A DNA stretch of 64,000 nt, from positions 124,001 to 188,000 of the forward strand of contig CADCJI010000005.1 in the NCBI GenBank assembly GCA_902801625.1, written 5' to 3'. The DNA comes from an uncultured Bacteroidia bacterium. GTDB taxonomy: Bacteria; Bacteroidota; Bacteroidia; Bacteroidales; F082. The notes beneath the pieces were generated by a model. It was not told where the DNA came from, did not search any database, and was given only the letters and a program-made list of their open reading frames with translations. Position 1 is the first letter of the stretch, and every line of letters starts with the position of its first letter. Below are positions 1 to 64,000 of the stretch, one piece after another. A program made the position numbers and the translations under genes.

Positions 1-27
1 GTCTCTACCCATTTAAATCAAAGACCT

Positions 28-843
28 ATGAGAAAAAATAAAACATATCTTTTTGTCCTAGCTATGGCTTTGTTGTGCCTTACGGGTTGTGTCAAGGACT
101 ATAGTATTGTGGTTTCATCTCAAGACCTTCGTTTTGGGTTGCAGTCTGAGAGCCAAACGATTACCATCAATGCCAATTGCAAATGGACAATAACCAAGAA
201 TGACGATGCCGATTGGTATACCATTTCTCCCATGTCGGGTCGCGCCAAAGACAGTATTGTTACGGTCACCGTTAAGGATTATAGCGGAGGCGATTTCCGT
301 GGTTCTTCTTTTGTCGTCAATTCGCCTGGCGGTCACGTCTATCGTACGGTTTTCATCAGCCAAAACAAGCTTGACTTCGATGGTTTGGTTAACAAGGTGT
401 TTGGCTTGACCACCTTAGAGCATTGGAATACTGATTTTTATGGGCAAATTATAGAAGATGACTATGACCTTTACGAGTATGACCCCTACGATACCACAAG
501 AGGGCAGCGGATGTATTTCTTCGAGAATGGCCAGGGCATACAACGCCGCGTTCTTGAGCGATATGACAGCGTCATTTATTATCTTTTCGATTATGACTAT
601 GACAGCGATAGCAGCATTTTTCATATCGTGTTCCATTTAGATGATGGTGGACTTGAACCTTATGATCCAGAGGTGCTTTGTGCCTCCGACTCGCTTTATC
701 GTATCTTCCATGAATACAAGCCTAACTGGTGGGAACGCGCCGACATGCGTAAGGTGGGAACAATCACGCCTGATGAGAAATCAATGCTGATGCGCGCTGT
801 CAAGAACCGTAAAGGCAACGGTGGTATTTTCAAAACGGATTAA
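28..843 (+). CDS. BACON-domain lipoprotein
   Basis: 271 residues. The N terminus is a lipoprotein signal with a lipobox ending LTGC (Cys21), so the protein is probably anchored in the outer or inner membrane. Residues about 25-115 form a beta-rich segment with the WxI...N.....W.TISPMSG...D pattern of BACON/Ig-like domains, which are common in secreted Bacteroidales proteins and often bind carbohydrate or mucin. The remaining 150 residues are rich in Asp and Tyr and match no family I recognise. It ends just before a palindromic repeat and the membrane protein pair. The lipoprotein assignment is firm, the BACON call likely, the ligand unknown. Confidence 0.7.
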   Translation: MRKNKTYLFVLAMALLCLTGCVKDYSIVVSSQDLRFGLQSESQTITINANCKWTITKNDDADWYTISPMSGRAKDSIVTVTVKDYSGGDFRGSSFVVNSPGGHVYRTVFISQNKLDFDGLVNKVFGLTTLEHWNTDFYGQIIEDDYDLYEYDPYDTTRGQRMYFFENGQGIQRRVLERYDSVIYYLFDYDYDSDSSIFHIVFHLDDGGLEPYDPEVLCASDSLYRIFHEYKPNWWERADMRKVGTITPDEKSMLMRAVKNRKGNGGIFKTD

Positions 844-845
844 TT

Positions 846-873
846 GTAGAGACGTAACACGCTACGTCTCTAC
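846..873. repeat. GTAGAGACG palindrome, copy 1
   Basis: Perfect 11-bp stem (GTAGAGACGTA / TACGTCTCTAC) with a 6-nt loop. Same family as 9811-9830, 9879-9906 and 33149-33176. It follows the lipoprotein stop directly and has no U-run, so it is not an ordinary terminator. Confidence 0.85.
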
Positions 874-884
874 TTGCATAAAAC

Positions 885-2291
885 ATGAGCACCAAACTGC
901 TGAGACATATCTCCCTCATTGGCGTTGCGCTGTATTTACTTGCGCTTGTCGTCATCAGTGTAGCCTTTCGCGAGCATGCCCTCCAGCTGAAATGGATGCT
1001 GTGGGGGATAGGTGAGGTGCTGTTTTTCTTTGTGCTGACCACGGTTTTTTATCCCCGTTGGAAAAACGACGAGCCAAAAAAGTTTTGGCGCAAGGTGTTT
1101 TGGGTGGCTTTGGCCATACGTTTGCTTTACGTCATCTTTTCTTACTATTATTTCATGCACACCGTTGGGATTCACTTTGACGTTCCGGGTGATGGTTTGG
1201 GCTATTATAATAGGAGTGCAAGATTGTCGAGATACATTCGGAGTGGTGATTTCGGGTACGTCATTGATTTTATTAGGAATTATTCGTTTGGTTATTCCGA
1301 CCACGGCTATTTGATTTGGCTCACGATTCTTCATACCATATTTGGTACCAATGTTTTGGTGCCAAGGTTTTTCAAGGCTTTGATGAGTGCCTATTTGTGC
1401 ATTGTGGTCTACAAACTGGCATCTAGGACTTTTGGTGAACGCACAGGCCGTTTGGCCGCCGTGATGTGTGTCTTCATGCCCATCCTGATTCAGTTGACAG
1501 GAATGCACACCAAAGAAATGGAAATGATTTTCTTATCCATCTTAGCCCTCGAACGCATGGATTATCTTATTCGGAGCAAGAAATATACTTTTTGGAATAT
1601 TTTGTTTCCCATATTGCTCGTGGGCTTGAGCTTTGGTTTCAGGACGGTTATCGGAATGTGCCTGATTTTCGCGTTTTTGGTCTTCGTTATCTTATCACCC
1701 AGCAATTTGGTGAGCAGAAAGGGCAAAATCATCACATTTTCAATCACTGCTGTCGTGTTTCTGGTATTCCTTTTCACGGCGATTGGCAGTGAGATGAAAA
1801 TCATCTATAGAATCAATTTCAGCGGCACGGATTATATGGCCAAACGATACGAGTCAATGGGGTTGAAATATGGTGAAATCACAAAGAGCAAGTATTTGTT
1901 TCCAGGTGCGTTTGTTTTGCCTTTGTCGCCTATGCTGGAGGAAGCACCCGACCACAACAAACTGATACACGGCAGTACTTACGTTAAAAACTTTATGGCG
2001 TTTTTTGCCATGTTGGCCATAGTGATTGCCATAAGGCAGAAAAAATGGCGCGAGTTCAGCTTGATTGGCGCTTATGAGCTTTCTTATCTGGCCATAATCA
2101 TGTTCACTTTCACCTCCAATTCGGAACGGTTCCACGAGCCAGCCATTCCTTTGATTTTGGTCATGGCGGCATACGCTATGACCCATTTGCGGCGTAAGGA
2201 TTTGGTTTTGTTCTATGTGTATTGTGGCTTGCTATTCGTGGCATTATTTGCATGGAACTGGTTGAAATTGGCGGCTAGGGGATTGGTTTGA
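885..2291 (+). CDS. GT-C-like polytopic membrane protein, copy 1
   Basis: 468 residues with about ten hydrophobic segments. After the first two helices comes a loop with acidic residues (DVPGDGLGYY, about 103-112), then a block (about 165-215) RFFKALMSAYL...RTFGERTGRLAAV..FMP that resembles the ArnT/PMT-2 (GT39-like) dolichyl- or undecaprenyl-phosphate sugar transferases. A role in moving a lipid-linked sugar onto a periplasmic acceptor is inferred; no catalytic assay residue can be proven from sequence alone. The gene is the first of a tandem pair with the gene at 2314, 22 nt downstream, and likely co-transcribed. It could instead be a polysaccharide ligase or polymerase. Confidence 0.65.
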   Translation: MSTKLLRHISLIGVALYLLALVVISVAFREHALQLKWMLWGIGEVLFFFVLTTVFYPRWKNDEPKKFWRKVFWVALAIRLLYVIFSYYYFMHTVGIHFDVPGDGLGYYNRSARLSRYIRSGDFGYVIDFIRNYSFGYSDHGYLIWLTILHTIFGTNVLVPRFFKALMSAYLCIVVYKLASRTFGERTGRLAAVMCVFMPILIQLTGMHTKEMEMIFLSILALERMDYLIRSKKYTFWNILFPILLVGLSFGFRTVIGMCLIFAFLVFVILSPSNLVSRKGKIITFSITAVVFLVFLFTAIGSEMKIIYRINFSGTDYMAKRYESMGLKYGEITKSKYLFPGAFVLPLSPMLEEAPDHNKLIHGSTYVKNFMAFFAMLAIVIAIRQKKWREFSLIGAYELSYLAIIMFTFTSNSERFHEPAIPLILVMAAYAMTHLRRKDLVLFYVYCGLLFVALFAWNWLKLAARGLV

Positions 2292-2313
2292 TTTGGAATA
2301 AAACATCAAAACA

Positions 2314-3723
2314 ATGGGAAACAAACTTGTTCGACATATCTCTTACATAGGCATTGGGTTGTATTTGGCAGCCTTGCTGACGGTGAGTTTGGCGTTCAGA
2401 AGTCACGCCTTGCAACTGAAATGGATACTGTGGGGTATAGGAGAGGTCTTGTTTTTCTTCGTTCTGACCACTGTTTTTTATCCCCGTTGGAAAAGTGCTG
2501 AGACCAAAAAGTTTAAGCATAAGGTGTTTTGGACCGCCTTGGGTATCAGGGTTGTGTATGCCTTCGTGATGTGTTACTATTATTATTGGGAGACGGGTAT
2601 TGGTTTCGAGTATGGTGCAGGCGACAGTCTATGGTATCATACAACGGCAGTTCATTTGTCGAGAGCTCTTCGTGAGGGATATGTCTCTTACATTTTTCAG
2701 TATTTGAACGCATATACCATGGGCTTTTCGGAACACGGATATGTGCTTTGGCTGACTTTGATCTATAGTATATTTGGTCGCAGTTGGTTGGTGCCAAGGC
2801 TTTTCAAAGCCTTGATGCATGCCTATCTTTGTATTGTGGTTTGGAAATTGGGTACGCGTACTTTCGGCGAGCGAACGGGTCGTTTGGCTGCTGTGATGTG
2901 TGTGTTCATGCCCATCTTAATACAGACGTGTGGCTTGCATACCAAAGAAGCGGAAATGATATTCCTTTCCATCCTTGCCCTTGAACGCATGGATTACCTT
3001 ATTCGGAGTAAGAGATACACATTTTGGAATATACTGTTTCCTATTCTTTTGACAGGATTGTCTTTCGGTTTCCGTACTATCATCGGTATGTGCTTGATTT
3101 TCGCTTTCCTTGTTTTTGTGCTTTTGTCTTCAAAGGATTTGGTGGGGAATAAAGGCAAGATCATCATTTCAGCATCCGTTGTGGTTGTGTTTTTGGTCTT
3201 CTTATTCTCTCCCATAGGTAGTGAGATGAAAAACGTTTACCGTATGAAATTCAAGGATTTGACCTATCAATCTGAGAAATATGATTCGTTGGGTATGAAA
3301 CATGGTGAGTTGGCTCAAAGTTGGGTTTTGGCACCAGGGGCTTTTGTGCTTCCTTTGTCGCCTATGGTGGAGGAGAGCCCTGACAACAACAAGATGTTGC
3401 ATGGTAGCACATTCGTGAAGAACTATTTGGCCTTCTTTGCCATGTTGGCCATCGTTATTGTTTTTCGGCAGAAGAAATGGCGCGATTTCAGCCTGATTGG
3501 GGCTTACGAGTTGTCGTATTTGGCCATCATCATGTTTTCCTTTGCCGCCAATTCGGAACGGTATCACGAGCCGGCCATACCATTATTGGTATTAATGGCA
3601 GCCTATGCAATGACTCATCTTCGTCGTAAAGACTTGAAACTCTTCTATGTATACTGTGGTGTGCTTTTCGTTGCCCTGATAGCTTGGAACTGGTTGAAAT
3701 TGTCGGCACGAGGCTTAGTGTAA
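2314..3723 (+). CDS. GT-C-like polytopic membrane protein, copy 2
   Basis: 469 residues, collinear paralogue of the preceding gene. The first 60 and the last 250 residues are nearly the same, including the ILALERMDYLIRSK block and the C-terminal NWLKL.ARGLV. The main differences lie in the loop region (about 80-125: FEYGAGDSLWYH against FDVPGDGLGYYN) and around 290-330, which are predicted outside the membrane. Synonymous differences are frequent, so this is a true duplication rather than an assembly artefact. Divergence concentrated in exposed loops suggests different acceptor or donor specificity. Function as for copy 1; the stop lies 60 nt before tRNA-Cys. Confidence 0.65.
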   Translation: MGNKLVRHISYIGIGLYLAALLTVSLAFRSHALQLKWILWGIGEVLFFFVLTTVFYPRWKSAETKKFKHKVFWTALGIRVVYAFVMCYYYYWETGIGFEYGAGDSLWYHTTAVHLSRALREGYVSYIFQYLNAYTMGFSEHGYVLWLTLIYSIFGRSWLVPRLFKALMHAYLCIVVWKLGTRTFGERTGRLAAVMCVFMPILIQTCGLHTKEAEMIFLSILALERMDYLIRSKRYTFWNILFPILLTGLSFGFRTIIGMCLIFAFLVFVLLSSKDLVGNKGKIIISASVVVVFLVFLFSPIGSEMKNVYRMKFKDLTYQSEKYDSLGMKHGELAQSWVLAPGAFVLPLSPMVEESPDNNKMLHGSTFVKNYLAFFAMLAIVIVFRQKKWRDFSLIGAYELSYLAIIMFSFAANSERYHEPAIPLLVLMAAYAMTHLRRKDLKLFYVYCGVLFVALIAWNWLKLSARGLV

Positions 3724-3763
3724 AAAATTTCAAAGAAAAACCTTGCGGTTTGCCAAAAAGTCG

Positions 3764-3771
3764 TATCTTTG
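3764..3771 (+). promoter_or_regulatory. Promoter of tRNA-Cys
   Basis: TATCTTTG matches the Bacteroidota -7 consensus TAnnTTTG, 13 nt before the mature tRNA; a TTGCGG -33-like element lies at about 3743. Confidence 0.6.
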
Positions 3772-3783
3772 CAGCCGCAAAAG

Positions 3784-3854
3784 GGTACCTTGCCCGAGTG
3801 GTTAGGGATCGGTCTGCAAAACCGGGGACGGCGGTTCGAGTCCGCCAGGTACCT
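3784..3854 (+). tRNA. tRNA-Cys (anticodon GCA)
   Basis: Complete cloverleaf. Acceptor GGTACCT pairs with AGGTACC (3847-3853), discriminator base T at 3854. Anticodon stem TCGGT/ACCGG with loop CTGCAAA gives anticodon GCA. T arm GGCGG-TTCGAGT-CCGCC is intact. CCA is not encoded. It has its own promoter and is followed at once by a terminator, so it is a single-gene transcription unit. Confidence 0.95.
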
Positions 3855-3856
3855 CA

Positions 3857-3886
3857 AAAGCCTGCTGAGTTTCGGCAGGCTTTTTT
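3857..3886 (+). terminator. Terminator of tRNA-Cys
   Basis: Hairpin AGCCTGC (3859-3865) / GCAGGCT (3875-3881) followed by a run of T. Confidence 0.85.
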
Positions 3887-4099
3887 AGTGTCTTTTCCCT
3901 TTAAGTTTCGCGCATCCTTATGAGATGTAAGAGGTTGATTATAGTTGTTTTGTTGAACGATAATCCTTTGGGATTGTTCAGATTCCCATAGAAAGTCATG
4001 TCTGGTTTAAATAAGTTTGTTGTTTTTAGCATTCCATAAGGATGCACCATAACTTGTAAAATTTTAATACTATTTTTTTCATCAACAGAACATTTTACT
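3887..4099. repeat. Intergenic stretch with decayed REP-like palindromes
   Basis: No gene seen. Two degenerate palindromes, GCATCCTTATGAGATG (about 3911-3926) and ATTCCATAAGGATGCAC (about 4031-4047), resemble the GCATCCC..GGGATGC family around the RAYT gene at 21 kb. The rest is AT-rich sequence without visible structure. Confidence 0.4.
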
Positions 4100-4107
4100 A
4101 TTTTTGC
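4100..4107 (+). promoter_or_regulatory. Promoter copied from glnS type
   Basis: TATTTTTG -7 box exactly 32 nt before the ATG at 4132. The glnS gene has the same box at the same distance (8020 to 8052). Confidence 0.6.
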
Positions 4108-4206
4108 AAATCATAATTAAAAAATAGACTTATGACAAGCCAAAAAGAAAAAAAAGTATTGGAAAAGAAATCGTTCAATCCTATTGAAACAAATGTAAAA
4201 AAGGTG
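4100..4206 (+). repeat. Duplicated glnS promoter and 5' coding end
   Basis: This stretch aligns without gaps to 8020-8126: same -7 box, the shared 12-mer gacttatgacaa over the ATG, and about three quarters identity through the first 24 codons. Peptides MTSQKEKKVLEKKSFNPIET and MTNPEEEKVTEKKSLNFIEA match at 13 of 20 positions. Similarity fades after about codon 25. Confidence 0.75.
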
Positions 4207-6477
4207 AGTGGCAGTATGAAGCATGTTATTGCAAATGTGCGAAACACTCAACATGACAGTATGAAAAACAATCGATATAAACAAATTGTCACCTGGATCT
4301 TGCTGTTGTTTCCAATGATGGTACATGCCCAATTGTTGGTAACCTCAGCGGATGAATTACAAGGATGGAATGCGGATAGCCTTGTAAGAAATATTTTTCT
4401 AAATTCAGGAGTGCAAGTGTCTAATGTGAAATTCAATGGCTCAATGGACACCATCTTTTGCAACAACATTGGGACTTTTGAAACTGGAAGTACACCTACC
4501 AATTTGGGAATAGAATCTGGAATTATCATTGCAACAGGTAATGTCAATGTTGCTGTAGGACCGAACAATAATACTGGTCATCATATAGCCACTAACTGTG
4601 ATTCATATTATGATTTAAGTATAGATAATATTGCAACTGATGAAATCCATGATGTCGCTGTTTTGGAGTTTGATTTCGTTCCTTGGGATAGTGTCTTGAC
4701 GTTTAATTATGTATTTGGTTCAGAAGAATACCCAGAATATGTAAATGCAGAATGGAACGATGTCTTTGGATTCTTTGTTTCAGGACCAAAACCCACAGGT
4801 GGTTATTATGTTAACCAAAACATGGCTCTCATTCCCAACACCAATGATTATGTCAGCATCAACAATGTGAACCAATACCAAAATTCGGAGTTTTATATTA
4901 ACAACTCAGGAGGAACCACCATACAGTTCGATGGTTTTACCACTGTACTAGAAGTACGTTTCGATGTGGTTCCTTTGGGTAATTACCATCTCAAAATGGC
5001 TATTTGTGATGTGGGCGATATCTTCAGAGATTCTGGAGTTTTTCTGCAATCAAAGAGTCTCTCGACAAACGCTGCGGTACTCTTTGTTGATGGCCAGCCA
5101 TCAATGGAACACCCAGAGGGCTTTGATGTTTGCGAGAACGACCTTGTTCAATTCAACGTGAATCTCAATTTTACCCCATCCAATATTATATGGAACTTTG
5201 GAGACGGCGGAACGGGTAATGGCAACCCCACTTCCCATCTCTACACAAATGGTTCTGGCGACTATGAGGTAATATGTGACATCTACGAACAAATCCAAGG
5301 TCAAGACAGCCTTGTCTTGACCCTATCTACTCAGATTCATGTCCACGAAGGTTCCCAATCCGAAATGTGGCATGACACTTGTGATTTCTATACATGTTGT
5401 GGTCAAACTTTCACAGAGTCTGGCTATTATGTTGTCAATGGCCAAACCACCTACGGCTGTGATAGTACCATATTACTTCATCTCACCATCAACTATAGTG
5501 ATACTACTATCCTATACGATACCGCCTGTGATTCTTACTATTGGTACAATAACCATATTACCCAATCTGGCGTTTATGAGCATTTGGAACATAACTCCGC
5601 AAGATGTGATAGCCTTATCATACTGAATCTTACTATATATAGCACCTACAGTCAAGAAGAGGAAGTTGCCGCTTGCGATAGCTATTATTGGAGGGGTAAT
5701 GAATATACACATAGTGGTACCTTTAGTGATGTGAGTTCTGGTCCGTTAGGATGCGACAGCACGTTTGTCCTTCATCTCACCATTGGACAAAGCTATGACA
5801 TCAATCTCAACGATACCGTTTGTGACTTTTATCCGTGGGCTTCCACCCCGGATGGTTTTCTCACCCAGTCTGGACATTATTCTTTCGCAGGTCAAAGCAT
5901 GAGTGGGTGCGATAGTATTGTTGACCTTGACCTTATTGTCCATCAAACTCCAAAACTTGAAATTCTCGGTCTTACGGAAGTCGCCATTTCCACAGATCTT
6001 TGGCCTGGCATTTATAACTATTGCCTTGCTGATTCTGCCGAACTACATGGTTGCAATATCTATTGGTCGTGCTCCAACCCCGATTGGATAGTGATGCCGA
6101 CGACCGACCCCGTCTGGTGCAAGCTCATTGCCAAAAGTCTCGGACAAGCCACACTCACAGCTACCTCCGATTGCGGCTATGGCTGCGACACACTATGTTC
6201 TTTGGATATTAACGCTTCCTATTTCGATGTTGACGAGACTGAGGCACAAACAATAATCCTTTTTCCTAATCCCACGCAGGGACAAGTCACCATTCAAGCT
6301 CCACAACTACGACATGTCAAGTTTTATAACATGTATGGGGTGGTATGCAAAGACTTATCTTTTGAGTCGCCTGACATGGTGAACATAGACATCAACGACC
6401 TCGCCCAAGGATTCTACATCGTGGAAATCGTCACGGTTCAGGGAAAGACATCCAAAAAATTATTCGTATTAGAATGA
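4132..6477 (+). CDS. Choice-of-anchor L, PKD and T9SS sorting protein
   Basis: 781 residues if started at 4132. The real signal peptide begins at Met44 (4261: MKNNRYKQIVTWILLLF...VHAQ); the first 24 residues are a copy of the GlnRS N terminus, so either start is possible. Residues about 70-310 look like a choice-of-anchor L domain (VFGSEEYPEYV..EWNDVFGFFVSGP). A PKD-like motif WNFGDGG follows near 360. Then come four tandem modules of about 45 residues, each CDxYxW...SG.Y...GCDS...LxLTI. The C terminus (about 705-781, PNPTQGQVTI...GFYIVEI...KLFVLE) is a type A T9SS sorting domain. Expected on the cell surface or secreted. It overlaps the next gene by 4 nt. Confidence 0.8.
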   Translation: MTSQKEKKVLEKKSFNPIETNVKKVSGSMKHVIANVRNTQHDSMKNNRYKQIVTWILLLFPMMVHAQLLVTSADELQGWNADSLVRNIFLNSGVQVSNVKFNGSMDTIFCNNIGTFETGSTPTNLGIESGIIIATGNVNVAVGPNNNTGHHIATNCDSYYDLSIDNIATDEIHDVAVLEFDFVPWDSVLTFNYVFGSEEYPEYVNAEWNDVFGFFVSGPKPTGGYYVNQNMALIPNTNDYVSINNVNQYQNSEFYINNSGGTTIQFDGFTTVLEVRFDVVPLGNYHLKMAICDVGDIFRDSGVFLQSKSLSTNAAVLFVDGQPSMEHPEGFDVCENDLVQFNVNLNFTPSNIIWNFGDGGTGNGNPTSHLYTNGSGDYEVICDIYEQIQGQDSLVLTLSTQIHVHEGSQSEMWHDTCDFYTCCGQTFTESGYYVVNGQTTYGCDSTILLHLTINYSDTTILYDTACDSYYWYNNHITQSGVYEHLEHNSARCDSLIILNLTIYSTYSQEEEVAACDSYYWRGNEYTHSGTFSDVSSGPLGCDSTFVLHLTIGQSYDINLNDTVCDFYPWASTPDGFLTQSGHYSFAGQSMSGCDSIVDLDLIVHQTPKLEILGLTEVAISTDLWPGIYNYCLADSAELHGCNIYWSCSNPDWIVMPTTDPVWCKLIAKSLGQATLTATSDCGYGCDTLCSLDINASYFDVDETEAQTIILFPNPTQGQVTIQAPQLRHVKFYNMYGVVCKDLSFESPDMVNIDINDLAQGFYIVEIVTVQGKTSKKLFVLE

Positions 6478-7145
6478 CAATCATTAGGAAAACGGTTATC
6501 ATCTTGGCAATCGCTGTCAACATCGTGTTAGCGATGACCCAATGCAAAAAGGAATCGACAGCAGGAGACTCCATCATATTGTTAGGAACAGAGAATTATG
6601 TGAAGAAACTGACGGAAATCATTCCTGAAGAATGGCAAAATGACTTTTTTACTTATTACGGAGAAATACCTCAAGGGTACATACCTCCTAATATTGAAGG
6701 GGAATATGCCATCAGTCCCAAACAATTCGTTTATTCCAATTTCGTTGATTTATTCGGTGATTTGGATATGCATTTGAAAGTCACAGACCAGCATAACAGA
6801 GTGGCCACTGTTGAATTTCATGAGGGTGAGACCTTGCGTACAGACACTGCGTATATTATGGGTTCTAAACAAAACTTCAGTTTGTATTTTGAAGAAAAAA
6901 GAGTGCTGGACTTTTATGGGATCCTTACTTCAGTAAAACGAGTTGTTTTAATCACAGGCGAAAAGGCTCCGGAAGGAATCAAGAAGCTTCGTTTTGGCAG
7001 TTTGATTTTGGATGCAAGTGAAGAAGTGAATCCTTTCTTTGGGACTTTTGTTCCAGGGTGGTTTTTTATCTACAAGGATCAAGACGGTTTGGCAGAAAAC
7101 TGCCATTGGTTTGGTCAGAAAGGAGGGGACGAAGCTCATGAATAG
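6474..7145 (+). CDS. Hypothetical lipoprotein
   Basis: 223 residues. N-terminal hydrophobic helix ends in a lipobox-like MTQC (Cys24). The body is mixed alpha/beta with no family I recognise. Its ATG overlaps the stop of the anchor-L gene (ATGA), and its end overlaps the next gene by 8 nt. Translational coupling with both suggests that the three proteins act together at the outer membrane, perhaps as surface protein, lipoprotein and barrel. That functional link is inference. Base composition is AT-rich like its two partners. Confidence 0.6.
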   Translation: MTIIRKTVIILAIAVNIVLAMTQCKKESTAGDSIILLGTENYVKKLTEIIPEEWQNDFFTYYGEIPQGYIPPNIEGEYAISPKQFVYSNFVDLFGDLDMHLKVTDQHNRVATVEFHEGETLRTDTAYIMGSKQNFSLYFEEKRVLDFYGILTSVKRVVLITGEKAPEGIKKLRFGSLILDASEEVNPFFGTFVPGWFFIYKDQDGLAENCHWFGQKGGDEAHE

Positions 7146-7956
7146 ATGGTTTTTCGTAACGTTTCTTTTCTTTTTATGTGTATGGAATTGCTCTGCGCAA
7201 AAGCCTTTCATTCCGTCGGCAAAAGGCTTGAGGCCAAAAGTCAGCAACGGTGTCGTTTATGGTGTCAAAATTGGTGCAAACAGCACGAGGCTTTACTATA
7301 CGAATCCTCATTTAAGCATGTTACCGCACGACCTCATGATAGGACCAACAGCGAGTGTTTTCATAGAGATTCCTTTTCTTTATGTGTTTTCCATCGCCCC
7401 AGAATTGAATGTCCAACAAAAAGGAGGTGCAACGTCTTATATCTACGAACAAAACTACCATGTGGAATACAAACTGAAGGCCATGTATGCTTCAGCCCGT
7501 ATTCCATTATTGCTTTATGTCCCCATATCCGATTATTTCAAGCCTTACGTTTTCGGTGCCGCAGAAATAGGAAAAGCCATCGGAGGCTCCATTTCCTTGT
7601 CACAACCTGGACTTGAAATACCCGAGGTATCCTTACCAATTTCTGCATCCAATATAAACGAATGGTATTGGGGACCATTAGTTGGAGCTGGCTTTAGGGT
7701 GAATTTACCTTTTCCTCACTTCACTTTGGTAATGAAACTGGATGCTGCTTATAGCTTGGGATTGTCCGACAGCTTTTCCATGCAAGAGCATAATGAGACG
7801 GTTATACCGACAAATATCCACGCCTACAATCACCAAGGTGTACGCTTACTCAGAGGTATTGAACTCGGTTTTGGTATAGGCTTTACTCCAGCAAAAAGGA
7901 GTGTTTGTGACCAATTCAACTCATCTTACAAAGGGCGAATCATATCTTTCGATTGA
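7138..7956 (+). CDS. PorT-like outer membrane beta-barrel protein
   Basis: 272 residues from the ATG at 7138, chosen because a clean signal peptide (MNRWFFVTFLFFLCVWNCSAQ region, cleavage after SA-Q) begins there. An upstream in-frame start at 7039 would add 33 residues inside the previous gene. Alternating aromatic and polar strands (TASVFIEIPFLYVFSIAPEL, ARIPLLLYVPISDYFKPYVF, GWY/GAGF) fit the PorT/outer membrane beta-barrel family. The start overlaps the lipoprotein stop by 8 nt. Probable third member of the 4132-7956 unit. The exact ligand or role is unknown. Confidence 0.65.
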   Translation: MNRWFFVTFLFFLCVWNCSAQKPFIPSAKGLRPKVSNGVVYGVKIGANSTRLYYTNPHLSMLPHDLMIGPTASVFIEIPFLYVFSIAPELNVQQKGGATSYIYEQNYHVEYKLKAMYASARIPLLLYVPISDYFKPYVFGAAEIGKAIGGSISLSQPGLEIPEVSLPISASNINEWYWGPLVGAGFRVNLPFPHFTLVMKLDAAYSLGLSDSFSMQEHNETVIPTNIHAYNHQGVRLLRGIELGFGIGFTPAKRSVCDQFNSSYKGRIISFD

Positions 7957-8019
7957 GCAAAATTTGGTTAGTTTGAAAAACAGTTCGACAAATAAACATA
8001 ATACAATTCAACAATTTTT

Positions 8020-8027
8020 TATTTTTG
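8020..8027 (+). promoter_or_regulatory. Promoter of glnS
   Basis: TATTTTTG -7 box, 32 nt before the glnS ATG. Confidence 0.7.
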
Positions 8028-8051
8028 CGCCTTAATTCAAATCATTGACTT

Positions 8052-9797
8052 ATGACAAACCCGGAAGAAGAAAAAGTAACGGAAAAGAAATCGCTCAATT
8101 TCATTGAAGCGAAAGTGGAAGAAGATCTCGCCAACGGCAAGAATGGTGGACGTGTGCAGACACGTTTTCCCCCAGAGCCGAATGGTTACCTTCATATCGG
8201 CCACGCCAAGGCCATCTGCCTCGATTTCGGCATCGCTGCCCAACATGGCGGTGTGTGCAACTTGCGCTTCGACGACACCAACCCCACCAAAGAGAACATG
8301 GAATATGTCGATGCCATCAAAGAGGATATTCAATGGCTTGGCTACCAGTGGGGTAACGAATACTATGCCTCCGATTACTTCCAGCAACTCTGGGATTTTG
8401 CCATAGAACTGATTAAAAGAGGCAAGGCTTACATCGATGAGCAAAGCTCTGAGGAGATTGCTGCACAGAAGGGTACGCCCACGCAACCAGGCATTGAGAG
8501 TCCCTACCGCAACCGTCCCATCGAAGAGTCGTTGGATTTGTTCAACAAGATGAACAATGGTGAGATTGGCGAGGGCAAGATGGTGCTCCGTGCCAAGATT
8601 GACATGGCCAACCCCAACATGCACTTCCGTGACCCCATCATCTACCGCGTGGTCGACACACCTCACCACCGCACGGGCACCAAGTGGCACGCCTACCCGA
8701 TGTATGACTTCGCCCATGGACAAAGCGACTACTTCGAAGGTGTCACCCACTCGCTTTGCACCTTGGAGTTTGTGGTGCATCGTCCGCTCTACGACCTCTT
8801 TGTCGACTGGCTTAAGGAAATAAGGGGAGAAGGTGACAACATGGATGACAACCGTCCGCGTCAAACCGAGTTCAACAAGCTGAACCTCAACTATATCTTG
8901 CTGAGCAAACGCAACCTGCTCGTTCTTGTCAACGAGGGCCTGGTGAGCGGTTGGGATGACCCGCGCATGCCCACGATTTGCGGCTTCCGTCGACGTGGCT
9001 ACACGCCGAGCGGCATCCACAAGTTCATCGACAAGATTGGCTATACCACCTACGATGCCTTGAACGACTTCGCCCTGATGGAGAGCGCCATCCGCGAGGA
9101 CCTCAACGCCACCGCCACCCGCGTGGCTGCCGTGGTCAACCCGGTGAAGTTGATCATCACCAACTATCCCGAAGGACAAATTGAGGAGATGGAAGCCATC
9201 AACAACCCCGAGGACGAATCAGCCGGCAGCCACAAGATTGCCTTTAGCCGAGAGTTGTGGATTGAGAAAGAGGACTTTATGGAAGATGCTCCGAAGAAGT
9301 ACTTCCGCATGACCCCAGGCAACGAAGTGCGCCTGAAGAACGCTTACATCGTGAAATGCACGAGCTGTAAGAAGGATGAAAATGGAGAAGTCGTTGAAGT
9401 CTATGCCGAATATGATCCCGACACGAAGAGCGGCCTGCCAGGTGCCAACCGCAAGGTGAAAGGCACCATCCACTGGGTAAGTTGCGAGCGTTGCCTCGAA
9501 GCTGAGGTGCGCATGTACGACCGCCTTTGGAAAGTGGAGAATCCCCGCGATGAGTTAGCTCGCCTGCAAAACGAAGGCAAGACCGCGCTCGAAGCCATGA
9601 AGGAAATGATGAATCCCAACTCGTTAGAGGTGCGCCCTGTGTGCTATGTGGAAGAATACTTGGCCGATGCCAAGCCGCTCGACCACTTCCAGTTCCAACG
9701 CATCGGCTACTTCACGGTCGACAAGGACAGCACCGATGGACATTTAGTCTTCAACCGCACCGTGGCGTTGAAGGACACATGGGCAAAAACCATGTAA
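8052..9797 (+). CDS. glnS: Glutaminyl-tRNA synthetase
   Basis: 581 residues, normal length for GlnRS. It charges tRNA-Gln with glutamine in the cytoplasm. The class I signature PNGYLHIGHAKA is at about 43-54 (HIGH 48-51), and the KMSKS-type loop appears as LLSKRNL near 280. Downstream are the GlnRS/GluRS anticodon-binding beta barrels, including a Cys-containing insertion KCTSCKK...VSCERC near 437-479. It is a monocistronic unit with its own promoter. Its promoter and first 24 codons have been copied to 4100-4206. Confidence 0.96.
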   Translation: MTNPEEEKVTEKKSLNFIEAKVEEDLANGKNGGRVQTRFPPEPNGYLHIGHAKAICLDFGIAAQHGGVCNLRFDDTNPTKENMEYVDAIKEDIQWLGYQWGNEYYASDYFQQLWDFAIELIKRGKAYIDEQSSEEIAAQKGTPTQPGIESPYRNRPIEESLDLFNKMNNGEIGEGKMVLRAKIDMANPNMHFRDPIIYRVVDTPHHRTGTKWHAYPMYDFAHGQSDYFEGVTHSLCTLEFVVHRPLYDLFVDWLKEIRGEGDNMDDNRPRQTEFNKLNLNYILLSKRNLLVLVNEGLVSGWDDPRMPTICGFRRRGYTPSGIHKFIDKIGYTTYDALNDFALMESAIREDLNATATRVAAVVNPVKLIITNYPEGQIEEMEAINNPEDESAGSHKIAFSRELWIEKEDFMEDAPKKYFRMTPGNEVRLKNAYIVKCTSCKKDENGEVVEVYAEYDPDTKSGLPGANRKVKGTIHWVSCERCLEAEVRMYDRLWKVENPRDELARLQNEGKTALEAMKEMMNPNSLEVRPVCYVEEYLADAKPLDHFQFQRIGYFTVDKDSTDGHLVFNRTVALKDTWAKTM

Positions 9798-9810
9798 TCT
9801 ACGTTTGTAG

Positions 9811-9906
9811 AGACGTTGCGTGCAACGTCTAAACGAAACCGACAATGTAATTTGTAATCATCTTGAATGCATTGTTTTGTGGAGACGGAGTGCACACCGT
9901 CTCCAC
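9811..9906. repeat. Two GTAGAGACG-family hairpins
   Basis: Hairpin AGACGTTGC/GCAACGTCT at 9811-9830 and hairpin GTGGAGACGG/CCGTCTCCAC at 9879-9906, the latter followed by ATTTTTTAT. They separate the convergent glnS and MazG-like genes, and the second could end glnS transcription. Confidence 0.75.
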
Positions 9907-9911
9907 ATTTT

Positions 9912-10250
9912 TTATGCGATGGGGTCGCGCAGTTTGTCGTTGTGGATATGGCGTTCCCTGTCGCGCATGGTTTTCTTCTCCATGTTCTTGGCGAAGGCTT
10001 CTGTGAGGTCGACGCCGGTTTGGTTGGCCAAGCAGAGCAACACCCAGAGGATGTCGGCCATTTCATCAGCCATGTTGCGGTTCTTGTCTGATTCCTTGAA
10101 GGATTGGTCGCCATAGGTGCGGGCGATGATGCGGGCTAATTCGCCGACCTCTTCTGTCAACAGGACCATGTTGGTCAATTCGCTGAAATAACGCACGCCG
10201 TAGGTCTTGATCCATTCGTCAACGGCGGTTTGGGCTTCTTTAATTGACAT
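9912..10250 (-). CDS. MazG-like nucleotide pyrophosphohydrolase
   Basis: 112 residues from the ATG at 10250 (MSIKEAQTAVDEWI). It carries the all-alpha NTP pyrophosphohydrolase motif: EEVGELAR near 31-38 and DEMADILWVL near 64-73, which supply the Mg-binding acidic residues. The family removes non-canonical nucleoside triphosphates (dCTPase/iMazG type). An in-frame upstream start at 10307 exists only because a CCCTGAGCCTGTCGAAGGG repeat reads as MPEPVEG, so it is rejected. Convergent with glnS. Confidence 0.8.
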   Translation of the reverse strand: MSIKEAQTAVDEWIKTYGVRYFSELTNMVLLTEEVGELARIIARTYGDQSFKESDKNRNMADEMADILWVLLCLANQTGVDLTEAFAKNMEKKTMRDRERHIHNDKLRDPIA

Positions 10251-10283
10251 TTGTTTAGTTGTTGATTGTTTAATTGTTGAAAT

Positions 10284-10357
10284 GGTGCCTTCGACAGGCT
10301 CAGGCACCCTTCACTTTTTGGTTGGCAAAGGTCCCTGAGCCCGTCGAAGGGCCGACC
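10284..10357. repeat. CCTGAGCCTGTCGAAGG inverted doublet, copy 1
   Basis: Minus-oriented arm at 10284-10308 and plus-oriented arm at 10330-10357, separated by 21 nt. REPIN-like doublet upstream of the MazG-like gene. Same family as the arms around the GIY-YIG gene. Confidence 0.85.
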
Positions 10358-10405
10358 AAAATTAGATGTTTTTTCGTTTCCTTCGCCCTAATCCAACAAT
10401 AATCG

Positions 10406-10413
10406 TAATTTTG
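10406..10413 (+). promoter_or_regulatory. Promoter of the OstA-like gene
   Basis: TAATTTTG -7 box, 17 nt before the ATG at 10431. Confidence 0.6.
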
Positions 10414-10430
10414 CACGTTATTCTATCACG

Positions 10431-12092
10431 ATGAAAGGTAAAGTGTTGTTCATAGTATCCTTGTTTCTATTGCTCTCGCAACTCGTTGTGGCTCAGGAGC
10501 AAGACACCGTGCAACGCAAGAAAACCCGCATCAACATTTTACATTATGACATAGCCACTTACTCAAAGAGTATGGGCGATGTGCAACGGCTCATCGGTCA
10601 TGTGAAGATGCGTCATGACTCAGCCTATTTCTTCTGTGACAGTGCCTATTACTACCAGAAAAACAACAGCTTTGATGCCTACCAGAACGTCCATATCATT
10701 GTCAATGACAGTGTGGAAGTTTTTAGCGACTTGCTGAATTACGACGGCGATACCCGTTTTGCTGAGTTCCACGACAATGTGCACCTACGCGATGACTCCA
10801 CCAACCTTTACACAGAATACCTTACGTATGACCGTAACTTACATTTGGCTAGTTATCCCGATAGCGCAATTACAATCCGTGGTGATAAGACCTTGAAAAG
10901 CCGTTATGGCTATTACCGCGACCGCCTTAAAGAGTTCTCGTTTTTTGAGAATGTTGAGGTTTATAGTCCTAAGTATCAGATGTATACCGATACTTTGTAT
11001 TACAACACGGGCATCGAAAAGATGTGGTTTCAAGGGCCGACAACCATCTTTAATAAGGAGAATGTATTGGAAGGCAAACACGGCTATTATCTTGTGAATG
11101 AAGACCATGTGTATCTTGACCAACGGCCATTCATGCATAACGAAACCCAACTGATGTGGTCCGACTCCATCTTTTATGACCGTAATCGGGGTATGGCGCA
11201 GGCCTATAGTCAGGTGGATATGATTGACACCTCCTACAAAGTTGTCATGCGAGGTGATTATGTGGAAATGTGGGAAAACAAAGGTCTTTCCTTTGCCACC
11301 GACAGTGCCTACGCCATCAGTTACGATGGTGGAGACTCACTTTACATTCATGGCGATACTTTATTTATGTATTTCGACAAGCAAAAAGAGGAGGCCAAGA
11401 AACTCATCGCCCGCCGCCATGTGCGTTTCTTCAAGTCAGACTTGCAGGGCAAATGCGACACACTCACTTATCTGATGGAAGACTCGATTATCCGTATGCG
11501 TGTGTCACCGATTCTTTGGGCCGAAGACAGCCAAATGACTGGCACCGACATCGACATTAAAATCAAGGAAAGTACGGTAGAGTGGGTGCTGCAAAAAGGA
11601 AATGCTTTCATCATTTCGCAAGACACGATAGAAGGCTTCAACCAAATCAAGGGCAAGGACATCACCTCACTTTTTAAGGATGGCGACATTCATCATGTCA
11701 ATGTGGATGGCGACCAAGCTGAGACCATCTATTGGATTCGTGATGATGATGGAGGTATCATAGGAATAGATGTGTCGAAGTCGGAAACCATGGTCATTGA
11801 GATGGAAAAACAAAATGTTTCCATCATCAAATCGTACAAGGGCATTGATGAGACAATGTATCCTAAGGAAGACTTGAGTGAAAGCAGTCGCTATCTGCAA
11901 GGTTTTAAGTGGCATGAGGAGGCCAGGCCAAAGGATAAGGATGACATTTTCCGCCGCATTGAGGCCGAAATGCCTCAAGCTGTAGTCACGCCAAAAGAAA
12001 CGCCTACGGAGCCGTCAACAGAAGCTACTGAAGAAACGGAAATCAAAGAAGAGCAGCCCAAACGGCATCGGGCAAAAAAAGACAACAATTAA
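10431..12092 (+). CDS. OstA-like (LptA-type) periplasmic protein
   Basis: 553 residues with a signal peptide ending VVAQ. The body is a long run of short beta-strand repeats (VKMRHDSAYFFCDSAYYY, VHIIVNDSVEVFSDLLNYDG) typical of OstA-like_N, the beta-jellyroll fold shared by LptA and the LptD N terminus. Known members take part in lipopolysaccharide transport across the periplasm. The last 60 residues are a low-complexity E/T/K/P tail. It lies 28 nt upstream of gpmA and may share its transcript. Confidence 0.8.
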   Translation: MKGKVLFIVSLFLLLSQLVVAQEQDTVQRKKTRINILHYDIATYSKSMGDVQRLIGHVKMRHDSAYFFCDSAYYYQKNNSFDAYQNVHIIVNDSVEVFSDLLNYDGDTRFAEFHDNVHLRDDSTNLYTEYLTYDRNLHLASYPDSAITIRGDKTLKSRYGYYRDRLKEFSFFENVEVYSPKYQMYTDTLYYNTGIEKMWFQGPTTIFNKENVLEGKHGYYLVNEDHVYLDQRPFMHNETQLMWSDSIFYDRNRGMAQAYSQVDMIDTSYKVVMRGDYVEMWENKGLSFATDSAYAISYDGGDSLYIHGDTLFMYFDKQKEEAKKLIARRHVRFFKSDLQGKCDTLTYLMEDSIIRMRVSPILWAEDSQMTGTDIDIKIKESTVEWVLQKGNAFIISQDTIEGFNQIKGKDITSLFKDGDIHHVNVDGDQAETIYWIRDDDGGIIGIDVSKSETMVIEMEKQNVSIIKSYKGIDETMYPKEDLSESSRYLQGFKWHEEARPKDKDDIFRRIEAEMPQAVVTPKETPTEPSTEATEETEIKEEQPKRHRAKKDNN

Positions 12093-12120
12093 ACAGTTCA
12101 ACAATAATCAATCAACAACA

Positions 12121-12867
12121 ATGAAAAAACTGATTTTAATCCGTCACGGAGAAAGTGAATGGAACAAATTGAACCTCTTCACGGGGTGGACCAATGTGGA
12201 CCTCTCTGAAAAAGGCGTACAAGAAGCCATCGAGGCAGGCAAAACACTGAAAGAGAACGGCTACAAACCTGAAATCTGCTTCACCTCTTATCTGAAGCGC
12301 GCCATCAAGACCTTAAACCTCGCTCTCGAGGCCATGGACATGGACTGGCTGCCGGTGTACAAGTCATGGCGACTCAACGAGAAGTCGTATGGCCAACTGC
12401 AAGGCCTCGACAAGAAGATGACCGCCGAGAAATACGGCGACGAGCAAGTGCGCCTGTGGCGTCGTGCCTTCGATGTGCGCCCGCCTGCGCTCGACATGAA
12501 CGACCCCAAGAGCCCCCGCATGGATCCGCGCTATGCCGAACTCACCGACGAGCAAATCCCGCTCACCGAGGCTCTTTGCGACACCATCGAGCGTGTGATG
12601 CCTTATTATGAAAATAACATCATGAAGGCCTTTGAGACCCACGATCAAGTATTGGTGGTGGCCCACGGCAACAGCTTGCGTGGTGTGGTGAAGGTATTGA
12701 AAGGTATGAGCAATGACGAGATCATTGCCTTCAACATCCCGACAGGCATCCCGTATGTCTTCGAGTTCGACGACAATATGAAGTTACAGAAAGACTTCTT
12801 CCTCGGCGATCCCGAGAAGGTGGCCGCGCTGATGGCGGCTGTCGCCAACCAAGGTAAGGCGAAATAA
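12121..12867 (+). CDS. gpmA: 2,3-bisphosphoglycerate-dependent phosphoglycerate mutase
   Basis: 248 residues, standard length. It interconverts 3- and 2-phosphoglycerate in glycolysis. The phosphohistidine motif LIRHGESEWN is at 6-15 (catalytic His9), the SYGQLQG loop follows W..NEK near 88-96, and the second catalytic His lies in VVAHGNSLRG near 180-189. Cytosolic. A MITE-like element begins a few bases after the stop. Confidence 0.95.
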   Translation: MKKLILIRHGESEWNKLNLFTGWTNVDLSEKGVQEAIEAGKTLKENGYKPEICFTSYLKRAIKTLNLALEAMDMDWLPVYKSWRLNEKSYGQLQGLDKKMTAEKYGDEQVRLWRRAFDVRPPALDMNDPKSPRMDPRYAELTDEQIPLTEALCDTIERVMPYYENNIMKAFETHDQVLVVAHGNSLRGVVKVLKGMSNDEIIAFNIPTGIPYVFEFDDNMKLQKDFFLGDPEKVAALMAAVANQGKAK

Positions 12868-12872
12868 TTGGT

Positions 12873-13002
12873 ATTTGCTTCGCAAAGAAATCTGTCAAAA
12901 ATCATAATAAAATCGATCGAAAATCATATAAAAAGATTTTGAAAGATTTTGAAAGATTTTAAAAACAGATTTTTGACAGATTTCTTGCCCGTAGGGCAAT
13001 CC
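12873..13002. mobile_element. MITE-like element A, copy 1
   Basis: Perfect 19-bp terminal inverted repeat AAGAAATCTGTCAAAAATC at 12885-12903 and its complement at 12968-12986. Each end also carries its own mini-hairpin (TTTGC-ttc-GCAAA; TTGCCC-gta-GGGCAA). The interior has three tandem AAAGATTTTG-like units and no ORF. Copy 2 is at 33855-33958. Confidence 0.75.
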
Positions 13003-13004
13003 CA

Positions 13005-14345
13005 TTAGAAAATATAATTAAACCCGACGAAAGTCTTCAGTTTCTCACCGTCGCGTTTGTCCAAGGCTTTGCCTAAGTCGACAGACACAACGAGATTGCG
13101 GTTCATGATGAGTTTGAGGCCGCAGCCTGCGCTCATGTGAAGGCCTTCTTTGCCAGCATAGCATTCAAAAGCAGGTTCGTAGTTGGGTATGCCAGAACCG
13201 CCAGCCTCCTTCATTTCTTCCTCTCTAAAAGGTTGCGTCACCATACCTGCATCGAAGAAAGGATTCAAGGCCACTAGCCAGTTTTGGTTAATGAATTGGA
13301 ATCCTACGATGCGCCAGCGCATTTCCAGATTGGCAAAGGCAAAGCCCTCGCCGATGACGCCATTACGGTTCACACCGCGCATGGTCACGCTGCCGCCCAA
13401 ACCTTCAGTGTACATTTTTTGGAAGAACATAGTGTTCAGGTTATTAATCATATACCACGGGGTTTTGCCAGCGATGCGGTTTTGGGCACCGAGGCGATAG
13501 GCGAGAGTCAGTTTGTCCTTGTAGACAGGGATGTATTGTCTCCACAAGAAGGTGTACGACAGGTTACTGTAGCCCTTGCGGTCGATGAAGTCGGGAGCAC
13601 CCACTAACGTGGCTTCAGCGTAGATGCCTTTGGTCGGGTCGCTGTTGTGGTCGCGGCTGTCGTACAACATGCCGAGGCGGATTTGCGTGGTGTTGCCGCC
13701 ATGGGCCTCATCTTCCTTGATGATGTTGTTTGCGGTATATTCTTCATACAAGGTTACTTGGTCTTCATAACCTTCCAGGTTGATGCGGTCGACTTTGGTG
13801 TTGTAGTATGCTAAGCCCGCCGTCCAATATAGGTTAGGCACGCCAAAAAACGGTCTTTGCATGCTACCCACAAAGCGGAATTGGTTGCGGTTGATGAAAT
13901 GGTAGCCGCTCTTAATGCCTTCTAAACCAGCATAAGGGTCGAAAGTGCTGGCTTCGAAGCCATTGAAGCCGAAGAACTCGTATTTCTTGGCGTAGAAATA
14001 GGTCACGTCGAAGAAGAGCTTGGTGTCTTTCACGACGTAGGGCATGTCACTATAGAAACGGAACACACCCGAGCCTTTGGTGTAGCGCGAGGCCTCCACG
14101 TTGAACTTGTAGTTGTAGCGAGGATAGCGCGAGCCGTCGCCGAAGTTGAAGATGTCGCAAGTCACACCGTACTGGAAGCCTAAGTCTGCATCGTAGCCCA
14201 CCACGGGCAGTGGACCGAAGTTCCAGCCTTTCTTGATGATTTCGCCTTTTTCGTTATAGGTCTTTTCTTTCTTGGCTTTCTTTTCTTGAGCCATGCCGCA
14301 CACGGCCAACAGCAGGGTGAGCATTAGTAATAATGATTTTTTCAT
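13005..14345 (-). CDS. Omp85/BamA-type surface antigen barrel
   Basis: 446 residues from ATG 14345, where a signal peptide MKKSLLLMLTLLLAVCGMAQ starts; a longer frame to 14387 would run into an inverted repeat. There are no POTRA domains before the barrel. The C-terminal bacterial surface antigen domain is recognised by the long amphipathic strands, the GSVTMRGVNRNGVIGEG motif (a VRGF/Y-like element) and a terminal FVGFNYIF strand with a C-terminal Phe. Probably a membrane porin-like or small Omp85 protein; substrate unknown. Confidence 0.75.
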   Translation of the reverse strand: MKKSLLLMLTLLLAVCGMAQEKKAKKEKTYNEKGEIIKKGWNFGPLPVVGYDADLGFQYGVTCDIFNFGDGSRYPRYNYKFNVEASRYTKGSGVFRFYSDMPYVVKDTKLFFDVTYFYAKKYEFFGFNGFEASTFDPYAGLEGIKSGYHFINRNQFRFVGSMQRPFFGVPNLYWTAGLAYYNTKVDRINLEGYEDQVTLYEEYTANNIIKEDEAHGGNTTQIRLGMLYDSRDHNSDPTKGIYAEATLVGAPDFIDRKGYSNLSYTFLWRQYIPVYKDKLTLAYRLGAQNRIAGKTPWYMINNLNTMFFQKMYTEGLGGSVTMRGVNRNGVIGEGFAFANLEMRWRIVGFQFINQNWLVALNPFFDAGMVTQPFREEEMKEAGGSGIPNYEPAFECYAGKEGLHMSAGCGLKLIMNRNLVVSVDLGKALDKRDGEKLKTFVGFNYIF

Positions 14346-14363
14346 ATTGGTTATTTTTATTGT

Positions 14364-14444
14364 CGGTTTGTAGGGCTGTCGTACCACGGCAGCCTATATT
14401 GGTCGTTTTTTGCGGCTGCCACCATGTGACAGCCCTACAAACCG
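14364..14444. repeat. Long nested inverted repeat in an mRNA leader
   Basis: CGGTTTGTAGGGCTGTC at 14364-14380 pairs perfectly over 17 bp with 14428-14444; inside, GGCAGCC pairs with GGCTGCC. It lies between the minus-strand promoter at 14445-14452 and the Omp85-like start, so it would fold in that mRNA leader. Confidence 0.8.
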
Positions 14445-14452
14445 CAAAAATA
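14445..14452 (-). promoter_or_regulatory. Promoter of the Omp85-like gene
   Basis: Complement reads TATTTTTG, a -7 box about 100 nt upstream of the start at 14345. Confidence 0.55.
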
Positions 14453-14484
14453 GTTTTTTTATCAACATTAGCGAAAAATAGTGC

Positions 14485-14492
14485 TATTTTTG
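14485..14492 (+). promoter_or_regulatory. Promoter of mntP
   Basis: TATTTTTG -7 box, 19 nt before the ATG at 14512. The leader is too short for a yybP-ykoY riboswitch. Confidence 0.6.
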
Positions 14493-14511
14493 CGCCATAA
14501 TCCTGACGTAA

Positions 14512-15081
14512 ATGACCTTCCTCGAACTATTACTCATCGCCATAGGCCTTTCCATGGATGCCTTCTCGGTCTCCATCTGCAAAGGCTTGACCACCAAGCG
14601 GTTTTCATGGCGTATGGCTTTGGTCTGCGGCCTTTGGTTTGGCTTCTTTCAGGCTTTGATGCCCACAATTGGCTACTTCTTGGGCGCGCAGTTCCAGGAA
14701 ATGATTGAAGCCTACGACCATTGGATTGCCTTTGGTTTGCTTTTTCTCATCGGTGCCAACATGATTCGCGAGGCCCTGTCAAAAAAGGAAGAAGAGTCAA
14801 CCAACGGCGCACTTGACTTCAAAACAATGCTGCTTTTGGCCATCGCCACCAGCATCGATGCCTTGGCGGTAGGTGTTTCTTTTGCCTGTATCCAGGTGAA
14901 GCTGTGGTCATCTGTAGTGGTTATTGGCCTCACCACCTTTGTTTTCTCCGTCTTGGGCGTGAAGATTGGCAATGTGTTTGGTTCGAAATATGAGAAGTCG
15001 GCAGGTGTTATTGGTGGTATCATATTGATTATCATTGGATTGAAGATATTGTTGGAGCATTTGGGCATTATCAGTTTTTGA
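14512..15081 (+). CDS. mntP: Manganese efflux pump MntP
   Basis: 189 residues with six membrane helices in two repeats. Each repeat carries an Asp motif: GLSMDAFSVSICKG (about 13-26) and ATSIDALAVGVSFA (about 111-124). This fits MntP, which exports Mn(II) across the inner membrane to limit manganese toxicity. Single gene with its own promoter. The sensing RNA known from other MntP genes is not visible here. Confidence 0.92.
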   Translation: MTFLELLLIAIGLSMDAFSVSICKGLTTKRFSWRMALVCGLWFGFFQALMPTIGYFLGAQFQEMIEAYDHWIAFGLLFLIGANMIREALSKKEEESTNGALDFKTMLLLAIATSIDALAVGVSFACIQVKLWSSVVVIGLTTFVFSVLGVKIGNVFGSKYEKSAGVIGGIILIIIGLKILLEHLGIISF

Positions 15082-15132
15082 CTGAAAAGAAAAATCTGAC
15101 CAATTAATTGCACACTATATCAAAATAATGTG

Positions 15133-15140
15133 TAATTTTG
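15133..15140 (+). promoter_or_regulatory. Promoter of the tRNA-Pro locus
   Basis: TAATTTTG -7 box, 15 nt before the tRNA 5' end. Confidence 0.55.
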
Positions 15141-15155
15141 CAGCGCAAAACGGTT

Positions 15156-15223
15156 CGGGATGTAGCGCAGCCCGGTAGCGCGCTTCGTTCGGGACGAAGA
15201 GGCCGCAAGTTCGAACATCCCGA
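15156..15223 (+). pseudogene. tRNA-Pro (CGG) lacking the 3' T-stem strand
   Basis: Acceptor CGGGATG pairs with CATCCCG (15216-15222), D stem GCGC/GCGC and anticodon arm CTTCG-TTCGGGA-CGAAG (anticodon CGG) are perfect. The T arm starts normally, GCAAG then TTCGAA, but goes straight into the acceptor strand; about six bases forming the second half of the T stem are missing. Total 68 nt instead of about 74. Promoter and terminator remain, so this is a recently broken gene, an unusual tRNA, or an assembly error. CCG codons could still be read by a tRNA-Pro(UGG). Confidence 0.75.
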
Positions 15224-15235
15224 CTTTGAAAAAAT

Positions 15236-15265
15236 CAGCTTGAATATCAGTCGAGCTGTTTTTTT
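15236..15265 (+). terminator. Terminator after tRNA-Pro
   Basis: CAGCTTGA / TCGAGCTG stem (8 bp, one G-U), 7-nt loop, then seven T. Confidence 0.8.
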
Positions 15266-15268
15266 ATT

Positions 15269-15276
15269 TATTTTTG
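15269..15276 (+). promoter_or_regulatory. Promoter of the T9SS protein at 15305
   Basis: TATTTTTG -7 box, 29 nt before the ATG. Confidence 0.55.
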
Positions 15277-15304
15277 CGTTTGTATTAACTCTAAAATTAG
15301 CCCC

Positions 15305-16381
15305 ATGAAGAAGTATTTATTTGTTGCAGCTGTTTTATGTTGCATGATTTCGGCAATGGCTCAGATGCCAAAAGAAGGTTTTTCAAAACAAATGAATGCA
15401 TATACCGAAAAACTTGATAGTATTGATGCAGGAAGGTATAAATACCATTTTGTGTATGACAATCAATACAATGTAGAGAAAATGGAAATTAAAGAAGGCG
15501 GTGATTTATTCTATTTTGAGTTTACGTATGATAGTCTGAATAGACTTAGTAGTGCTACTCAAACAGATATCGATCCTGATTATAGTTATCGTACAGAATA
15601 TGTTTACGACAATTTAGGTAGAAGGTCGGAAGCATTGCTTTGTTTTTTGGAAAACGGAGCCGTAACTGATGAAGCGAAAACCGTTTATGAATACAATGAA
15701 GATAACAATGTTTCAATTGTAACGGAATTGTTTCTTAATAATGGAAGTTGGCGAGAAGAGAGTAAGAAAGAGTTTTTTTATGATGACCAACTTGATATTG
15801 ATGAAATTGTTTTTTGGGGTACTAATTCGCTTGGGGTTTGGATTCCTGAAAGTAAAATTGTACACACCTATGACAATCATCAAAACTGTATAGTTTCAAA
15901 ACAATACTATTATGATGCTGAGGAATGGTGGCTTGAAAACGAAATCAGTTATTATTATGATACGACAGTTCTTAGCAGTAATATTGCGGGTCTTGATTTC
16001 TATTTTTACAATTTGTATAATATCAACGGCATCAATAAGTTTTGCCGCAACAAATTATTGTATTGCGATGATGGGTGGGGAAAACATGATGGTCAATCTG
16101 AAAGAAGTCAAAAGATATTCTATTATTCGACTATTACAGGAATTGACGAAATGCCTGAAATCCTATTGAATATTTGGCCAAATCCCGTTGACGAAGTGCT
16201 TTATCTTGAAGCAGAGGAATTGCAACAAATAGAAATCTTCAGTTTGGACGGAAAATGCATTATGACAATTGCAAATAGTTTAGAATCAGTTAATATAAGA
16301 GGTTTGGCATCTGGTTGCTATTTGTTGAAAGCAACTACGAAGAATGGTTGTGTGGTCACACAAAAGTTCATGAAGCAGTAA
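15305..16381 (+). CDS. Secreted YD-repeat-like protein with T9SS sorting domain
   Basis: 358 residues. Signal peptide MKKYLFVAAVLCCMISAMAQ. Residues about 40-270 hold repeats built on YxYDNxxN/LxR and EYxYDxxG, like the YD/RHS repeats of Bacteroidales surface proteins but much shorter than a full RHS protein. The C terminus (about 285-358, IWPNPVDEVLYLEAEEL...GLASGCYLLKAT...KFMKQ) is a type A T9SS sorting domain. Expected to be exported and possibly anchored on the surface. AT-richer than its neighbours. Function unknown. Confidence 0.75.
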   Translation: MKKYLFVAAVLCCMISAMAQMPKEGFSKQMNAYTEKLDSIDAGRYKYHFVYDNQYNVEKMEIKEGGDLFYFEFTYDSLNRLSSATQTDIDPDYSYRTEYVYDNLGRRSEALLCFLENGAVTDEAKTVYEYNEDNNVSIVTELFLNNGSWREESKKEFFYDDQLDIDEIVFWGTNSLGVWIPESKIVHTYDNHQNCIVSKQYYYDAEEWWLENEISYYYDTTVLSSNIAGLDFYFYNLYNINGINKFCRNKLLYCDDGWGKHDGQSERSQKIFYYSTITGIDEMPEILLNIWPNPVDEVLYLEAEELQQIEIFSLDGKCIMTIANSLESVNIRGLASGCYLLKATTKNGCVVTQKFMKQ

Positions 16382-16401
16382 GATGCTTTTGGAATAAGTC
16401 G

Positions 16402-16409
16402 TACCTTTG
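16402..16409 (+). promoter_or_regulatory. Promoter very close to a start codon
   Basis: TACCTTTG -7 box ends only 5 nt before the ATG at 16415, so the mRNA would be leaderless or nearly so. Confidence 0.6.
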
Positions 16410-16414
16410 CAGCC

Positions 16415-17653
16415 ATGAAACGAAACATTGAAATCATGGCTCCCGTGGGCTCCTACGAAGCCCTCGCAGCCGCCATACAAGCGGGCGCTGGAAGCGTCTA
16501 TTTTGGCATCGGCAAACTCAATATGCGCTCGCGCTCAGCGAAAAACTTTAATTTGGACGACCTGCGCCAACTGGCTGAAACATGCAACGAGTATGGCGTA
16601 AAGAGTTATGTCACGGTCAATACGATTATTTACGACGAGGAGATGAAGGAGATGCACCAACTGCTTGATGCCATTAAGGCCAACGGCATCTCGGCCATTA
16701 TTGCCTCCGATCAAAGCGTGATCCAATATGCCCGTCAGATTGGCGTTGAGGTACACATGTCGACCCAATGTAACATCACCAATCTCGAAGCGGTGCGCTA
16801 CTATTCCCAATTTGCCGACGTGATGGTGACCGCCCGCGAACTAAACATTGACCAGGTGCGTCATATCACTGAGGAGATTGAACGACAACAAATCCGCGGC
16901 CCTCATGGTGACTTGGTGCGAATCGAGGTGTTTTGCCATGGTGCCCTTTGCATGGCCATTTCGGGCAAATGCAACTTGAGTCAGGACATCTACAACTCAT
17001 CCTCCAACCGTGGCGCCTGCATGCAGTTGTGCCGTCGTGGTTATGACGTGCGCGAGCGCGAGGAAGGCTATGAATTGACGCTAGATAATGAATACATTAT
17101 GTCGCCCAAAGACCTCTGCACGCTGCCTTTTTTGGACAGGGTGTTGGATGCGGGTGTGGAAGTGCTGAAAATTGAAGGTCGTGGTCGTTCGCCAGAGTAC
17201 ACCAAACTGACGGTGTCGGTATACAGCGAGGCGGTGAAAGCCATTCAGGAAGGCACCTTCACGCAAGAGAAGATCGATGCATGGATGGAACGGTTGAAGA
17301 GCGTTTATAACCGAGGCTTCTGGGATGGCTATTATTTGGGCCGCAGGACCTTCGAGTGGTCGAAACAGTATGGCTCTCACGCCACCCAAAGCAAGGAGTA
17401 TATTGGACTGATCACCAATTATTACAGCAAATTAGGTGTTGCAGAAATCCGCATGGACAGCAACGACCTCAAGCTCGGCGAACAGATCATGATTATCGGT
17501 CCGACGACAGGCGTTTACGAGGACACACTCACCGAAATCCGCGTGGACTTGGGCAATGTCCAGCAGACGGTCAAGGGCGAGTATTGCTCTATTCCCGTGA
17601 AGTCGCTGGTGAGACGGGGTGATAAGGTTTATAAAATCCTCTCTAATTCATAA
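16415..17653 (+). CDS. U32 family peptidase / tRNA hydroxylation protein type
   Basis: 412 residues, usual length for the YegQ/TrhP branch of U32. N-terminal TIM-barrel-like part starts MAPVGSYEALAAAIQAGAGSVYFG. The U32 signature is present: EVFCHGALCMAISGKCNLS, then NRGACMQLCRR, with the conserved Cys residues thought to bind an iron-sulfur cluster. Family members TrhP/RlhA take part in hydroxylation of tRNA uridine-34 or 23S rRNA; others are called collagenases. Which activity applies cannot be told from sequence alone. Short gap to the convergent-free 17.7 kb region. Confidence 0.85.
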   Translation: MKRNIEIMAPVGSYEALAAAIQAGAGSVYFGIGKLNMRSRSAKNFNLDDLRQLAETCNEYGVKSYVTVNTIIYDEEMKEMHQLLDAIKANGISAIIASDQSVIQYARQIGVEVHMSTQCNITNLEAVRYYSQFADVMVTARELNIDQVRHITEEIERQQIRGPHGDLVRIEVFCHGALCMAISGKCNLSQDIYNSSSNRGACMQLCRRGYDVREREEGYELTLDNEYIMSPKDLCTLPFLDRVLDAGVEVLKIEGRGRSPEYTKLTVSVYSEAVKAIQEGTFTQEKIDAWMERLKSVYNRGFWDGYYLGRRTFEWSKQYGSHATQSKEYIGLITNYYSKLGVAEIRMDSNDLKLGEQIMIIGPTTGVYEDTLTEIRVDLGNVQQTVKGEYCSIPVKSLVRRGDKVYKILSNS

Positions 17654-17655
17654 AA

Positions 17656-17672
17656 ATAGAACATTGTTCTAT
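17656..17672. promoter_or_regulatory. 17-nt palindrome, possible operator
   Basis: ATAGAACA-t-TGTTCTAT, starting 3 nt after the U32 stop and upstream of the ATPase promoter. No T-run, so a protein-binding site is more likely than a terminator. Confidence 0.4.
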
Positions 17673-17680
17673 AAAATAGA

Positions 17681-17729
17681 TTTTATGTAGAAAAAATTAT
17701 TACTTTTGCATAATTATTTCTACATAAAA
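17681..17729 (+). promoter_or_regulatory. Inverted repeat enclosing the ATPase promoter
   Basis: 13-bp perfect arms TTTTATGTAGAAA (17681-17693) and TTTCTACATAAAA (17717-17729). The 23-nt spacer contains a -7 box TACTTTTG at 17701-17708. The right arm ends 4 nt before the ATG. The layout suits an operator that blocks its promoter. Confidence 0.6.
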
Positions 17730-17733
17730 AGAT

Positions 17734-18852
17734 ATGAATCCATTTGTAACAAAAGGCTATATTTCTTCCAAGTACTTCTGTGACAGGGAGAAAGAGAGCC
17801 AACAACTGCTTCGAGAACTGGAAAATGGCAATGATGTAGCTTTGGTCGCGACCCGTAAAATTGGCAAGTCGGGACTGATTCAGCATTGTTTCGACACCTT
17901 CAACTTGGAAAAGGACTATAACCTGTTTTTCATCGACTTTTATGCAACAGGCACCTTGCGTGAAATGGTTTATATGTTAAGCCGTTCCATTGTGAATGCT
18001 TTGGCACCGAAAGGAACCATTTGGTTGCAGCGTTTCAGTGCAGCCGTTAGGTCGTTGTCGTTTGTCATGACGACGGATTTGGCAGGCATTCCGAAACTGA
18101 ACCTTCAATTGGGTGACATTCGTGAGCCGTTCGTTACCTTGGAGGAAATCTTCCATTATTTGGAACACTCGGAAAAGCCAAATATCGTTGCCATAGATGA
18201 GTTTCAGCAGATTGCGAAATATCCCGAAAAGAATGTGGAAGCCTTGTTGAGGACACACATTCAGAATTGCCACAATACAAAGTTTATCTTCGCGGGTAGT
18301 CAACGTCATCTGATGGGCGATTTCTTTACCAGTGCAGCACATCCTTTCTATCAAAGTGCTTCGGTGATGCACTTGGGACCTATTGACAAGGAAAAATACT
18401 GCAAGTTTGCTTGTAACTTGTTTGCTGAAGCAGATAAGAAGTTAAATCCTTGTGTAATAGATGAATTGTATAACCGATTCGAAGGTATTACTTGGTATAT
18501 GCAGAAAACGCTTAATGCCATGTATTCGCTTTCGACTACGACAAAGGAATATGGTCTTGATGAAATGGAGGAAGCCATTCGGAGCATCATCGAATCCAAC
18601 GATTTCACATACGCAGAGAAAATGTTCCAATTACCGGAAAAACAGAAAGAGTTGTTGCTTGCCATCAATCGTGATGGAAAAGCTACAAAGATTACTTCGG
18701 TCAACTTTGTGAAACGACATAAGTTGTATTCGACCAGCACGGTGCAATCGGCTTGTAATGGGTTGTTGGACAAGGAATTGATTACAGAAGAAAATGGTAT
18801 TTATTCTGTTTACGACAAATTTTTTGATCTTTGGTTAAGAGAAAATTATTGA
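17734..18852 (+). CDS. Archaeal-type AAA ATPase
   Basis: 372 residues, PF01637-like. Starts with FVTKGYISSKYFCDREKE, then Walker A ATRKIGKSGLI (about 39-49) and Walker B NIVAIDEFQQI (about 150-160), sensor-like IFAGSQRHLM near 188. The C-terminal 100 residues form a winged-helix part (LLLAINRDGKATKI...STVQSACNGLLDKELI). Such STAND-like ATPases occur in Bacteroidales in many mobile copies; their role is unknown, with suggested ties to defence or regulation. AT-rich, with an inverted repeat around its promoter. The PHP gene starts 1 nt after its stop. Confidence 0.75.
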   Translation: MNPFVTKGYISSKYFCDREKESQQLLRELENGNDVALVATRKIGKSGLIQHCFDTFNLEKDYNLFFIDFYATGTLREMVYMLSRSIVNALAPKGTIWLQRFSAAVRSLSFVMTTDLAGIPKLNLQLGDIREPFVTLEEIFHYLEHSEKPNIVAIDEFQQIAKYPEKNVEALLRTHIQNCHNTKFIFAGSQRHLMGDFFTSAAHPFYQSASVMHLGPIDKEKYCKFACNLFAEADKKLNPCVIDELYNRFEGITWYMQKTLNAMYSLSTTTKEYGLDEMEEAIRSIIESNDFTYAEKMFQLPEKQKELLLAINRDGKATKITSVNFVKRHKLYSTSTVQSACNGLLDKELITEENGIYSVYDKFFDLWLRENY

Positions 18853-18853
18853 T

Positions 18854-19783
18854 ATGCAAAACTTTAATTTACACACACATAGCGTTTATAGCGATGGCAA
18901 ATCCCAGCCACGCGAAATCGTAGAGGAGGCCTTCCGTCAAGGTTTGACCACGATAGGTTTTTCGGAACATAGTCCGCTACCTTTCGACAATACATTTTCG
19001 GTGAAGTCAGCCGACATGCCGCGTTATGTGGCGGAAATCGCCCAACTGAAAGAGGAATTCAAGGATCAACTTGACATCTATTGCGCTTTGGAGGCTGATT
19101 ATCTTACAGGCGTTTCCGAGCCATTTGCCGTGACTAAGGAGAAGTATCACCTTGATTATCTGATTGGTGGAGTGCATCTTGTTATTAATCCGGCCCTTCG
19201 ACAGGCTCAGGGACCTGCAAAAACCAAGGTCGTTGAGCCTGTCGAAATCGAGATTCGACGTAGTCAAACGCCGGCCATTTCAGCTGATGAAATTTGGTTC
19301 ATCGATGGCCCGAAATGGGAAGTCTATGACGAAGGCCTGCAAAAGTTCTTCGATGGTGACATCCATCGTGCCGTGCGCCGTTTCTTTGAGCAGTCGAATG
19401 AAATGATTGAAAACGAGTCGTTTGACATCATTGCGCACTTCGACAAAATCAAGATGCATAACCGCGACCGTTATTTCCACGAAGACGAGCCTTGGTACCG
19501 CAAACTCGCACTCGAAACCCTCGACCTCATTCGTGAGAAAGGCCTCGTTATGGAAATCAACACACGGGGCATCTACAAGAAACGCTACAACGGCTTCTAT
19601 CCTTCGCCCTGGCTGATGGAGGAAGCCTGCAAGATGGGTGTTCCTGCCATCATCTCCGCTGACGCCCACCATTTCAGTGAAATCACCCTTGAATTTGCTG
19701 CTGCCGAGGAAGCTTTGAAGAGAGCGGGGTATCGCAGTGTGGTGAATTTCAAGGATGGGCATTTTATTGAAATAGGCCTGTGA
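18854..19783 (+). CDS. PHP-domain histidinol-phosphatase-like, with in-frame repeat
   Basis: 309 residues. The polymerase and histidinol phosphatase metal site starts with NLHTHSVYSDGKS (about 4-16); later metal ligands include GFSEHS, DYLIGGVHLV, IIAHFDKIK and SADAHH. The family hydrolyses phosphoesters, in HisJ the histidinol-phosphate step, but no other his gene is near. Between GVHLV and DEIWFIDG sit about 35 extra residues, of which [10 protein letters not shown]...VVEPVEIE is encoded by an inverted doublet at 19191-19253. The frame is kept, so the enzyme may still work with a surface insertion. Confidence 0.8.
   Translation: MQNFNLHTHSVYSDGKSQPREIVEEAFRQGLTTIGFSEHSPLPFDNTFSVKSADMPRYVAEIAQLKEEFKDQLDIYCALEADYLTGVSEPFAVTKEKYHLDYLIGGVHLVINPALRQAQGPAKTKVVEPVEIEIRRSQTPAISADEIWFIDGPKWEVYDEGLQKFFDGDIHRAVRRFFEQSNEMIENESFDIIAHFDKIKMHNRDRYFHEDEPWYRKLALETLDLIREKGLVMEINTRGIYKKRYNGFYPSPWLMEEACKMGVPAIISADAHHFSEITLEFAAAEEALKRAGYRSVVNFKDGHFIEIGL
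19191..19253. repeat. CCTGAGCCTGTCGAAGG doublet inside a gene, copy 2
   Basis: Minus arm 19191-19216 and plus arm 19228-19253, 11-nt spacer, inside the PHP gene. Read without stop as ALRQAQGP...VEPVE. Confidence 0.85.
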
Positions 19784-19790
19784 CAAAAAG

Positions 19791-19828
19791 ACTATGGCCA
19801 CTCTTACAAAAGTGAGAGCGGCCATAGT
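19791..19828. repeat. ACTATGGCC hairpin (tcatagtcat family)
   Basis: ACTATGGCC (19791-19799) pairs with GGCCATAGT (19820-19828), and further catagtcat/gccatagt units follow to about 19850. It fills the gap between the convergent PHP and purC genes. Confidence 0.7.
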
Positions 19829-19853
19829 CATAGGCCATAAGCCATAGTTAATC

Positions 19854-20798
19854 TTACAGCTTCAAATAGTTCATCACGTTCTTTTCAATCCGTTTCACCA
19901 AGTCTTCCGATTCAGGAGCCTTCTCAAACTTGTGTCCCGTGACTTTTTCGTAAAGTTCGATGTAGCGCTCTGAAACACTATTGACATATTCGGGCGTCAT
20001 CTCGGGCACTTGCTGGCCTTCCTTGCCTTGGAAGCCGTTGGCCATCAGCCACTCGCGGACGAATTCCTTCGAGAGTTGCACCTGCGGCTCGCCTTTGGCG
20101 AAGCGTTCCTCATACTGGTCGGCGATGAAGTAGCGCGACGAGTCGGGGGTGTGGATCTCGTCCATCAGCACGATTTGGTCGCCAATCTTGCCGAACTCGT
20201 ACTTGGTGTCGACGAGGATTAAACCTTGCTTGGCGGCGATTTCGGTGCCGCGTTGGAAGAGCTTACGGGTGATGTCCTCAATCTGCATGTAATCGCTCTC
20301 GCTGATGAGACCTTTGGCAATGATTTCCTCGCGTGAGATGTCCTCGTCATGACCTTCTTCGGCCTTGGTGGTCGGGGTGATGATAGGCTCGGCGAAGCGC
20401 TGGTGTTCCTTCATGCCGTCGGGAATCTGCACGCCGCAGATGGTGTGTTGACCGCTCTTGTAGGTGCGCCATGAACTGCCTGTGAGGTAGCCACGGATAA
20501 TCATCTCGATGGGGAAGGGCTTGCAGAGGCGGCCCACGGTGACCATCGGGTCGGGGGTGGCGAGTTTCCAGTTGGGGACGATGTCGGCAGTGGCATCGAG
20601 GAACATGGCGGCAATCTGGTTGAGCACCTGTCCTTTATAGGGGATGCCCTTGGGCAGGATGACATCGAAAGCCGAGATGCGGTCGGTGGCGACCATCACC
20701 ATGTACTCGTCGTTGATGAAATAACAATCGCGGACCTTGCCGTGATACACCTTGGTCAGGCCAGGGAATTGGTAATCTGTTTTTGTTAGAGCTTTCAT
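19854..20798 (-). CDS. purC: Phosphoribosylaminoimidazole-succinocarboxamide synthase
   Basis: 314 residues, the long form found in Bacteroidota. It joins CAIR and aspartate with ATP to give SAICAR in purine synthesis. Recognised by [46 protein letters not shown](S)W and [11 protein letters not shown]. Cytosolic. The region upstream (from 20799) is filled with REP-type palindromes, so its promoter is not clear. Confidence 0.95.
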
Positions 20799-20830
20799 AT
20801 CTATTGAGTTTGTTGTTGTTTTTCAATTGG

Positions 20831-21018
20831 TGCATCCCGATGGGATGCGTTTGTCCTCTTTTGTGTTGTTTTTACCGAGGGCCCATCCCTACGGGATGTG
20901 TTTTGTCTTGTTTATTTCTACCGAGTGGTGAATTCCGATGGGACGAATCTTTTTCCCGTAGGGAAAACCGCTCGGTAGAAAAATGCGGTTATGAATCCAT
21001 TACATCCCATCGGGATGT
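20831..21018. repeat. REP palindromes left of the RAYT gene
   Basis: GCATCCCGATGGGATGC at 20832-20848, CATCCCTACGGGATG at 20884-20898, TTTTTCCCGTAGGGAAAA-type at about 20950-20967, ACATCCCATCGGGATGT at 21002-21018. The third is nested inside a longer stem CTACCGAGTGGT...ACCGCTCGGTAG (about 20918-20979). Confidence 0.85.
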
Positions 21019-21027
21019 GCCATTATG

Positions 21028-21489
21028 TTATTCAATAGGTTTAAAAATGTATCGTTTATCATATTCAATTCCATATTCTTCCAAAAAGTCAATGTATTCT
21101 TCTGTAAATCTCTTTTTCCTATGATGTTCCTCTTGTGTTTCAATGTAGCTGCACACATTTGGGATTTGGCTCTTGCTATAAGAAAACGCCCCAAATCCTT
21201 CTTGCCATGAGAAATTTCCTTTGACAAAATGATTGGCATTTATCCACGCAGACGAATCTCGTTTCACCTCTTGCATTAGATGAGATAACGATTCAGATGG
21301 ACGAAAACCAAACAAGATATGTACATGGTCGCCCATACCGCCGATAGCAAGCACCTTGTGACCGTTGTTCTGTATAATAGAAATAATATACTGGTATAGC
21401 CTATCTCTCCAGCTTTTATCAATCAGACAGAGCCTGTTTTGGACCGTGAAGACGGTATGTATATGTATCTGTGTGTATGTGTTTGGCAT
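21028..21489 (-). CDS. REP-associated tyrosine transposase (RAYT, Y1 HUH)
   Basis: 153 residues, typical of the IS200/IS605 TnpA / RAYT superfamily. The HUH motif is GDHVHILF (His55, His57); the catalytic tyrosine is Tyr115 in SYIETQ with the conserved Gln119; WQEGFGAFSYS matches the usual W(Q)xGFGAF. The family nicks and rejoins single-stranded hairpin DNA. The gene lies between groups of GCATCCC/GGGATGC palindromes on both sides, the classic arrangement of RAYT and REP. No TnpB is present. Confidence 0.9.
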   Translation of the reverse strand: MPNTYTQIHIHTVFTVQNRLCLIDKSWRDRLYQYIISIIQNNGHKVLAIGGMGDHVHILFGFRPSESLSHLMQEVKRDSSAWINANHFVKGNFSWQEGFGAFSYSKSQIPNVCSYIETQEEHHRKKRFTEEYIDFLEEYGIEYDKRYIFKPIE

Positions 21490-21506
21490 TTTTTCTTCTT
21501 ATGGCT

Positions 21507-21573
21507 CATCCTTATGGGATGCAGATGGCTCCTTAGGTTTTGTTTTACCGAACGTTGCATCCCTACGGGATGC
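21507..21573. repeat. REP palindromes right of the RAYT gene
   Basis: CATCCTTATGGGATG at 21507-21521 and GCATCCCTACGGGATGC at 21557-21573, the latter preceded by TTTTACCGAA, as the left copy at 20884 is preceded by TTTTTACCGA. The last palindrome reaches into the 3' end of phoH and supplies its stop codon. Confidence 0.85.
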
Positions 21574-22552
21574 CTTGTGTGTCCTCTGTGTTATCTTCTT
21601 TTTCCTCTTCGTGATGTTTCTTATATGCATTGATGATATCCGTCACCAGTTTATGTCTGACCACGTCCTTGTCGTCCAGATAGATGAATTCGATGCCTTT
21701 CACGTCTTTCAGTACCTCCATGGCCTGTGGCAGCCCTGAAGGCGTCTTGGGCGGCAGGTCGATTTGGGTGATGTCGCCGGTGACAATAAACTTGGCCGAG
21801 CGTCCCATGCGGGTGAGGAACATCTTCAGTTGGCTGCGCGTTGCGTTTTGGGCTTCGTCGAGGATGACGAAGGCATGGTCCAAGGTGCGGCCGCGCATGA
21901 AGGCCAAAGGCGCAATCTCGATGGTATGGTCTTCCATGTAACTCTCTAATTTTGTAGAGGGTATCATATCACGCAAAGCGTCATAGAGGGGTTGCAGATA
22001 GGGGTCGAGTTTGTCTTTCAAGTCACCAGGGAGGAAGCCAAGGTGTTCGTCGGCTTCGACGGCGGGACGGGTCAGGATGATGCGTCTCACTTGTTTGGCT
22101 TTCAAGGCCCTGACGGCCAAAGCTACGGCGGTGTAGGTCTTTCCCGTACCAGCAGGACCGATGGCGAAAATCAAATCCTTTTGCTCCGATGCCGTCACCA
22201 TGCGCTTTTGGTTGACGGTAATGGCCTTGATGGGTACACCGCTGCGGCCAAACACGAGCACATCGCTCTCCGACATTTTTTGTTGCAACTCACTGTCGGT
22301 GCTGGCCATCATCACGTCTTCCACGGTTTGGGCGGTGAGTTTGCCAAAACGCTCCAACTGCACCATCAAGGTTTCATATCGGCTGGCGAAATACTCAATC
22401 TCATCATCATCGCCAATCACCTTCACAAAATCGCCGCGAGCGATGATTTTCAACTTGGGAAACATGCTCTTCACCAACTCCAAATACTTGTCATTAGGTC
22501 CGTGAAGTTCCTTAGGGTCAACATTTTCTATCTGAAGAATCTGCTCTGCCAT
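21563..22552 (-). CDS. PhoH-family ATPase
   Basis: 329 residues. PhoH-type P-loop protein: Walker A FAIGPAGTGKTYTAVALA (about 132-149), Walker B HAFVILDEAQNAT (about 225-237), preceded by a KH-like N-terminal part. A cytosolic ATPase linked in other bacteria to RNA processing (PhoH/YbeZ with YbeY). The final residues QGIP and the stop are encoded by a REP palindrome, so the native end was probably replaced by a repeat insertion. Confidence 0.9.
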   Translation of the reverse strand: MAEQILQIENVDPKELHGPNDKYLELVKSMFPKLKIIARGDFVKVIGDDDEIEYFASRYETLMVQLERFGKLTAQTVEDVMMASTDSELQQKMSESDVLVFGRSGVPIKAITVNQKRMVTASEQKDLIFAIGPAGTGKTYTAVALAVRALKAKQVRRIILTRPAVEADEHLGFLPGDLKDKLDPYLQPLYDALRDMIPSTKLESYMEDHTIEIAPLAFMRGRTLDHAFVILDEAQNATRSQLKMFLTRMGRSAKFIVTGDITQIDLPPKTPSGLPQAMEVLKDVKGIEFIYLDDKDVVRHKLVTDIINAYKKHHEEEKEDNTEDTQGIP

Positions 22553-22569
22553 AGCTCTTTATTTGGTCG

Positions 22570-22577
22570 CAAAGATA
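22570..22577 (-). promoter_or_regulatory. Promoter of phoH
   Basis: Complement reads TATCTTTG, a -7 box 18 nt upstream of the start at 22552. Confidence 0.6.
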
Positions 22578-22647
22578 GACTATTTTTCAGAATGAAAAAA
22601 ACGAATATTTTTTTCAAAAACCTATCTTAAAATTGACATAAATGATA

Positions 22648-22655
22648 TACCTTTG
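22648..22655 (+). promoter_or_regulatory. Promoter of the SAM hydroxide adenosyltransferase
   Basis: TACCTTTG -7 box, 29 nt before the ATG at 22685. Confidence 0.6.
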
Positions 22656-22684
22656 CAAAATCACAAAAGGGCTAATAAGAGACA

Positions 22685-23500
22685 ATGGCAATTATCACAA
22701 TAACAAGCGATTGGGGGACGAAGGATTATTATGCGGCTGCGGTAAAGGGCAAGATTTTGTCCATGCTACCGTCAGCGACCATTGTTGATGTTACCCATGA
22801 AATCGAACCTTTTAACGTTGCACAGGCGGGTTTTACGCTGAAAAACTGTTATCATTGTTTTCCTGAAGGGACGATTCATATCATCGCGGTGGATACGATT
22901 GAATCGACGGAATGCCCACATGTGGTGGTGAAGGCTGAGGGACAGTATTTTATCTCCACCGACAATGGTATTTTCAGCCATATCCTTGATGGAAAATATG
23001 ATGAGGCCTATTGCATCGATGTAATCCAAGATTCTGATTTCTTCACTTTTGCCTCGCGTGACCGTTTCGCTAAGGTAGCAGTGATGATAGCCAACGGTGA
23101 GCCATTGTCGAGCATTGGCGAGCCGCGTCTGAAGCTGAATCCAGGTGGCACTTTCTGTGCGGTGGCTCGCGACAATACCATAGAAGGCGTGGTGATGCAC
23201 ATCGATTCCTACGACAACTTGATTACCAACATCTCCAAGGAGCTCTTTGAGCGTGAACGCCGTGGTCGCGACTTCACCATCATGGTGAAAGGCGACCTCT
23301 ATACCGTTGATGAGATTTCCGATAGTTATTTGGATGTCGATGTAGTGGATTTGGTGGCCATCTTCGGTACACATGGCTATCTCGAACTCGCTTTGAACAA
23401 GGCCAAGTTGGCTTCACTTTGTGGCATCGAACCCAAATCAACCATCAAAGTGGTCTTCCATGATGAGGAAAAGACACCACAACTTGATTCATTGTTCTGA
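22685..23500 (+). CDS. SAM hydroxide adenosyltransferase (DUF62)
   Basis: 271 residues. Relative of fluorinase/chlorinase; the common bacterial form splits S-adenosylmethionine with water to adenosine and methionine. Recognised by ITSDWGTKDYYAAAVKG, VDVTHEIEPFNVAQAGFTL, ISTDNGIFSHIL and the C-terminal beta barrel with HIDSYDNLITNI. Cytosolic. Its 3' end overlaps the convergent PAP2 gene by 12 nt. Confidence 0.9.
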   Translation: MAIITITSDWGTKDYYAAAVKGKILSMLPSATIVDVTHEIEPFNVAQAGFTLKNCYHCFPEGTIHIIAVDTIESTECPHVVVKAEGQYFISTDNGIFSHILDGKYDEAYCIDVIQDSDFFTFASRDRFAKVAVMIANGEPLSSIGEPRLKLNPGGTFCAVARDNTIEGVVMHIDSYDNLITNISKELFERERRGRDFTIMVKGDLYTVDEISDSYLDVDVVDLVAIFGTHGYLELALNKAKLASLCGIEPKSTIKVVFHDEEKTPQLDSLF

Positions 23501-24067
23501 TTTCCATATTTTTCTTACTACAACGAGCTGAAACATCTTCCAAAGTATCAGCCCTATCAGTATGCCCAAAATGGCACCACAGAGGATGTCGCCTGGGTAA
23601 TGATAACCAATATATATGCGGCTGTAGCTTGAAATAAAAGCCCACAAAAACAGCACGATGGCCGTCCAAGGATTGAATCTTTTCAAGACAGGAGTCAAAA
23701 AAGTAGCTACTCCAAATGTGTTGGCGGCATGGGAGGAAACGAAACCGTATCTTCCTCCTGCCAGGCCTTTGGGAAGATGTATTAAGTATTGAAAATCTGT
23801 ATTATAGCAGGGTCTTAAACGTTGGAAAACAGGTTTGCACACATGAGAGGCAAGTTGGTCGGTGCAGAGTACTACCAATCCGAGGGCAAAAAACACCCAC
23901 CAGCAGCGCTTGCCATACTGCTTCACCGTCCAATATATTAATAATAGGTATAAAGGAAGCCACACCCACATGTCGGTGACGAGCACCATGACCTTGTCCA
24001 ACCAGTTGACATGGAGGCCGTTGAGGAAAAGAAAGAGGTCAGTGTCGATGTGGGAGAGGGTTTCCAT
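23489..24067 (-). CDS. PAP2-family membrane phosphatase
   Basis: 192 residues with about five membrane helices. The three acid-phosphatase motifs are visible: KPVFQRLRPC (about 79-88), SSHAANTF (about 112-119, in place of PSGH) and SRIYIGYHYPGD (about 149-160). Likely dephosphorylates a lipid pyrophosphate such as undecaprenyl-PP, or a phosphatidyl lipid, on the periplasmic face. It is the last gene of the minus-strand run ricT-gldH-pbp1A-obg-PAP2, 12 nt after obg. Confidence 0.88.
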   Translation of the reverse strand: METLSHIDTDLFLFLNGLHVNWLDKVMVLVTDMWVWLPLYLLLIYWTVKQYGKRCWWVFFALGLVVLCTDQLASHVCKPVFQRLRPCYNTDFQYLIHLPKGLAGGRYGFVSSHAANTFGVATFLTPVLKRFNPWTAIVLFLWAFISSYSRIYIGYHYPGDILCGAILGILIGLILWKMFQLVVVRKIWKSEQ

Positions 24068-24079
24068 ACGTTGAAAAGC

Positions 24080-25090
24080 TTACCAGTCTTCTTCCTCGTC
24101 GTTTTTGTTCAGCGTCAGCCAAATCAAGTCCTTCAGTTCGTCGATGCCTTGTTGAGCTACGGAGCTGATGAAGACATGCGGCACCTTCTTGGGCAAGTGC
24201 TTTTTGATTTCCTTGATGGTGTCTTCGTCTGCGAGGTCGCATTTCGTGATGGCCAAAATGCGGTCTTTGTCCATCAACTCGGGGTTGTATTTCTTCAACT
24301 CGTTGAGCAGGATGTCGTATTCCTTTTTCACGTCTTCAGTGATGGCAGGCACCATGAAGAGTAAGGTAGAATTGCGTTCAATATGTCTCAAGAACCTGAT
24401 GCCCAATCCTTTGCCTTCGGAAGCACCTTCGATAATGCCGGGAATGTCGGCCATGACAAAGCTTCGATGACCACGATAGCTGACAATGCCGAGGTTGGGC
24501 ACCAAAGTCGTAAACGGATAATCGGCAATCTCAGGCTTGGCTGCCGAAACGACAGAGAGCAATGTCGACTTGCCTGCATTGGGGAAGCCCACCAATCCGA
24601 CATCAGCCAACAGCTTCAGTTCCAAAGTGATCCATTCTTCTTGGTTGGGTTCGCCAGGTTGGGCAAACTTGGGCGCTTGTAAGGTGGCTGTCTTGAAAAA
24701 GGCATTGCCCTTACCTCCGCGACCACCTTTGAGCAAGACGACTTCTTGCTTGTCTTCGGTGATTTCGCCTAACATGGTGTGGTCTTCCGAACGGTAAGCC
24801 ACCGTTCCCAAAGGCACATCAATGTAAATATCATCACCGGCGGCACCCGTAAGTTGGTTTTTGCCTCCAGGCACACCATCACCGGCATAAACATGCTTGG
24901 TATAGCGAAGATGGAGCAAGGTCCAAAGTTGGGCATTGCCACGCAGGATGACATTGCCGCCACGTCCGCCGTCACCGCCGTCGGGACCACCTTTTGGGAT
25001 GTATTTTTCTCTACGGAAATGCAACGAACCTGCACCGCCCTTGCCTGAGCGACAGAATATCTTGACGTAGTCAACGAAATTTGAGGTCAT
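24080..25090 (-). CDS. obg: GTPase Obg/CgtA
   Basis: 336 residues from the ATG at 25090 ([10 protein letters not shown]), which gives the usual N terminus; a start 6 nt further up is also open. The Gly-rich Obg fold comes first ([20 protein letters not shown]), then the G domain: G1 [12 protein letters not shown]3 [10 protein letters not shown]4 TKCD, G5 SSVAQ. A ribosome-associated GTPase needed for 50S maturation. It lies 17 nt downstream of pbp1A and upstream of PAP2 in one operon. Confidence 0.95.
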
Positions 25091-25107
25091 ATCCAATCGT
25101 TTCTATG

Positions 25108-27351
25108 TTAGAACTCATCTATGAATTCATCACGTTCTTCATTTTCATACTGCCAACAGTTGAAATCCAAATCCACGCCAGGAGCATAAGGCTTCGGAAA
25201 ATCACCCTTGCTGACCTTGAGATTCGGGTCGTTGTACACCTTTTTCATGTAAAGAGCCCAAATCGGCAATGCGGTGTGTGAGCCTTGTCCCAAACGTGTC
25301 GAACGGAAGTGCACGCTGCGGTCGTCGGCACCCACCCAAACACCCGTGGTGAGGTCGGGGGTGATGCCCATGAAGTAACCGTCGCTGTTCTTCTGTGTGG
25401 TACCCGTCTTGCCAGCGATGGGGTTCTTGAAGCCGTATAATGAGCGCAGACGCACACCTGTTCCGCTTTGCACCACGCCCTTCATCAGTTCGATGGTTTT
25501 ATAGGCAGCGATTTCGCTCATAGCCTCCGACTCTTCAGGGCTGAAACGTTGGATGACGTTGCCGTTTTTGTCCTCAATGCGCGTGATGAACATGGGTTTG
25601 ATATAGACACCTTTGTTGGCGAAGGTGCTCATGGCACCAACCATCTCAATCAACTTAAGGTCGCAGGAACCTAAGCAGATGGATGGAACGGCATCGATGG
25701 GTGACTCCACGCCCATGCGACGAACATGGGTGATGATAGCCTCGGGGCCGTAGTGATTCATCAAGTAGGCCGAAATCCAGTTGTTGGATTGTGCCAAGGC
25801 ACTCTTTAAAGTGATTTCACCACCTCCACCACCGCCATTGCTGGGCGACCAGAAGCGTCCGTCAGGAAGCTCAATGTTGTAGGGTATGTTGGGGATCTTC
25901 GTGCATGGTGTGAACTCGCTGTCGCCCATGGCATACGAATAAAGGAAAGGCTTGAAGGTAGAACCCACCTGACGGCGTGCCTGTGTGACATGGTCGTACT
26001 TGAAGAAACGGTAATCCAAACCACCTACGTAAGCTTTCACATGGCCTGTGTGCGTCTCGATGGAGATTAAGCTGGCTTGCAAGAACCATTTGTAATAACG
26101 GATAGAGTCCATAGGCGACATCACCGTGTCGATAGGGCCATCCCATGAGAAAACCGTCATTCGAACAGGACGATCAAACACGGCTTTGATAGAGTCCAAA
26201 GGCATGCCTTCGTTTTTGAGGACACGATAACGGTCGGAGCGTTTCATCGAGGTCTCAAGGAGATGGTCGATTTGGTCGGCGGTCAGGTTGGAGAACGGGG
26301 CGTTTTTATGACCTTTCCAGTGGTTGTAGAACATAGGTTGCAGCTCCTTCCCCATAAACTCCTTGACGGCCTGTTCGGCATAGTTCTGCATGCGCGAGTC
26401 GATGGTGGTGTAGATGCGCAGTCCGTCGCGGTAGATGTTGTAGGGTTGACCATCAGCACGGGTCGTGTTTTTGGCCCATTCGTTGAGTTCACCTCTGAGG
26501 AACTCACGGAAGTAAGTGGCTTGTCCCGTGTTGTGGTCCCTGATGTTGAAATGCGTCATATCCAAGGGAATCTGCGAGATGGAGTCGTATTCGGCTTGGG
26601 TGATGTAGCCGTTTTCAGCCATCTTTCTAAGAACCAGATTGCGTCGTCCTAAAGAATTTTCGGGATTGCGGATGGGGCTGTAGCGTGTAGGGGCATTCAC
26701 CACACCAGCCATCAAGGCACATTCCTCGATGGTCATGTCGATGGGTTTCTTGTCAAAGAAAGTGCTGGCTGCGGCACGAATGCCAAAAGCGTTGTGACCA
26801 AAAGCAACAGTGTTCAGATACATGGCCACAATCTCTTCTTTGGAATAGTTGTGCTCCAGTTTGGTAGCCGTAATCCATTCCTGGAATTTACGCAACACGA
26901 GCTTGGGCTTGCTGAGGTTCTCACCACGAGGGAAGAGGTTTTTGGCCAACTGTTGTGTGATGGTCGAACCACCGCCTTTCTTGTTGCCCGTTAGCACACC
27001 AAAAGCCACGCGGAACAAGGCTTTTTCGTCGATGCCCGAGTGTTGGGTGAAGCGTTCGTCCTCAATGCTGATGAGGGCTTCAGGCATGTAATGCGGGAGT
27101 TCGGCATAGCGCACGTTGCTCCGGTTTTCCACATAATAGGTACCCAAAATCTTGCCATCGGCCGAGATGATTTCAGTGGCCAAGTTGGTTCTTGGGTTCT
27201 CCAATTCTTCGAAAGTGGGCATGGTGCCGAAAACACCAGTGGCGACACAGATGAAAAACAGGATGAGGAGTACCAACAGTGACCCGAAGATAATCCACAA
27301 ATTCCTGATGGCATGCGATTGTCCAGTTTTTGATGTCTTTTTATCTTTCAT
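25108..27351 (-). CDS. Class A penicillin-binding protein 1A
   Basis: 747 residues. Short cytosolic tail, one membrane helix (about 18-40), then a GT51 transglycosylase domain (IEDERFTQHSGID, GGSTITQQLAKNL) and a transpeptidase domain with SxxK in GSTFKPFLYSY, SxN in QSNNWIS and KTG in AGKTGTTQKNSDGYFMG. It polymerises and cross-links peptidoglycan at the inner membrane. It follows gldH by 93 nt of tandem repeat and precedes obg. Confidence 0.95.
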   Translation of the reverse strand: MKDKKTSKTGQSHAIRNLWIIFGSLLVLLILFFICVATGVFGTMPTFEELENPRTNLATEIISADGKILGTYYVENRSNVRYAELPHYMPEALISIEDERFTQHSGIDEKALFRVAFGVLTGNKKGGGSTITQQLAKNLFPRGENLSKPKLVLRKFQEWITATKLEHNYSKEEIVAMYLNTVAFGHNAFGIRAAASTFFDKKPIDMTIEECALMAGVVNAPTRYSPIRNPENSLGRRNLVLRKMAENGYITQAEYDSISQIPLDMTHFNIRDHNTGQATYFREFLRGELNEWAKNTTRADGQPYNIYRDGLRIYTTIDSRMQNYAEQAVKEFMGKELQPMFYNHWKGHKNAPFSNLTADQIDHLLETSMKRSDRYRVLKNEGMPLDSIKAVFDRPVRMTVFSWDGPIDTVMSPMDSIRYYKWFLQASLISIETHTGHVKAYVGGLDYRFFKYDHVTQARRQVGSTFKPFLYSYAMGDSEFTPCTKIPNIPYNIELPDGRFWSPSNGGGGGGEITLKSALAQSNNWISAYLMNHYGPEAIITHVRRMGVESPIDAVPSICLGSCDLKLIEMVGAMSTFANKGVYIKPMFITRIEDKNGNVIQRFSPEESEAMSEIAAYKTIELMKGVVQSGTGVRLRSLYGFKNPIAGKTGTTQKNSDGYFMGITPDLTTGVWVGADDRSVHFRSTRLGQGSHTALPIWALYMKKVYNDPNLKVSKGDFPKPYAPGVDLDFNCWQYENEERDEFIDEF

Positions 27352-27374
27352 ATTTTAATCTTTCTTTGTGTCCA

Positions 27375-27440
27375 AGAATCTTGAATTTTGAATCTTTGAA
27401 TCTTTAAATTTTGAATCTTCGAATCATTGAATCTTTGAAT
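27375..27440. repeat. Degenerate TTGAATCT tandem repeat
   Basis: About eight copies of a 7-9 nt unit (GAATCTT, TTGAATCTT, TTTGAATC) between gldH and pbp1A. The same unit occurs at 36524-36552 before gltX. Confidence 0.75.
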
Positions 27441-27444
27441 GGAC

Positions 27445-28059
27445 CTATTGTTTTTCGATGTAAAGTCCAATGTCGGAAATGCCTTTCAGCACAGGTTCGC
27501 GCATGGCTTGCTCGATTTCGAAATGGTAGGTTCCCGAAAGAGGGAAGAGAAGGTTCTCGTTCAGCGGAACGGTCAGGTCACGCATGCTGCCGCTGCTCTT
27601 GCCAATCCAACGTCCTTCGGGCGTGGCGAGGGTGCATTCTATGGTATCGTGAGTGCGGTTGCCGTTGGGCATTGTGGTATGCAGGAAGACAAAGAGATTG
27701 CTGTAGCGGTAGTTCTCAAGGTGGCGCAACCCGATGCCGAACTCGTATGGGCTGATGGTGTCGTTGATGTCGACATCAAAAGCCACGCGGTCCTCTTGTC
27801 TCCATTCGGCTTCAGGGATGACAGTGCGCTTGTCGAATGAATCATTGTTACACGCAGAGAAGAACACCCCTAGGGTCAACAGAGCCAATAAAACACAAAC
27901 CCTGCGTGAGAGACCCTCATTGCGGGCGAAGACCCGCAATCTCCCGAGCACATGGGTGGTTTTCCTGCTTGAGGGATGGCAGGTCAAGCACGCCATGAGG
28001 GTACGGGGCGTGGGTTTTGTGTTTGTTGTTTGGTTTTGTATTGTCATCATATCAGTCAC
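27445..28059 (-). CDS. gldH: Gliding motility lipoprotein GldH
   Basis: 204 residues if started at 28059, where the ATG overlaps the ricT stop by 8 nt. The lipoprotein signal VCVLLALLTLGVFFSAC sits unusually far in (Cys about 71), because a palindromic repeat doublet (27913-28002) encodes much of residues 20-50. The mature part (W..........F.V.I.DT..PY......R....Y.YSNL..F) matches GldH, part of the gliding/T9SS apparatus in Bacteroidota. The start could instead be a GTG near 27953. Neighbour order ricT-gldH-pbp1A is common in the phylum. Confidence 0.85.
   Translation of the reverse strand: MTDMMTIQNQTTNTKPTPRTLMACLTCHPSSRKTTHVLGRLRVFARNEGLSRRVCVLLALLTLGVFFSACNNDSFDKRTVIPEAEWRQEDRVAFDVDINDTISPYEFGIGLRHLENYRYSNLFVFLHTTMPNGNRTHDTIECTLATPEGRWIGKSSGSMRDLTVPLNENLLFPLSGTYHFEIEQAMREPVLKGISDIGLYIEKQ
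27913..28002. repeat. ATTGCGGG/CCCGCAAT inverted doublet inside gldH
   Basis: Hairpin 1 ATTGCGGG (27919-27926) / CCCGCAAT (27933-27940); hairpin 2 ATGGC (27976-27980) / GCCAT (27992-27996) is the same unit in opposite orientation (flank accctc / gagggt). It lies in the 5' end of gldH. Confidence 0.75.
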
Positions 28060-29170
28060 TCATTTTCTTCAAATCAGCCTCGCCGTAGCCTTCGTTGGTG
28101 TTGGTATGGGCTTCCTGTGTCACGGCAAAGTCTTCCAACTTCTTGGGCTTTTGTCCTTTTTTGTTCATGGCGATGATGTCTTTCACCTTGTCGACAGGGA
28201 CGGCCATGATATTGCTCTTGTCGGTGGTGTAGGAGTACCACATGATGCCTTTGAAGACGTCGTTTTTCTGGTGCACAGCATCGCCACTTTCAAAATGCAA
28301 TACGATATTGGGGTCGGAGAAAGCCTTCAAGGCTTCCACGTATGCTTCGTACTCGAAGTTGAGGCAGCATTTCAGCTTGCCACATTGTCCAGCCAGTTTT
28401 TGTGGGTTGGGTGAAAGTTGTTGCACACGAGCCACTCCTGTCGTCACTGATTGGAAATCACAAATCCATGAGGCGCAACACAACTCGCGACCGCATGAAC
28501 CAATGCCACCCAATTTGGCCGACTCTTGGCGCACACCAATCTGACGCATCTCAATCCTGATGTGGAATTCCTCGGCCAGTTTCTTGATGAGCTCACGGAA
28601 GTCGACACGTCCGTCAGCCGTGTAATAGAATATGGCTTTGGTCTTGTCGCCTTGGTATTCCACGTCGTTCAGCTTCATCTCCAGTCCGAGGTTTTCGGCA
28701 ATGGTGCGCGTGCGTGCCAAAGTACTGTCTTCCAACTTGATAGCAGCCAACCATTTCTCCACATCATTAGGGCGCGCCCGACGATAGATTTTCTTCAGCT
28801 CATTAATCGGCGTGCGGTATTTCTTGCGCTTCAGTTGACGTTTCACAATATCGCCCAAGAGGGTGACAATGCCGATGTCGTGTCCGATGGCAGTCTCTAC
28901 AGCCACGAGTTCGCCCACTTCCAGTTCCAAATCCTCAGGGTATGAAAAATAGTCCTTTCGGTCGTTCTTGAAACGTACCTCAGCCAAGCAAACATTTCCA
29001 GTGATCTCTTGGTTTTCATAGTCTTTCAACCAATCAAACTGGCTTAGTTTGCAGCGACCGCATGAAAGCACATGCTGACCCGTATTGTAAGGTTCATCCA
29101 ACCGGCAGCCTCGGTTAATCAATTGTCTTTCAACGGTGTTATTATCGTTTTTATGTTGATTATCAGTCAT
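28052..29170 (-). CDS. ricT: PSP1-domain protein RicT
   Basis: 372 residues. PSP1 C-terminal domain with the Cys-rich segment GGIGSCGRELCCASW...GQCGKLKCCLNFEY, which in Bacillus RicT/YaaT contributes to an iron-sulfur cluster in the Y-complex that guides RNase Y. An additional N-terminal CGRCKLS motif is present. Cytosolic. First gene of the ricT-gldH-pbp1A-obg-PAP2 run, with promoter at 29206-29213. Confidence 0.9.
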   Translation of the reverse strand: MTDNQHKNDNNTVERQLINRGCRLDEPYNTGQHVLSCGRCKLSQFDWLKDYENQEITGNVCLAEVRFKNDRKDYFSYPEDLELEVGELVAVETAIGHDIGIVTLLGDIVKRQLKRKKYRTPINELKKIYRRARPNDVEKWLAAIKLEDSTLARTRTIAENLGLEMKLNDVEYQGDKTKAIFYYTADGRVDFRELIKKLAEEFHIRIEMRQIGVRQESAKLGGIGSCGRELCCASWICDFQSVTTGVARVQQLSPNPQKLAGQCGKLKCCLNFEYEAYVEALKAFSDPNIVLHFESGDAVHQKNDVFKGIMWYSYTTDKSNIMAVPVDKVKDIIAMNKKGQKPKKLEDFAVTQEAHTNTNEGYGEADLKKMSD

Positions 29171-29205
29171 TTGATAGATTCAATTTTGTAAGTGCAAATA
29201 AAACG

Positions 29206-29213
29206 CAAAATTA
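29206..29213 (-). promoter_or_regulatory. Promoter of the ricT operon
   Basis: Complement reads TAATTTTG, 36 nt upstream of the start at 29170. Confidence 0.6.
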
Positions 29214-29226
29214 CGAAAAAATTGTT

Positions 29227-29234
29227 TACCTTTG
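29227..29234 (+). promoter_or_regulatory. Promoter of lemA
   Basis: TACCTTTG -7 box, 44 nt before the ATG at 29278; back-to-back with the ricT promoter. Confidence 0.6.
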
Positions 29235-29277
29235 CGGTCGAATTATACCAAGTTGATTAATTAATCCTAATTGTATT

Positions 29278-29868
29278 ATGAAAAGAATTATCATTATCGC
29301 CCTTGCGGCTTTGTTTATGGCCTTGGGTTTTTCGTCTTGTGGCTATAACATGATGGTTTCCAAAGAAGAAGCTGTCACCTCGGCTGTAGGTAATCTGCAG
29401 GCTGCCTATCAAAAGCGTGCCGACCTGATTCCCAACCTTGTAGCTACAGTTAAAAGTTATGCTGAATATGAAGCTGGCACGCTGACAGCGGTGGTGGAAG
29501 CCCGCGCTAAAGCCACTTCGGTCACCCTTGATGCCGAAAACCTCACCGAAGAAAACTTAAAAGCTTTCCAAGCTGCACAAGATGAGATGTCGGGTGCCTT
29601 GTCACGCTTGTTGGTTACCGTTGAGCAGTATCCAGACTTGAAGGCCAACCAGAACTACCTCGACCTTCAATCCCAACTCGAGGGCTGCGAAAATTCCATA
29701 GCCAACGCCCGAAGGCAGTTCAACGAGAAGGTGCAAGACTATAATACCTTTATTCGAATGTTCCCCACCAACCTTATTGCCAAGCTTTTTGGCTTCCATC
29801 AGAAACCTTATTTTGAGGCTTCCGAGGGTGCCGAGAAGGCTCCTGATGTGAAGGAACTTTTTAAATAA
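29278..29868 (+). CDS. lemA: LemA-family lipoprotein
   Basis: 196 residues. Lipobox GFSSC (Cys21), then the LemA helical bundle: NLQAAYQKRADLIPNLVATVKSYAEYE and LSRLLVTVEQYPDLKANQNYLDLQ..LEGCENSIANARR. LemA proteins are membrane-linked helical proteins with a coiled coil; their biochemical role is unsettled. Single gene; a repeat doublet begins 2 nt after the stop. Confidence 0.92.
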   Translation: MKRIIIIALAALFMALGFSSCGYNMMVSKEEAVTSAVGNLQAAYQKRADLIPNLVATVKSYAEYEAGTLTAVVEARAKATSVTLDAENLTEENLKAFQAAQDEMSGALSRLLVTVEQYPDLKANQNYLDLQSQLEGCENSIANARRQFNEKVQDYNTFIRMFPTNLIAKLFGFHQKPYFEASEGAEKAPDVKELFK

Positions 29869-29870
29869 CT

Positions 29871-29930
29871 GCCCTTCGACAGGCTCAGGAACCTGCAAAA
29901 GCAGAGGTCGTTGAGCTTGTCGAAATCGAA
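29871..29930. repeat. CCTGAGCCTGTCGAAGG doublet, copy 3
   Basis: Minus arm 29871-29894 and plus arm 29906-29930, 11-nt spacer, directly behind lemA. Confidence 0.85.
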
Positions 29931-30001
29931 GATTCAATGTAATTAAACGCCGATTTTTGAAAATAAGACAAAAAAATCTTGCGTCGTTTTTTTCAATCCA
30001 C

Positions 30002-30009
30002 TATTTTTG
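30002..30009 (+). promoter_or_regulatory. Promoter of glmS
   Basis: TATTTTTG -7 box, 27 nt before the ATG. The leader is too short for a glmS ribozyme. Confidence 0.65.
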
Positions 30010-30036
30010 CGCCTTTTAAATTAAATCAACGCAATT

Positions 30037-31881
30037 ATGTGTGGAATAGTAGCATACGTAGGCCAACAAGAGGCCTATCCTATCCTCATTGAGGGCTTGA
30101 AGCGCCTCGAATATCGTGGCTACGACAGCGCCGGTGTGGCACTGCTCAACGAGGCAAACGAACTGAATGTCTACAAAACTAAAGGCAAGGTCTCCGACTT
30201 GGAGGCCTTTGCTTCTTCTAAGGATGTCGGCGGGCACATTGGCATTGCACACACCCGTTGGGCCACCCATGGTGAGCCTAATGAGGTGAACGCGCACCCC
30301 CATCGCTCACAGTCGGGCAACATCGCCCTGATTCACAATGGCATCATCGAGAACTACCTGAGCCTTCGCAAGGAATTGGAAAAGCGTGGCTTCACTTTCA
30401 AGTCGTCGACCGACACCGAAGTACTGACCAACCTCATCGAAGACGTACAGCTCAGCGAGCATGTGGATTTGTTTGAGGCGGTGCGCATCGCCTTGAACCA
30501 TGTGGTGGGAGCCTACGCTATCGTCATCGTGGAAAAAGACCATCCTGACCAGCTGATTGCCGCCCGAAAAGGCAGTCCTATGGTGATTGGCATCGGTGAT
30601 GGAGAGTATTATATCGCATCTGATGCCACGCCTATCGTGGGTCGTACGCAAAAGGTGGTATACCTTGAGGATGAGCAAGTGGTGAGAATCAAGTTGGGTG
30701 AGGAACTGCACATCAAGACAATACAAGATGTGGAGGCCATGCCTTATGTCCAGGAATTGAAGATGAACCTCGACAGTATAGAAAAGGCTGGCTTCGACCA
30801 TTTCATGATGAAGGAAATCTATGAGCAGCCCACCATCGTGCGCGACACTATGCGTGGCCGTCTGCACCCCGAAGCCAACACCGTGCGTCTTGGTGGCATC
30901 GCTCAGTATGAGAAACAGTTGCTGTATGCCGACAATATCGTTTTTGTAGCTTGCGGCACTTCATGGCATGCCAGTCTTGTTGGCAGTTATCTCATTGAAA
31001 AGCTGGCCAAAATTCGTGTAAAAGTAGAGTATGCCTCGGAGTTCCGTTACCGCGATCCTGTGGTCACGCCGCATGATGTGGTAATCGCGGTGTCGCAGTC
31101 GGGCGAGACTGCCGATACCTTGGCAGCTATCCAGTTGGCGAAAGAAAAAGGTGCCATCGTTTTGGGCATCTGTAATGTCATCGGTTCTTCCATTTCGAGA
31201 GCCACGGATGCGGGTATTTATACCCATGCCGGTCCGGAAATCGGTGTGGCTTCCACCAAGGCTTTCACCTCGCAGGTGACGGTAATGGCTATGTTGGCCT
31301 TGCGTCTGGCGGAGTTGAAAGGCTCAATGAAAGATGAGGAACGCCTTGAATTCATCCAAGAACTTGACCGCATTCCTGAAAAGATCCAATGGACACTCGA
31401 CCACAGCGGCCATGTGAAAGAGATAGCTGAGAAATACAAAGATGTGCATAACATGCTGTATCTCGGACGTCTGCAGAACTATCCTGTGGCTCTTGAGGGT
31501 GCCTTGAAGCTGAAGGAAATATCTTATATCCATGCTGAGGGTTATCCAGCCGCTGAGATGAAGCATGGCCCCATCGCTTTGATCGACAAGGATATGCCTG
31601 TGGTCTTCATTGCCACCAACCATAGCACATACGAAAAAGTGTTGAGCAATATCCAAGAGGTGAAAGCCCGTGACGGGAAGATTATCGCCATCATTAGCGA
31701 GAATGATGTGTTGGCGCGCAAAATGGCCGACTATGTCATTGAGATTCCCGAGACGGAATGCCTCTATTCACCTTTATTGGCGACGGTGCCCTTGCAGATT
31801 TTGGCCTATCACATCGCCGTGATGCGGGGCTGCAATGTCGACCAGCCGCGCAACCTCGCCAAGTCAGTTACGGTAGAATAA
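30037..31881 (+). CDS. glmS: Glutamine-fructose-6-phosphate aminotransferase
   Basis: 614 residues, full length. MCGIVAYVG supplies the N-terminal nucleophile Cys after Met removal (glutaminase domain, about 1-220); two SIS isomerase domains follow (ACGTSWHASLVGSY, SQSGETADT, EISYIHAEGYPAAEMKHGPIALI), ending NLAKSVTVE. It makes glucosamine-6-phosphate, the entry to UDP-GlcNAc, the precursor used by the sugar cluster at 44.7-60 kb. Single unit with promoter and terminator. Confidence 0.96.
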   Translation: MCGIVAYVGQQEAYPILIEGLKRLEYRGYDSAGVALLNEANELNVYKTKGKVSDLEAFASSKDVGGHIGIAHTRWATHGEPNEVNAHPHRSQSGNIALIHNGIIENYLSLRKELEKRGFTFKSSTDTEVLTNLIEDVQLSEHVDLFEAVRIALNHVVGAYAIVIVEKDHPDQLIAARKGSPMVIGIGDGEYYIASDATPIVGRTQKVVYLEDEQVVRIKLGEELHIKTIQDVEAMPYVQELKMNLDSIEKAGFDHFMMKEIYEQPTIVRDTMRGRLHPEANTVRLGGIAQYEKQLLYADNIVFVACGTSWHASLVGSYLIEKLAKIRVKVEYASEFRYRDPVVTPHDVVIAVSQSGETADTLAAIQLAKEKGAIVLGICNVIGSSISRATDAGIYTHAGPEIGVASTKAFTSQVTVMAMLALRLAELKGSMKDEERLEFIQELDRIPEKIQWTLDHSGHVKEIAEKYKDVHNMLYLGRLQNYPVALEGALKLKEISYIHAEGYPAAEMKHGPIALIDKDMPVVFIATNHSTYEKVLSNIQEVKARDGKIIAIISENDVLARKMADYVIEIPETECLYSPLLATVPLQILAYHIAVMRGCNVDQPRNLAKSVTVE

Positions 31882-31916
31882 GTGCTTTTTGCACTTTTAG
31901 TACACCTTGGCAAAAC

Positions 31917-31954
31917 AAAAGCCCCTCGTAATCAAAGATTAAGAGGGGCTTTTT
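31917..31954. terminator. Bidirectional terminator of glmS and tRNA-Leu
   Basis: AAAAGCCCCTC (31917-31927) pairs with GAGGGGCTTTTT (31943-31954), with A-run and T-run on either side, so it can serve both converging genes. Confidence 0.88.
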
Positions 31955-31957
31955 GAG

Positions 31958-32041
31958 TACCGAAGGCCGGGATCGAACCGGCACGAGTGTTACCTCATCG
32001 GTTTTTGAGACCGACGCGTCTACCGATTCCGCCACTTCGGC
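31958..32041 (-). tRNA. tRNA-Leu (anticodon CAA)
   Basis: On the complement: acceptor GCCGAAG / CTTCGGT (one G-U), anticodon arm TCGGT-CTCAAAA-ACCGA giving CAA, class II variable arm, T arm GCCGG-TTCGATC-CCGGC. 84 nt. CCA not encoded. Faces glmS across a shared terminator. Confidence 0.95.
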
Positions 32042-32151
32042 ATGTGCTTCATCGCGTCAAACGCGGCTGCAAAAATACAGAAAATTTTATTCACAGCAAG
32101 CAACTTGAGAAAAAAATCTATTTTTTGCCTTGTTGACTCGAATAAAATCCC

Positions 32152-32159
32152 TAATTTTG
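32152..32159 (+). promoter_or_regulatory. Promoter of prs
   Basis: TAATTTTG -7 box, 43 nt before the ATG at 32203. Confidence 0.6.
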
Positions 32160-32202
32160 CAGCCCGAAAAACGGAGTTAAATCAACATAATATCCTTCAA
32201 AA

Positions 32203-33138
32203 ATGTCAGGAAGATTTGTTTCCATTTTCGCCGGTAGGGCCACAAAGGAATTAGGCACCAAGATTGCCGAAGCATATGGCACTGAATTGGGTAAGTCACA
32301 AGTCGTCGTTTTCTCCGATGGCGAATTCCAGCCTTCATACGAAGAGAGCATCCGTGGCCATCACGTGTTCATCGTGCAGTCCACCATGCCCTCCACCGAT
32401 AATCTTATGGAACTCCTGTTGATGATTGACGCGGCCAAGCGTGCCTCGGCTCACAAGATTATCGCCGTGATTCCTTATTTTGGATGGGCTCGTCAGGATC
32501 GTAAGGACCAACCGCGTGTGAGCATCGGCTCGAAGTTGGTGGCCAATCTGCTGACCGCTGCCGGTGTGAACCGTATCATCACCCTCGACCTGCATGCCGA
32601 CCAAATCCAGGGCTTCTTCGACATCCCTGTGGATGCCCTCTATGCTTCAAGTCTCTTTATTGACTACATCCAAAAGATGCAAATCGAGGACTTGATGATG
32701 GCTTCGCCCGATGTGGGCGGCTCGAAGCGTGCTTCGGCTTACGCCAAACGTTTGGGTTGCGATCTCGCCATCTGTCACAAGCAACGCTCGCGCGCCAATG
32801 TGGTGGATAGCATGACGCTTATTGGCGATGTGAAGGACAAGAATGTCATTCTTGTTGATGACATCATCGACACGGCTGGCACCATCGTCAAGGCTGGTCA
32901 GGTTTTGATGGACAACGGCGCCAAGAGCGTCCGTGCCTTTGCCACCCACGCCGTGTGCAGCGGTCCCGCCATGGAGCGTTTGGACAATTCGGTGTTCAGC
33001 GAAGTGGTGGTCACCGATTCCATCCCATTGCCCGCCAATGCATCCAAGAAGATCAAGGTGGTGAGCACGGCTGCGCTGTTTGCCGATGTCATCCACCGTG
33101 TGGAATCGTATGAATCCATCAGTTCGTTATTCAAATAA
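32203..33138 (+). CDS. prs: Ribose-phosphate pyrophosphokinase
   Basis: 311 residues, class I PRPP synthase length. It turns ribose-5-phosphate and ATP into PRPP for nucleotide, His and Trp synthesis. Motifs: FSDGEFQPSYEESIRG, YFGWARQDRKD, TLDLHADQIQGFFDIPVD and the PRPP-binding NVILVDDIIDTAGTI. Cytosolic. Confidence 0.96.
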   Translation: MSGRFVSIFAGRATKELGTKIAEAYGTELGKSQVVVFSDGEFQPSYEESIRGHHVFIVQSTMPSTDNLMELLLMIDAAKRASAHKIIAVIPYFGWARQDRKDQPRVSIGSKLVANLLTAAGVNRIITLDLHADQIQGFFDIPVDALYASSLFIDYIQKMQIEDLMMASPDVGGSKRASAYAKRLGCDLAICHKQRSRANVVDSMTLIGDVKDKNVILVDDIIDTAGTIVKAGQVLMDNGAKSVRAFATHAVCSGPAMERLDNSVFSEVVVTDSIPLPANASKKIKVVSTAALFADVIHRVESYESISSLFK

Positions 33139-33148
33139 TGCAAATTCT

Positions 33149-33176
33149 GTAGAGACGCGGTGCGCCGCGTCTCTAC
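33149..33176. repeat. GTAGAGACG palindrome, copy 4
   Basis: Perfect 12-bp stem GTAGAGACGCGG / CCGCGTCTCTAC with a 4-nt loop TGCG, between prs and rplY. Confidence 0.85.
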
Positions 33177-33224
33177 CAACAACAATAAACAATTAAATAA
33201 CAATCAATTAAACAATTAAACACA

Positions 33225-33800
33225 ATGAAAACTGTATCATTGAGCGGTTCTCTTCGCGAGAACGTAGGGAAAAAGGATACTAAGGCTTTGCGTCAAGCCG
33301 AGATGGTTCCATGTGTCATGTACGGTAGCGGCGAGCAACAAATCCATTTCGCCACTTCTGAGAAGAATTTCTCAAAGATTCTCTTCACCCCTGAGACCTA
33401 CATTATCGATTTTGAGGTCAATGGAAAGACCTACAAGACCATTCTTCAAGACATCCAGTATCACCCTGTGACCGACAAGGTGTTGCACGCCGACTTCCTC
33501 ATCGTGAAGGAAGACAAGCCCGTCACCGTTGTATTGCCTATCGCCCTCGAAGGCTCGGCTGCCGGTGTCATGCGTGGTGGTAAACCCAAGATGGGTATCA
33601 AGAAGGTCAAGGTTTGCGGTCTGATTAAGGATCTGCCGGACTATGTGAAGGTCAACATCAGCAATGTGAACATCAACGAAGCCATCAAGGTGAAGGATCT
33701 GAACATTGAGAATGTGACTCCCGTCACTCCTGGTTACACCGTTATCTTCGCCGTCAACGCTGCCCGTGGCGCTGTTGTCGCTGAAGAAGCCGAAGAGTAA
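33225..33800 (+). CDS. rplY: Ribosomal protein L25 / CTC form
   Basis: 191 residues: the N-terminal L25 domain binding 5S rRNA (LSGSLRENVGKKDTKALRQAEMVPCVMYG) plus the CTC-type C-terminal beta domain (LPIALEGSAAGVMRGGKPKMG...). Component of the 50S central protuberance. The prs-rplY-pth order is common in bacteria. Followed by a strong terminator. Confidence 0.93.
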   Translation: MKTVSLSGSLRENVGKKDTKALRQAEMVPCVMYGSGEQQIHFATSEKNFSKILFTPETYIIDFEVNGKTYKTILQDIQYHPVTDKVLHADFLIVKEDKPVTVVLPIALEGSAAGVMRGGKPKMGIKKVKVCGLIKDLPDYVKVNISNVNINEAIKVKDLNIENVTPVTPGYTVIFAVNAARGAVVAEEAEE

Positions 33801-33821
33801 TCATTTGTCACTCATACGAAT

Positions 33822-33847
33822 AGGCCGTCTTCGGGCGGCCTTTTTTT
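33822..33847 (+). terminator. Terminator of rplY
   Basis: AGGCCGTC-TTCG-GGCGGCCT stem with a C(UUCG)G tetraloop, followed by seven T. Confidence 0.92.
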
Positions 33848-33854
33848 AAATTAT

Positions 33855-33958
33855 GGAATTGCTTCGCAAGAAATCTGTCAAAAATAGTTCAAAAATATCC
33901 AGAGGAATATGTGCTTAAGTAAGTTTTTTGAGAGATTTCTTGGCCGTAGGCCAATCCC
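33855..33958. mobile_element. MITE-like element A, copy 2
   Basis: Left arm AAGAAATCTGTCAAAAAT at 33868-33885, right arm TTTTTTGAGAGATTTCTT at 33924-33941 (one central mismatch), each flanked by a mini-hairpin (TTGC-ttc-GCAA; TTGGCC-gta-GGCCAA). It matches 12873-13002 at both ends, with a different interior. It lies between the rplY terminator and pth. Confidence 0.75.
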
Positions 33959-33983
33959 AAATAAAGAAACCAGCGAAGGAAAC

Positions 33984-34547
33984 ATGAAATACCTGATAGC
34001 CTGTTTGGGAAATATCGGTGCCGAGTATGACAACACGCGCCACAACATCGGTTTCAAGATTGCTGACCGATTGGCGAAGGACCTAGAGGGTTCTTTCACC
34101 ACGGGTCGTCTTGCCCAGACCGCAGAGATGAAATTCAAGGGTAAGACCCTGCTCGTCATCAAGCCGACGACCTATATGAATTTGAGTGGTAAGGCAGTGA
34201 AATATTGGCTGCAGCAAGAGAAGATTCCGATGGAGAACTTGCTGGTTATCAACGATGATATTGCATTGCCTTTGGGTACACTGCGCCTCCGCAAACAAGG
34301 TGCCGATGGTGGCCACAATGGTCTGACCGACATTATCGAAAAGTTGGGTACCAATGTTTTTTGCCGTCTGCGTTTTGGCTTGGGCGATGACTTCCCGCGC
34401 GGCCGTCAGGTTGATTTCGTGTTAGGCCAATGGAAACCCTCAGAAGAACCCATCGTTGACCAAAAGGTTGATGAGGCCGTGGAAATCATCAAGAGCTTTG
34501 TCACGCAAGGAGTGGATAGGACGATGAATCAATTCAATAAGAAATAA
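33984..34547 (+). CDS. pth: Peptidyl-tRNA hydrolase
   Basis: 187 residues from ATG 33984 (MKYLIACLGNIG). An open frame from 33909 would add 25 residues encoded by the MITE-like element and is rejected. Motifs: GNIGAEYDNTRHNIGF with the catalytic His, KPTTYMNLSGKAV, NDDIALPLG, GGHNGLTDI and RFGLGDD. It frees tRNA from stalled peptidyl-tRNA. Confidence 0.94.
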   Translation: MKYLIACLGNIGAEYDNTRHNIGFKIADRLAKDLEGSFTTGRLAQTAEMKFKGKTLLVIKPTTYMNLSGKAVKYWLQQEKIPMENLLVINDDIALPLGTLRLRKQGADGGHNGLTDIIEKLGTNVFCRLRFGLGDDFPRGRQVDFVLGQWKPSEEPIVDQKVDEAVEIIKSFVTQGVDRTMNQFNKK

Positions 34548-34597
34548 TTATTGGTTGCTTTTTTTGTATAGAAGTGGCGTGTAATTGAAAAAGTGTG

Positions 34598-34605
34598 TAT
34601 TTTTG
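34598..34605 (+). promoter_or_regulatory. Promoter of the toxin-antitoxin pair
   Basis: TATTTTTG -7 box, 16 nt before the ATG at 34622; it excludes an upstream in-frame start at 34595. Confidence 0.6.
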
Positions 34606-34621
34606 CCTAAAAAAGTACACC

Positions 34622-34882
34622 ATGTTTGAAACAGCAAATTTACATATTGACAGCCAAACGCTTAACCGAGCTTATCTTTATGCTCAAGCACACAACTTGG
34701 ATTTGTCGGCAGTGATAGAAGCGTTTCTATTGCAGTTTTCGATGGGAAAAACTGAAGATGTTCGCAAGATAATAATTTCCAAGGAGATAATGGAATTGGC
34801 TGGAAGTCTTCCTGTGGATCAAGTTACAGATGATTGGAAAAAGGAAAAAGAAGCCTATCTCACTGAAAAGTATTGCAAATGA
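34622..34882 (+). CDS. Antitoxin of a PIN-domain pair (DUF6364-like)
   Basis: 86 residues from ATG 34622. A short N-terminal strand followed by helices (NLHIDSQTLNRAYLYAQAHNL, DLSAVIEAFLLQF) looks like a ribbon-helix-helix or DUF6364-type antitoxin. Its stop overlaps the toxin start by 4 nt (ATGA), the usual coupling in type II modules. Probably binds the toxin and represses its own promoter. AT-rich, consistent with horizontal gain. Confidence 0.75.
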   Translation: MFETANLHIDSQTLNRAYLYAQAHNLDLSAVIEAFLLQFSMGKTEDVRKIIISKEIMELAGSLPVDQVTDDWKKEKEAYLTEKYCK

Positions 34883-35292
34883 AACTCTTTCTTGATACCA
34901 ATATAGTTCTTGACTTGTTGCAATATCGCGAGCCTTGGGTTCATGATACTCTTGTTTTGTTTCAATTGGCAAAGGAAAAAAGGGTTGAATTGATTGTTAC
35001 AGATTTAACCTTTGTCAATGTGGTGTACATTGCAGGAAAGAATGTTGATAAAAAGAAATTGAACGAAACTCTTGTTGGGTTAAAGAAATTCCTCACAATA
35101 GTTCCTATTGGTGATGCTTGCATTGAGCAAGCCTTATGTGGTGATTATGCTGATTTTGAGGATGCCGTGCAGTGTTTTGCTGCCAAGCGTGAAAAAGTGG
35201 ATTACATCCTTTCACGTGACGAGAAAGGTTTTAACATGTCGGAGATACCAGTGATGAATGTTACAGAGTTTTTGAATGGTTTTGTCCTATAA
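34879..35292 (+). CDS. PIN-domain toxin (VapC-like ribonuclease)
   Basis: 137 residues from ATG 34879. PIN fold with the acidic residues that bind Mg/Mn: FLDTNIVLDLL at the N terminus, a central Glu/Asp region, and GDYADFEDAVQCFAA plus ILSRDEKGF toward the C terminus. VapC-type toxins cut RNA, often tRNA; this target is unknown. Four-nt overlap with the antitoxin gene. Confidence 0.85.
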   Translation: MKLFLDTNIVLDLLQYREPWVHDTLVLFQLAKEKRVELIVTDLTFVNVVYIAGKNVDKKKLNETLVGLKKFLTIVPIGDACIEQALCGDYADFEDAVQCFAAKREKVDYILSRDEKGFNMSEIPVMNVTEFLNGFVL

Positions 35293-35307
35293 TACCTCGT
35301 TCTAACA

Positions 35308-36489
35308 TTATTCTTCTCTATTCTCCTCTGCCTCCCTCGCCTTCTTATCTTTCAACGATCCTTCAAAAATATCGAACCTCACAAATCGGCACTCTAGTGG
35401 ACCGTTCCATACGGGTATCTTGGCCGTGGGCTTCAGTCCGACATGGCGCAAAGCCACGGCATCGTCGGTGATGAGCCAGCATTGGAAGCCTTGGAAGTTG
35501 TGCTTTAGCGTGTGGCCGATTTCCTCATAGAGTTGGTCGATGTTGTCTTCTTCCAAGCGGTCGCCGTAGGGTGGGTTGATGACCAAAATGCCGCCGCCTT
35601 CTGGTGGGGTGAGGTCGTGCATGTCTTTCTTCATCAGCTGGATGTCGTGCTGCAAGTGGGCATAGTTGAGGTTGCCTTCAGCGATGGCGACGGCCTTGGG
35701 CGAGCGGTCGGAGGCCCAAATTTCATATTCGAAATCACAGATTTTATCATCTGCCTCTTGGCGGATGCGCTGCCACAGCTCAGCATCATAGTCGTCCCAT
35801 TTCATGAAGCCCCACTGCTTGCGGTAATACCCTGGTGGAATCTTCATGGCATACATGGCCGCTTCGATGGGCAAGGTGCCTGAGCCGCACATGCAGTCGA
35901 GGAAGTTACAGTCAGCCTTCCACCCCGTGAGCTGGATGAGACCTGCAGCCAACACCTCATTCATTGGGGCTTTGTCAACCTGCTTACGATAGCCGCGATG
36001 GTGCAACGATTCGCCTGAGCTGTCGAAGAGGATGGTCACCTTGTCCTCGCGGATGTGTAGGCTGATGCGCAGGTCGGGGTTCAAAGTGTTGATACTGGGT
36101 CTAATACCATACACATCACGAAACAGGTCGACGATGGCGTCTTTTACCGTCAAGGCTGCATATTGCGAATGAGTGAAAAAACGCCCGCTCGTGACGGCAT
36201 CGACGCAGAAGGTCTGGTCGGTGCGGAGCAGTTCACACCAGTTGATTTCCTTCACTTTCTTATAAAGTTCATCGGGATTCTTGGCGAAGAAGTTCTTGAA
36301 TGGCTTCAGCACTTTGAGGGCGGTGCGCACCTCATAATTAATACGGTACATCAGCTCTTTGTTGCCTTCGCAAATGACGGCGCGGTGCATCAGTCGCACA
36401 TTCTTCGCCCCAAGGGCCTTGATTTCCTGAGCCAGCACTTCCTCAAGTCCGGCTGCAGTCTTGGTGATGAGTTGGTAGTTGTCTTCCAT
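35308..36489 (-). CDS. THUMP-domain rRNA methyltransferase (RlmL type)
   Basis: 393 residues from ATG 36489; the promoter position at 36507-36514 disfavours the start 9 nt further up. N-terminal ferredoxin-like/THUMP region (about 1-160), then a class I SAM methyltransferase with CMCGSGTLPIEAA (motif I) and VINPPYGDRLEE (motif IV, NPPY for N-methylation). It resembles the RlmL half of RlmKL, which makes m2G in 23S rRNA; the RlmK half is absent. Confidence 0.88.
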   Translation of the reverse strand: MEDNYQLITKTAAGLEEVLAQEIKALGAKNVRLMHRAVICEGNKELMYRINYEVRTALKVLKPFKNFFAKNPDELYKKVKEINWCELLRTDQTFCVDAVTSGRFFTHSQYAALTVKDAIVDLFRDVYGIRPSINTLNPDLRISLHIREDKVTILFDSSGESLHHRGYRKQVDKAPMNEVLAAGLIQLTGWKADCNFLDCMCGSGTLPIEAAMYAMKIPPGYYRKQWGFMKWDDYDAELWQRIRQEADDKICDFEYEIWASDRSPKAVAIAEGNLNYAHLQHDIQLMKKDMHDLTPPEGGGILVINPPYGDRLEEDNIDQLYEEIGHTLKHNFQGFQCWLITDDAVALRHVGLKPTAKIPVWNGPLECRFVRFDIFEGSLKDKKAREAEENREE

Positions 36490-36506
36490 CGGGTTCAATT
36501 TTTTTG

Positions 36507-36514
36507 CAAAATTA
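36507..36514 (-). promoter_or_regulatory. Promoter of the RlmL-type gene
   Basis: Complement reads TAATTTTG, 18 nt upstream of the start at 36489. Confidence 0.55.
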
Positions 36515-36523
36515 GGAATAATA

Positions 36524-36552
36524 TTGAATCTTTGAATCTTGAATCTTTGAAT
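36524..36552. repeat. TTGAATCT tandem repeat
   Basis: Four copies of a TTGAATCT(T) unit between divergent RlmL-type and gltX genes; same unit as 27375-27440. Confidence 0.75.
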
Positions 36553-36556
36553 TGAT

Positions 36557-36564
36557 TATTTTTG
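36557..36564 (+). promoter_or_regulatory. Promoter of gltX
   Basis: TATTTTTG -7 box, 23 nt before the ATG at 36587. Confidence 0.6.
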
Positions 36565-36586
36565 CACCCTCAATTTGAAATCCAAT

Positions 36587-38104
36587 ATGAAAGAAGTCAG
36601 AGTAAGATTTGCCCCCAGCCCGACGGGTCCCTTGCACATCGGGGGTGTGCGCACAGCATTATATAACTATTTGTTCGCCAAAAAGAATGGCGGCAAGATG
36701 ATCCTCCGTATCGAGGACACCGACCAAACCCGCTTTGTGCCAGGTGCCGAGCAATATATCGTGGAGTCCTTGGACTGGTGCGGCATCAAGTTCGATGAGA
36801 GCGACTATGTGGGCGGCGAGTTCGGTCCCTACAAGCAGAGCAACCGCAAACACCTTTATAAACAATACAGCGACGAGTTGCTGGAAAAAGGCTGTGCCTA
36901 CATCGCCTTCGACACTGCCGAGGAGTTGGACAAATACCGCAAGGAAGCCGAAGCCAACAAACAGACCTTCATCTACAATTGCCAAAGCCGCAAGCACTTG
37001 CGCAACAGCTTGACGATGAGCAAGGAAGAAGTCGACAAACTGATTGCTGATGGTACACCTTACACCGTGCGTTTCATGATTCCTGAAGACCGCGAAATCG
37101 TGATGCACGACCTCATTCGTGGCGAGGTGCATGTGCAGACCAATACCTTGGACGACAAGGTCTTGTTCAAGAGCGACGGCATGCCGACCTACCACCTGGC
37201 CAACATCGTCGATGACCACCTGATGCAAATCAGCCATGTTATTCGTGGTGAGGAATGGCTGCCTTCGATGCCGCTCCATGTCATGCTTTATGAGGCTTTC
37301 GGTTGGGAAGCTCCACAGTTCGCCCACCTGCCCCTGTTGCTTAAACCCGATGGCAACGGCAAGCTCAGCAAGCGCGACGGCGACCGCCTTGGTTTCCCTG
37401 TCTTCCCGATGTATTGGGTCGATCCGAAGACTGGCGACACAGCCATGGGTTACAAGCAGTCGGGCTATTATCCAGAGGCCTTCATCAACATGCTGGCTTT
37501 GTTGGGTTGGAATCCTGGCACGGAGCAAGAGATTTTCACCATGGAAGAGCTCATCCAGGCCTTCTCGCTGGAGCGTTGCAGCAAGAGCGGCGCCAAGTTC
37601 AATGTGGAGAAGACCAAGTGGTTCAACCACGAGTGGCTCATGCGCAAATCGAACGAGGAAGTCGGCAAGGACTATCAAGCTTGGCTGAAAGAGGAAAAGA
37701 ACCTCGATGTGCCGCTCGATTTCGCTGTGAAAGTCGCTGGTTTGGTGAAAGATAGAGTCAACTTCGTGAAGGAGATTTGGGACCAAAGCTTCTTCTTCTT
37801 CGAGGCTCCTACCGAATATGACCCTGTAACGGTGAAGAAACGCTGGAAGGAAAACTCGGCCGAGACCATGCTCAAGGTGAAGGAAGTCATCAAGGGCATC
37901 GAACCCTTTACTTTGGCCAACATTGACGAGACCTTGAACAATTGGATTACCTCCAATGAGTTGAATATGGGTTTGGTAATGAATGGCTTGCGTCTGATGG
38001 TGGTGGGTGCCGGCAAGGGCCCGCACATCGGCGAAATCCTCGAGCTTTTGGGCAAGGAAGAGACCTTGAAGCGTATTGACGCAGGCGTTAAGGTTTTAGG
38101 TTAG
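36587..38104 (+). CDS. gltX: Glutamyl-tRNA synthetase
   Basis: 505 residues from ATG 36587 ([15 protein letters not shown]); an in-frame TTG 12 nt upstream is less likely. Class I signature [11 protein letters not shown] near 9-19, [11 protein letters not shown], and the KMSKS-type loop as [12 protein letters not shown]. The C-terminal helical domain binds the anticodon. Charges tRNA-Glu. Since glnS is also present, this GluRS is expected to be discriminating. Single transcription unit. Confidence 0.96.
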
Positions 38105-38127
38105 AAGAAATTGAAGACTAGTGAAAA

Positions 38128-38171
38128 TGACTATGACTGGTTTACATCTTGTGTAAAGCGGTCATAGTCAT
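38128..38171. repeat. ATGACTATGAC hairpin (tcatagtcat family)
   Basis: ATGACTATGAC (38128-38138) pairs with GTCATAGTCAT (38161-38171), with an inner TTTAC/GTAAA stem, between gltX and the AsmA-like gene. Confidence 0.8.
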
Positions 38172-38194
38172 AGTCACGAGTCATAGTAAAACAG

Positions 38195-40450
38195 ATGAAA
38201 AAAGCGGTCAAAATATCACTCATCGTTCTCGGCTGCATACTTGCTTTGCTACTGGCAGCGGTACTTTTAGTGTCGCCTATCGCGAAATGGTACATCGAGA
38301 AGCACGACAAGGAACTGATTGGCCGTGAGTTGACCATCGGGAAACTATGGGTCAATGTGGTGTCGGGAACGGTGAAAATCAATGATTTGATGCTGTATGA
38401 AGACGATGCCAAGACTTCTTTCGTGAGTTTCGACCACTTCGATACCCGAATCAAGGTATGGGACTTGCTGGACAACCGTCTTTGGGTGAAACATGCCCTG
38501 CTCTCGGGACTGAAGGTCAACATTGAGCAAGACCGTACTTGGTTCAACTTCGACAGCATGGTGCAGCATTTCGCTTCCGATGAACCGAAGGAAAAGAAAG
38601 AATCTTCCAATTTTGGCTTGATTTTCAACGATGTAACCATCGAAAAGAGCTATCTTCGCTATACCGATTTGGATATCGGGAGCGAGTTCAACCTTCGCGA
38701 TATTGCCATCCATGTGCCTTTTGTCGATTTGTCGGACATGAAGACCAATGTTGGCCTCGACCTTTGTCTTGCCGACAGTGCCACATTGCATACCGATTTG
38801 CACCTGTCGCAGAACGCAGAAGAGTATTTTATCAACCTAAAAGTGAACGATTTAGGCATTGATATCATCGAGTCTTATCTGCAACAAACCTTGGCGGTTG
38901 ACTCCTTGCAAGGTCTGCTTTCCCTTGACCTTTCCGCTGAGGGGCGCACGGAGCATATTCTCGATTTCGACATGAAAGGTGATATTGTCATCAACGACCT
39001 TTCATTATGCGACAGTGGCGGCTATAAATTGGGTCACATTGATTCCATTTGGACGGATATTGGGCGGTTCAATCTGAATCAAAATGTATTGACTTTGAAT
39101 AGATTGCGTCTATCTGGTCTTGAAACTGCCTATATTGTCAATGCCGACAGCACCACCAACTTCGACCTTTTTCTCGGCCATGTGCATCATCACGACACCA
39201 CGGTCTACGAAAGGATCATCGACACAGTAGCCTCGGCCATCGAAGAGGTGCAAGAACGCAGAACCCTTTCCATCGGCATCAATGAGCTCCAACTTGACAA
39301 GATTAATCTTGAGTATCAAGACTATACCTTGCCCAATCCTTTCATTTATGAAATCTCCGACATTCGTATCACTTCCAGAGGTTTTACCTTGACGGGCAAC
39401 AATGCTGTCCACCTGGATGCCTTGCTGAACAAGGAGGGTCGACTTAATGTGCAATGGCAAGGGGATGTCCATGGCTTGGAGAACCACGACCTCACTCTGA
39501 TGCTGAGCAATGTGAAAGTCTCCGATTTCTCGCCTTATGTCCAACAGATGTTCGGTTATCCGCTGGAAAGTGGCACCCTTTCATTCCGTAGCCAGAACAA
39601 GATTGTTGATGGTAACCTAGAGGGTATCAACAAGTTGCAGTTGGCAGCGCCAGCAGTGGGCGACAAGATGAAGAATGTCGAACCACAATACCCCAAGATT
39701 CCGCTGAAGCTCGGTCTTTATCTGCTCACCGACAAGAACCATAATGTGAGCATCGACCTGCCCATTTCAGGCAACCTCAACGACCCTCAATTCTCTTACC
39801 GCAAAGCTTTACTGAAGGTATTCGGTAATTTGTTGGTCAAGGTGGTGACTTCACCGTTCCGATTGTTTTCGGACGATGACGACATCCAATATGTTCCTTT
39901 CGACTTGCTTCACCCTGATTTCACTGCCGAGGAATATACGATGCTTGACAATGTGGCCTCCACCTTGAGCCTTCAGCCCAATTTGTCCGTCATCTTTGAG
40001 CAGCGAGTGAATTATGAGGAGACCCTTCAGCGTCTGTGTAACATGCAGTTGCAGCGCGATTATTATCTCTCGCAACATCCCGAAATCGACTCCACGGGCA
40101 TCGATTTCCTTACCAATGAAGCCATTCAATCCATCAAGTTGAGCGACAAAGGCTTATGTAGTTTTGCTGCGCAGTTCTCAGGGAAGGAAAAGCTATCATC
40201 AAAGCGAGATGTCGAAATGGTGGCACACATCGTTTATCAAGCAAAATCAAAGGTCATTTTGTCGAGGCTGATGGATAGAAGGAACGCTTTGCTTTCCAAT
40301 TATCTGCTGAATATTAAAGGATTGTCAAGCAATCAGGTTTCCGTGACCAAAATGGATGAAGCTTCGCTGGAAGCCTACAACAAGACCTCAAGATATGAGT
40401 TGCAGGTGGTCACCCAAGAGGAAATGGAATTCGAATTAATAGACCACTAA
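38195..40450 (+). CDS. AsmA-like / DUF748 envelope protein
   Basis: 751 residues. N-terminal membrane helix (about 7-29), then a long beta-rich periplasmic body with repeats of the AsmA/TamB/DUF748 type (ELTIGKLWVNVVSGTVKINDLMLYED, SYLRYTDLDIG.EFNLRDIAIHV) and a C-terminal helical part. Large AsmA-like proteins form periplasm-spanning lipid conduits; that role here is inferred. Its last 15 nt overlap the convergent M28 gene. Confidence 0.8.
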   Translation: MKKAVKISLIVLGCILALLLAAVLLVSPIAKWYIEKHDKELIGRELTIGKLWVNVVSGTVKINDLMLYEDDAKTSFVSFDHFDTRIKVWDLLDNRLWVKHALLSGLKVNIEQDRTWFNFDSMVQHFASDEPKEKKESSNFGLIFNDVTIEKSYLRYTDLDIGSEFNLRDIAIHVPFVDLSDMKTNVGLDLCLADSATLHTDLHLSQNAEEYFINLKVNDLGIDIIESYLQQTLAVDSLQGLLSLDLSAEGRTEHILDFDMKGDIVINDLSLCDSGGYKLGHIDSIWTDIGRFNLNQNVLTLNRLRLSGLETAYIVNADSTTNFDLFLGHVHHHDTTVYERIIDTVASAIEEVQERRTLSIGINELQLDKINLEYQDYTLPNPFIYEISDIRITSRGFTLTGNNAVHLDALLNKEGRLNVQWQGDVHGLENHDLTLMLSNVKVSDFSPYVQQMFGYPLESGTLSFRSQNKIVDGNLEGINKLQLAAPAVGDKMKNVEPQYPKIPLKLGLYLLTDKNHNVSIDLPISGNLNDPQFSYRKALLKVFGNLLVKVVTSPFRLFSDDDDIQYVPFDLLHPDFTAEEYTMLDNVASTLSLQPNLSVIFEQRVNYEETLQRLCNMQLQRDYYLSQHPEIDSTGIDFLTNEAIQSIKLSDKGLCSFAAQFSGKEKLSSKRDVEMVAHIVYQAKSKVILSRLMDRRNALLSNYLLNIKGLSSNQVSVTKMDEASLEAYNKTSRYELQVVTQEEMEFELIDH

Positions 40451-41656
40451 TTGTTTGGCAACCAATCCTTTTTCAGTCCTAATTTTGACAACATAAACTC
40501 CTGATGCCAAATCACTTGTGTTGAGCGTGCATTTGCTTGTGCCATTCAGTGCCATCGTTTCGATTTGCTGTCCCAGGAGATTGTGGATGCTGACATTCAG
40601 CATGTTGTTGTCAGCGAGGATCGTGACCGACTCATGGGCTGGATTGGGGTACATCGCCACGTTGACAGATTCGGTTTCCGGGACGCCATCGTTATTGATG
40701 CCTGCCAAAGTGGCCACTAAGCCCAGATTGAGTTCGGTGAAGCGTTTGGATTGCTCCAAATTATTGACACTCAATCCTAAGACATCGTTGCGCGAGTGGA
40801 TAAATGGGGAACTGGCATGTACATCTTCGAAAGGATGCACGGCAGGGTAGCCGTTGCGGTTGAACGACGAGTAGTCGCTATCGCCCCATGCCAGCCATTG
40901 CTGACAGATGGGCATCTCGGGGAAGTAGACATGGCTGAAGTTGTATACGAAATCAGCAATGAGTGAATCCTGTGTGGTGTACATCAGATGGACATGGATG
41001 TCGGAGCCTTCCTCAAGGTAGCCCGTCATGTCGAGGTTGAAGTAGCCCACGATGTCCATGTTTTGTGCGGCACAATCTTCTGCGTAGGCTTCGCTGCCCA
41101 CAAGGCCAAGCTCTTCGGCACACCAGTTGGCATAGATGATGGTACGGTCGAAGGTGTGATGGCTTAATAATCTGGCAGTTTCAAGGATACCAGCCACGCC
41201 CGAGGCATTGTCGTCAGCACCAGGCGAGCGGATCGTGTCAGGGTCGTAGCCGTCCCAAGCGTAGGAATCGTAATGGGCGCCGCAAATCACGAATTCTTCC
41301 GGCGTTCTTGTGCCCCATTGCACGGCAAGGATATTGTCGCCCGTTTCGGTGATGCTTAGGTCATGGAGTTTGAAGTCATGCTTGATGACCGTGTCGACAG
41401 GCAAGGTCTGGTAATGCTCATACAGCCAATCCTGTACATCATAAATATTGCGGCTATCGTAACGGCGTGTGTGATAGGAACATAGGTGTTCAATATTTGC
41501 CTTGATGCTGTCGATGGAGACGGAATCCATAAGCCCACGAATCTCTGGATTTTCTGCCGTAACGACAGGGTAAGTGTGCTCAAACAGATGCGGTGCCTGC
41601 GCCGAAGCTCCAAAGCCTCCCACCAAAAGTAATGTTATAAATATCAGTTTCTTCAT
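40436..41656 (-). CDS. Secreted M28 zinc peptidase with T9SS sorting domain
   Basis: 406 residues. Signal peptide MKKLIFITLLLVGGFGASAQ. M28 catalytic domain (about 80-310): first His in CGAHYDSYAWDG, bridging Asp in SPGADDNASGVAG, Glu pair in WCAEELGLVGS, then NLDMTGY and a late His (AVHPFEDVH). Members are aminopeptidases or related. The C terminus (about 332-406, YPNPAHESVTI...LASGVYVVKI...KQLVVY) is a type A T9SS sorting domain, so the enzyme is exported by T9SS. Confidence 0.9.
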   Translation of the reverse strand: MKKLIFITLLLVGGFGASAQAPHLFEHTYPVVTAENPEIRGLMDSVSIDSIKANIEHLCSYHTRRYDSRNIYDVQDWLYEHYQTLPVDTVIKHDFKLHDLSITETGDNILAVQWGTRTPEEFVICGAHYDSYAWDGYDPDTIRSPGADDNASGVAGILETARLLSHHTFDRTIIYANWCAEELGLVGSEAYAEDCAAQNMDIVGYFNLDMTGYLEEGSDIHVHLMYTTQDSLIADFVYNFSHVYFPEMPICQQWLAWGDSDYSSFNRNGYPAVHPFEDVHASSPFIHSRNDVLGLSVNNLEQSKRFTELNLGLVATLAGINNDGVPETESVNVAMYPNPAHESVTILADNNMLNVSIHNLLGQQIETMALNGTSKCTLNTSDLASGVYVVKIRTEKGLVAKQLVVY

Positions 41657-41729
41657 ATGACTCTAAACTTTATACTTTCAACTTTCAACTCTCAACTGAC
41701 TCTAAACTCTAAACCCTAAACTCTAAACT
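41657..41729. repeat. ACTCTAAACTCTCAA heptamer tandem, copy 1
   Basis: About ten degenerate 7-nt units (ACTCTAA, ACTTTCA, ACTCTCA) between the M28 gene start and the tsaB stop. The same unit occurs at 57124-57180, 59225-59292, 60359-60421 and 61872-61893. Confidence 0.8.
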
Positions 41730-42421
41730 AATCCCTTGACATGCGGTTTTCCCGCAATAAAATCCTTCAAATAAAACGGCTCGAAATAAGCCACATCGAC
41801 AAACTGTTGCTTTTGCAAGGCGTGTTCCGCCAAAGTGCGCATATAGGCCGCAGATGGTTTAAAGCCATCGATGATATTGATATTCGGTTGGTTTTCAAAG
41901 AGTTTACTTAACTTAGGAGCGCCGTCACCGAAAAGCCACAAACGATGTTCTTTACCGAGTTCGTCGAAGGTATGCTCATCAATAACCATGGCGGCCGTAT
42001 CATTGATTCTCTGTAAGTTGGCATCGAAGACCGTGGCATACACCTCCATACGCCGGGCATCAATCATGGGAATGAGCAGGTCGTTGGGCTCAATTTGGCA
42101 GCCCAGTTTCTCTTTCATGCCATGCGCCATGGCTTCAAGTGTGTCGATGGCCATCAGTGGGAGGTCGGCGGCATAACAAATGCCTTTGGCCGTACTTACA
42201 CCGATACGCAAGCCCGTGTAGGAGCCCGGACCTTGGCTCACGGCCACTGCATCCAACTTGGAATAATCGATATTTGCTTCCTCCATCACCGCTTTGATGA
42301 AGTTGGTAATCTTTTCAGAATGAGCGTTTTGTCCTTCAGTTTCACGCATGGCCAAAGTGCAACAGGCCGAGTTGAGTGCGACCGAACAAACAGGCGTCGC
42401 TGTTTCCATACACAATATCAT
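41723..42421 (-). CDS. tsaB: tRNA t6A synthesis protein TsaB
   Basis: 232 residues. ASKHA-fold paralogue of TsaD: MILCMETATPVCSVAL, then VAVSQGPGSYTGLRIGVSTAKG. It lacks the metal-binding His pair of TsaD, as expected. With TsaD and TsaE it helps transfer threonylcarbamoyl to A37 of tRNA. Promoter on the complement at 42443-42450. Confidence 0.93.
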   Translation of the reverse strand: MILCMETATPVCSVALNSACCTLAMRETEGQNAHSEKITNFIKAVMEEANIDYSKLDAVAVSQGPGSYTGLRIGVSTAKGICYAADLPLMAIDTLEAMAHGMKEKLGCQIEPNDLLIPMIDARRMEVYATVFDANLQRINDTAAMVIDEHTFDELGKEHRLWLFGDGAPKLSKLFENQPNINIIDGFKPSAAYMRTLAEHALQKQQFVDVAYFEPFYLKDFIAGKPHVKGLV

Positions 42422-42442
42422 AGTTTCCGCTTTTTATGAGGG

Positions 42443-42450
42443 CAAAATTA
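42443..42450 (-). promoter_or_regulatory. Promoter of tsaB
   Basis: Complement reads TAATTTTG, 22 nt upstream of the start at 42421. Confidence 0.6.
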
Positions 42451-42533
42451 GTGTTTTTTAGGACTAAAAGAACCGTCCTTGTTGCCTTTTATTAATATTT
42501 AAATAAAATTAGTTGTAAAACTGCAAAAATTCT

Positions 42534-42541
42534 TATCTTTG
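42534..42541 (+). promoter_or_regulatory. Promoter of the DNA methyltransferase
   Basis: TATCTTTG -7 box about 94 nt before the chosen ATG at 42635. The leader holds no clear structure. Confidence 0.5.
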
Positions 42542-42634
42542 CAAGATTAATGTGCCATTTTAGGCATTTGTGTATATGGTTGAAATAGAGTTCGTTAAGT
42601 AATCTTGATGGGACTTAGGAGGCGGAGCTGTATC

Positions 42635-44347
42635 ATGACGGAATCAAAAATATTTATCTCAAAAGCCACCCAACGCAACTGGGACAAGTTGAAAAACAGC
42701 GGTGCCGACCGATTGACGCGACGGGCCAACAAGAGCCGTTCGCAGAAAATCATCACCCCTGAAGGCTATGTAATGGCGGGTAGCCTGCCCCGCTTTGTGG
42801 AAGAGCTGAAGGCTGCTTACTATCCCATGGAGGATTTGATTTACAGCCTTTGCGCCATGTATTTGGAGCATAACAAGGTCAACGAAGCCAACAAGAGCCG
42901 TTTCTTCGAGGAGTACACGCAGTATCAGCGTATTGAGCTTGAAGTGCCTCGGCAAATTCTCAAAAACCGGCAAGACGACTGGATTGGTTTCGTCTATCAG
43001 TCGCTGACGGCGGAAGGTAGCCGCATCTTGAAAGGACTTTACTACACCAAGCCCGTGATTGTCAACGAGATGCTTTCCGACATACGTGTCTTGAATGGTG
43101 AAAAATTTCTCGACCCCTGCTGTGGTAGCGGCATCTTCCTGTTGAAAGTCCAACATGCCCAGATGGAACAGCTCTATGGCATCGACAACGATCCGCTTGC
43201 GGTGATGATTGCCAAAGCCAACTTGATGGTCAAGTTCAATGAATCATCGGTTTATCCACAAATTTATCAGATGGACTTTCTGCTTCACGCAGCCTCGGCT
43301 TTGGGCGATTTGAAGTTCGACTACATCGTCACCAATCCGCCTTGGGGTACGGAAAAGGGCAAGCTTCATCCTTCTGAGATCATTCAATCCAAAGAGAAGG
43401 CTTCGCTGTTTTTCACCGAATCGTTCAAGTTCCTGAACAGGAATGGAATACAGCATTTCCTTTTGCCATCCTCTGTGATGAAGATCAAGGTGCACGCTGA
43501 TTTGCGTCGTTTTGTGACTCATGAAACACACATAGAGAGCCTGAAATGCTATCGCGAGCGTTTCAAAGGCGTTTTTACGGATTTCATCAGCTTGAAAGTC
43601 AGCAAGAAACCGACATTTGGAGGTCAGAATTATTTGGTGTATGGTGCCAATAATGAAGTTTCACGGAAAGAGTTTAAGCTTGTTGAAGACGACTTCTGTG
43701 CTATTCCCATGCTGAACGACCGCGATGAGGCTATCATCGGCAAGGTGGAGCGTTTGCGTTACGACGACCTCTCACATAGCCAATGGGCTTTGGGCATCAT
43801 CACGGGCAACAATGCCAAAGTGCTGAAAGACAGGCCAAGAAAAGGCTTGGAACCCATTTATACGGGTAAGGACATTAGTAAATACAGCCTAAAAAAGGCC
43901 AGCCGTTATGTCAAATACAATCGCGCTGATTTTCAGCAGTGTGCGAAGGATGAGTTGTATCGGGCGAAGGAAAAGTTGGTGTATAAGTTTGTCTCAGGTC
44001 ATCTTTGCTTCACCTACGACGACAAGCAACGTTTGTTCCTCAATAGTGCCAATATCCTCATTCCCGAAGTGGATGGCATGAGTGTCAAGACGGTGTTGGC
44101 TTTCCTTAATTCATCGTTGTTCAACTTCTTGTATGTCAAGCGATTCAACGACCTTAAGATATTGAAGGGTAATCTTTCGACTTTGCCTTTCCCGAAAATT
44201 ACGCCAGAACAAGACCAACAACTCGCGGCTCTTGTTGACCGTGCTTTGGACGGGAATAAAGAAGCGCAAAAGGAGATTGATGGGATGATTATTGATTTGT
44301 ATCAGTTTGGTTCTGATGAAATAGCTTCAATACAAAGTAAAAGTTAA
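42635..44347 (+). CDS. Orphan N6-adenine DNA methyltransferase (Eco57I/TaqI type)
   Basis: 570 residues from ATG 42635 (MTESKIFISKATQ). The N-terminal 140 residues are helical. Motif I is FLDPCCGSGIFLL (about 163-175), motif IV IVTNPPWG (about 236-243), typical of gamma-class N6-adenine methyltransferases; the last 200 residues (IYTGKDISKYSLKKASRY, LNSANILIPEV, LLFLNSSLFNFLY-like) are a TaqI-like DNA-recognition domain. No PD-(D/E)XK endonuclease domain is seen and no restriction gene adjoins, so it may be a solitary methylase. The stop touches a GIY-YIG element. Confidence 0.85.
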   Translation: MTESKIFISKATQRNWDKLKNSGADRLTRRANKSRSQKIITPEGYVMAGSLPRFVEELKAAYYPMEDLIYSLCAMYLEHNKVNEANKSRFFEEYTQYQRIELEVPRQILKNRQDDWIGFVYQSLTAEGSRILKGLYYTKPVIVNEMLSDIRVLNGEKFLDPCCGSGIFLLKVQHAQMEQLYGIDNDPLAVMIAKANLMVKFNESSVYPQIYQMDFLLHAASALGDLKFDYIVTNPPWGTEKGKLHPSEIIQSKEKASLFFTESFKFLNRNGIQHFLLPSSVMKIKVHADLRRFVTHETHIESLKCYRERFKGVFTDFISLKVSKKPTFGGQNYLVYGANNEVSRKEFKLVEDDFCAIPMLNDRDEAIIGKVERLRYDDLSHSQWALGIITGNNAKVLKDRPRKGLEPIYTGKDISKYSLKKASRYVKYNRADFQQCAKDELYRAKEKLVYKFVSGHLCFTYDDKQRLFLNSANILIPEVDGMSVKTVLAFLNSSLFNFLYVKRFNDLKILKGNLSTLPFPKITPEQDQQLAALVDRALDGNKEAQKEIDGMIIDLYQFGSDEIASIQSKS

Positions 44348-44705
44348 GGTCCCTGAGCCTGTCGAAGGGCCGGTTTAAGAAACAAAAGTATATGTGTTAT
44401 ATGTATATTCTTCGTTGTTCAAACGGCCAGTATTATGTTGGAAGCACACAAGATTTAGACAAAAGACTTGCAGAACATCAATGTGGTGAAGGAGCTTTGT
44501 TCACCAAAAAGCATCTTCCCGTTGAACTTGTCTATTACGAGCAGTTTCAAAGAATTGTAGATGCTTTTCAAAGAGAGCATCAAGTCAAAGGTTGGAATCG
44601 TCATAAGAAAGAAGCTTTAATTAATAACCATCCTGAATTATTGCCGGAGTTGTCGAAACATCAATAATTACTATACAAGTCGGCCCTTCGACAGGCTCAG
44701 GGACC
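44348..44705. mobile_element. GIY-YIG gene bounded by 25-bp inverted repeats
   Basis: Left arm 44348-44372 and right arm 44681-44705 are perfect inverted copies (25/25) containing CCCTGAGCCTGTCGAAGGG. The left arm begins at the first base after the methyltransferase stop. The 358-bp unit contains only the GIY-YIG gene. The same arms occur as empty doublets at 10284, 19191, 29871 and 54150. Confidence 0.7.
44392..44667 (+). CDS. GIY-YIG nuclease (UPF0213-like)
   Basis: 91 residues, nearly all GIY-YIG domain: [29 protein letters not shown] gives the two Tyr-motifs (MYI, YYVG) and the catalytic Arg (about 25); Glu in VYYEQF and [18 protein letters not shown] complete it. The family includes homing and repair nucleases; most UPF0213 proteins are uncharacterised. 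It sits inside perfect inverted repeats, which suggests a mobile unit. Its own promoter is not clear. Confidence 0.88.
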
Positions 44706-44728
44706 TATGCTATTTTAAACCTTTAATC

Positions 44729-45739
44729 ATGAACATCCTAGTCACCGGCGGTGCCGGATTCATCGGCTCACATACTTTAGTGGAACTCAACGCTGCAGGA
44801 CACGAGACCGTGGTCGTCGATAACCTGTGCAACTCCAACCGCAAGTCATTGGAGCGGGTGGTGGAGCTGACGGGAAAGGAAATCCCGTTTTATGAAGTCG
44901 ACATCCGAGACCGCGAAGGCCTCAACTGCGTGATGGAAGCCCATCATTTCGATGCCTGCATCCACTTTGCAGGCTTGAAGGCCGTGGGTGAGAGTGTGGA
45001 GAAGCCATGGGAGTATTACGAAAACAACATTAGTGGTACATTGACCTTGCTCGATGTGATGCGCCAGCACGGCTGCAAGAACATCATCTTCTCCTCATCG
45101 GCTACTGTCTATGGCGACCCAGCCATCATCCCTATCACGGAGGAATGCCCCAAGGGACACTGCACAAACCCTTACGGCCAGACCAAAAGCATGCTCGAGG
45201 AAATCATGATGGACATGCAAAAGGCCGACAAAGAATGGAACATCGTGTTGTTGCGCTACTTCAACCCCATCGGTGCCCATCCGAGCGGTAGGATAGGGGA
45301 GAACCCCAACGGCATCCCCAACAACCTGATGCCCTATGTCACCCAAGTGGCGGTGGGCAAGCGTCCCGAGTTGGGTGTCTTTGGTGACGACTATGACACC
45401 CCCGATGGCACTGGTGTTCGCGACTACATCCATGTCGTGGACTTGGCCCGTGGTCATGTGGCAGCCTTACAAGCCATCGAGAGGAACTGTGGCTGTGCCA
45501 TCTATAACCTTGGCACGGGACAAGGCTACTCAGTGCTTCAAGTGGTAAAGACTTTCGAGAAGGTCAACGGCATCAAGATTCCATACAGCATCAAGCCACG
45601 CAGGGCAGGCGACATCGCCACCTGTTATTCCAATCCCGCCAAGGCGGAGAAGGAATTGGGCTGGAAGGCACAATACGGCCTCGAAGAAATGTGCCGCGAC
45701 TCGTGGAACTGGCAGAAAAACAACCCCAATGGGTATTGA
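44729..45739 (+). CDS. galE: UDP-glucose 4-epimerase
   Basis: 336 residues, standard GalE length. Rossmann motif [12 protein letters not shown] at 4-15, catalytic S-S-A/T in FSSSATVYG and Tyr-x-x-x-Lys in NPYGQTK. Interconverts UDP-glucose and UDP-galactose (possibly the N-acetyl forms). First gene of the sugar-nucleotide cluster that runs to 60.3 kb. Confidence 0.93.
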
Positions 45740-45814
45740 GTTTGATAATAGATGAGCAAATTTAGTTTATATAAATACATGCGACGCAGGACTATCGGAC
45801 TATGACTTGTGACA

Positions 45815-45858
45815 ATGACTATGACCGCTCAAATTGATGTAAAAGCGGTCATAGTCAT
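45815..45858. repeat. ATGACTATGACCGCT hairpin (tcatagtcat family)
   Basis: Perfect 15-bp stem: 45815-45829 with 45844-45858. More catagtca units flank it (about 45798-45887). It is part of the 363-nt gap after galE. Confidence 0.85.
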
Positions 45859-45943
45859 GGTCAATGGTCATAGTCAAAAAGTCAAATACATGTAGTTTAA
45901 TTATAATAGTTTAGCAAGATTCATTCACTTATGCTCATGATTT

Positions 45944-46056
45944 TTTATCCATCGGTTTTCAAGCATAACGGCAAACGCTATGGTGTCGTTGTCAGTCCTT
46001 TTCCGTAATTCCTGACTGGGACACGGGCGTAACCCGAACTTAGTCACAAGGATAAA
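45944..46056 (+). ncRNA. Possible structured leader RNA before DUF4954
   Basis: TTTATCC (45944-45950) can close with GGATAAA (46050-46056). Inside are AACGGC/GTCGTT (45967-45972 with 45985-45990) and CGGG/CCCG (46024-46027 with 46033-46036). CTGACT (46012-46017) can pair either with GTCAG (45991-45995) or with AGTCA (46042-46046), so the folds exclude each other. I match it to no known riboswitch. The DUF4954 start follows 47 nt later. A short ORF remnant is an alternative explanation. Confidence 0.3.
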
Positions 46057-46102
46057 GGAATAGCTAACAAATTGAAAACTAATTAAATACTAACAAACAT
46101 AA

Positions 46103-48310
46103 ATGGATAAAGTAACTATCATAGACTACGACCGGATTTACAAGAACTTCATCGATGAGAAGTACTTGCATGGTCACGACGAATATTACTACCGCAACCA
46201 ACAGGTGAAAAAACCAAAAGGCGGTTGGCGGCACTTGCATACCGATGAGATTGAACGCTTGGTGAAAAACAGCAACTCGGCCACCAATTGGGACGACATC
46301 TGGGTGACGGACGAGTTCGATACCAACATGGTTCACAACAACCATTTCTTCGGCATGGTGCGCATTGGTCGCATCAACCGTAAGGTGTTGCAATATCACG
46401 ACCTTCGTGTGCCGGTCGGTATTTCCAACAGCAGCATCATTTCATGCGACATTGGCGATGATGTGGCCATCCACGATGTGCATTACATGGCCAACTACAT
46501 CATCGGAGACAGAAGCATCCTCTTCAACATTCAGGAAATCTCTACCACCGACCACTCCAAGTTCGGCAACGGCACCATCAAGGAAGGCGAGCCCGAGGAT
46601 GTGCGTGTGTGGCTTGAGGTGATGAACGAAATTGGGAACCGTAAGATTTTGCCTTTCGATGGCATGATCACTGCCGATGCCTACCTTTGGGCCAAATATA
46701 CCGACGACACCAAGTTGCAGGAACGCCTAAAGGAAATCACCCAGGCCAGCGTCGACTTTCATCGTGGCTATTACGGCACTATTGGCGAATCATGCGTCAT
46801 CAAGAACTGCTGGATCCTGAAGGATGCCAAGGTTGGACCGCATTGTTATATCAAAGGGGCCAGCAAACTGAAAAACATCACCATCAACTCATCGGAAGAG
46901 GAGCCTTCGCAAATCGGTGAAGGGGTCATCTTGGTGAATGGTGTGACGGGATTTGGTTGCCGTATTTTCTATTCCGTGGTGGCTACTCGTTTCGTCTTGG
47001 GCGATAATTGTAATTTGAAATATGGTGCACGTCTGATTAACTCTGTTTTGGGCGACAACTCCACCATTTCGTGCTGCGAGGTGCTGAACAACCTTATCTT
47101 CCCTTCGCACGAACAGCATCACAACAACTCCTTCCTCATCTCGGCTTGCGTGATGGGACAGAGCAATATGGCTGCCGGTGCCACCATGGGTTCCAACCAC
47201 AACAGCCGCGCCACCGATGGCGAGATTGTGGCCTCGCGTGGCTTCTGGCCTGGACTCTGCTCCAGCGTGAAGCACTCGTCGAAGTTCGCCTCATTCACCT
47301 TGCTGTCGAAGGCTGACTATCCCAGCGAACTCAACATTATGTTGCCCTTCTGCTTGGTCAACAACAATACGGCCAAGAACGAGCTGGAAGTCATGCCCGC
47401 TTATTGGTGGATGTACAACATGTACGCCATTGCGCGTAACACTTCGAAGTATATCAGCCGTGACAAGCGCAAACGCAAAATCCAAAACATCGAGTTCGAA
47501 ACCCTTGCTCCCGATACCGTTGAAGAAATCATCGAAGGTCGCAAGTTGCTCGAAGTTTGGGTAGCCAAGGCCTATCTTCGCACTAAGGGTGAGGATCCTG
47601 AGAAATACGAGTATTACGACTTGCGCGAATGCGGTAAGAACCTTCTTGACAACGAACCCGATACGGTGAAATCCTTGGAGGTCTTCGGCGAACATATGGA
47701 AAAAGGCAAACGCAGAGTACGCATCCTCAAGCCTTTGGAGGCTTACCATGCCTATGGCGACATGATTACCTATTATGCCGTCAGCACCCTGATGCATTAT
47801 CTTGAGGCTCATCCCGAAACGGATATGGAATCCATCGTCAACCACATGAAAGGCAAGCGCCTCCGCAAGTGGATCAACCTCGGTGGTCAGACCATGCCTG
47901 TGGAATATGCCGACCAACTTCGTGCCGACATTCGTGATGGTGTGCTCAACACTTGGGACGAGATACATCACCGTTATGACGAGCTTTGGGAGAATTATCA
48001 AGCCGAGAAATTGCGTCATGCCTACTTTGCGTTGATGTTCCTCTACAAAGATGAGACAGACGTGCTCACCGAAGAGATGTGGCATGAGAATTTGGATGAA
48101 GCCATCCGTATCCAGCATTTCATCTGCGCCCAAGTGTACGAAAGCCGCAAGAAAGACTATGAGAACGAATTCCGTAACGCCACCTTCCGCAACGAGGCTG
48201 AGAAACTGGCCGTTGTCGGCAGCATCGACGACGTCAGCTTTGTCAAACAGATCCGCAAGGAAACCGAAGAATTCATTGCATTAATTCAAAAATACAGAAA
48301 AACCCATTAA
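46103..48310 (+). CDS. DUF4954 protein (left-handed beta-helix type)
   Basis: 735 residues, the usual size of DUF4954 proteins, which are common in Bacteroidales. The middle (about 100-390) has hexapeptide-like turns ([VI]G..C.I) such as IGESCVIKNCWILKDAKVGPHCYIKGASKL and LGDNCNLKYGARLINSVLGDNSTI, resembling sugar-nucleotide acyl- or nucleotidyltransferase beta-helices. The C-terminal 300 residues are helical (DUF6819-like). Biochemical role unknown; the link to nagB and sugar genes suggests amino-sugar metabolism. Confidence 0.82.
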   Translation: MDKVTIIDYDRIYKNFIDEKYLHGHDEYYYRNQQVKKPKGGWRHLHTDEIERLVKNSNSATNWDDIWVTDEFDTNMVHNNHFFGMVRIGRINRKVLQYHDLRVPVGISNSSIISCDIGDDVAIHDVHYMANYIIGDRSILFNIQEISTTDHSKFGNGTIKEGEPEDVRVWLEVMNEIGNRKILPFDGMITADAYLWAKYTDDTKLQERLKEITQASVDFHRGYYGTIGESCVIKNCWILKDAKVGPHCYIKGASKLKNITINSSEEEPSQIGEGVILVNGVTGFGCRIFYSVVATRFVLGDNCNLKYGARLINSVLGDNSTISCCEVLNNLIFPSHEQHHNNSFLISACVMGQSNMAAGATMGSNHNSRATDGEIVASRGFWPGLCSSVKHSSKFASFTLLSKADYPSELNIMLPFCLVNNNTAKNELEVMPAYWWMYNMYAIARNTSKYISRDKRKRKIQNIEFETLAPDTVEEIIEGRKLLEVWVAKAYLRTKGEDPEKYEYYDLRECGKNLLDNEPDTVKSLEVFGEHMEKGKRRVRILKPLEAYHAYGDMITYYAVSTLMHYLEAHPETDMESIVNHMKGKRLRKWINLGGQTMPVEYADQLRADIRDGVLNTWDEIHHRYDELWENYQAEKLRHAYFALMFLYKDETDVLTEEMWHENLDEAIRIQHFICAQVYESRKKDYENEFRNATFRNEAEKLAVVGSIDDVSFVKQIRKETEEFIALIQKYRKTH

Positions 48311-48470
48311 AGCTACTGGCTATTGGCAATAGGCTGTTAGCTATTAGCAATTAGCCGTTAGCCAACGTATGATGCGGCTAATTGCTAACGGCTAATAGCT
48401 AAAAGCCAACTAAGCCAGAAGCCAGAGGCCAAAAGCCAAAAGCCAGAAGCAACTGAATAACTGAATAACT
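48311..48470. repeat. GCTAATAGC / GCCAGAAGCC repeat block, copy 1
   Basis: TTAGCTATTAGC (48337-48348) pairs with GCTAATAGCTAA (48391-48402), with ATTAGCC/GGCTAAT inside, followed by tandem AGCCAGA/AGCCAAA and CTGAATAA units. It fills most of the DUF4954-nagB gap. Confidence 0.75.
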
Positions 48471-48493
48471 GAACAACTAAAATACAAAATACT

Positions 48494-49285
48494 ATGAGAG
48501 TCATTATTGAAAAAAACTACGACGCCATGTCGCGTTGGGCTGCTAACCATATCGTTGAACGCATCAATGCCTTCAAGCCAACCGCTAAGAAACCTTTCAT
48601 TCTGGGTCTGCCTACGGGCTCCACACCTATCGGCACCTACAAAGAGTTGGTGCGCCTTTACAAGAAAGGCCAAGTCTCCTTCAAGAATGTGGTCACCTTC
48701 AACATGGACGAATATGTCCGCATTCCCGAAGACCACCCCGAGAGCTACCACAGCTTCATGTGGAACAATTTCTTCAAGCACATCGATATCAAGAAGGAGA
48801 ATGTCAACATCTTGAACGGCAACGCTGAAGACCTTGAGGCTGAGTGTGCCCGCTATGAGGAGAAGATCAAGAGCTACGGCGGCATCGACCTCTTCATGGG
48901 TGGCATTGGTCCCGATGGCCACATCGCCTTCAACGAGCCTGGCAGCTCTTTGACTTCACGCACCCGTGTGAAGACCCTCACCAGCGACACCATCATCGCC
49001 AATTCCCGCTTCTTCGACAACGATATCAATAAGGTGCCGAAGACTGCTCTCACCGTGGGTGTGGGTACTGTCATGGACAGCCGTGAAGTGATGATTCTGG
49101 CCAATGGTCACGGCAAAGCCCGCGCCTTGGCCCATGCCATTGAGGGTGCCGTCAGCCAAATGTGGACCGTCAGTGTGCTGCAGATGCATCCGAAAGGCAT
49201 TATCGTCTGCGACGATGCCGCCTGCGATGAAATGACCTACGGTACCGTGAAGTACTTTAAGGATATAGAAAAGAATAATTTGTAA
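48494..49285 (+). CDS. nagB: Glucosamine-6-phosphate deaminase
   Basis: 263 residues, classical NagB length. Turns glucosamine-6-phosphate into fructose-6-phosphate and ammonia. Motifs: [16 protein letters not shown], the catalytic [20 protein letters not shown], and [17 protein letters not shown]. Acts opposite to GlmS (30 kb). Lies between two repeat blocks in the sugar cluster. Confidence 0.95.
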
Positions 49286-49298
49286 TAGCTATTGGCTA

Positions 49299-49393
49299 TT
49301 GGCTTCTGGCCTCTGGCAGCTTGAACGTTGCTTTTAGGTCAGAAGCCAAGCCTGAAGCAATGTGTAATAAAAAAGCCAGAGGCCAGAAGCCAA
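49299..49393. repeat. GCCAGAGGCCAGAAGCC inverted repeat, copy 2
   Basis: Perfect 19-bp inverted repeat: TTGGCTTCTGGCCTCTGGC at 49299-49317 with its complement at 49375-49393, just before the wlbA start. Confidence 0.85.
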
Positions 49394-49399
49394 ACAAAA

Positions 49400-50368
49400 A
49401 TGAAAAACTTCGCGATAATCGGCGTTGGTGGCTACATTGCCCCGCGTCACCTCAAAGCCATCAAAGACACTGGTAACAACCTTGTCTCCGCCTACGACAA
49501 AAGCGACAGCGTGGGCATCATGGACAGCTATTTCCCCAAGGCTGCCTTCTTTACCGAACAAGAACTTTTCGACCGCCACAACACCAAGTTGCGCGACAGC
49601 GGCACCAACATAGACTATATAAGCGTCTGCACGCCTAATTATCTGCACGATGCCCATACTCGTTACGGTTTGCGTCTCGGTGCCGATGTCATTTGTGAGA
49701 AGCCTCTCGTGCTCAACCCGTGGAACATCGATGCCTTGCAAAAGGTGGAACAGCGTCAGGGACATAAGGTCAACACCATCCTGCAGTTGCGCTTGCACGA
49801 CAAAATTGTTGCACTCAAGAAGAAAGTCGAGGAAGGCCCGAAAGACAAAATCTACGACATTGACCTGACCTACATCACCTCACGGGGCAACTGGTATTAT
49901 GCCTCATGGAAAGGCGATGTCAACAAGAGTGGCGGCATTGCCACCAACATCGGTGTGCATTTCTATGACATGCTGAGCTGGATTTTCGGCGACGTGGCAA
50001 AGAATATAGTCCACGTGGCTTCGCACGACCGTGTGGCAGGCTATCTGGAACTGAAGCGTGCCCGCGTGCGTTACTTCCTTAGCATCAATGCCGACACCCT
50101 GCCGGAGAATGCCGTGGAAGGCGAGAAGCGCACCTATCGTACCATCATGATTGACGGTGAGGAGTTTGAGTTCAGCCAAGGTTTCACCGAGTTGCACACC
50201 AAGAGCTATGAGAACATTCTGGCTGGTCATGGCTTTGGCTTGGAGGACGCTCGTCGTTGCATCGAGATTGTGTATGAGATTCGCAACGCGAAGCCTGTCG
50301 GCCTCATCGGTGATTATCATCCCATGGCTAAGCTCCCGCTGAGCGGTCATCCGTTTGGGTGGAAGTGA
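49400..50368 (+). CDS. wlbA: WlbA/WbpB-type UDP-GlcNAcA 3-dehydrogenase
   Basis: 322 residues from ATG 49400; the longer frame from 49328 only reads repeat sequence. Gfo/Idh/MocA fold: MKNFAIIGVGGYIAPRHLKAI, SVCTPNYLH, EKPL with the catalytic Lys, QLRLHDKIVALK, ITSRGNWYY, NIGVHFYDML. This closely follows Bordetella WlbA and Pseudomonas WbpB, which oxidise C3 of UDP-GlcNAc uronic acid toward UDP-ManNAc3NAcA. The 6-dehydrogenase that would feed it is next; the partner aminotransferase and acetyltransferase are not in the window. Confidence 0.85.
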   Translation: MKNFAIIGVGGYIAPRHLKAIKDTGNNLVSAYDKSDSVGIMDSYFPKAAFFTEQELFDRHNTKLRDSGTNIDYISVCTPNYLHDAHTRYGLRLGADVICEKPLVLNPWNIDALQKVEQRQGHKVNTILQLRLHDKIVALKKKVEEGPKDKIYDIDLTYITSRGNWYYASWKGDVNKSGGIATNIGVHFYDMLSWIFGDVAKNIVHVASHDRVAGYLELKRARVRYFLSINADTLPENAVEGEKRTYRTIMIDGEEFEFSQGFTELHTKSYENILAGHGFGLEDARRCIEIVYEIRNAKPVGLIGDYHPMAKLPLSGHPFGWK

Positions 50369-50373
50369 TGCCA

Positions 50374-50550
50374 GCCTCCCATGTCATTCCTAGTGGAGGC
50401 TTGTGCGACTTGGAATCTATGGGAGGCGGTTCAAAAGGCAAAACCCATAAAGGACGGCCTCACCAGGCATAGATCCCTTGCCTTTGCCCACAAGCCTTCG
50501 CAGGGATGACATACCTGTTGAGGCCTGCACTCAACATTGGGATGACATGC
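50374..50550. repeat. ATGTCATTCC/GGAATGACAT double-hairpin element, copy 1
   Basis: Hairpin 1: GCCTCCCAT (50374-50382) with ATGGGAGGC (50419-50427), enclosing GTCATTCC...GGAATCT. Hairpin 2 in opposite orientation: CATAGATCCC (about 50468-50477) with GGGATGACAT (about 50503-50512). An extra half-copy GGGATGACATG ends the block. Confidence 0.8.
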
Positions 50551-50593
50551 TTTCTGAAACCTGAATAGACAGAATAACAATTACTACTATAAT

Positions 50594-51862
50594 ATGAAAG
50601 ACACAAAAATCTGTGTAATAGGCCTCGGCTATGTGGGTCTGCCCCTTGCCCGCCTGTTTTCAACGAAGTTCGAGACCATCGGCTTCGACATGAACCAGCG
50701 TCGTGTGGATGCCCTGATGACGGGTCACGACGCTACCCTTGAAGTCAGCGACGAGCTACTTCAAGATGCCATCAAGAACCACGGCTTCCGTTGCACCACC
50801 AACCTTGAGGAGATCAAGCAGTGCAACTTCTATGTGGTGGCCGTGCCCACTCCTGTCGACAGCGACAACCGCCCCGACTTGCGTCCCTTATGGGGAGCCT
50901 CCGAGACCGTCGGTAAGGTCATCAGCAAGGGTGATGTGGTGGTGTACGAAAGCACCGTCTATCCCGGCGTGACCGAGGAGGAATGCCTGCCCGTGGTGGA
51001 GCGCGTCAGCGGACTGAGGTTCAATGTCGACTTCTATGCCGGCTATAGTCCCGAGCGCATCAACCCCGGTGACAAGCAGCACACCGTTGAAAAGATTAAG
51101 AAAGTAACCTCTGGTTCCACGCCTGAGATTGCCGATTATGTGGACGAAGTCTACAACAGCGTCCTCGTCAACGGCACGCACAAAGCCCCGAGCATCAAGG
51201 TGGCTGAGGCCTCCAAAATCATCGAGAACAGCCAGCGTGATGTCAACATCGCCTTCATGAACGAATTGGCGAAGATTTTCAATGCCATGGGTATTGACAC
51301 GCACGATGTGATTGAAGCCGCCAGCAGCAAGTGGAACTTCATCAAGCTGAGCCCCGGCTTAGTGGGCGGCCACTGCATCAGCGTCGACCCCTATTACCTT
51401 ATCCAAAAGGCTCAAGTTTACGGTGTGCTCCCCCGCGTGATGAGCAATGCACGCCGTCTCAACGACGGCATGGGTGCTTATGTGGCCAACCAGACCATCA
51501 AATGCATGAACAAGAAGGGTGTGATGGTGAAGAACGCCAAGATCCTCATCTTGGGCATCACTTTCAAGGAGAACTGCCCCGACATCCGCAACACCAAGGT
51601 GGTCGACATCTACCACACGTTGCGCGAGTACACGCCCAACATCACGGTCTATGACCCTTGGGCCAATGCCGAGCATGTGTTCCAAGAATACGGTGTGACC
51701 GTGACCAACGAAGTCCCGGCAGCCCAATTCGACGCGGTCATCCTCGCCGTGGCACACAAGGAGTTCCTTGATTTGGATGTGAAATCCTTTGTGAAAGACA
51801 ATGGTGTCATTTATGACGTGAAAGGCATTTTGCCCCGTGGGATTATTGACGGTAGGTTGTAG
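50594..51862 (+). CDS. TviB/WbpA-type UDP-N-acetylhexosamine 6-dehydrogenase
   Basis: 422 residues. UDP-glucose/GDP-mannose dehydrogenase family: CVIGLGYVGLPLARLF (NAD site), VPTPVD, YESTVYPGVTEE, SPERINPGD, and catalytic Cys in GLVGGHCISVDPYYL. Closest in style to TviB/WbpA, which oxidise C6 of UDP-GlcNAc or UDP-GalNAc. It follows wlbA, so the two steps probably act in one pathway. Both flanks carry the double-hairpin element. Confidence 0.9.
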   Translation: MKDTKICVIGLGYVGLPLARLFSTKFETIGFDMNQRRVDALMTGHDATLEVSDELLQDAIKNHGFRCTTNLEEIKQCNFYVVAVPTPVDSDNRPDLRPLWGASETVGKVISKGDVVVYESTVYPGVTEEECLPVVERVSGLRFNVDFYAGYSPERINPGDKQHTVEKIKKVTSGSTPEIADYVDEVYNSVLVNGTHKAPSIKVAEASKIIENSQRDVNIAFMNELAKIFNAMGIDTHDVIEAASSKWNFIKLSPGLVGGHCISVDPYYLIQKAQVYGVLPRVMSNARRLNDGMGAYVANQTIKCMNKKGVMVKNAKILILGITFKENCPDIRNTKVVDIYHTLREYTPNITVYDPWANAEHVFQEYGVTVTNEVPAAQFDAVILAVAHKEFLDLDVKSFVKDNGVIYDVKGILPRGIIDGRL

Positions 51863-51879
51863 TTTTTAGGTTAATGCTA

Positions 51880-52030
51880 GACTCCCATGTCATTCCAACA
51901 GAGGCTGGTGGGGAAGGAGGGAATCTATGGGAGGCGGCTCGAATAAATAAAAAACCAGACGGCTTTTGAAGCCATAGATCCCATGCTCGCGCACTGCCAA
52001 CCGCAGGGATGACATGCCTTCAAAAGCCTG
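51880..52030. repeat. ATGTCATTCC/GGAATGACAT double-hairpin element, copy 2
   Basis: Hairpin 1: CTCCCAT (51882-51888) with ATGGGAG (51927-51933). Hairpin 2: GGCTTTTGAAG..CATAGATCCC (from 51961) with GGGATGACATGCCTTCAAAAGCC (to about 52028; arms differ at three positions). The core motif is the same as in copies 1 and 3, but the stem arms differ. Confidence 0.8.
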
Positions 52031-52053
52031 TTCAAACTGTAAAATAACAAACA

Positions 52054-53352
52054 ATGAACATCGCAGTAGCAGGCACAGGCTATGTCGGCCTGAGCATCGC
52101 CACCTTGTTGGCGCAACACAACCATGTGGTTGCAGTAGATGTCATCCCTCAAAAGGTCGAACTTATCAACCAAAGGAAGTCACCTATTCAGGATGAATAC
52201 ATCGAAAAATATCTGGCTGAAAAGGATCTCGACCTGACCGCTACTCTTGACGGTGCATCGGCTTACAAGGATGCTGAGTTTGTCGTCATTGCCGCTCCGA
52301 CCAACTATGACCCGCAGAAAAACTTCTTTGACACAAGCCATGTGGAAGAGGTCATAGATTTAGTGCTGTCGGTCAACCCTGAGGCTGTGATGGTTATCAA
52401 GAGCACCATCCCGGTGGGTTACACCCGCAGCCTTTATGTAAAATATGCTGCCAAGGGTGTGAAAAGGTTTAACCTCTTGTTCTCACCCGAGTTTTTGCGC
52501 GAGAGCAAGGCATTGTACGACAACCTCTATCCTAGTCGCATTATCGTTGGCTACCCGAAACCTATCAAGGGTTATGATTTGGAGAACGAAGCCATAAAGC
52601 GATTGGCTTGTTCTGATCTTGAAGAAAAGGCGCATCAATTTGCGATGTTACTTCAGCAGGGTGCCATCAAGCAGGATGTGCCAATCCTTTTCATGGGCAT
52701 GAAAGAGGCTGAGGCCGTGAAGCTTTTCGCCAATACTTATCTGGCTTTACGCGTGAGTTATTTCAATGAGTTGGATACTTATGCCGAGGTGAAAGGTCTC
52801 GACACTCAGGCTATCATCGATGGTATCTGCCTCGATCCCAGAATCGGCAGCCATTACAATAATCCCTCCTTCGGCTATGGCGGCTACTGTCTACCCAAGG
52901 ACACCAAGCAACTCCTTGCCAACTACGAAGACGTGCCAGAGGACCTTATCCGCGCCATCGTGGATAGCAACCGCACCCGTAAGGATTTCATCGCCGACCA
53001 AGTGCTCAAGAAAGCGGGGTATTATGACTACTACGACCAAGGTCAATACAATGCTGCCCATGAGCACCATTGTATCATCGGTGTTTATCGCCTGACGATG
53101 AAATCGAACAGCGACAACTTCCGCCAGAGCAGCATTCAAGGCGTGATGAAGCGCATCAAGGCCAAGGGCGCGGAGGTTATTATCTACGAGCCGACATTGG
53201 AGGATGGCACTACATTCTTTGGCAGCCTGGTGGTCAACGACATGGCTAAGTTCAAGGCCATGAGTCAGGCGATCATCGCCAACCGTTATGATAGCGTGTT
53301 GGACGACGTGAAGGAGAAAGTGTATACAAGGGATATCTTTAAGCGGGATTAA
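52054..53352 (+). CDS. ugd: UDP-glucose 6-dehydrogenase
   Basis: 432 residues. [20 protein letters not shown] (NAD site), [29 protein letters not shown], catalytic Cys in [17 protein letters not shown]. The [10 protein letters not shown] form marks the UDP-glucose rather than the HexNAc enzymes. Gives UDP-glucuronate. The PIG-L-like gene follows after 6 nt. A truncated second copy of its 5' end lies at 60425. Confidence 0.92.
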
Positions 53353-53358
53353 ATAATC

Positions 53359-54744
53359 ATGTTCCCTAAAACCGACCCATCATACTTCGACGGTCCTTGG
53401 AACTTTGAGAAGACCGAACACGCTGTGCTCGGCCTCTGCAAGATCCTCGACCGTTACGCCCATAAGCTGACGCTGGAAGACTTGCAGAACGACCCACGTT
53501 GTGCCAAGATTCCCAATCTGAGTCTTGACACGGTTCAAGAGGTCATCCGAGATGTGGAAGCCAAGCTCTGGCGTGGCGCGCAGTTCTTCGAGAACGAAGT
53601 CATCTACCACACGGGTCCGCACCACGATGACATCATGCTTGGCATCATGCCCTTCATCAACAGGCAGCTGCGCTCGCCCAAGAACCAGGTGCATTTTGCC
53701 ATCATGACCTCGGGTTATCACAGCGTCACCGATGCCTTCTTGCAGAAGGCCATGGAAGACACCTTGGACTACCTGTATCAAGGCCGCATCCAAATGGTGC
53801 GCTACCCCGATTTCTTCGAGCAGGGCTATCGGTTCAAGCAGGAGAAAGACATCCACCATTACCTCGACAATGTCGCCCGTCGCAACCCCGACGAGATGCG
53901 CCGTGGCTTTTGTCACCGCATTCTCCGCGATGCCGTAGGTCTTTGGGGATTGAAGAGCGTCGACGATGTCGAGACGCGTTTCAAGATGGAGATTGGGAAC
54001 CTCAAGGAAGGCAAGCCCAACAGCCATGAGATTCAGAAGCTCAAAGGCGAGATCCGCGAATTTGAAGAGGAGCTTGTGTGGGCCTATACCGGTACCGCCT
54101 TGGACCATATCCATCACTTGAGGTTGGGGTTGTATGAAAGTAAAAGCGAGGTCCCTGAGCCCGTCGAAGGGCCGACAAAAAACGGACCGGCCTGTCGACA
54201 GGCTCAAGGACCTGTTTTTTCCCGCGATATTGAGCCCATCCTCAATCAATTCCGAGAATTGAAGCCCACCGTCATCAGCGTCGCCATCGACTCGGAGGGA
54301 CTAGGACCTAACACGCACTACAAGGTCATGCAAAGCATCGCCGAGGCTGTCAGGCTGTGGGGTGAGGAAGCAGACCTCAGCAAGCTGAGGATCTTTGGCT
54401 ACCGCAATGTCTGGTCGACTTTCCATCCTGCCGAGGCCAATGTGTATGTGCCCGTGTCGCTCAATGCTTTCGCCGTGTTCGAGAAGGCCTTCAAAGACAG
54501 CTATCTCACACAGGTCAAGGCGGAGTTTCCCAATCCGGATTTTGATGGTCCTTTCAGCGAATTAGCAGAGACAATCTGGGTGAAGAATTACAAGGATGTG
54601 CAGTTCCTCCTCGGTAAGGACTTTTTCTTTGAGAATGCCCACCCGCTCATCCGCGCCACACATGGACTGATTTTCTTGAAGGAGATGGACGCGAAGGGAT
54701 TTGTCGCCCTAGCGGAGGAGATGAAACAAAAGATAAATGTGTAG
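53359..54744 (+). CDS. PIG-L-like deacetylase with in-frame repeat
   Basis: 461 residues. The Zn site of PIG-L/LmbE proteins appears as TGPHHDDIMLGIMPF (about 88-102), in place of AHPDDE. The rest resembles the PIG-L half of the large Bacteroidota NagB-fusion proteins (MTSGYHSVTDAFL, DHIHHLRLGLYE, LDxEGxGPxTHYKVMQ). A deacetylase or deaminase-linked role on an amino sugar is inferred. Residues about 265-285 (VPEPVEGP...ACRQAQGP) come from a repeat doublet at 54150-54212, which keeps the frame. Starts 6 nt after ugd. Confidence 0.65.
   Translation: MFPKTDPSYFDGPWNFEKTEHAVLGLCKILDRYAHKLTLEDLQNDPRCAKIPNLSLDTVQEVIRDVEAKLWRGAQFFENEVIYHTGPHHDDIMLGIMPFINRQLRSPKNQVHFAIMTSGYHSVTDAFLQKAMEDTLDYLYQGRIQMVRYPDFFEQGYRFKQEKDIHHYLDNVARRNPDEMRRGFCHRILRDAVGLWGLKSVDDVETRFKMEIGNLKEGKPNSHEIQKLKGEIREFEEELVWAYTGTALDHIHHLRLGLYESKSEVPEPVEGPTKNGPACRQAQGPVFSRDIEPILNQFRELKPTVISVAIDSEGLGPNTHYKVMQSIAEAVRLWGEEADLSKLRIFGYRNVWSTFHPAEANVYVPVSLNAFAVFEKAFKDSYLTQVKAEFPNPDFDGPFSELAETIWVKNYKDVQFLLGKDFFFENAHPLIRATHGLIFLKEMDAKGFVALAEEMKQKINV
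54150..54212. repeat. CCTGAGCCTGTCGAAGG doublet inside a gene, copy 5
   Basis: Plus arm 54150-54175 and minus arm 54188-54212, 63 nt in all (21 codons), read as VPEPVEGP...ACRQAQGP. Confidence 0.88.
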
Positions 54745-54747
54745 TTT

Positions 54748-54892
54748 AAGCCGCCTATGTCATTCCAAGTGGAGGATGTGCGACTGGAATCTATAGGCGG
54801 CGGCTTGAAAAATAGACTTTAAATGACGGTATTATAAAGCATAGATTCCAAACGCGCGTTTCCCTGCAAGGAATGACATGCTTTATAATCCC
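54748..54892. repeat. ATGTCATTCC/GGAATGACAT double-hairpin element, copy 3
   Basis: Hairpin 1: CCGCCTAT (54751-54758) with ATAGGCGG (54793-54800). Hairpin 2: ATTATAAAGCATAGATTCC (from about 54831) with GGAATGACATGCTTTATAAT (to about 54889). Located between the PIG-L-like gene and pnuC. Confidence 0.82.
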
Positions 54893-54908
54893 TGCAAAAC
54901 ACCTCTAA

Positions 54909-55490
54909 ATGGATTTCCTATCCCACCATTGGCTCGACATCACCACCACAGCTCTCGGTCTCGCCTATATCCTCCTGGAATACAAAGCCAGCGTATGGAT
55001 GTGGGTCGTGGGCTTCGTGATGCAGTCCTTGGGCATCTTACTCTATTACCAAAAAGGCCTATACGCCGACTGCGGCATGGAGTTCTACTACCTGGCCATG
55101 ACCGTCTACGGCTTCATCGCCTGGATGCGGCATAAGCAGAAGGCCAAGGACCTCCCCATCCGGCACATGCCAAAGAAGATGGCTTTTATTTGGATAGGGG
55201 TAGGCTTGGCCGTCTGGGCCTTCATCTACTTTGTGCTGAGCCGTTTCACCAACTCCAATGTCCCTGTAGCCGATGCCTTCACCACGGCATTAAGCATTGT
55301 GGGCATCTGGGCCTTGGCGCGCAAGTACTTGGAGCAATGGTTTGTCTGGATTGTAGTGGATATCGTCACTAGTGTGCTATATTTTTACAAGGACATCCCT
55401 TTCAAGGCCAGTCTTTATGCCTTGTATGTCATCATCGCCGTGTTCGGCTACTTCAAGTGGAAGAAAATGATGGCGACCAGCAAGGTTTGA
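54909..55490 (+). CDS. pnuC: Nicotinamide riboside transporter PnuC
   Basis: 193 residues, about seven membrane helices. PnuC motifs: YILLEYKASVWMWVVGFV near 20-37 and the W-rich C-terminal block KYLEQWFVWIVVDIVTSVLYFYK. It takes up nicotinamide riboside, an NAD precursor, by facilitated diffusion. No pnuC partner kinase is near. Its place among NAD-using sugar dehydrogenases may be accidental. Confidence 0.9.
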   Translation: MDFLSHHWLDITTTALGLAYILLEYKASVWMWVVGFVMQSLGILLYYQKGLYADCGMEFYYLAMTVYGFIAWMRHKQKAKDLPIRHMPKKMAFIWIGVGLAVWAFIYFVLSRFTNSNVPVADAFTTALSIVGIWALARKYLEQWFVWIVVDIVTSVLYFYKDIPFKASLYALYVIIAVFGYFKWKKMMATSKV

Positions 55491-55531
55491 ATCTATGCCT
55501 GCCTCAAAAATAAAATATAACTACAAAATAT

Positions 55532-56611
55532 ATGTCAGTATTTAAAGACAAAACCCTTCTCATCACGGGAGGCACAGGCAGCTTCGGCAACGCCGTGCTG
55601 AACCGTTTTTTGAGAACCGATATTGGAGAAATCCGCATCTTCAGCCGCGACGAGAAGAAACAGGACGACATGCGCCACGACTTTCAGGCCCGTATGCCCG
55701 AGGTGGCCAACAAGATCAAGTTCTACATCGGCGATGTGCGCAACAAGAGCACGCTGAAGTATGCCATGAAGGGCGTGGATTATGTGTTCCATGCTGCCGC
55801 CCTGAAGCAAGTGCCTTCGTGTGAGTTTTTCCCGATGGAAGCCGTCAAGACCAATGTGATAGGCACAGACAACACACTCGATGCAGCCATCGATGCCGGC
55901 GTGAAGTGCGTGATTTGTCTCTCGACCGACAAGGCGGCCTATCCCATCAATGCCATGGGTATCACCAAGGCCATCGAGGAGAAGATTGCCGTGGCCAAGA
56001 GCCGACTCTCTGGCAATACCAAGATCTGCTGCACCCGATATGGCAATGTAATGTGCTCACGTGGATCGGTGATTCCGCTTTGGATCGACCAGATTCGCAA
56101 GGGTAACCCAATTACATTGACCGAACCTAAGATGACCCGTTTCATCATGTCGTTGGAAGAGGCTGTTGATTTGGTATTGTTTGCCTTTGAACATGGCCAA
56201 AACGGTGACATCCTTGTGCAGAAAGCTCCTGCCTGCACCATACAGACCCAGGCTGAGGCAGTGTGTGAGCTGTTTGGACATCAGTGGGGTGGCGGTGCTT
56301 CGACAGGATCAGCAGTCGAAAACATCAAGGTGATAGGTATCCGCCACGGCGAGAAGATGTACGAAACCCTCCTTACCAAAGAAGAATGCGCCAAGGCGGA
56401 GGATATGGGCAACTTCTATCGTGTGCCTGCCGACAACCGCGACTTGAACTACGACAAGTATTTCAAGGAAGGCGACATAAAACTTGCCACTATCGAAGAA
56501 TTCAACAGCGACAACACCTATCGGCTCAACCTTCAGGAGACTATTGATAAAATCGCCTCTTTGGAGTACATCCAAAACGAGTTGAACGGTATACCCAACA
56601 TCGTTAAGTGA
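55532..56611 (+). CDS. capE: CapE/WbjB-type UDP-GlcNAc 4,6-dehydratase/5-epimerase
   Basis: 359 residues. Extended SDR: LLITGGTGSFGNAVLNRFL, then YGDV-like FYIGDVRN, AALKQVPSCEFFPMEAVKTNV, and LSTDKAAYPINAMGITKA with the Met-x3-Lys catalytic pair in place of Tyr. The first step of UDP-L-FucNAc synthesis, together with CapF and CapG downstream. An atypical stretch HQWGGGASTGSAVEN near 250-264 may come from a decayed repeat copy (CTTCGACAGGATCAG at 56298). Confidence 0.9.
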   Translation: MSVFKDKTLLITGGTGSFGNAVLNRFLRTDIGEIRIFSRDEKKQDDMRHDFQARMPEVANKIKFYIGDVRNKSTLKYAMKGVDYVFHAAALKQVPSCEFFPMEAVKTNVIGTDNTLDAAIDAGVKCVICLSTDKAAYPINAMGITKAIEEKIAVAKSRLSGNTKICCTRYGNVMCSRGSVIPLWIDQIRKGNPITLTEPKMTRFIMSLEEAVDLVLFAFEHGQNGDILVQKAPACTIQTQAEAVCELFGHQWGGGASTGSAVENIKVIGIRHGEKMYETLLTKEECAKAEDMGNFYRVPADNRDLNYDKYFKEGDIKLATIEEFNSDNTYRLNLQETIDKIASLEYIQNELNGIPNIVK

Positions 56612-56620
56612 TTTCAATAG

Positions 56621-56691
56621 AACAACGAAAAACACGAATTAACCCGAAAAATAGATACCCTTTTCGTGTCATTTCGGGTATTTCGATGTTG
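56621..56691. repeat. AACAACGAAAnACACGAA doublet, copy 1
   Basis: Left arm AACAACGAAAAACACGAATT (56621-56640), right arm with TTTCGTGT, CGGG and TTTCGATGTTG to 56691, in inverse orientation; capE-capF gap. Confidence 0.7.
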
Positions 56692-56708
56692 AAAAAGAAA
56701 GAAACTAG

Positions 56709-57968
56709 ATGAAAGTATTAGTTACAGGTGCAAAAGGATTCGTTGGCAAGAATTTATGTGCGGAGCTCAACAACATAAAAGACGGCAAGGCTCGCTGCTA
56801 CGGCGACCTCAAGATTGATGCCGTCTACGAATACGACATCGACAGCAAGCCCGAGGAGTTGGATGACTATTGCCAAGACTGTGACTTCGTCTTCAACCTA
56901 GCCGGGGTCAACCGTCCCAAGGAACAGAGTGAGTTCATGCAAGGCAACTTCGGCTTTGCCAGCACGCTGCTCGACACCTTGAAGAAATACAACAACCGCT
57001 GTCCCGTGATGCTTAGCTCATCCCAGCAAGCCTCGCTGACGGGGCGCTTTGGTAACTCGGAATACGGCCGTTCAAAGAAAGCAGGGGAGGAGCTCTTCCT
57101 TCAATATGAGCAGGACTTCCTACTTTCCAACTCTAAACTAACTACAGACTCTCAACTCTCAACTCTAAACTCTCAACTTAAGCCCCGTGTGCTGATTTAC
57201 CGCTTTCCGAACCTCTTCGGTAAATGGTGTCGTCCCAACTACAACAGCGCCGTAGCCACTTTCTGCAACAACATCGCCAATGACTTGCCCATCACCGTCA
57301 ACGATCCGAGTGTGGAACTGGAGCTGCTTTACATTGATGACCTAGTAGCTGAAATGATGAACGCCCTGCAGGGCAAGGAGCATCGCTGCGACTTCGATGG
57401 TCTGGGTGTGTTCCCGATGGAGAAAGGGCTGTATTGCTATTGTCCGGTTACCCATCATGTGAAGTTAGGCGAGATTGTGGATTTGCTCTATCGCTTTGCG
57501 GAGCAACCCAAGACCTTGATGATTCCCCAGATTCCCGAAGGAAGCTTTGCAAAGAAGTTATATTCCACCTATCTCTCGTATCTTCCTAAGGAGAAGGTTG
57601 CTTATCCAGTGAAGATGAAAGTGGATGATAGAGGTTCTTTCACCGAATTGGTGCATTTGGCCAACTGCGGACAGGTGAGCATCAACATCAGCAAGCCCGG
57701 CATCACCAAGGGCCAGCACTGGCACCATAGCAAGTGGGAGCTTTTCATCGTGGTGAAAGGACACGGCTTGATTCAGGAGCGCAAAGAGGGCACCGATGAA
57801 GTCATTGAGTTCGAGGTGAGCGGCGACAAGATAGAGGTGGTGCACATGCTCCCAGGCTACACGCATAATATCATCAACCTCTCAGACACAGAGGACTTGG
57901 TCACGGTGATGTACTGCAACGAGGTCTTCAATTCTTCTCACCCGGATACGTTCTTTGATCCAGTTTAG
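56709..57968 (+). CDS. capF: CapF/WbjC-type reductase with cupin domain
   Basis: 419 residues. N-terminal SDR (VLVTGAKGFVGKNL, FNLAGVNRPKEQ, SSSQQA, YGRSKKAGEEL) and a C-terminal cupin (DDRGSFTELVH, GITKGQHWHHSKWELFIVVKG) with Zn-type His residues. CapF reduces the CapE product toward UDP-6-deoxy-L-talose-type HexNAc. Residues about 139-158 (SNSKLTTDSQLSTLNSQL) are extra against the family and encoded by a heptamer tandem repeat at 57124-57180, without frameshift. Confidence 0.9.
   Translation: MKVLVTGAKGFVGKNLCAELNNIKDGKARCYGDLKIDAVYEYDIDSKPEELDDYCQDCDFVFNLAGVNRPKEQSEFMQGNFGFASTLLDTLKKYNNRCPVMLSSSQQASLTGRFGNSEYGRSKKAGEELFLQYEQDFLLSNSKLTTDSQLSTLNSQLKPRVLIYRFPNLFGKWCRPNYNSAVATFCNNIANDLPITVNDPSVELELLYIDDLVAEMMNALQGKEHRCDFDGLGVFPMEKGLYCYCPVTHHVKLGEIVDLLYRFAEQPKTLMIPQIPEGSFAKKLYSTYLSYLPKEKVAYPVKMKVDDRGSFTELVHLANCGQVSINISKPGITKGQHWHHSKWELFIVVKGHGLIQERKEGTDEVIEFEVSGDKIEVVHMLPGYTHNIINLSDTEDLVTVMYCNEVFNSSHPDTFFDPV
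57124..57180. repeat. Heptamer tandem inside capF, copy 2
   Basis: About eight ACTCTAA/ACTCTCA-type units within the coding frame, between FLQYEQDFLL and PRVLIYRFPNLFGKW. Confidence 0.85.
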
Positions 57969-57973
57969 TTGAT

Positions 57974-58623
57974 AAACAACGAAAGACACAAATTTCCACG
58001 AAAAAGTATTTGTTTTAATAAGCATCTGTTTACATGGGAGAAGTATTATATCCAAAGGAATCATATAAAATCATAGGTGCCATATATGAAGTTCACAAGC
58101 ATTTAGGGCCGGGTTTACTTGAGAAGGTGTACCAAGAAGCTTTGGAGCAGGAATTTTTGTTGCAGGAAATACCTTTTGAAAGAGAAAAAGAATTTGAAGT
58201 CGTATATAAAGGGAAAGCCTTACAACAAAAGTATATTGCAGATTTTGTTTGTTTTGACAAAATTATCGTTGAACTGAAAGCAGTAGAAGAATTGATTCCG
58301 TTTCATACTTCACAGGTATTGAATTATCTAAACATCACTGGACTTAAACTAGGTTTGCTTGTTAATTTCAATGCAAGGAAAGTAGTGCCTCGGCGGATAG
58401 TAAGATTTGATAATGAGGAAGAGGAATGATTGTATTTAAACATTGAAAAGCGCGAGTTGGCACGAAAAACAATGAGTTCTATTTTTTTTAGTGTTTTTTC
58501 GAGTCTTTTGTTGTTAAATTGAAGAGAATCGTCAAATGAATTAAATAACAACGAAAAACACGAATTATCACGAATATTTGATGATTCTAATTCGGGTAAT
58601 TTAGGGTCTTTCGTTGTTAAATA
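57974..58623. mobile_element. AACAACGAAAnACACGAA arms around a GxxExxY gene
   Basis: Left arm AAACAACGAAAGACACAAAT (57974-57993) lies upstream of the GxxExxY gene. Downstream come a doublet (about 58438-58519, ending TTTTGTTGTTAAAT) and directly a second doublet (58541-58623, AACAACGAAAAACACGAATT ... TTTCGTTGTTAAAT). The gene thus lies between inverted arms, like the GIY-YIG gene at 44.4 kb. Confidence 0.6.
58034..58429 (+). CDS. GxxExxY protein (PD-(D/E)XK nuclease-like)
   Basis: 131 residues. Defining features: IIGAIYEVHKHLGPGLLEKVYQEAL (the GxxExxY signature GPGLLEKVY), FEREKEFEVVYKG, then YIADFVCFDKIIVELKAV, which supplies the D-x(n)-ExK catalytic pattern of the PD-(D/E)XK superfamily. 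Family function unknown; copies are frequent and scattered in environmental genomes. It interrupts the capF-capG pair and sits among its repeat arms. AT-rich compared with the cap genes. Confidence 0.88.
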   Translation: MGEVLYPKESYKIIGAIYEVHKHLGPGLLEKVYQEALEQEFLLQEIPFEREKEFEVVYKGKALQQKYIADFVCFDKIIVELKAVEELIPFHTSQVLNYLNITGLKLGLLVNFNARKVVPRRIVRFDNEEEE

Positions 58624-58638
58624 AGAAAAAACAACCAG

Positions 58639-59850
58639 ATGTTTAAAAACAATGGAAAACTAAAGCTATTGATCATCGTCGGCACGCGCCCGGAGATTAT
58701 CCGTCTTGCCGCTGTGATTAACAAATGCAGACAATATTTCGACTGTATTTTGGCCCATACCGGACAGAACTACGACTACAACCTCAATGGCGTCTTCTTC
58801 AAGGACCTGAAGCTCGCCGACCCCGAGGTATATATGGATGCCGTAGGCAACGACCTGGGCGAGACCATGGGCAACATCATCGCCAAGAGTTACCAACTCA
58901 TGGTGGAGATTAAGCCTGACGCTGTCCTCGTTTTGGGCGACACAAACAGTTGCCTCAGTGTCATCGGTGCCAAGCGTCTTCATATCCCTATCTTCCACAT
59001 GGAAGCGGGCAACCGCTGCAAGGACGAATGTCTGCCTGAGGAGACCAACCGTCGTATTGTCGACATCATCAGCGATGTGAATATGGCCTATAGCGAGCAT
59101 GCCAGAAGGTATTTGGCCGACTGTGGCCTGCCCAAGGAGCGTACCTATGTGACGGGTAGTCCTATGGCCGAAGTATTGCATAACAATCTCAAAGAGATAG
59201 AGAGCAGCGACATCTTCAATAAGCTCAACTCCCAACTTTCAACTCTCAACTTACCACTGACTCTAAACTCTAAACTCTCAACTCTACACTTAGAGCCGAA
59301 AAAGTATATACTTCTGAGTGCCCATCGTGAGGAAAACATCGACACGGAGAAGAACTTCCTCAGCCTCTTCAATGCCATCAACGCCATGGCTGAGAAATAC
59401 GACATGCCCATCCTCTACAGTTGCCATCCCCGCAGCCGCAAGCGCCTCGAAGCCAGCGGATTCAAACTTGATCCGCGTGTCATCCAGCACGAGCCTCTAG
59501 GCTTCCACGACTACAATTGCCTTCAGATGAATGCCTTCGCTGTGGTGAGCGATAGTGGTACCTTGCCCGAGGAGAGCAGTTTCTTTACTAGTGTGGGACA
59601 TCCCTTCCCGGCGGTATGCATTCGTACCAGTACTGAGCGTCCTGAGGCTTTGGACAAAGGATGTTTCTTCATTGCCGGCATCGACACGGACAGTCTGTTG
59701 CAAGCAGTAGATACGGCAGTGACAATGAATGCTAATGGTGACCATGGCATTCCTGTGCCCGACTATGTGGATGAGAATGTGAGTACCAAGGTGGTGAAGA
59801 TCATTCAGAGCTATACGGGTATTGTGAATAAGATGGTCTGGCGGAAGTAA
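58639..59850 (+). CDS. capG: CapG/WbjD-type UDP-GlcNAc 2-epimerase family
   Basis: 403 residues. WecB-like fold: IIVGTRPEIIRLAAVINKC, LAHTGQNYDYNLN, GDTNSCLSVIGAKR, HMEAGNRCKDECLPEETNRR, SAHREENIDTEKN, SDSGTLPEESSF. As the third enzyme beside CapE and CapF it should give UDP-L-FucNAc. Residues about 196-218 (LNSQLSTLNLPL...STLHL) are an in-frame insertion from the heptamer repeat (59225-59292), in a linker before the second domain. Confidence 0.9.
   Translation: MFKNNGKLKLLIIVGTRPEIIRLAAVINKCRQYFDCILAHTGQNYDYNLNGVFFKDLKLADPEVYMDAVGNDLGETMGNIIAKSYQLMVEIKPDAVLVLGDTNSCLSVIGAKRLHIPIFHMEAGNRCKDECLPEETNRRIVDIISDVNMAYSEHARRYLADCGLPKERTYVTGSPMAEVLHNNLKEIESSDIFNKLNSQLSTLNLPLTLNSKLSTLHLEPKKYILLSAHREENIDTEKNFLSLFNAINAMAEKYDMPILYSCHPRSRKRLEASGFKLDPRVIQHEPLGFHDYNCLQMNAFAVVSDSGTLPEESSFFTSVGHPFPAVCIRTSTERPEALDKGCFFIAGIDTDSLLQAVDTAVTMNANGDHGIPVPDYVDENVSTKVVKIIQSYTGIVNKMVWRK
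59225..59292. repeat. Heptamer tandem inside capG, copy 3
   Basis: About ten ACTCTAA/ACTCTCA-type units, coding without a stop for LNSQLST-like peptide. Confidence 0.85.
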
Positions 59851-59855
59851 TTTGT

Positions 59856-59930
59856 AAACAACGAAAGGCACGAATTACCCCGAAAATGACTCTTTTGGTT
59901 TCGTGCTTTTAGGGTTTTTTGTTGTTAAAT
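59856..59930. repeat. AACAACGAAAnACACGAA doublet, copy 4
   Basis: Left arm AAACAACGAAAGGCACGAAT (59856-59875), right arm TTTCGTGC...TTTTTTGTTGTTAAAT to 59930; capG-wbuC gap. Confidence 0.75.
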
Positions 59931-59935
59931 TAAAA

Positions 59936-60325
59936 ATGCTCATAGATACCAAACTACTTGATGAGCTAACCGCTCAGGCCAAGGCCTCGCCAAAACTAAG
60001 GATGAACTTTGACCTGCGCAACACGCCTGATGACCAAAGCCAGCGCATGCTGAACGCCTTGGAGCCTGGCACGGTGATGCCCATCCATCGCCATCAGAAC
60101 ACTTCCGAGACCGTTGTGGTGCTCCGTGGCAAGGTGAAGTGGCTCTATTATAACGACAAGGGTGAGCTTAAGGACACTATCCTCGTTGAAGCGGGCGGCG
60201 ACATCTGTGGCCTCAGCGTCCCCAAGGGACAATGGCATTCGTTGGAGTGCCTCGAATCGGGTTCCGTCATCCTTGAAACCAAAGACGGACCTTGGGAGGC
60301 GTTGAAGGAGGAAGATATATTGTGA
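59936..60325 (+). CDS. wbuC: WbuC-family cupin
   Basis: 129 residues from ATG 59936; an upstream in-frame start at 59903 only reads the repeat arm. Cupin: NTPDDQSQRMLNALEPGTVMPIHRHQNTSETVVVLRGKVKWLYYND carries the metal-binding HRH....E pattern, and LSVPKGQWHSLECL the third His. WbuC accompanies fnlABC/cap genes in O-antigen loci; its reaction is unknown. Confidence 0.85.
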   Translation: MLIDTKLLDELTAQAKASPKLRMNFDLRNTPDDQSQRMLNALEPGTVMPIHRHQNTSETVVVLRGKVKWLYYNDKGELKDTILVEAGGDICGLSVPKGQWHSLECLESGSVILETKDGPWEALKEEDIL

Positions 60326-60328
60326 ACA

Positions 60329-60421
60329 TCGAAAACCCCGAAAGAACCAAAAAGAGATTTACACTTTCAACTCTACACTATACACTGTCTCTAAACTCTA
60401 AACTCTGAACTCTAAACTATA
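60329..60421. repeat. Half repeat arm plus heptamer tandem, copy 4
   Basis: ATCGAAAACCCCGAAAGAAC (from 60329), related to the AACAACGAAA arms, followed by ACTTTCA/ACTCTAA units (60359-60421), ending 3 nt before the ugd fragment. Confidence 0.7.
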
Positions 60422-60424
60422 CCC

Positions 60425-60544
60425 ATGAATATCGCAGTAGCAGGCACTGGCTATGTCGGGCTTTCCATCGCCACCTTGTTGGCACATCACAACCACGTCA
60501 CCGCAGTGGATGTTGTTCCCGAAAAGTGTTATGCTGCAAACTAA
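60425..60544 (+). pseudogene. Truncated second ugd copy
   Basis: 39 codons: [20 protein letters not shown], then [14 protein letters not shown], aligning with residues 1-34 of the intact Ugd at 52054 (29 of 34 identical). After EK the frame reads CYAAN and stops; no further ugd sequence follows. The break at about 60526 marks the border between the sugar cluster and the AT-rich accessory block. Confidence 0.88.
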
Positions 60545-60563
60545 AAATCCTAAATTAACCAAG

Positions 60564-61460
60564 ATGGCTGTCATCAAAGAATATATCAATGTAAGGGACG
60601 ATAGGTTATTGGATGGCTTGACTCCAGTGGTTCGTTTGATGACCCGAATTGAAGCATTATCTGAGACAGAAGCAGTTACAATCGATTTCGGTGATACAGT
60701 TTTTATTACTCCTGTGTGTGCATTATCGATGATAGTATACTTGGCAGGGTGTGGAAGAAAGGTTTCCATGAGAAATATACCAGATTATCTTGAAACAATA
60801 GGTATAACTAATGGTGGAATAAAACCTGACCAAATGCGACGGACTGAGTTTTTAGCCATAATGGAGAAGTATTCTGCAAAAAGTTACATTCCCATCGTCA
60901 GTTTTGCAGCAAGCGAAAACATTGATGACAAGGAGGCTATTTCTTCTGTTGTAGAGAATATTCTTATTCGTCAACTGAACATCCGTCCGAATGTGGCTAT
61001 GGGTCTGAAGTATATGGTGGAAGAGACCCTTGATAATATCACCGAGCATTCTAAGTCGAAGCGAGGATTTATTATGGCGCAGGCCTATCCTAGGAAAGGG
61101 TATCTTGACATTTGTATGGCTGACAACGGTGTAACATTGTTGGGTAGTTACAAAAAGCTGGCAGATAATGAGATTGTTGATGACTTGGAAGCCATTAAGG
61201 CCGCAAATCGAGGTATTTCGAGTAAGAATCTTCCTGAAGCAGAAAATCGAGGTTATGGCATCCAAACCTCGAAACGAATGCTAGTAGAAGGTTTGGGAGG
61301 ACAATATCTGATGATTTCAGGTAGTTGCATGTATTTGAAAAGTCCAGGACACGATAATGTTTATAGTGTCCCAGATGGTTTGCGTTGGAATGGAACAATT
61401 GTTGCATTGCGCATTCCAGTTGATTCTTCTCAGTTTAATTATGTCAATTATTTAGAATAA
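60564..61460 (+). CDS. STAS-like plus HATPase protein
   Basis: 298 residues from ATG 60564. The N-terminal 110 residues (AVTIDFGDTVFITPVCALSMIVYLAG) look STAS-like. The C-terminal GHKL ATPase has an N box MVEETLDNITEHSKSKRG (about 151-168), G1-like ICMADNG, and G2-like NRGYGIQTSKRMLVEGLGG. This resembles anti-sigma-factor kinases of the RsbW type. With the STAS protein next door (13 nt gap) it may form a partner-switching pair, or part of a defence module; both are inference. AT-rich. Confidence 0.7.
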   Translation: MAVIKEYINVRDDRLLDGLTPVVRLMTRIEALSETEAVTIDFGDTVFITPVCALSMIVYLAGCGRKVSMRNIPDYLETIGITNGGIKPDQMRRTEFLAIMEKYSAKSYIPIVSFAASENIDDKEAISSVVENILIRQLNIRPNVAMGLKYMVEETLDNITEHSKSKRGFIMAQAYPRKGYLDICMADNGVTLLGSYKKLADNEIVDDLEAIKAANRGISSKNLPEAENRGYGIQTSKRMLVEGLGGQYLMISGSCMYLKSPGHDNVYSVPDGLRWNGTIVALRIPVDSSQFNYVNYLE

Positions 61461-61473
61461 AACAAAGTGGATT

Positions 61474-61830
61474 ATGAAAACGATAGATATAGCTCAAATC
61501 CTTTCTCCAGATTTAAAGTCCAGGATGAGGGCGCAAGATTTGAAGCTGTTGATAGAGAACAGCGAGGCTGATGTTGTAGAAATAGATTTCCACGGGGTGA
61601 AGTTTGCCACACGTAGCTTCATCGATGAGTTCTATAATCTCTTTCTAAAGAATCCGGAGGCAAATGCCTTCAAGGTGGAATTGACTAATGTGCCCGAGGA
61701 CATCAAAACCATGCTTGATGCCGTGAGCCGCACGCAAGTCCGTGCCAAAGTGATTCCCTCGCAGATGCAAGAGATTTCTTTTGCCAATGTGAAAGAGTTC
61801 TTGAATTATTTGAGTTCGGTAGCGTTGTAG
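61474..61830 (+). CDS. STAS-like DUF4325 protein
   Basis: 118 residues. DUF4325 pattern: AQDLKLLIENSEADVVEIDFHGVKFATRSFIDEFYNLFL, then a helix and VIPSQMQEISFANVKEFLNYL. STAS-like domains bind partner ATPases or phosphatases; the HATPase gene directly upstream is the natural candidate. Followed by a repeat block. Confidence 0.75.
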   Translation: MKTIDIAQILSPDLKSRMRAQDLKLLIENSEADVVEIDFHGVKFATRSFIDEFYNLFLKNPEANAFKVELTNVPEDIKTMLDAVSRTQVRAKVIPSQMQEISFANVKEFLNYLSSVAL

Positions 61831-61833
61831 ATT

Positions 61834-61893
61834 TAAATATCGAAAAACCCGAAAGAAACGAAAAGAGTTTTACACTTTCAACTCTAAACCAAC
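61834..61893. repeat. Half repeat arm plus short heptamer tandem
   Basis: AATATCGAAAAACCCGAAAG (from 61834) followed by ACTTTCA/ACTCTAA units to 61893, the same order as at 60329-60421. Confidence 0.7.
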
Positions 61894-61899
61894 AAGACT

Positions 61900-62301
61900 A
61901 TGAAAATCTTTCAAACATATAAAACCGAGAAAGGTAAACACAAAATCAACAGGGGTTTGTTATGGGAATACCGTTTGGAGGACTTCGACTGGCAGAAATA
62001 TCGTAGGGTTGTGGTTGAGCGTGTCATTAAAATGGGGAGACTCTCTGACTGGTATGGGGCTTTCGACCTCTATGGTGGAATCCGGGGGTTCCGTAAGATT
62101 GCCCGTGACGAGGTGGTGGACTTGACGCCTCGTGAGTTGGATTTTGTATGTATGGCGTTGAATATCAACAAAACGGAAACAAGATGTTACAAACAAGAAC
62201 AGTTAAGACGTCAACACTTGGGTGATGCTATTATGACTGATAACCCAGATAAAGTGTATTTGACAGCTCCATTGAAAAAAAGAGACCTGTCTAAACTCTG
62301 A
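61900..62301 (+). CDS. DUF6922-like protein
   Basis: 133 residues. LLWEYRLEDFDWQKYRRVVVERVIKMGRLSDWYGAFDLYGG fits the DUF6922 pattern (L.WE.D...DW.K....VV.RV...G...D), found in Bacteroidota often beside AbiEii-type nucleotidyltransferase toxins, where it may act as an antitoxin. No such toxin is visible here; the C-terminal 45 residues are unlike the family core. Role uncertain. Confidence 0.6.
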   Translation: MKIFQTYKTEKGKHKINRGLLWEYRLEDFDWQKYRRVVVERVIKMGRLSDWYGAFDLYGGIRGFRKIARDEVVDLTPRELDFVCMALNINKTETRCYKQEQLRRQHLGDAIMTDNPDKVYLTAPLKKRDLSKL

Positions 62302-62347
62302 AGGGGTCTTTCATCTTATAGATAGACTATTACTTCGAAAATATCCC

Positions 62348-62776
62348 ATGATTCAACAAGAATACCTTTCCAACTGGCACGATAGCTTTGTGAACTATAA
62401 AAACAAAGACATGAAACAAAAAGAAATGAACGAACAGATAGAATTGATAATGAAATTCATAGACGCTTTTAGCGAGCCTAATCCCACGCCCGAGCAAAAG
62501 ATTATCAAGGCACTCGTTAAGGCGGCTTTACTTAGCGATAACTTAGTGTTATATATTGGAGAGGTCTCAAGGGCTTTACATGGTTTTGGAAAAGTTAATG
62601 GCGACACGGTGAAAGGAATGGTCGAATATGTGAAAGCCCAACATGAAGTTCAGATTCGCAATCTTGATTGTTCTGAAGAGGAAAAAGATGATATGGTAAA
62701 GCAGGAGGAGAATCGGTTGACCAAAGCTGAAGTCTGGATTCTTGGGTCTTTGGCACATTTGGGTTTGTTGAAATGA
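62348..62776 (+). CDS. Hypothetical small helical protein
   Basis: 142 residues from 62348; ATG 62411 (MKQKEMNEQIELIMKF) would give 121 and is equally plausible. Almost all helical, rich in Lys and Glu, no signal peptide or motif that I recognise. It stands between the DUF6922 gene and the ATPase, so it may belong to the same accessory module. Confidence 0.5.
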   Translation: MIQQEYLSNWHDSFVNYKNKDMKQKEMNEQIELIMKFIDAFSEPNPTPEQKIIKALVKAALLSDNLVLYIGEVSRALHGFGKVNGDTVKGMVEYVKAQHEVQIRNLDCSEEEKDDMVKQEENRLTKAEVWILGSLAHLGLLK

Positions 62777-62902
62777 TAAATGCTTGTGTTGTATTCAAAT
62801 CTGTTTCACTTCAGAATCTCTGCAAATAGCTGATTTTACTAGTATTTCAAAGAACTATATTGTTTTTTAGTGGACAGCAATATAAAAATACGATTAAATA
62901 AA

Positions 62903-64000
62903 ATGAAAGAATCTATAGTAATAAGGCATTTTGGTCCTATTGATCATCTTGAATTAGAGGATATCAAACCAATCACTGTTTTTGTCGGTGAATCGGGCAG
63001 TGGTAAAAGCACTATCATGAAAGTACTTGCCATTTTCCGTTGGATTTACAAGATGGTAGGAATACGTTCCTATATGAAGGACTATTCTAGTATAAAGAAG
63101 TCGCCGTTTAGGTTTAATTTTCCATTTTACTTGAAACAGGATGGACTGAATGGATACCTTTCCCAGGATACCTATATTCATTATTCGCGAGGCTTATGCG
63201 CTATGGAATATAGCAACTCAAAGTTCAAGTTGTTGAGGCAACGCATTCCGGCCAATGAGTTGAATCTTGAGAAAATTTCTTATATTTCCGAAAAACGGAA
63301 CCTTATTCCTGATGTTCTTGACCATAATCTTGTTATCACCAAGAAAGCTTTTTATCTTAACGAAGTTTGGGGTGATTATATGTTGGCAGCTGAGCAGATT
63401 CAGGAGCTGGACATGCCTTTCACCAATGTCAAGTTTGTGAAACGCAAAACCAAGCAGGGTATAAAACATAGCATTCAACCCATGGGTACTAGTAGACCAT
63501 ATACCATTGATTTGAAAGAAGCATCGTCGGGTATGCAGTCGTCGACCCCATTGTCGTTGATTGTAGAGTATTTTTCTCATCACTATGATTTGGTTAAAGC
63601 TATGAACAAGTCTGTCCTCTCATATCTGTCGGAACAAGATAATTTGAAAGATTTTCATAGTGAGATGAATATTGGTGATTTTCCATCCAAAAGGGTCAAT
63701 CTCTTCATCGAGGAGCCTGAACTAAGCCTTTTCCCGGATAACCAAGTGGGGTTAATAGATTTTCTTGTTGACCGATGCTTCCGTTCAAAGACTGGGGATT
63801 ATGACATCACTATGATGATTTCTACCCACAGTCCTTATATTGTGAATTATTTAAATGTGTTGTTGCGTCGGCCTGAAAACTGCATTCATATCAACAAAGA
63901 ATGGCTCTCTGTTTATCGTTTATATGAGGGTGGTATTCAGGATTTGATGATGCGTAATGCCGATAATGAAGTGGTAGCTGTTGATACCCGAGATTTGTCG
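62903..64000 (+). CDS. AAA_21/OLD-type ATPase, 3' end outside the window
   Basis: At least 366 residues, open to the last base. Walker A FVGESGSGKSTIMK (about 28-41), signature-like EASSGMQSSTPL (about 211-222), Walker B VNLFIEEPELSLFP (about 262-275), and the STHSPYIVN motif (about 305-313). This is the ABC-type ATPase core of OLD/AAA_21 proteins, many of which work in phage defence with a nuclease domain or partner. The C terminus and downstream gene are needed to tell. AT-rich like the preceding genes. The 126 nt before it show no clear promoter. Confidence 0.82.
   Translation, partial: MKESIVIRHFGPIDHLELEDIKPITVFVGESGSGKSTIMKVLAIFRWIYKMVGIRSYMKDYSSIKKSPFRFNFPFYLKQDGLNGYLSQDTYIHYSRGLCAMEYSNSKFKLLRQRIPANELNLEKISYISEKRNLIPDVLDHNLVITKKAFYLNEVWGDYMLAAEQIQELDMPFTNVKFVKRKTKQGIKHSIQPMGTSRPYTIDLKEASSGMQSSTPLSLIVEYFSHHYDLVKAMNKSVLSYLSEQDNLKDFHSEMNIGDFPSKRVNLFIEEPELSLFPDNQVGLIDFLVDRCFRSKTGDYDITMMISTHSPYIVNYLNVLLRRPENCIHINKEWLSVYRLYEGGIQDLMMRNADNEVVAVDTRDLS

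Follow-up and report, generated by a model that had tools for sequence, protein, structure and literature searches.

A small GIY-YIG nuclease as the candidate dedicated enzyme of a REP-type palindromic repeat system in Bacteroidales and other bacteria

The 64,000-nt stretch of DNA from an uncultured Bacteroidales bacterium that was analysed here (the window) carries a small GIY-YIG nuclease gene enclosed by two inverted copies of a short palindromic arm, gene-free copies of which recur in the window and elsewhere in the genome. Our preferred reading, to which we give a probability of roughly three in four, is that this is a repeat system of the REP type with a small single-domain GIY-YIG nuclease as its dedicated enzyme, in which the nuclease would cut the arm and the host would copy or capture it. 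The partnership of gene and repeat and the mobility of the repeats are well supported, and we infer that the nuclease itself moves the repeats. The initial annotation of the window had already proposed a REP/RAYT-like system with a GIY-YIG enzyme, a proposal that is strongly supported by the present analysis, is general across phyla, and is joined by a match between enzyme clade and repeat type. The results further suggest that a large group of palindromic repeats in bacteria has its missing partner in this GIY-YIG nuclease.

The GIY-YIG unit and its arms

The two arms of the element are complementary at 26/26 positions (Table 1), which leaves the perfect inverted repeats of the initial annotation in place and lengthens them by one base from the 25 bp given there. 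The gene fills the space between the arms, as had been annotated, in the form of a single 91-aa ORF with a GIY-YIG domain, and the putatively autonomous unit measures ~360 bp. PF01541 was the sole domain family matched by the window protein (E = 1.8e-16; 60.6 bits against a cut-off of 22.6), which has no Y1/HUH tyrosine transposase domain; matches to NCBIfam were all below threshold and to group I intron endonucleases, and a search against PHROGs returned no match. Tyr, Tyr, Arg, and Glu are the conserved active-site residues of GIY-YIG enzymes, and Y5, Y15, R25, and E62 of the protein are invariant in an 18-sequence alignment. The only sequences of solved structures matched at E ≤ 0.001 were the UPF0213 GIY-YIG proteins PDB 1zg2 (2.4e-19) and 1ywl (2.1e-15), which, unlike the protein described here, were deposited as hypothetical proteins under titles that make no link to repeats.

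Table 1. Arms, arm doublets, and the GIY-YIG gene in the window (F and R, arm orientations)
Feature	Position	Strand	Remarks
RF arm doublet, no gene	10284..10354	.	present in G000, G016, G031; absent at orthologous site in G021, G018
RF arm doublet inside 309-aa PHP-domain ORF (18854-19783)	19191..19275	.	in-frame
RF arm doublet	29869..29950	.	absent at orthologous site in G021, G024, G031
Left arm (F)	44347..44372	+	26-nt imperfect hairpin, GGT-CCCT-GAGCCTGTCGA-AGGG-CC
GIY-YIG nuclease gene, 91 aa	44392..44667	+	PF01541
Right arm (R)	44681..44706	-	exact inverted copy of left arm
FR arm doublet	54149..54212	.	arm calls
Solitary degenerate arm	56293..56318	-	arm calls

The arm core CCTGAGCNNNTCGAAGG is present in 118 exact copies in the 3.58-Mb genome to which the window belongs, with 0 copies of the reversed pattern used as a control, and the 19-nt arm has eight matches in the window at three or fewer mismatches, whereas 100 shuffles gave 0.00 on average. 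Arm clusters were typed in 354 kb of this genome, comprising the window and 40 stretches chosen for their arms, where 132 arm calls, a few weak ones probably due to chance, collapsed into 85 clusters (28 RF doublets, 11 FR doublets, 42 single arms, and 4 others). Doublets are therefore common and not universal, contrary to the earlier statement that the arms always occur as inverted pairs. RF, the commoner doublet orientation, reverses the F-gene-R order seen in the GIY-YIG element, and it is that of three of the four doublets in the window, the FR order being found only at 54149. The doublet within the PHP-domain ORF is translated in frame as extra residues.

Covariation was examined among 71 distinct upstream arms of arm-flanked genes, where the positions set by the search pattern are invariant by construction. 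A TG in the free middle of the arm was kept in 70/71 and 71/71 arms, and the stem pairs just outside the search pattern were paired in 71/71 and 69/71, with pair types C-G, T-A, and G-C at one of the two outer positions and C-G, G-C, and A-T at the other. The mutual information of these pairs was 1.36 and 0.98 bits, against shuffle maxima of 0.19 and 0.21 and no more than 0.26 in slid registers, and this covariation of the stem reflects selection for a hairpin. The arm is accordingly described as a predicted hairpin with a covarying stem around a conserved GAGCNTGTCGA core; it consists of a 4-bp and a 2-bp stem with a bulged base around an 11-nt core, starts with GGTC, and has no GTAG head. 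Because the nearest-neighbour DNA folding energy of the single arm is weak (z = -0.49 and 0.23 for the two strands), the evidence for this hairpin is the covariation and not the energy; two CGTC-type hairpins, by comparison, fold strongly (z = -4.05 and -5.15). Tandem G-A pairs are a known motif, and the arm core could form them.

Recurrence of the unit across phyla and the match of enzyme clade to repeat type

A total of 84,980 GTDB species genomes were scanned for two facing arms 300-330 nt apart, blind to the content between them, and at least 116 loci were recovered. Among the loci listed, 71 held a GIY-YIG gene, 70 of these inside a matched arm pair. The distance to the GIY-YIG domain is mostly 39-72 nt for the upstream F arm and 24-63 nt for the downstream R arm, and the gene of one locus (L114) is broken across two frames. 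Among the gene-bearing loci listed are ones from Sphingomonadales, Beta- and Gammaproteobacteria, Bacteroidota, Treponema, Eremiobacterota, Syntrophaceae, and Dependentiae, so that the unit of gene and arms recurs across several phyla; none was found in viral contigs. The remaining 45 of the 116 listed loci contained no GIY-YIG gene, and several of them lie in arm-dense genomes such as that of Microlunatus.

Thirty-five named arm-bearing genomes were picked by hand from the scan, many with the gene already seen, and a profile match was found in 33, one of them weak, leaving 32 with a small GIY-YIG gene. The best-scoring gene was flanked by arms on both sides in 20 of the 30 loci examined from these genomes, and eight of the other ten had another inverted repeat with a score of at least 14. 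The non-circular part of this test is formed by the 12 genomes with no gene at the scan locus: nine have a strong GIY-YIG gene elsewhere, and all seven loci examined from those nine (including Microlunatus, Plantibacter, Microbacterium, and an Anaerolineales genome) had arms on both sides of it.

Small GIY-YIG genes are common beyond these loci, with a profile match in 97 of 148 sampled Bacteroidota genomes and as many as 22 matches in a single genome, and many of them lie between repeats of other kinds. The 47 distinct small GIY-YIG genes from loci of the genus and the order, classed by score thresholds of our own setting, comprised seven with the arms described here, 18 with a CGTC-like inverted repeat, 10 with another inverted repeat, and 12 with none; thus, the expectation of matching arms around GIY-YIG genes fails for many of them, many of which have other inverted palindromes instead. 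When genes were found by protein profile (the best matches from the 148 Bacteroidota genomes, 30 loci), an inverted-repeat score of at least 14 was reached in 11/30, against 4/600 control windows from the same loci (p = 3e-15). Among 28 usable genes of Actinomycetota, the same score was reached in 13/18 above and 1/10 below a 78-bit line that we set ourselves, and in 13/560 controls; the genes below the line serve as a negative control within the set. Twelve plasmid-borne GIY-YIG genes taken from 47 records, a sample with no control set, gave scores of at least 18 in five cases and at least 12 in eight, and among these 12 no inverted repeat was seen at the genes of Variovorax, Acidiphilium, Salinivibrio, and S. 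paeninsulae.

CGTC-tagged REPs, described from five phyla and including the dRS3 repeats of Neisseria and the RPE-4/RPE-6 repeats of Rickettsia, had no apparent dedicated enzyme or transposase according to the paper describing them (Di Nocera et al. 2013, PMC3733652). GIY-YIG genes of Azospirillum, Rhizobium, and Shinella lie between hairpins that fit the form described in that paper, the flanks of three loci (L269, L270, and L275) showing a CGTC head, a stem of 8-9 bp starting with AT, a loop of 4-5 nt, and a CCA tail. The arms of the window, unlike these, do not have the CGTC features as given there and make up a separate subtype with the GAGCNTGTCGA core. Strict CGTC hairpins were found on both sides of only 15/90 genes outside the GAGC/TCGA side of the protein tree (below), 0/42 genes on it, and 6/1310 control windows, a count from which loci of the arm scan and multi-copy loci were left out.

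On a tree of 223 proteins, labelled by author-set score thresholds as having GAGC/TCGA arms (85) or CGTC-like repeats (64), the two labels required three changes, against at least 39 (mean 48.5) in 200 shuffles; with the arm-selected loci removed (17 and 64 labels), the figure was again three, against at least 10 (mean 15.8). The best split, with a support of 96, gathered 84/85 GAGC/TCGA genes with 1/64 CGTC-like genes and 27 others, and the lone GAGC/TCGA gene outside it (L312, from a Nitrotoga genome) carries a composite repeat, its core nested within a CGTC-like hairpin. The repeat type is predicted by the enzyme clade, and since the GAGC/TCGA side spans several phyla, the match is not simply one of host phylogeny. 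The same side also holds repeat-less genes and Actinomycetota genes with a further repeat family. We lean slightly towards the wider view in which a second REP superfamily, made up of the CGTC-tagged and GAGC/TCGA-core repeats and independent of HUH transposases, has small GIY-YIG nucleases as its dedicated mobilising enzymes.

Several loci departed from the usual layout. GIY-YIG copies form tandem arrays in L054 (G059; three copies with 354-bp spacing) and L064 (G037; two copies), the gene of L044 (G047) lies between direct repeats of a CCTGAGTTTATCGAAGG arm variant and not between inverted arms, and the C-termini of several arm-flanked GIY-YIG proteins (L102, L137, and L144) extend into the arm with residues such as PSTGSG. 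Four Actinomycetota genes on the GAGC/TCGA side (L371, L373, L375, and L377) have other inverted repeats around them, several of the GGTCGAGTAGCGA / TCGAGACC type.

Mobility of units and repeats

Within the genus, the unit with GAGC/TCGA arms occupies one of two sites. Site 1 (G000, G012, G019, and G066) is bordered by genes for an Eco57I/TaqI-type methyltransferase and a galE-like epimerase, and site 2 (G016, G021, G028, and G033) by genes for a LUD-domain protein and a MoxR-type ATPase. The two genes of site 1 are adjacent and without arms in eight other congeners, among them G028 and G033, which have the unit at site 2, and the empty sites that the initial annotation had proposed to seek in relatives are thereby present. 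Between species, arm matches are 96-100% identical over 26-36 nt and whole units 71-94%. Gene-free doublets vary likewise (Table 1): the match flanking the empty counterpart of the doublet at 29869 in G021 is 95% identical, and the doublet at 19191 is absent from G012, a single arm in G066 and G021, a doublet in G018, and a nested arm in G024. In Azospirillum lipoferum 4B, a unit with CGTC REPs lies between sufB and sufC; the five relatives examined are without it. Both the unit and the gene-free repeats are polymorphic at orthologous sites.

Twelve multi-copy genomes were inspected for the ends of paralogous units. Clean ends were found in only two (G192 and G157), where the homology runs from outer repeat end to outer repeat end, and at one end in G171; tandem or longer duplications were seen in G136, G149, G175, G195, and G222, and the other multi-copy genomes offered no usable pair. 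No excision product was seen, nor was a target site duplication at the junctions of the Azospirillum unit and the genus doublets, which are too diverged to define a target.

The nuclease might instead serve host maintenance by removing or trimming hairpins, either in DNA or in RNA from transcribed arms, with the flanking arms as its own regulatory sites and the repeats spreading by other means. Such a role would agree with the strong purifying selection on the gene (dN/dS 0.05-0.12 among congeners where dS was computable, dS being often saturated), with the retention of a single copy in each congener at one or other of two loci, and with the low-scoring Actinomycetota relatives, of which only the one in ten mentioned above is associated with a repeat. 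We nevertheless consider it unlikely, given that the gene-plus-arm unit is itself present or absent at orthologous sites and that the homology of paralogues stops at the outer repeat ends in G192 and G157.

Homing is a second alternative, in which the nuclease would cut gene-free copies of the arm and repair from a donor would copy the arm-gene-arm segment into them. GIY-YIG homing endonucleases exist, the free-standing ones of phages being likewise small selfish genes, and inspection by eye revealed arms whose loop is interrupted by another arm (e.g., L217, L240, and G024). We nevertheless consider homing unlikely: the empty sites studied (site 1 of the genus and the Azospirillum site), although their spacers are diverged, have no resident arm that could have been cut, and arms of 26 nt are short for recombination. 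We also know of no phage GIY-YIG homing system with flanking REP arms or genome-wide REP families.

In the preferred reading of a dedicated nuclease, the arm, gene, and inverted arm would form the autonomous unit, and solitary arms and doublets would be its non-autonomous relatives. The nuclease may recognise its own arm when this is exposed in hairpin form, in single-stranded DNA or in a cruciform, and cut in or beside it, after which the cut arm or unit would be copied or captured elsewhere by host replication and repair. This last step is assigned to the host because GIY-YIG chemistry is hydrolytic in the enzymes known; a strand-transfer step of an unrecognised kind would be an alternative route of reinsertion. 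Related GIY-YIG clades would play the same role for CGTC-tagged REPs.

Arm number, PF01797 transposases, and known REP systems

The initial annotation had expected the number of arms to follow the presence of a GIY-YIG gene, and in the genus this holds in one direction only. Among 36 genomes, the seven with an arm-flanked gene all have at least 35 arms (35-148) and the 29 without it have 0-82 (p = 1e-4, with no phylogenetic correction and with many genomes incomplete), and the gene is found in 0/21 genomes with fewer than 20 arms. Yet eight of the 15 genomes with at least 20 arms are without it, including one that is 97% complete (G018, 74 arms), and among the 29 genomes without an arm-flanked gene the presence of other small GIY-YIG genes is no predictor of arms (p = 0.19). 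Further arm-rich genomes without the gene are those of Rhizobacter (G246, 263 arms), Planctomonas (G250, 491), and G514 (40), and a Christiangramia genome with 26 arms (G260, the weak match among the named genomes) has no small GIY-YIG gene, its match lying in a 461-aa frame. Besides the chosen centre G248, two of 396 Actinomycetota genomes have at least 20 arms, G624 with the gene and G514.

The strongest rival is a RAYT or other IS200-like HUH transposase that moves the arms in trans, the GIY-YIG gene being a passenger caught between them. PF01797 matches occur in all 15 arm-rich genomes of the genus, and their number tracks that of the arms (two or more copies in 15/15 arm-rich vs 5/21 arm-poor genomes; Spearman 0.56). 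Against this, none of the 65 PF01797 matches from the 15 arm-rich genomes (7 best matches, 20, and 38, five of the last with surroundings cut short by contig ends) is flanked on both sides by these arms within 400 nt, many lie between inverted palindromes of another kind, and a passenger gene would not give the match of enzyme clade to repeat type. We therefore set the PF01797 transposase aside as the mover of the arms and hold its involvement to be improbable; from the same counts, two enzyme-repeat systems with separate repeats seem to coexist. The window has a PF01797 (IS200/RAYT-type) gene of its own at 21028-21489, surrounded by a different inverted palindrome of the CATCCCATCGGGATG type. 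An artefact of chance or composition can be dismissed in view of the shuffle control (0.00), the reversed-pattern control (0), and the control windows, and we found nothing in its favour.

RAYT genes are described as always lying between two inverted REPs (PMC2817692), and REPINs without an enzyme are also described, RAYT-bearing genomes holding more REPINs than RAYT-less ones (PMC8049555). On that account, the system with a dedicated nuclease works by its layout like a REPtron (RAYT/REP/REPIN), and by its enzyme it is not a RAYT. The likeness takes in the enzyme gene between two inverted palindromic repeats, the enzyme-free singles and inverted dimers, the covarying stems, the purifying selection on the enzyme, and the existence of repeat populations without the enzyme; it extends to the dispersal of doublets in the genome (RF and FR together, 28 + 11 of the 85 clusters) and to the larger number of repeats in enzyme-bearing genomes, a comparison of the 36 genus genomes (p = 1e-4) that ignores kinship. 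The difference lies in a GIY-YIG nuclease where RAYTs have a Y1/HUH tyrosine transposase, in the missing GTAG head, and in the PF01797 genes of these genomes, which are separate and without these arms. A literature search, which covered titles and abstract openings and lay outside subscription journals and preprints, gave no link of GIY-YIG genes to REPs among the matches listed and no match to the arm sequence or its variants.

Were the preferred reading of a dedicated nuclease correct, the REP/RAYT problem would have a second solution that is not homologous to the first, a common family of small GIY-YIG genes would gain a function, and a class of mobile elements would rely on a hydrolytic hairpin nuclease with host repair, or on an unrecognised strand-transfer activity, instead of a transposase. 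With a candidate enzyme whose clades match the repeat types, the questions of where CGTC-tagged REPs came from and how they spread become directly testable.

The window holds other palindromic repeats as well. One of ~85 bp lies at 45744-45911, just downstream of the epimerase gene, and has many copies on both strands in congeners; two further regions, 12860-13010 and 14340-14450, contain palindromic repeats with many copies in congeners, and the repeat at 14340-14450 contains GTAGGGCTGTC and looks like a GTAG-type REP.
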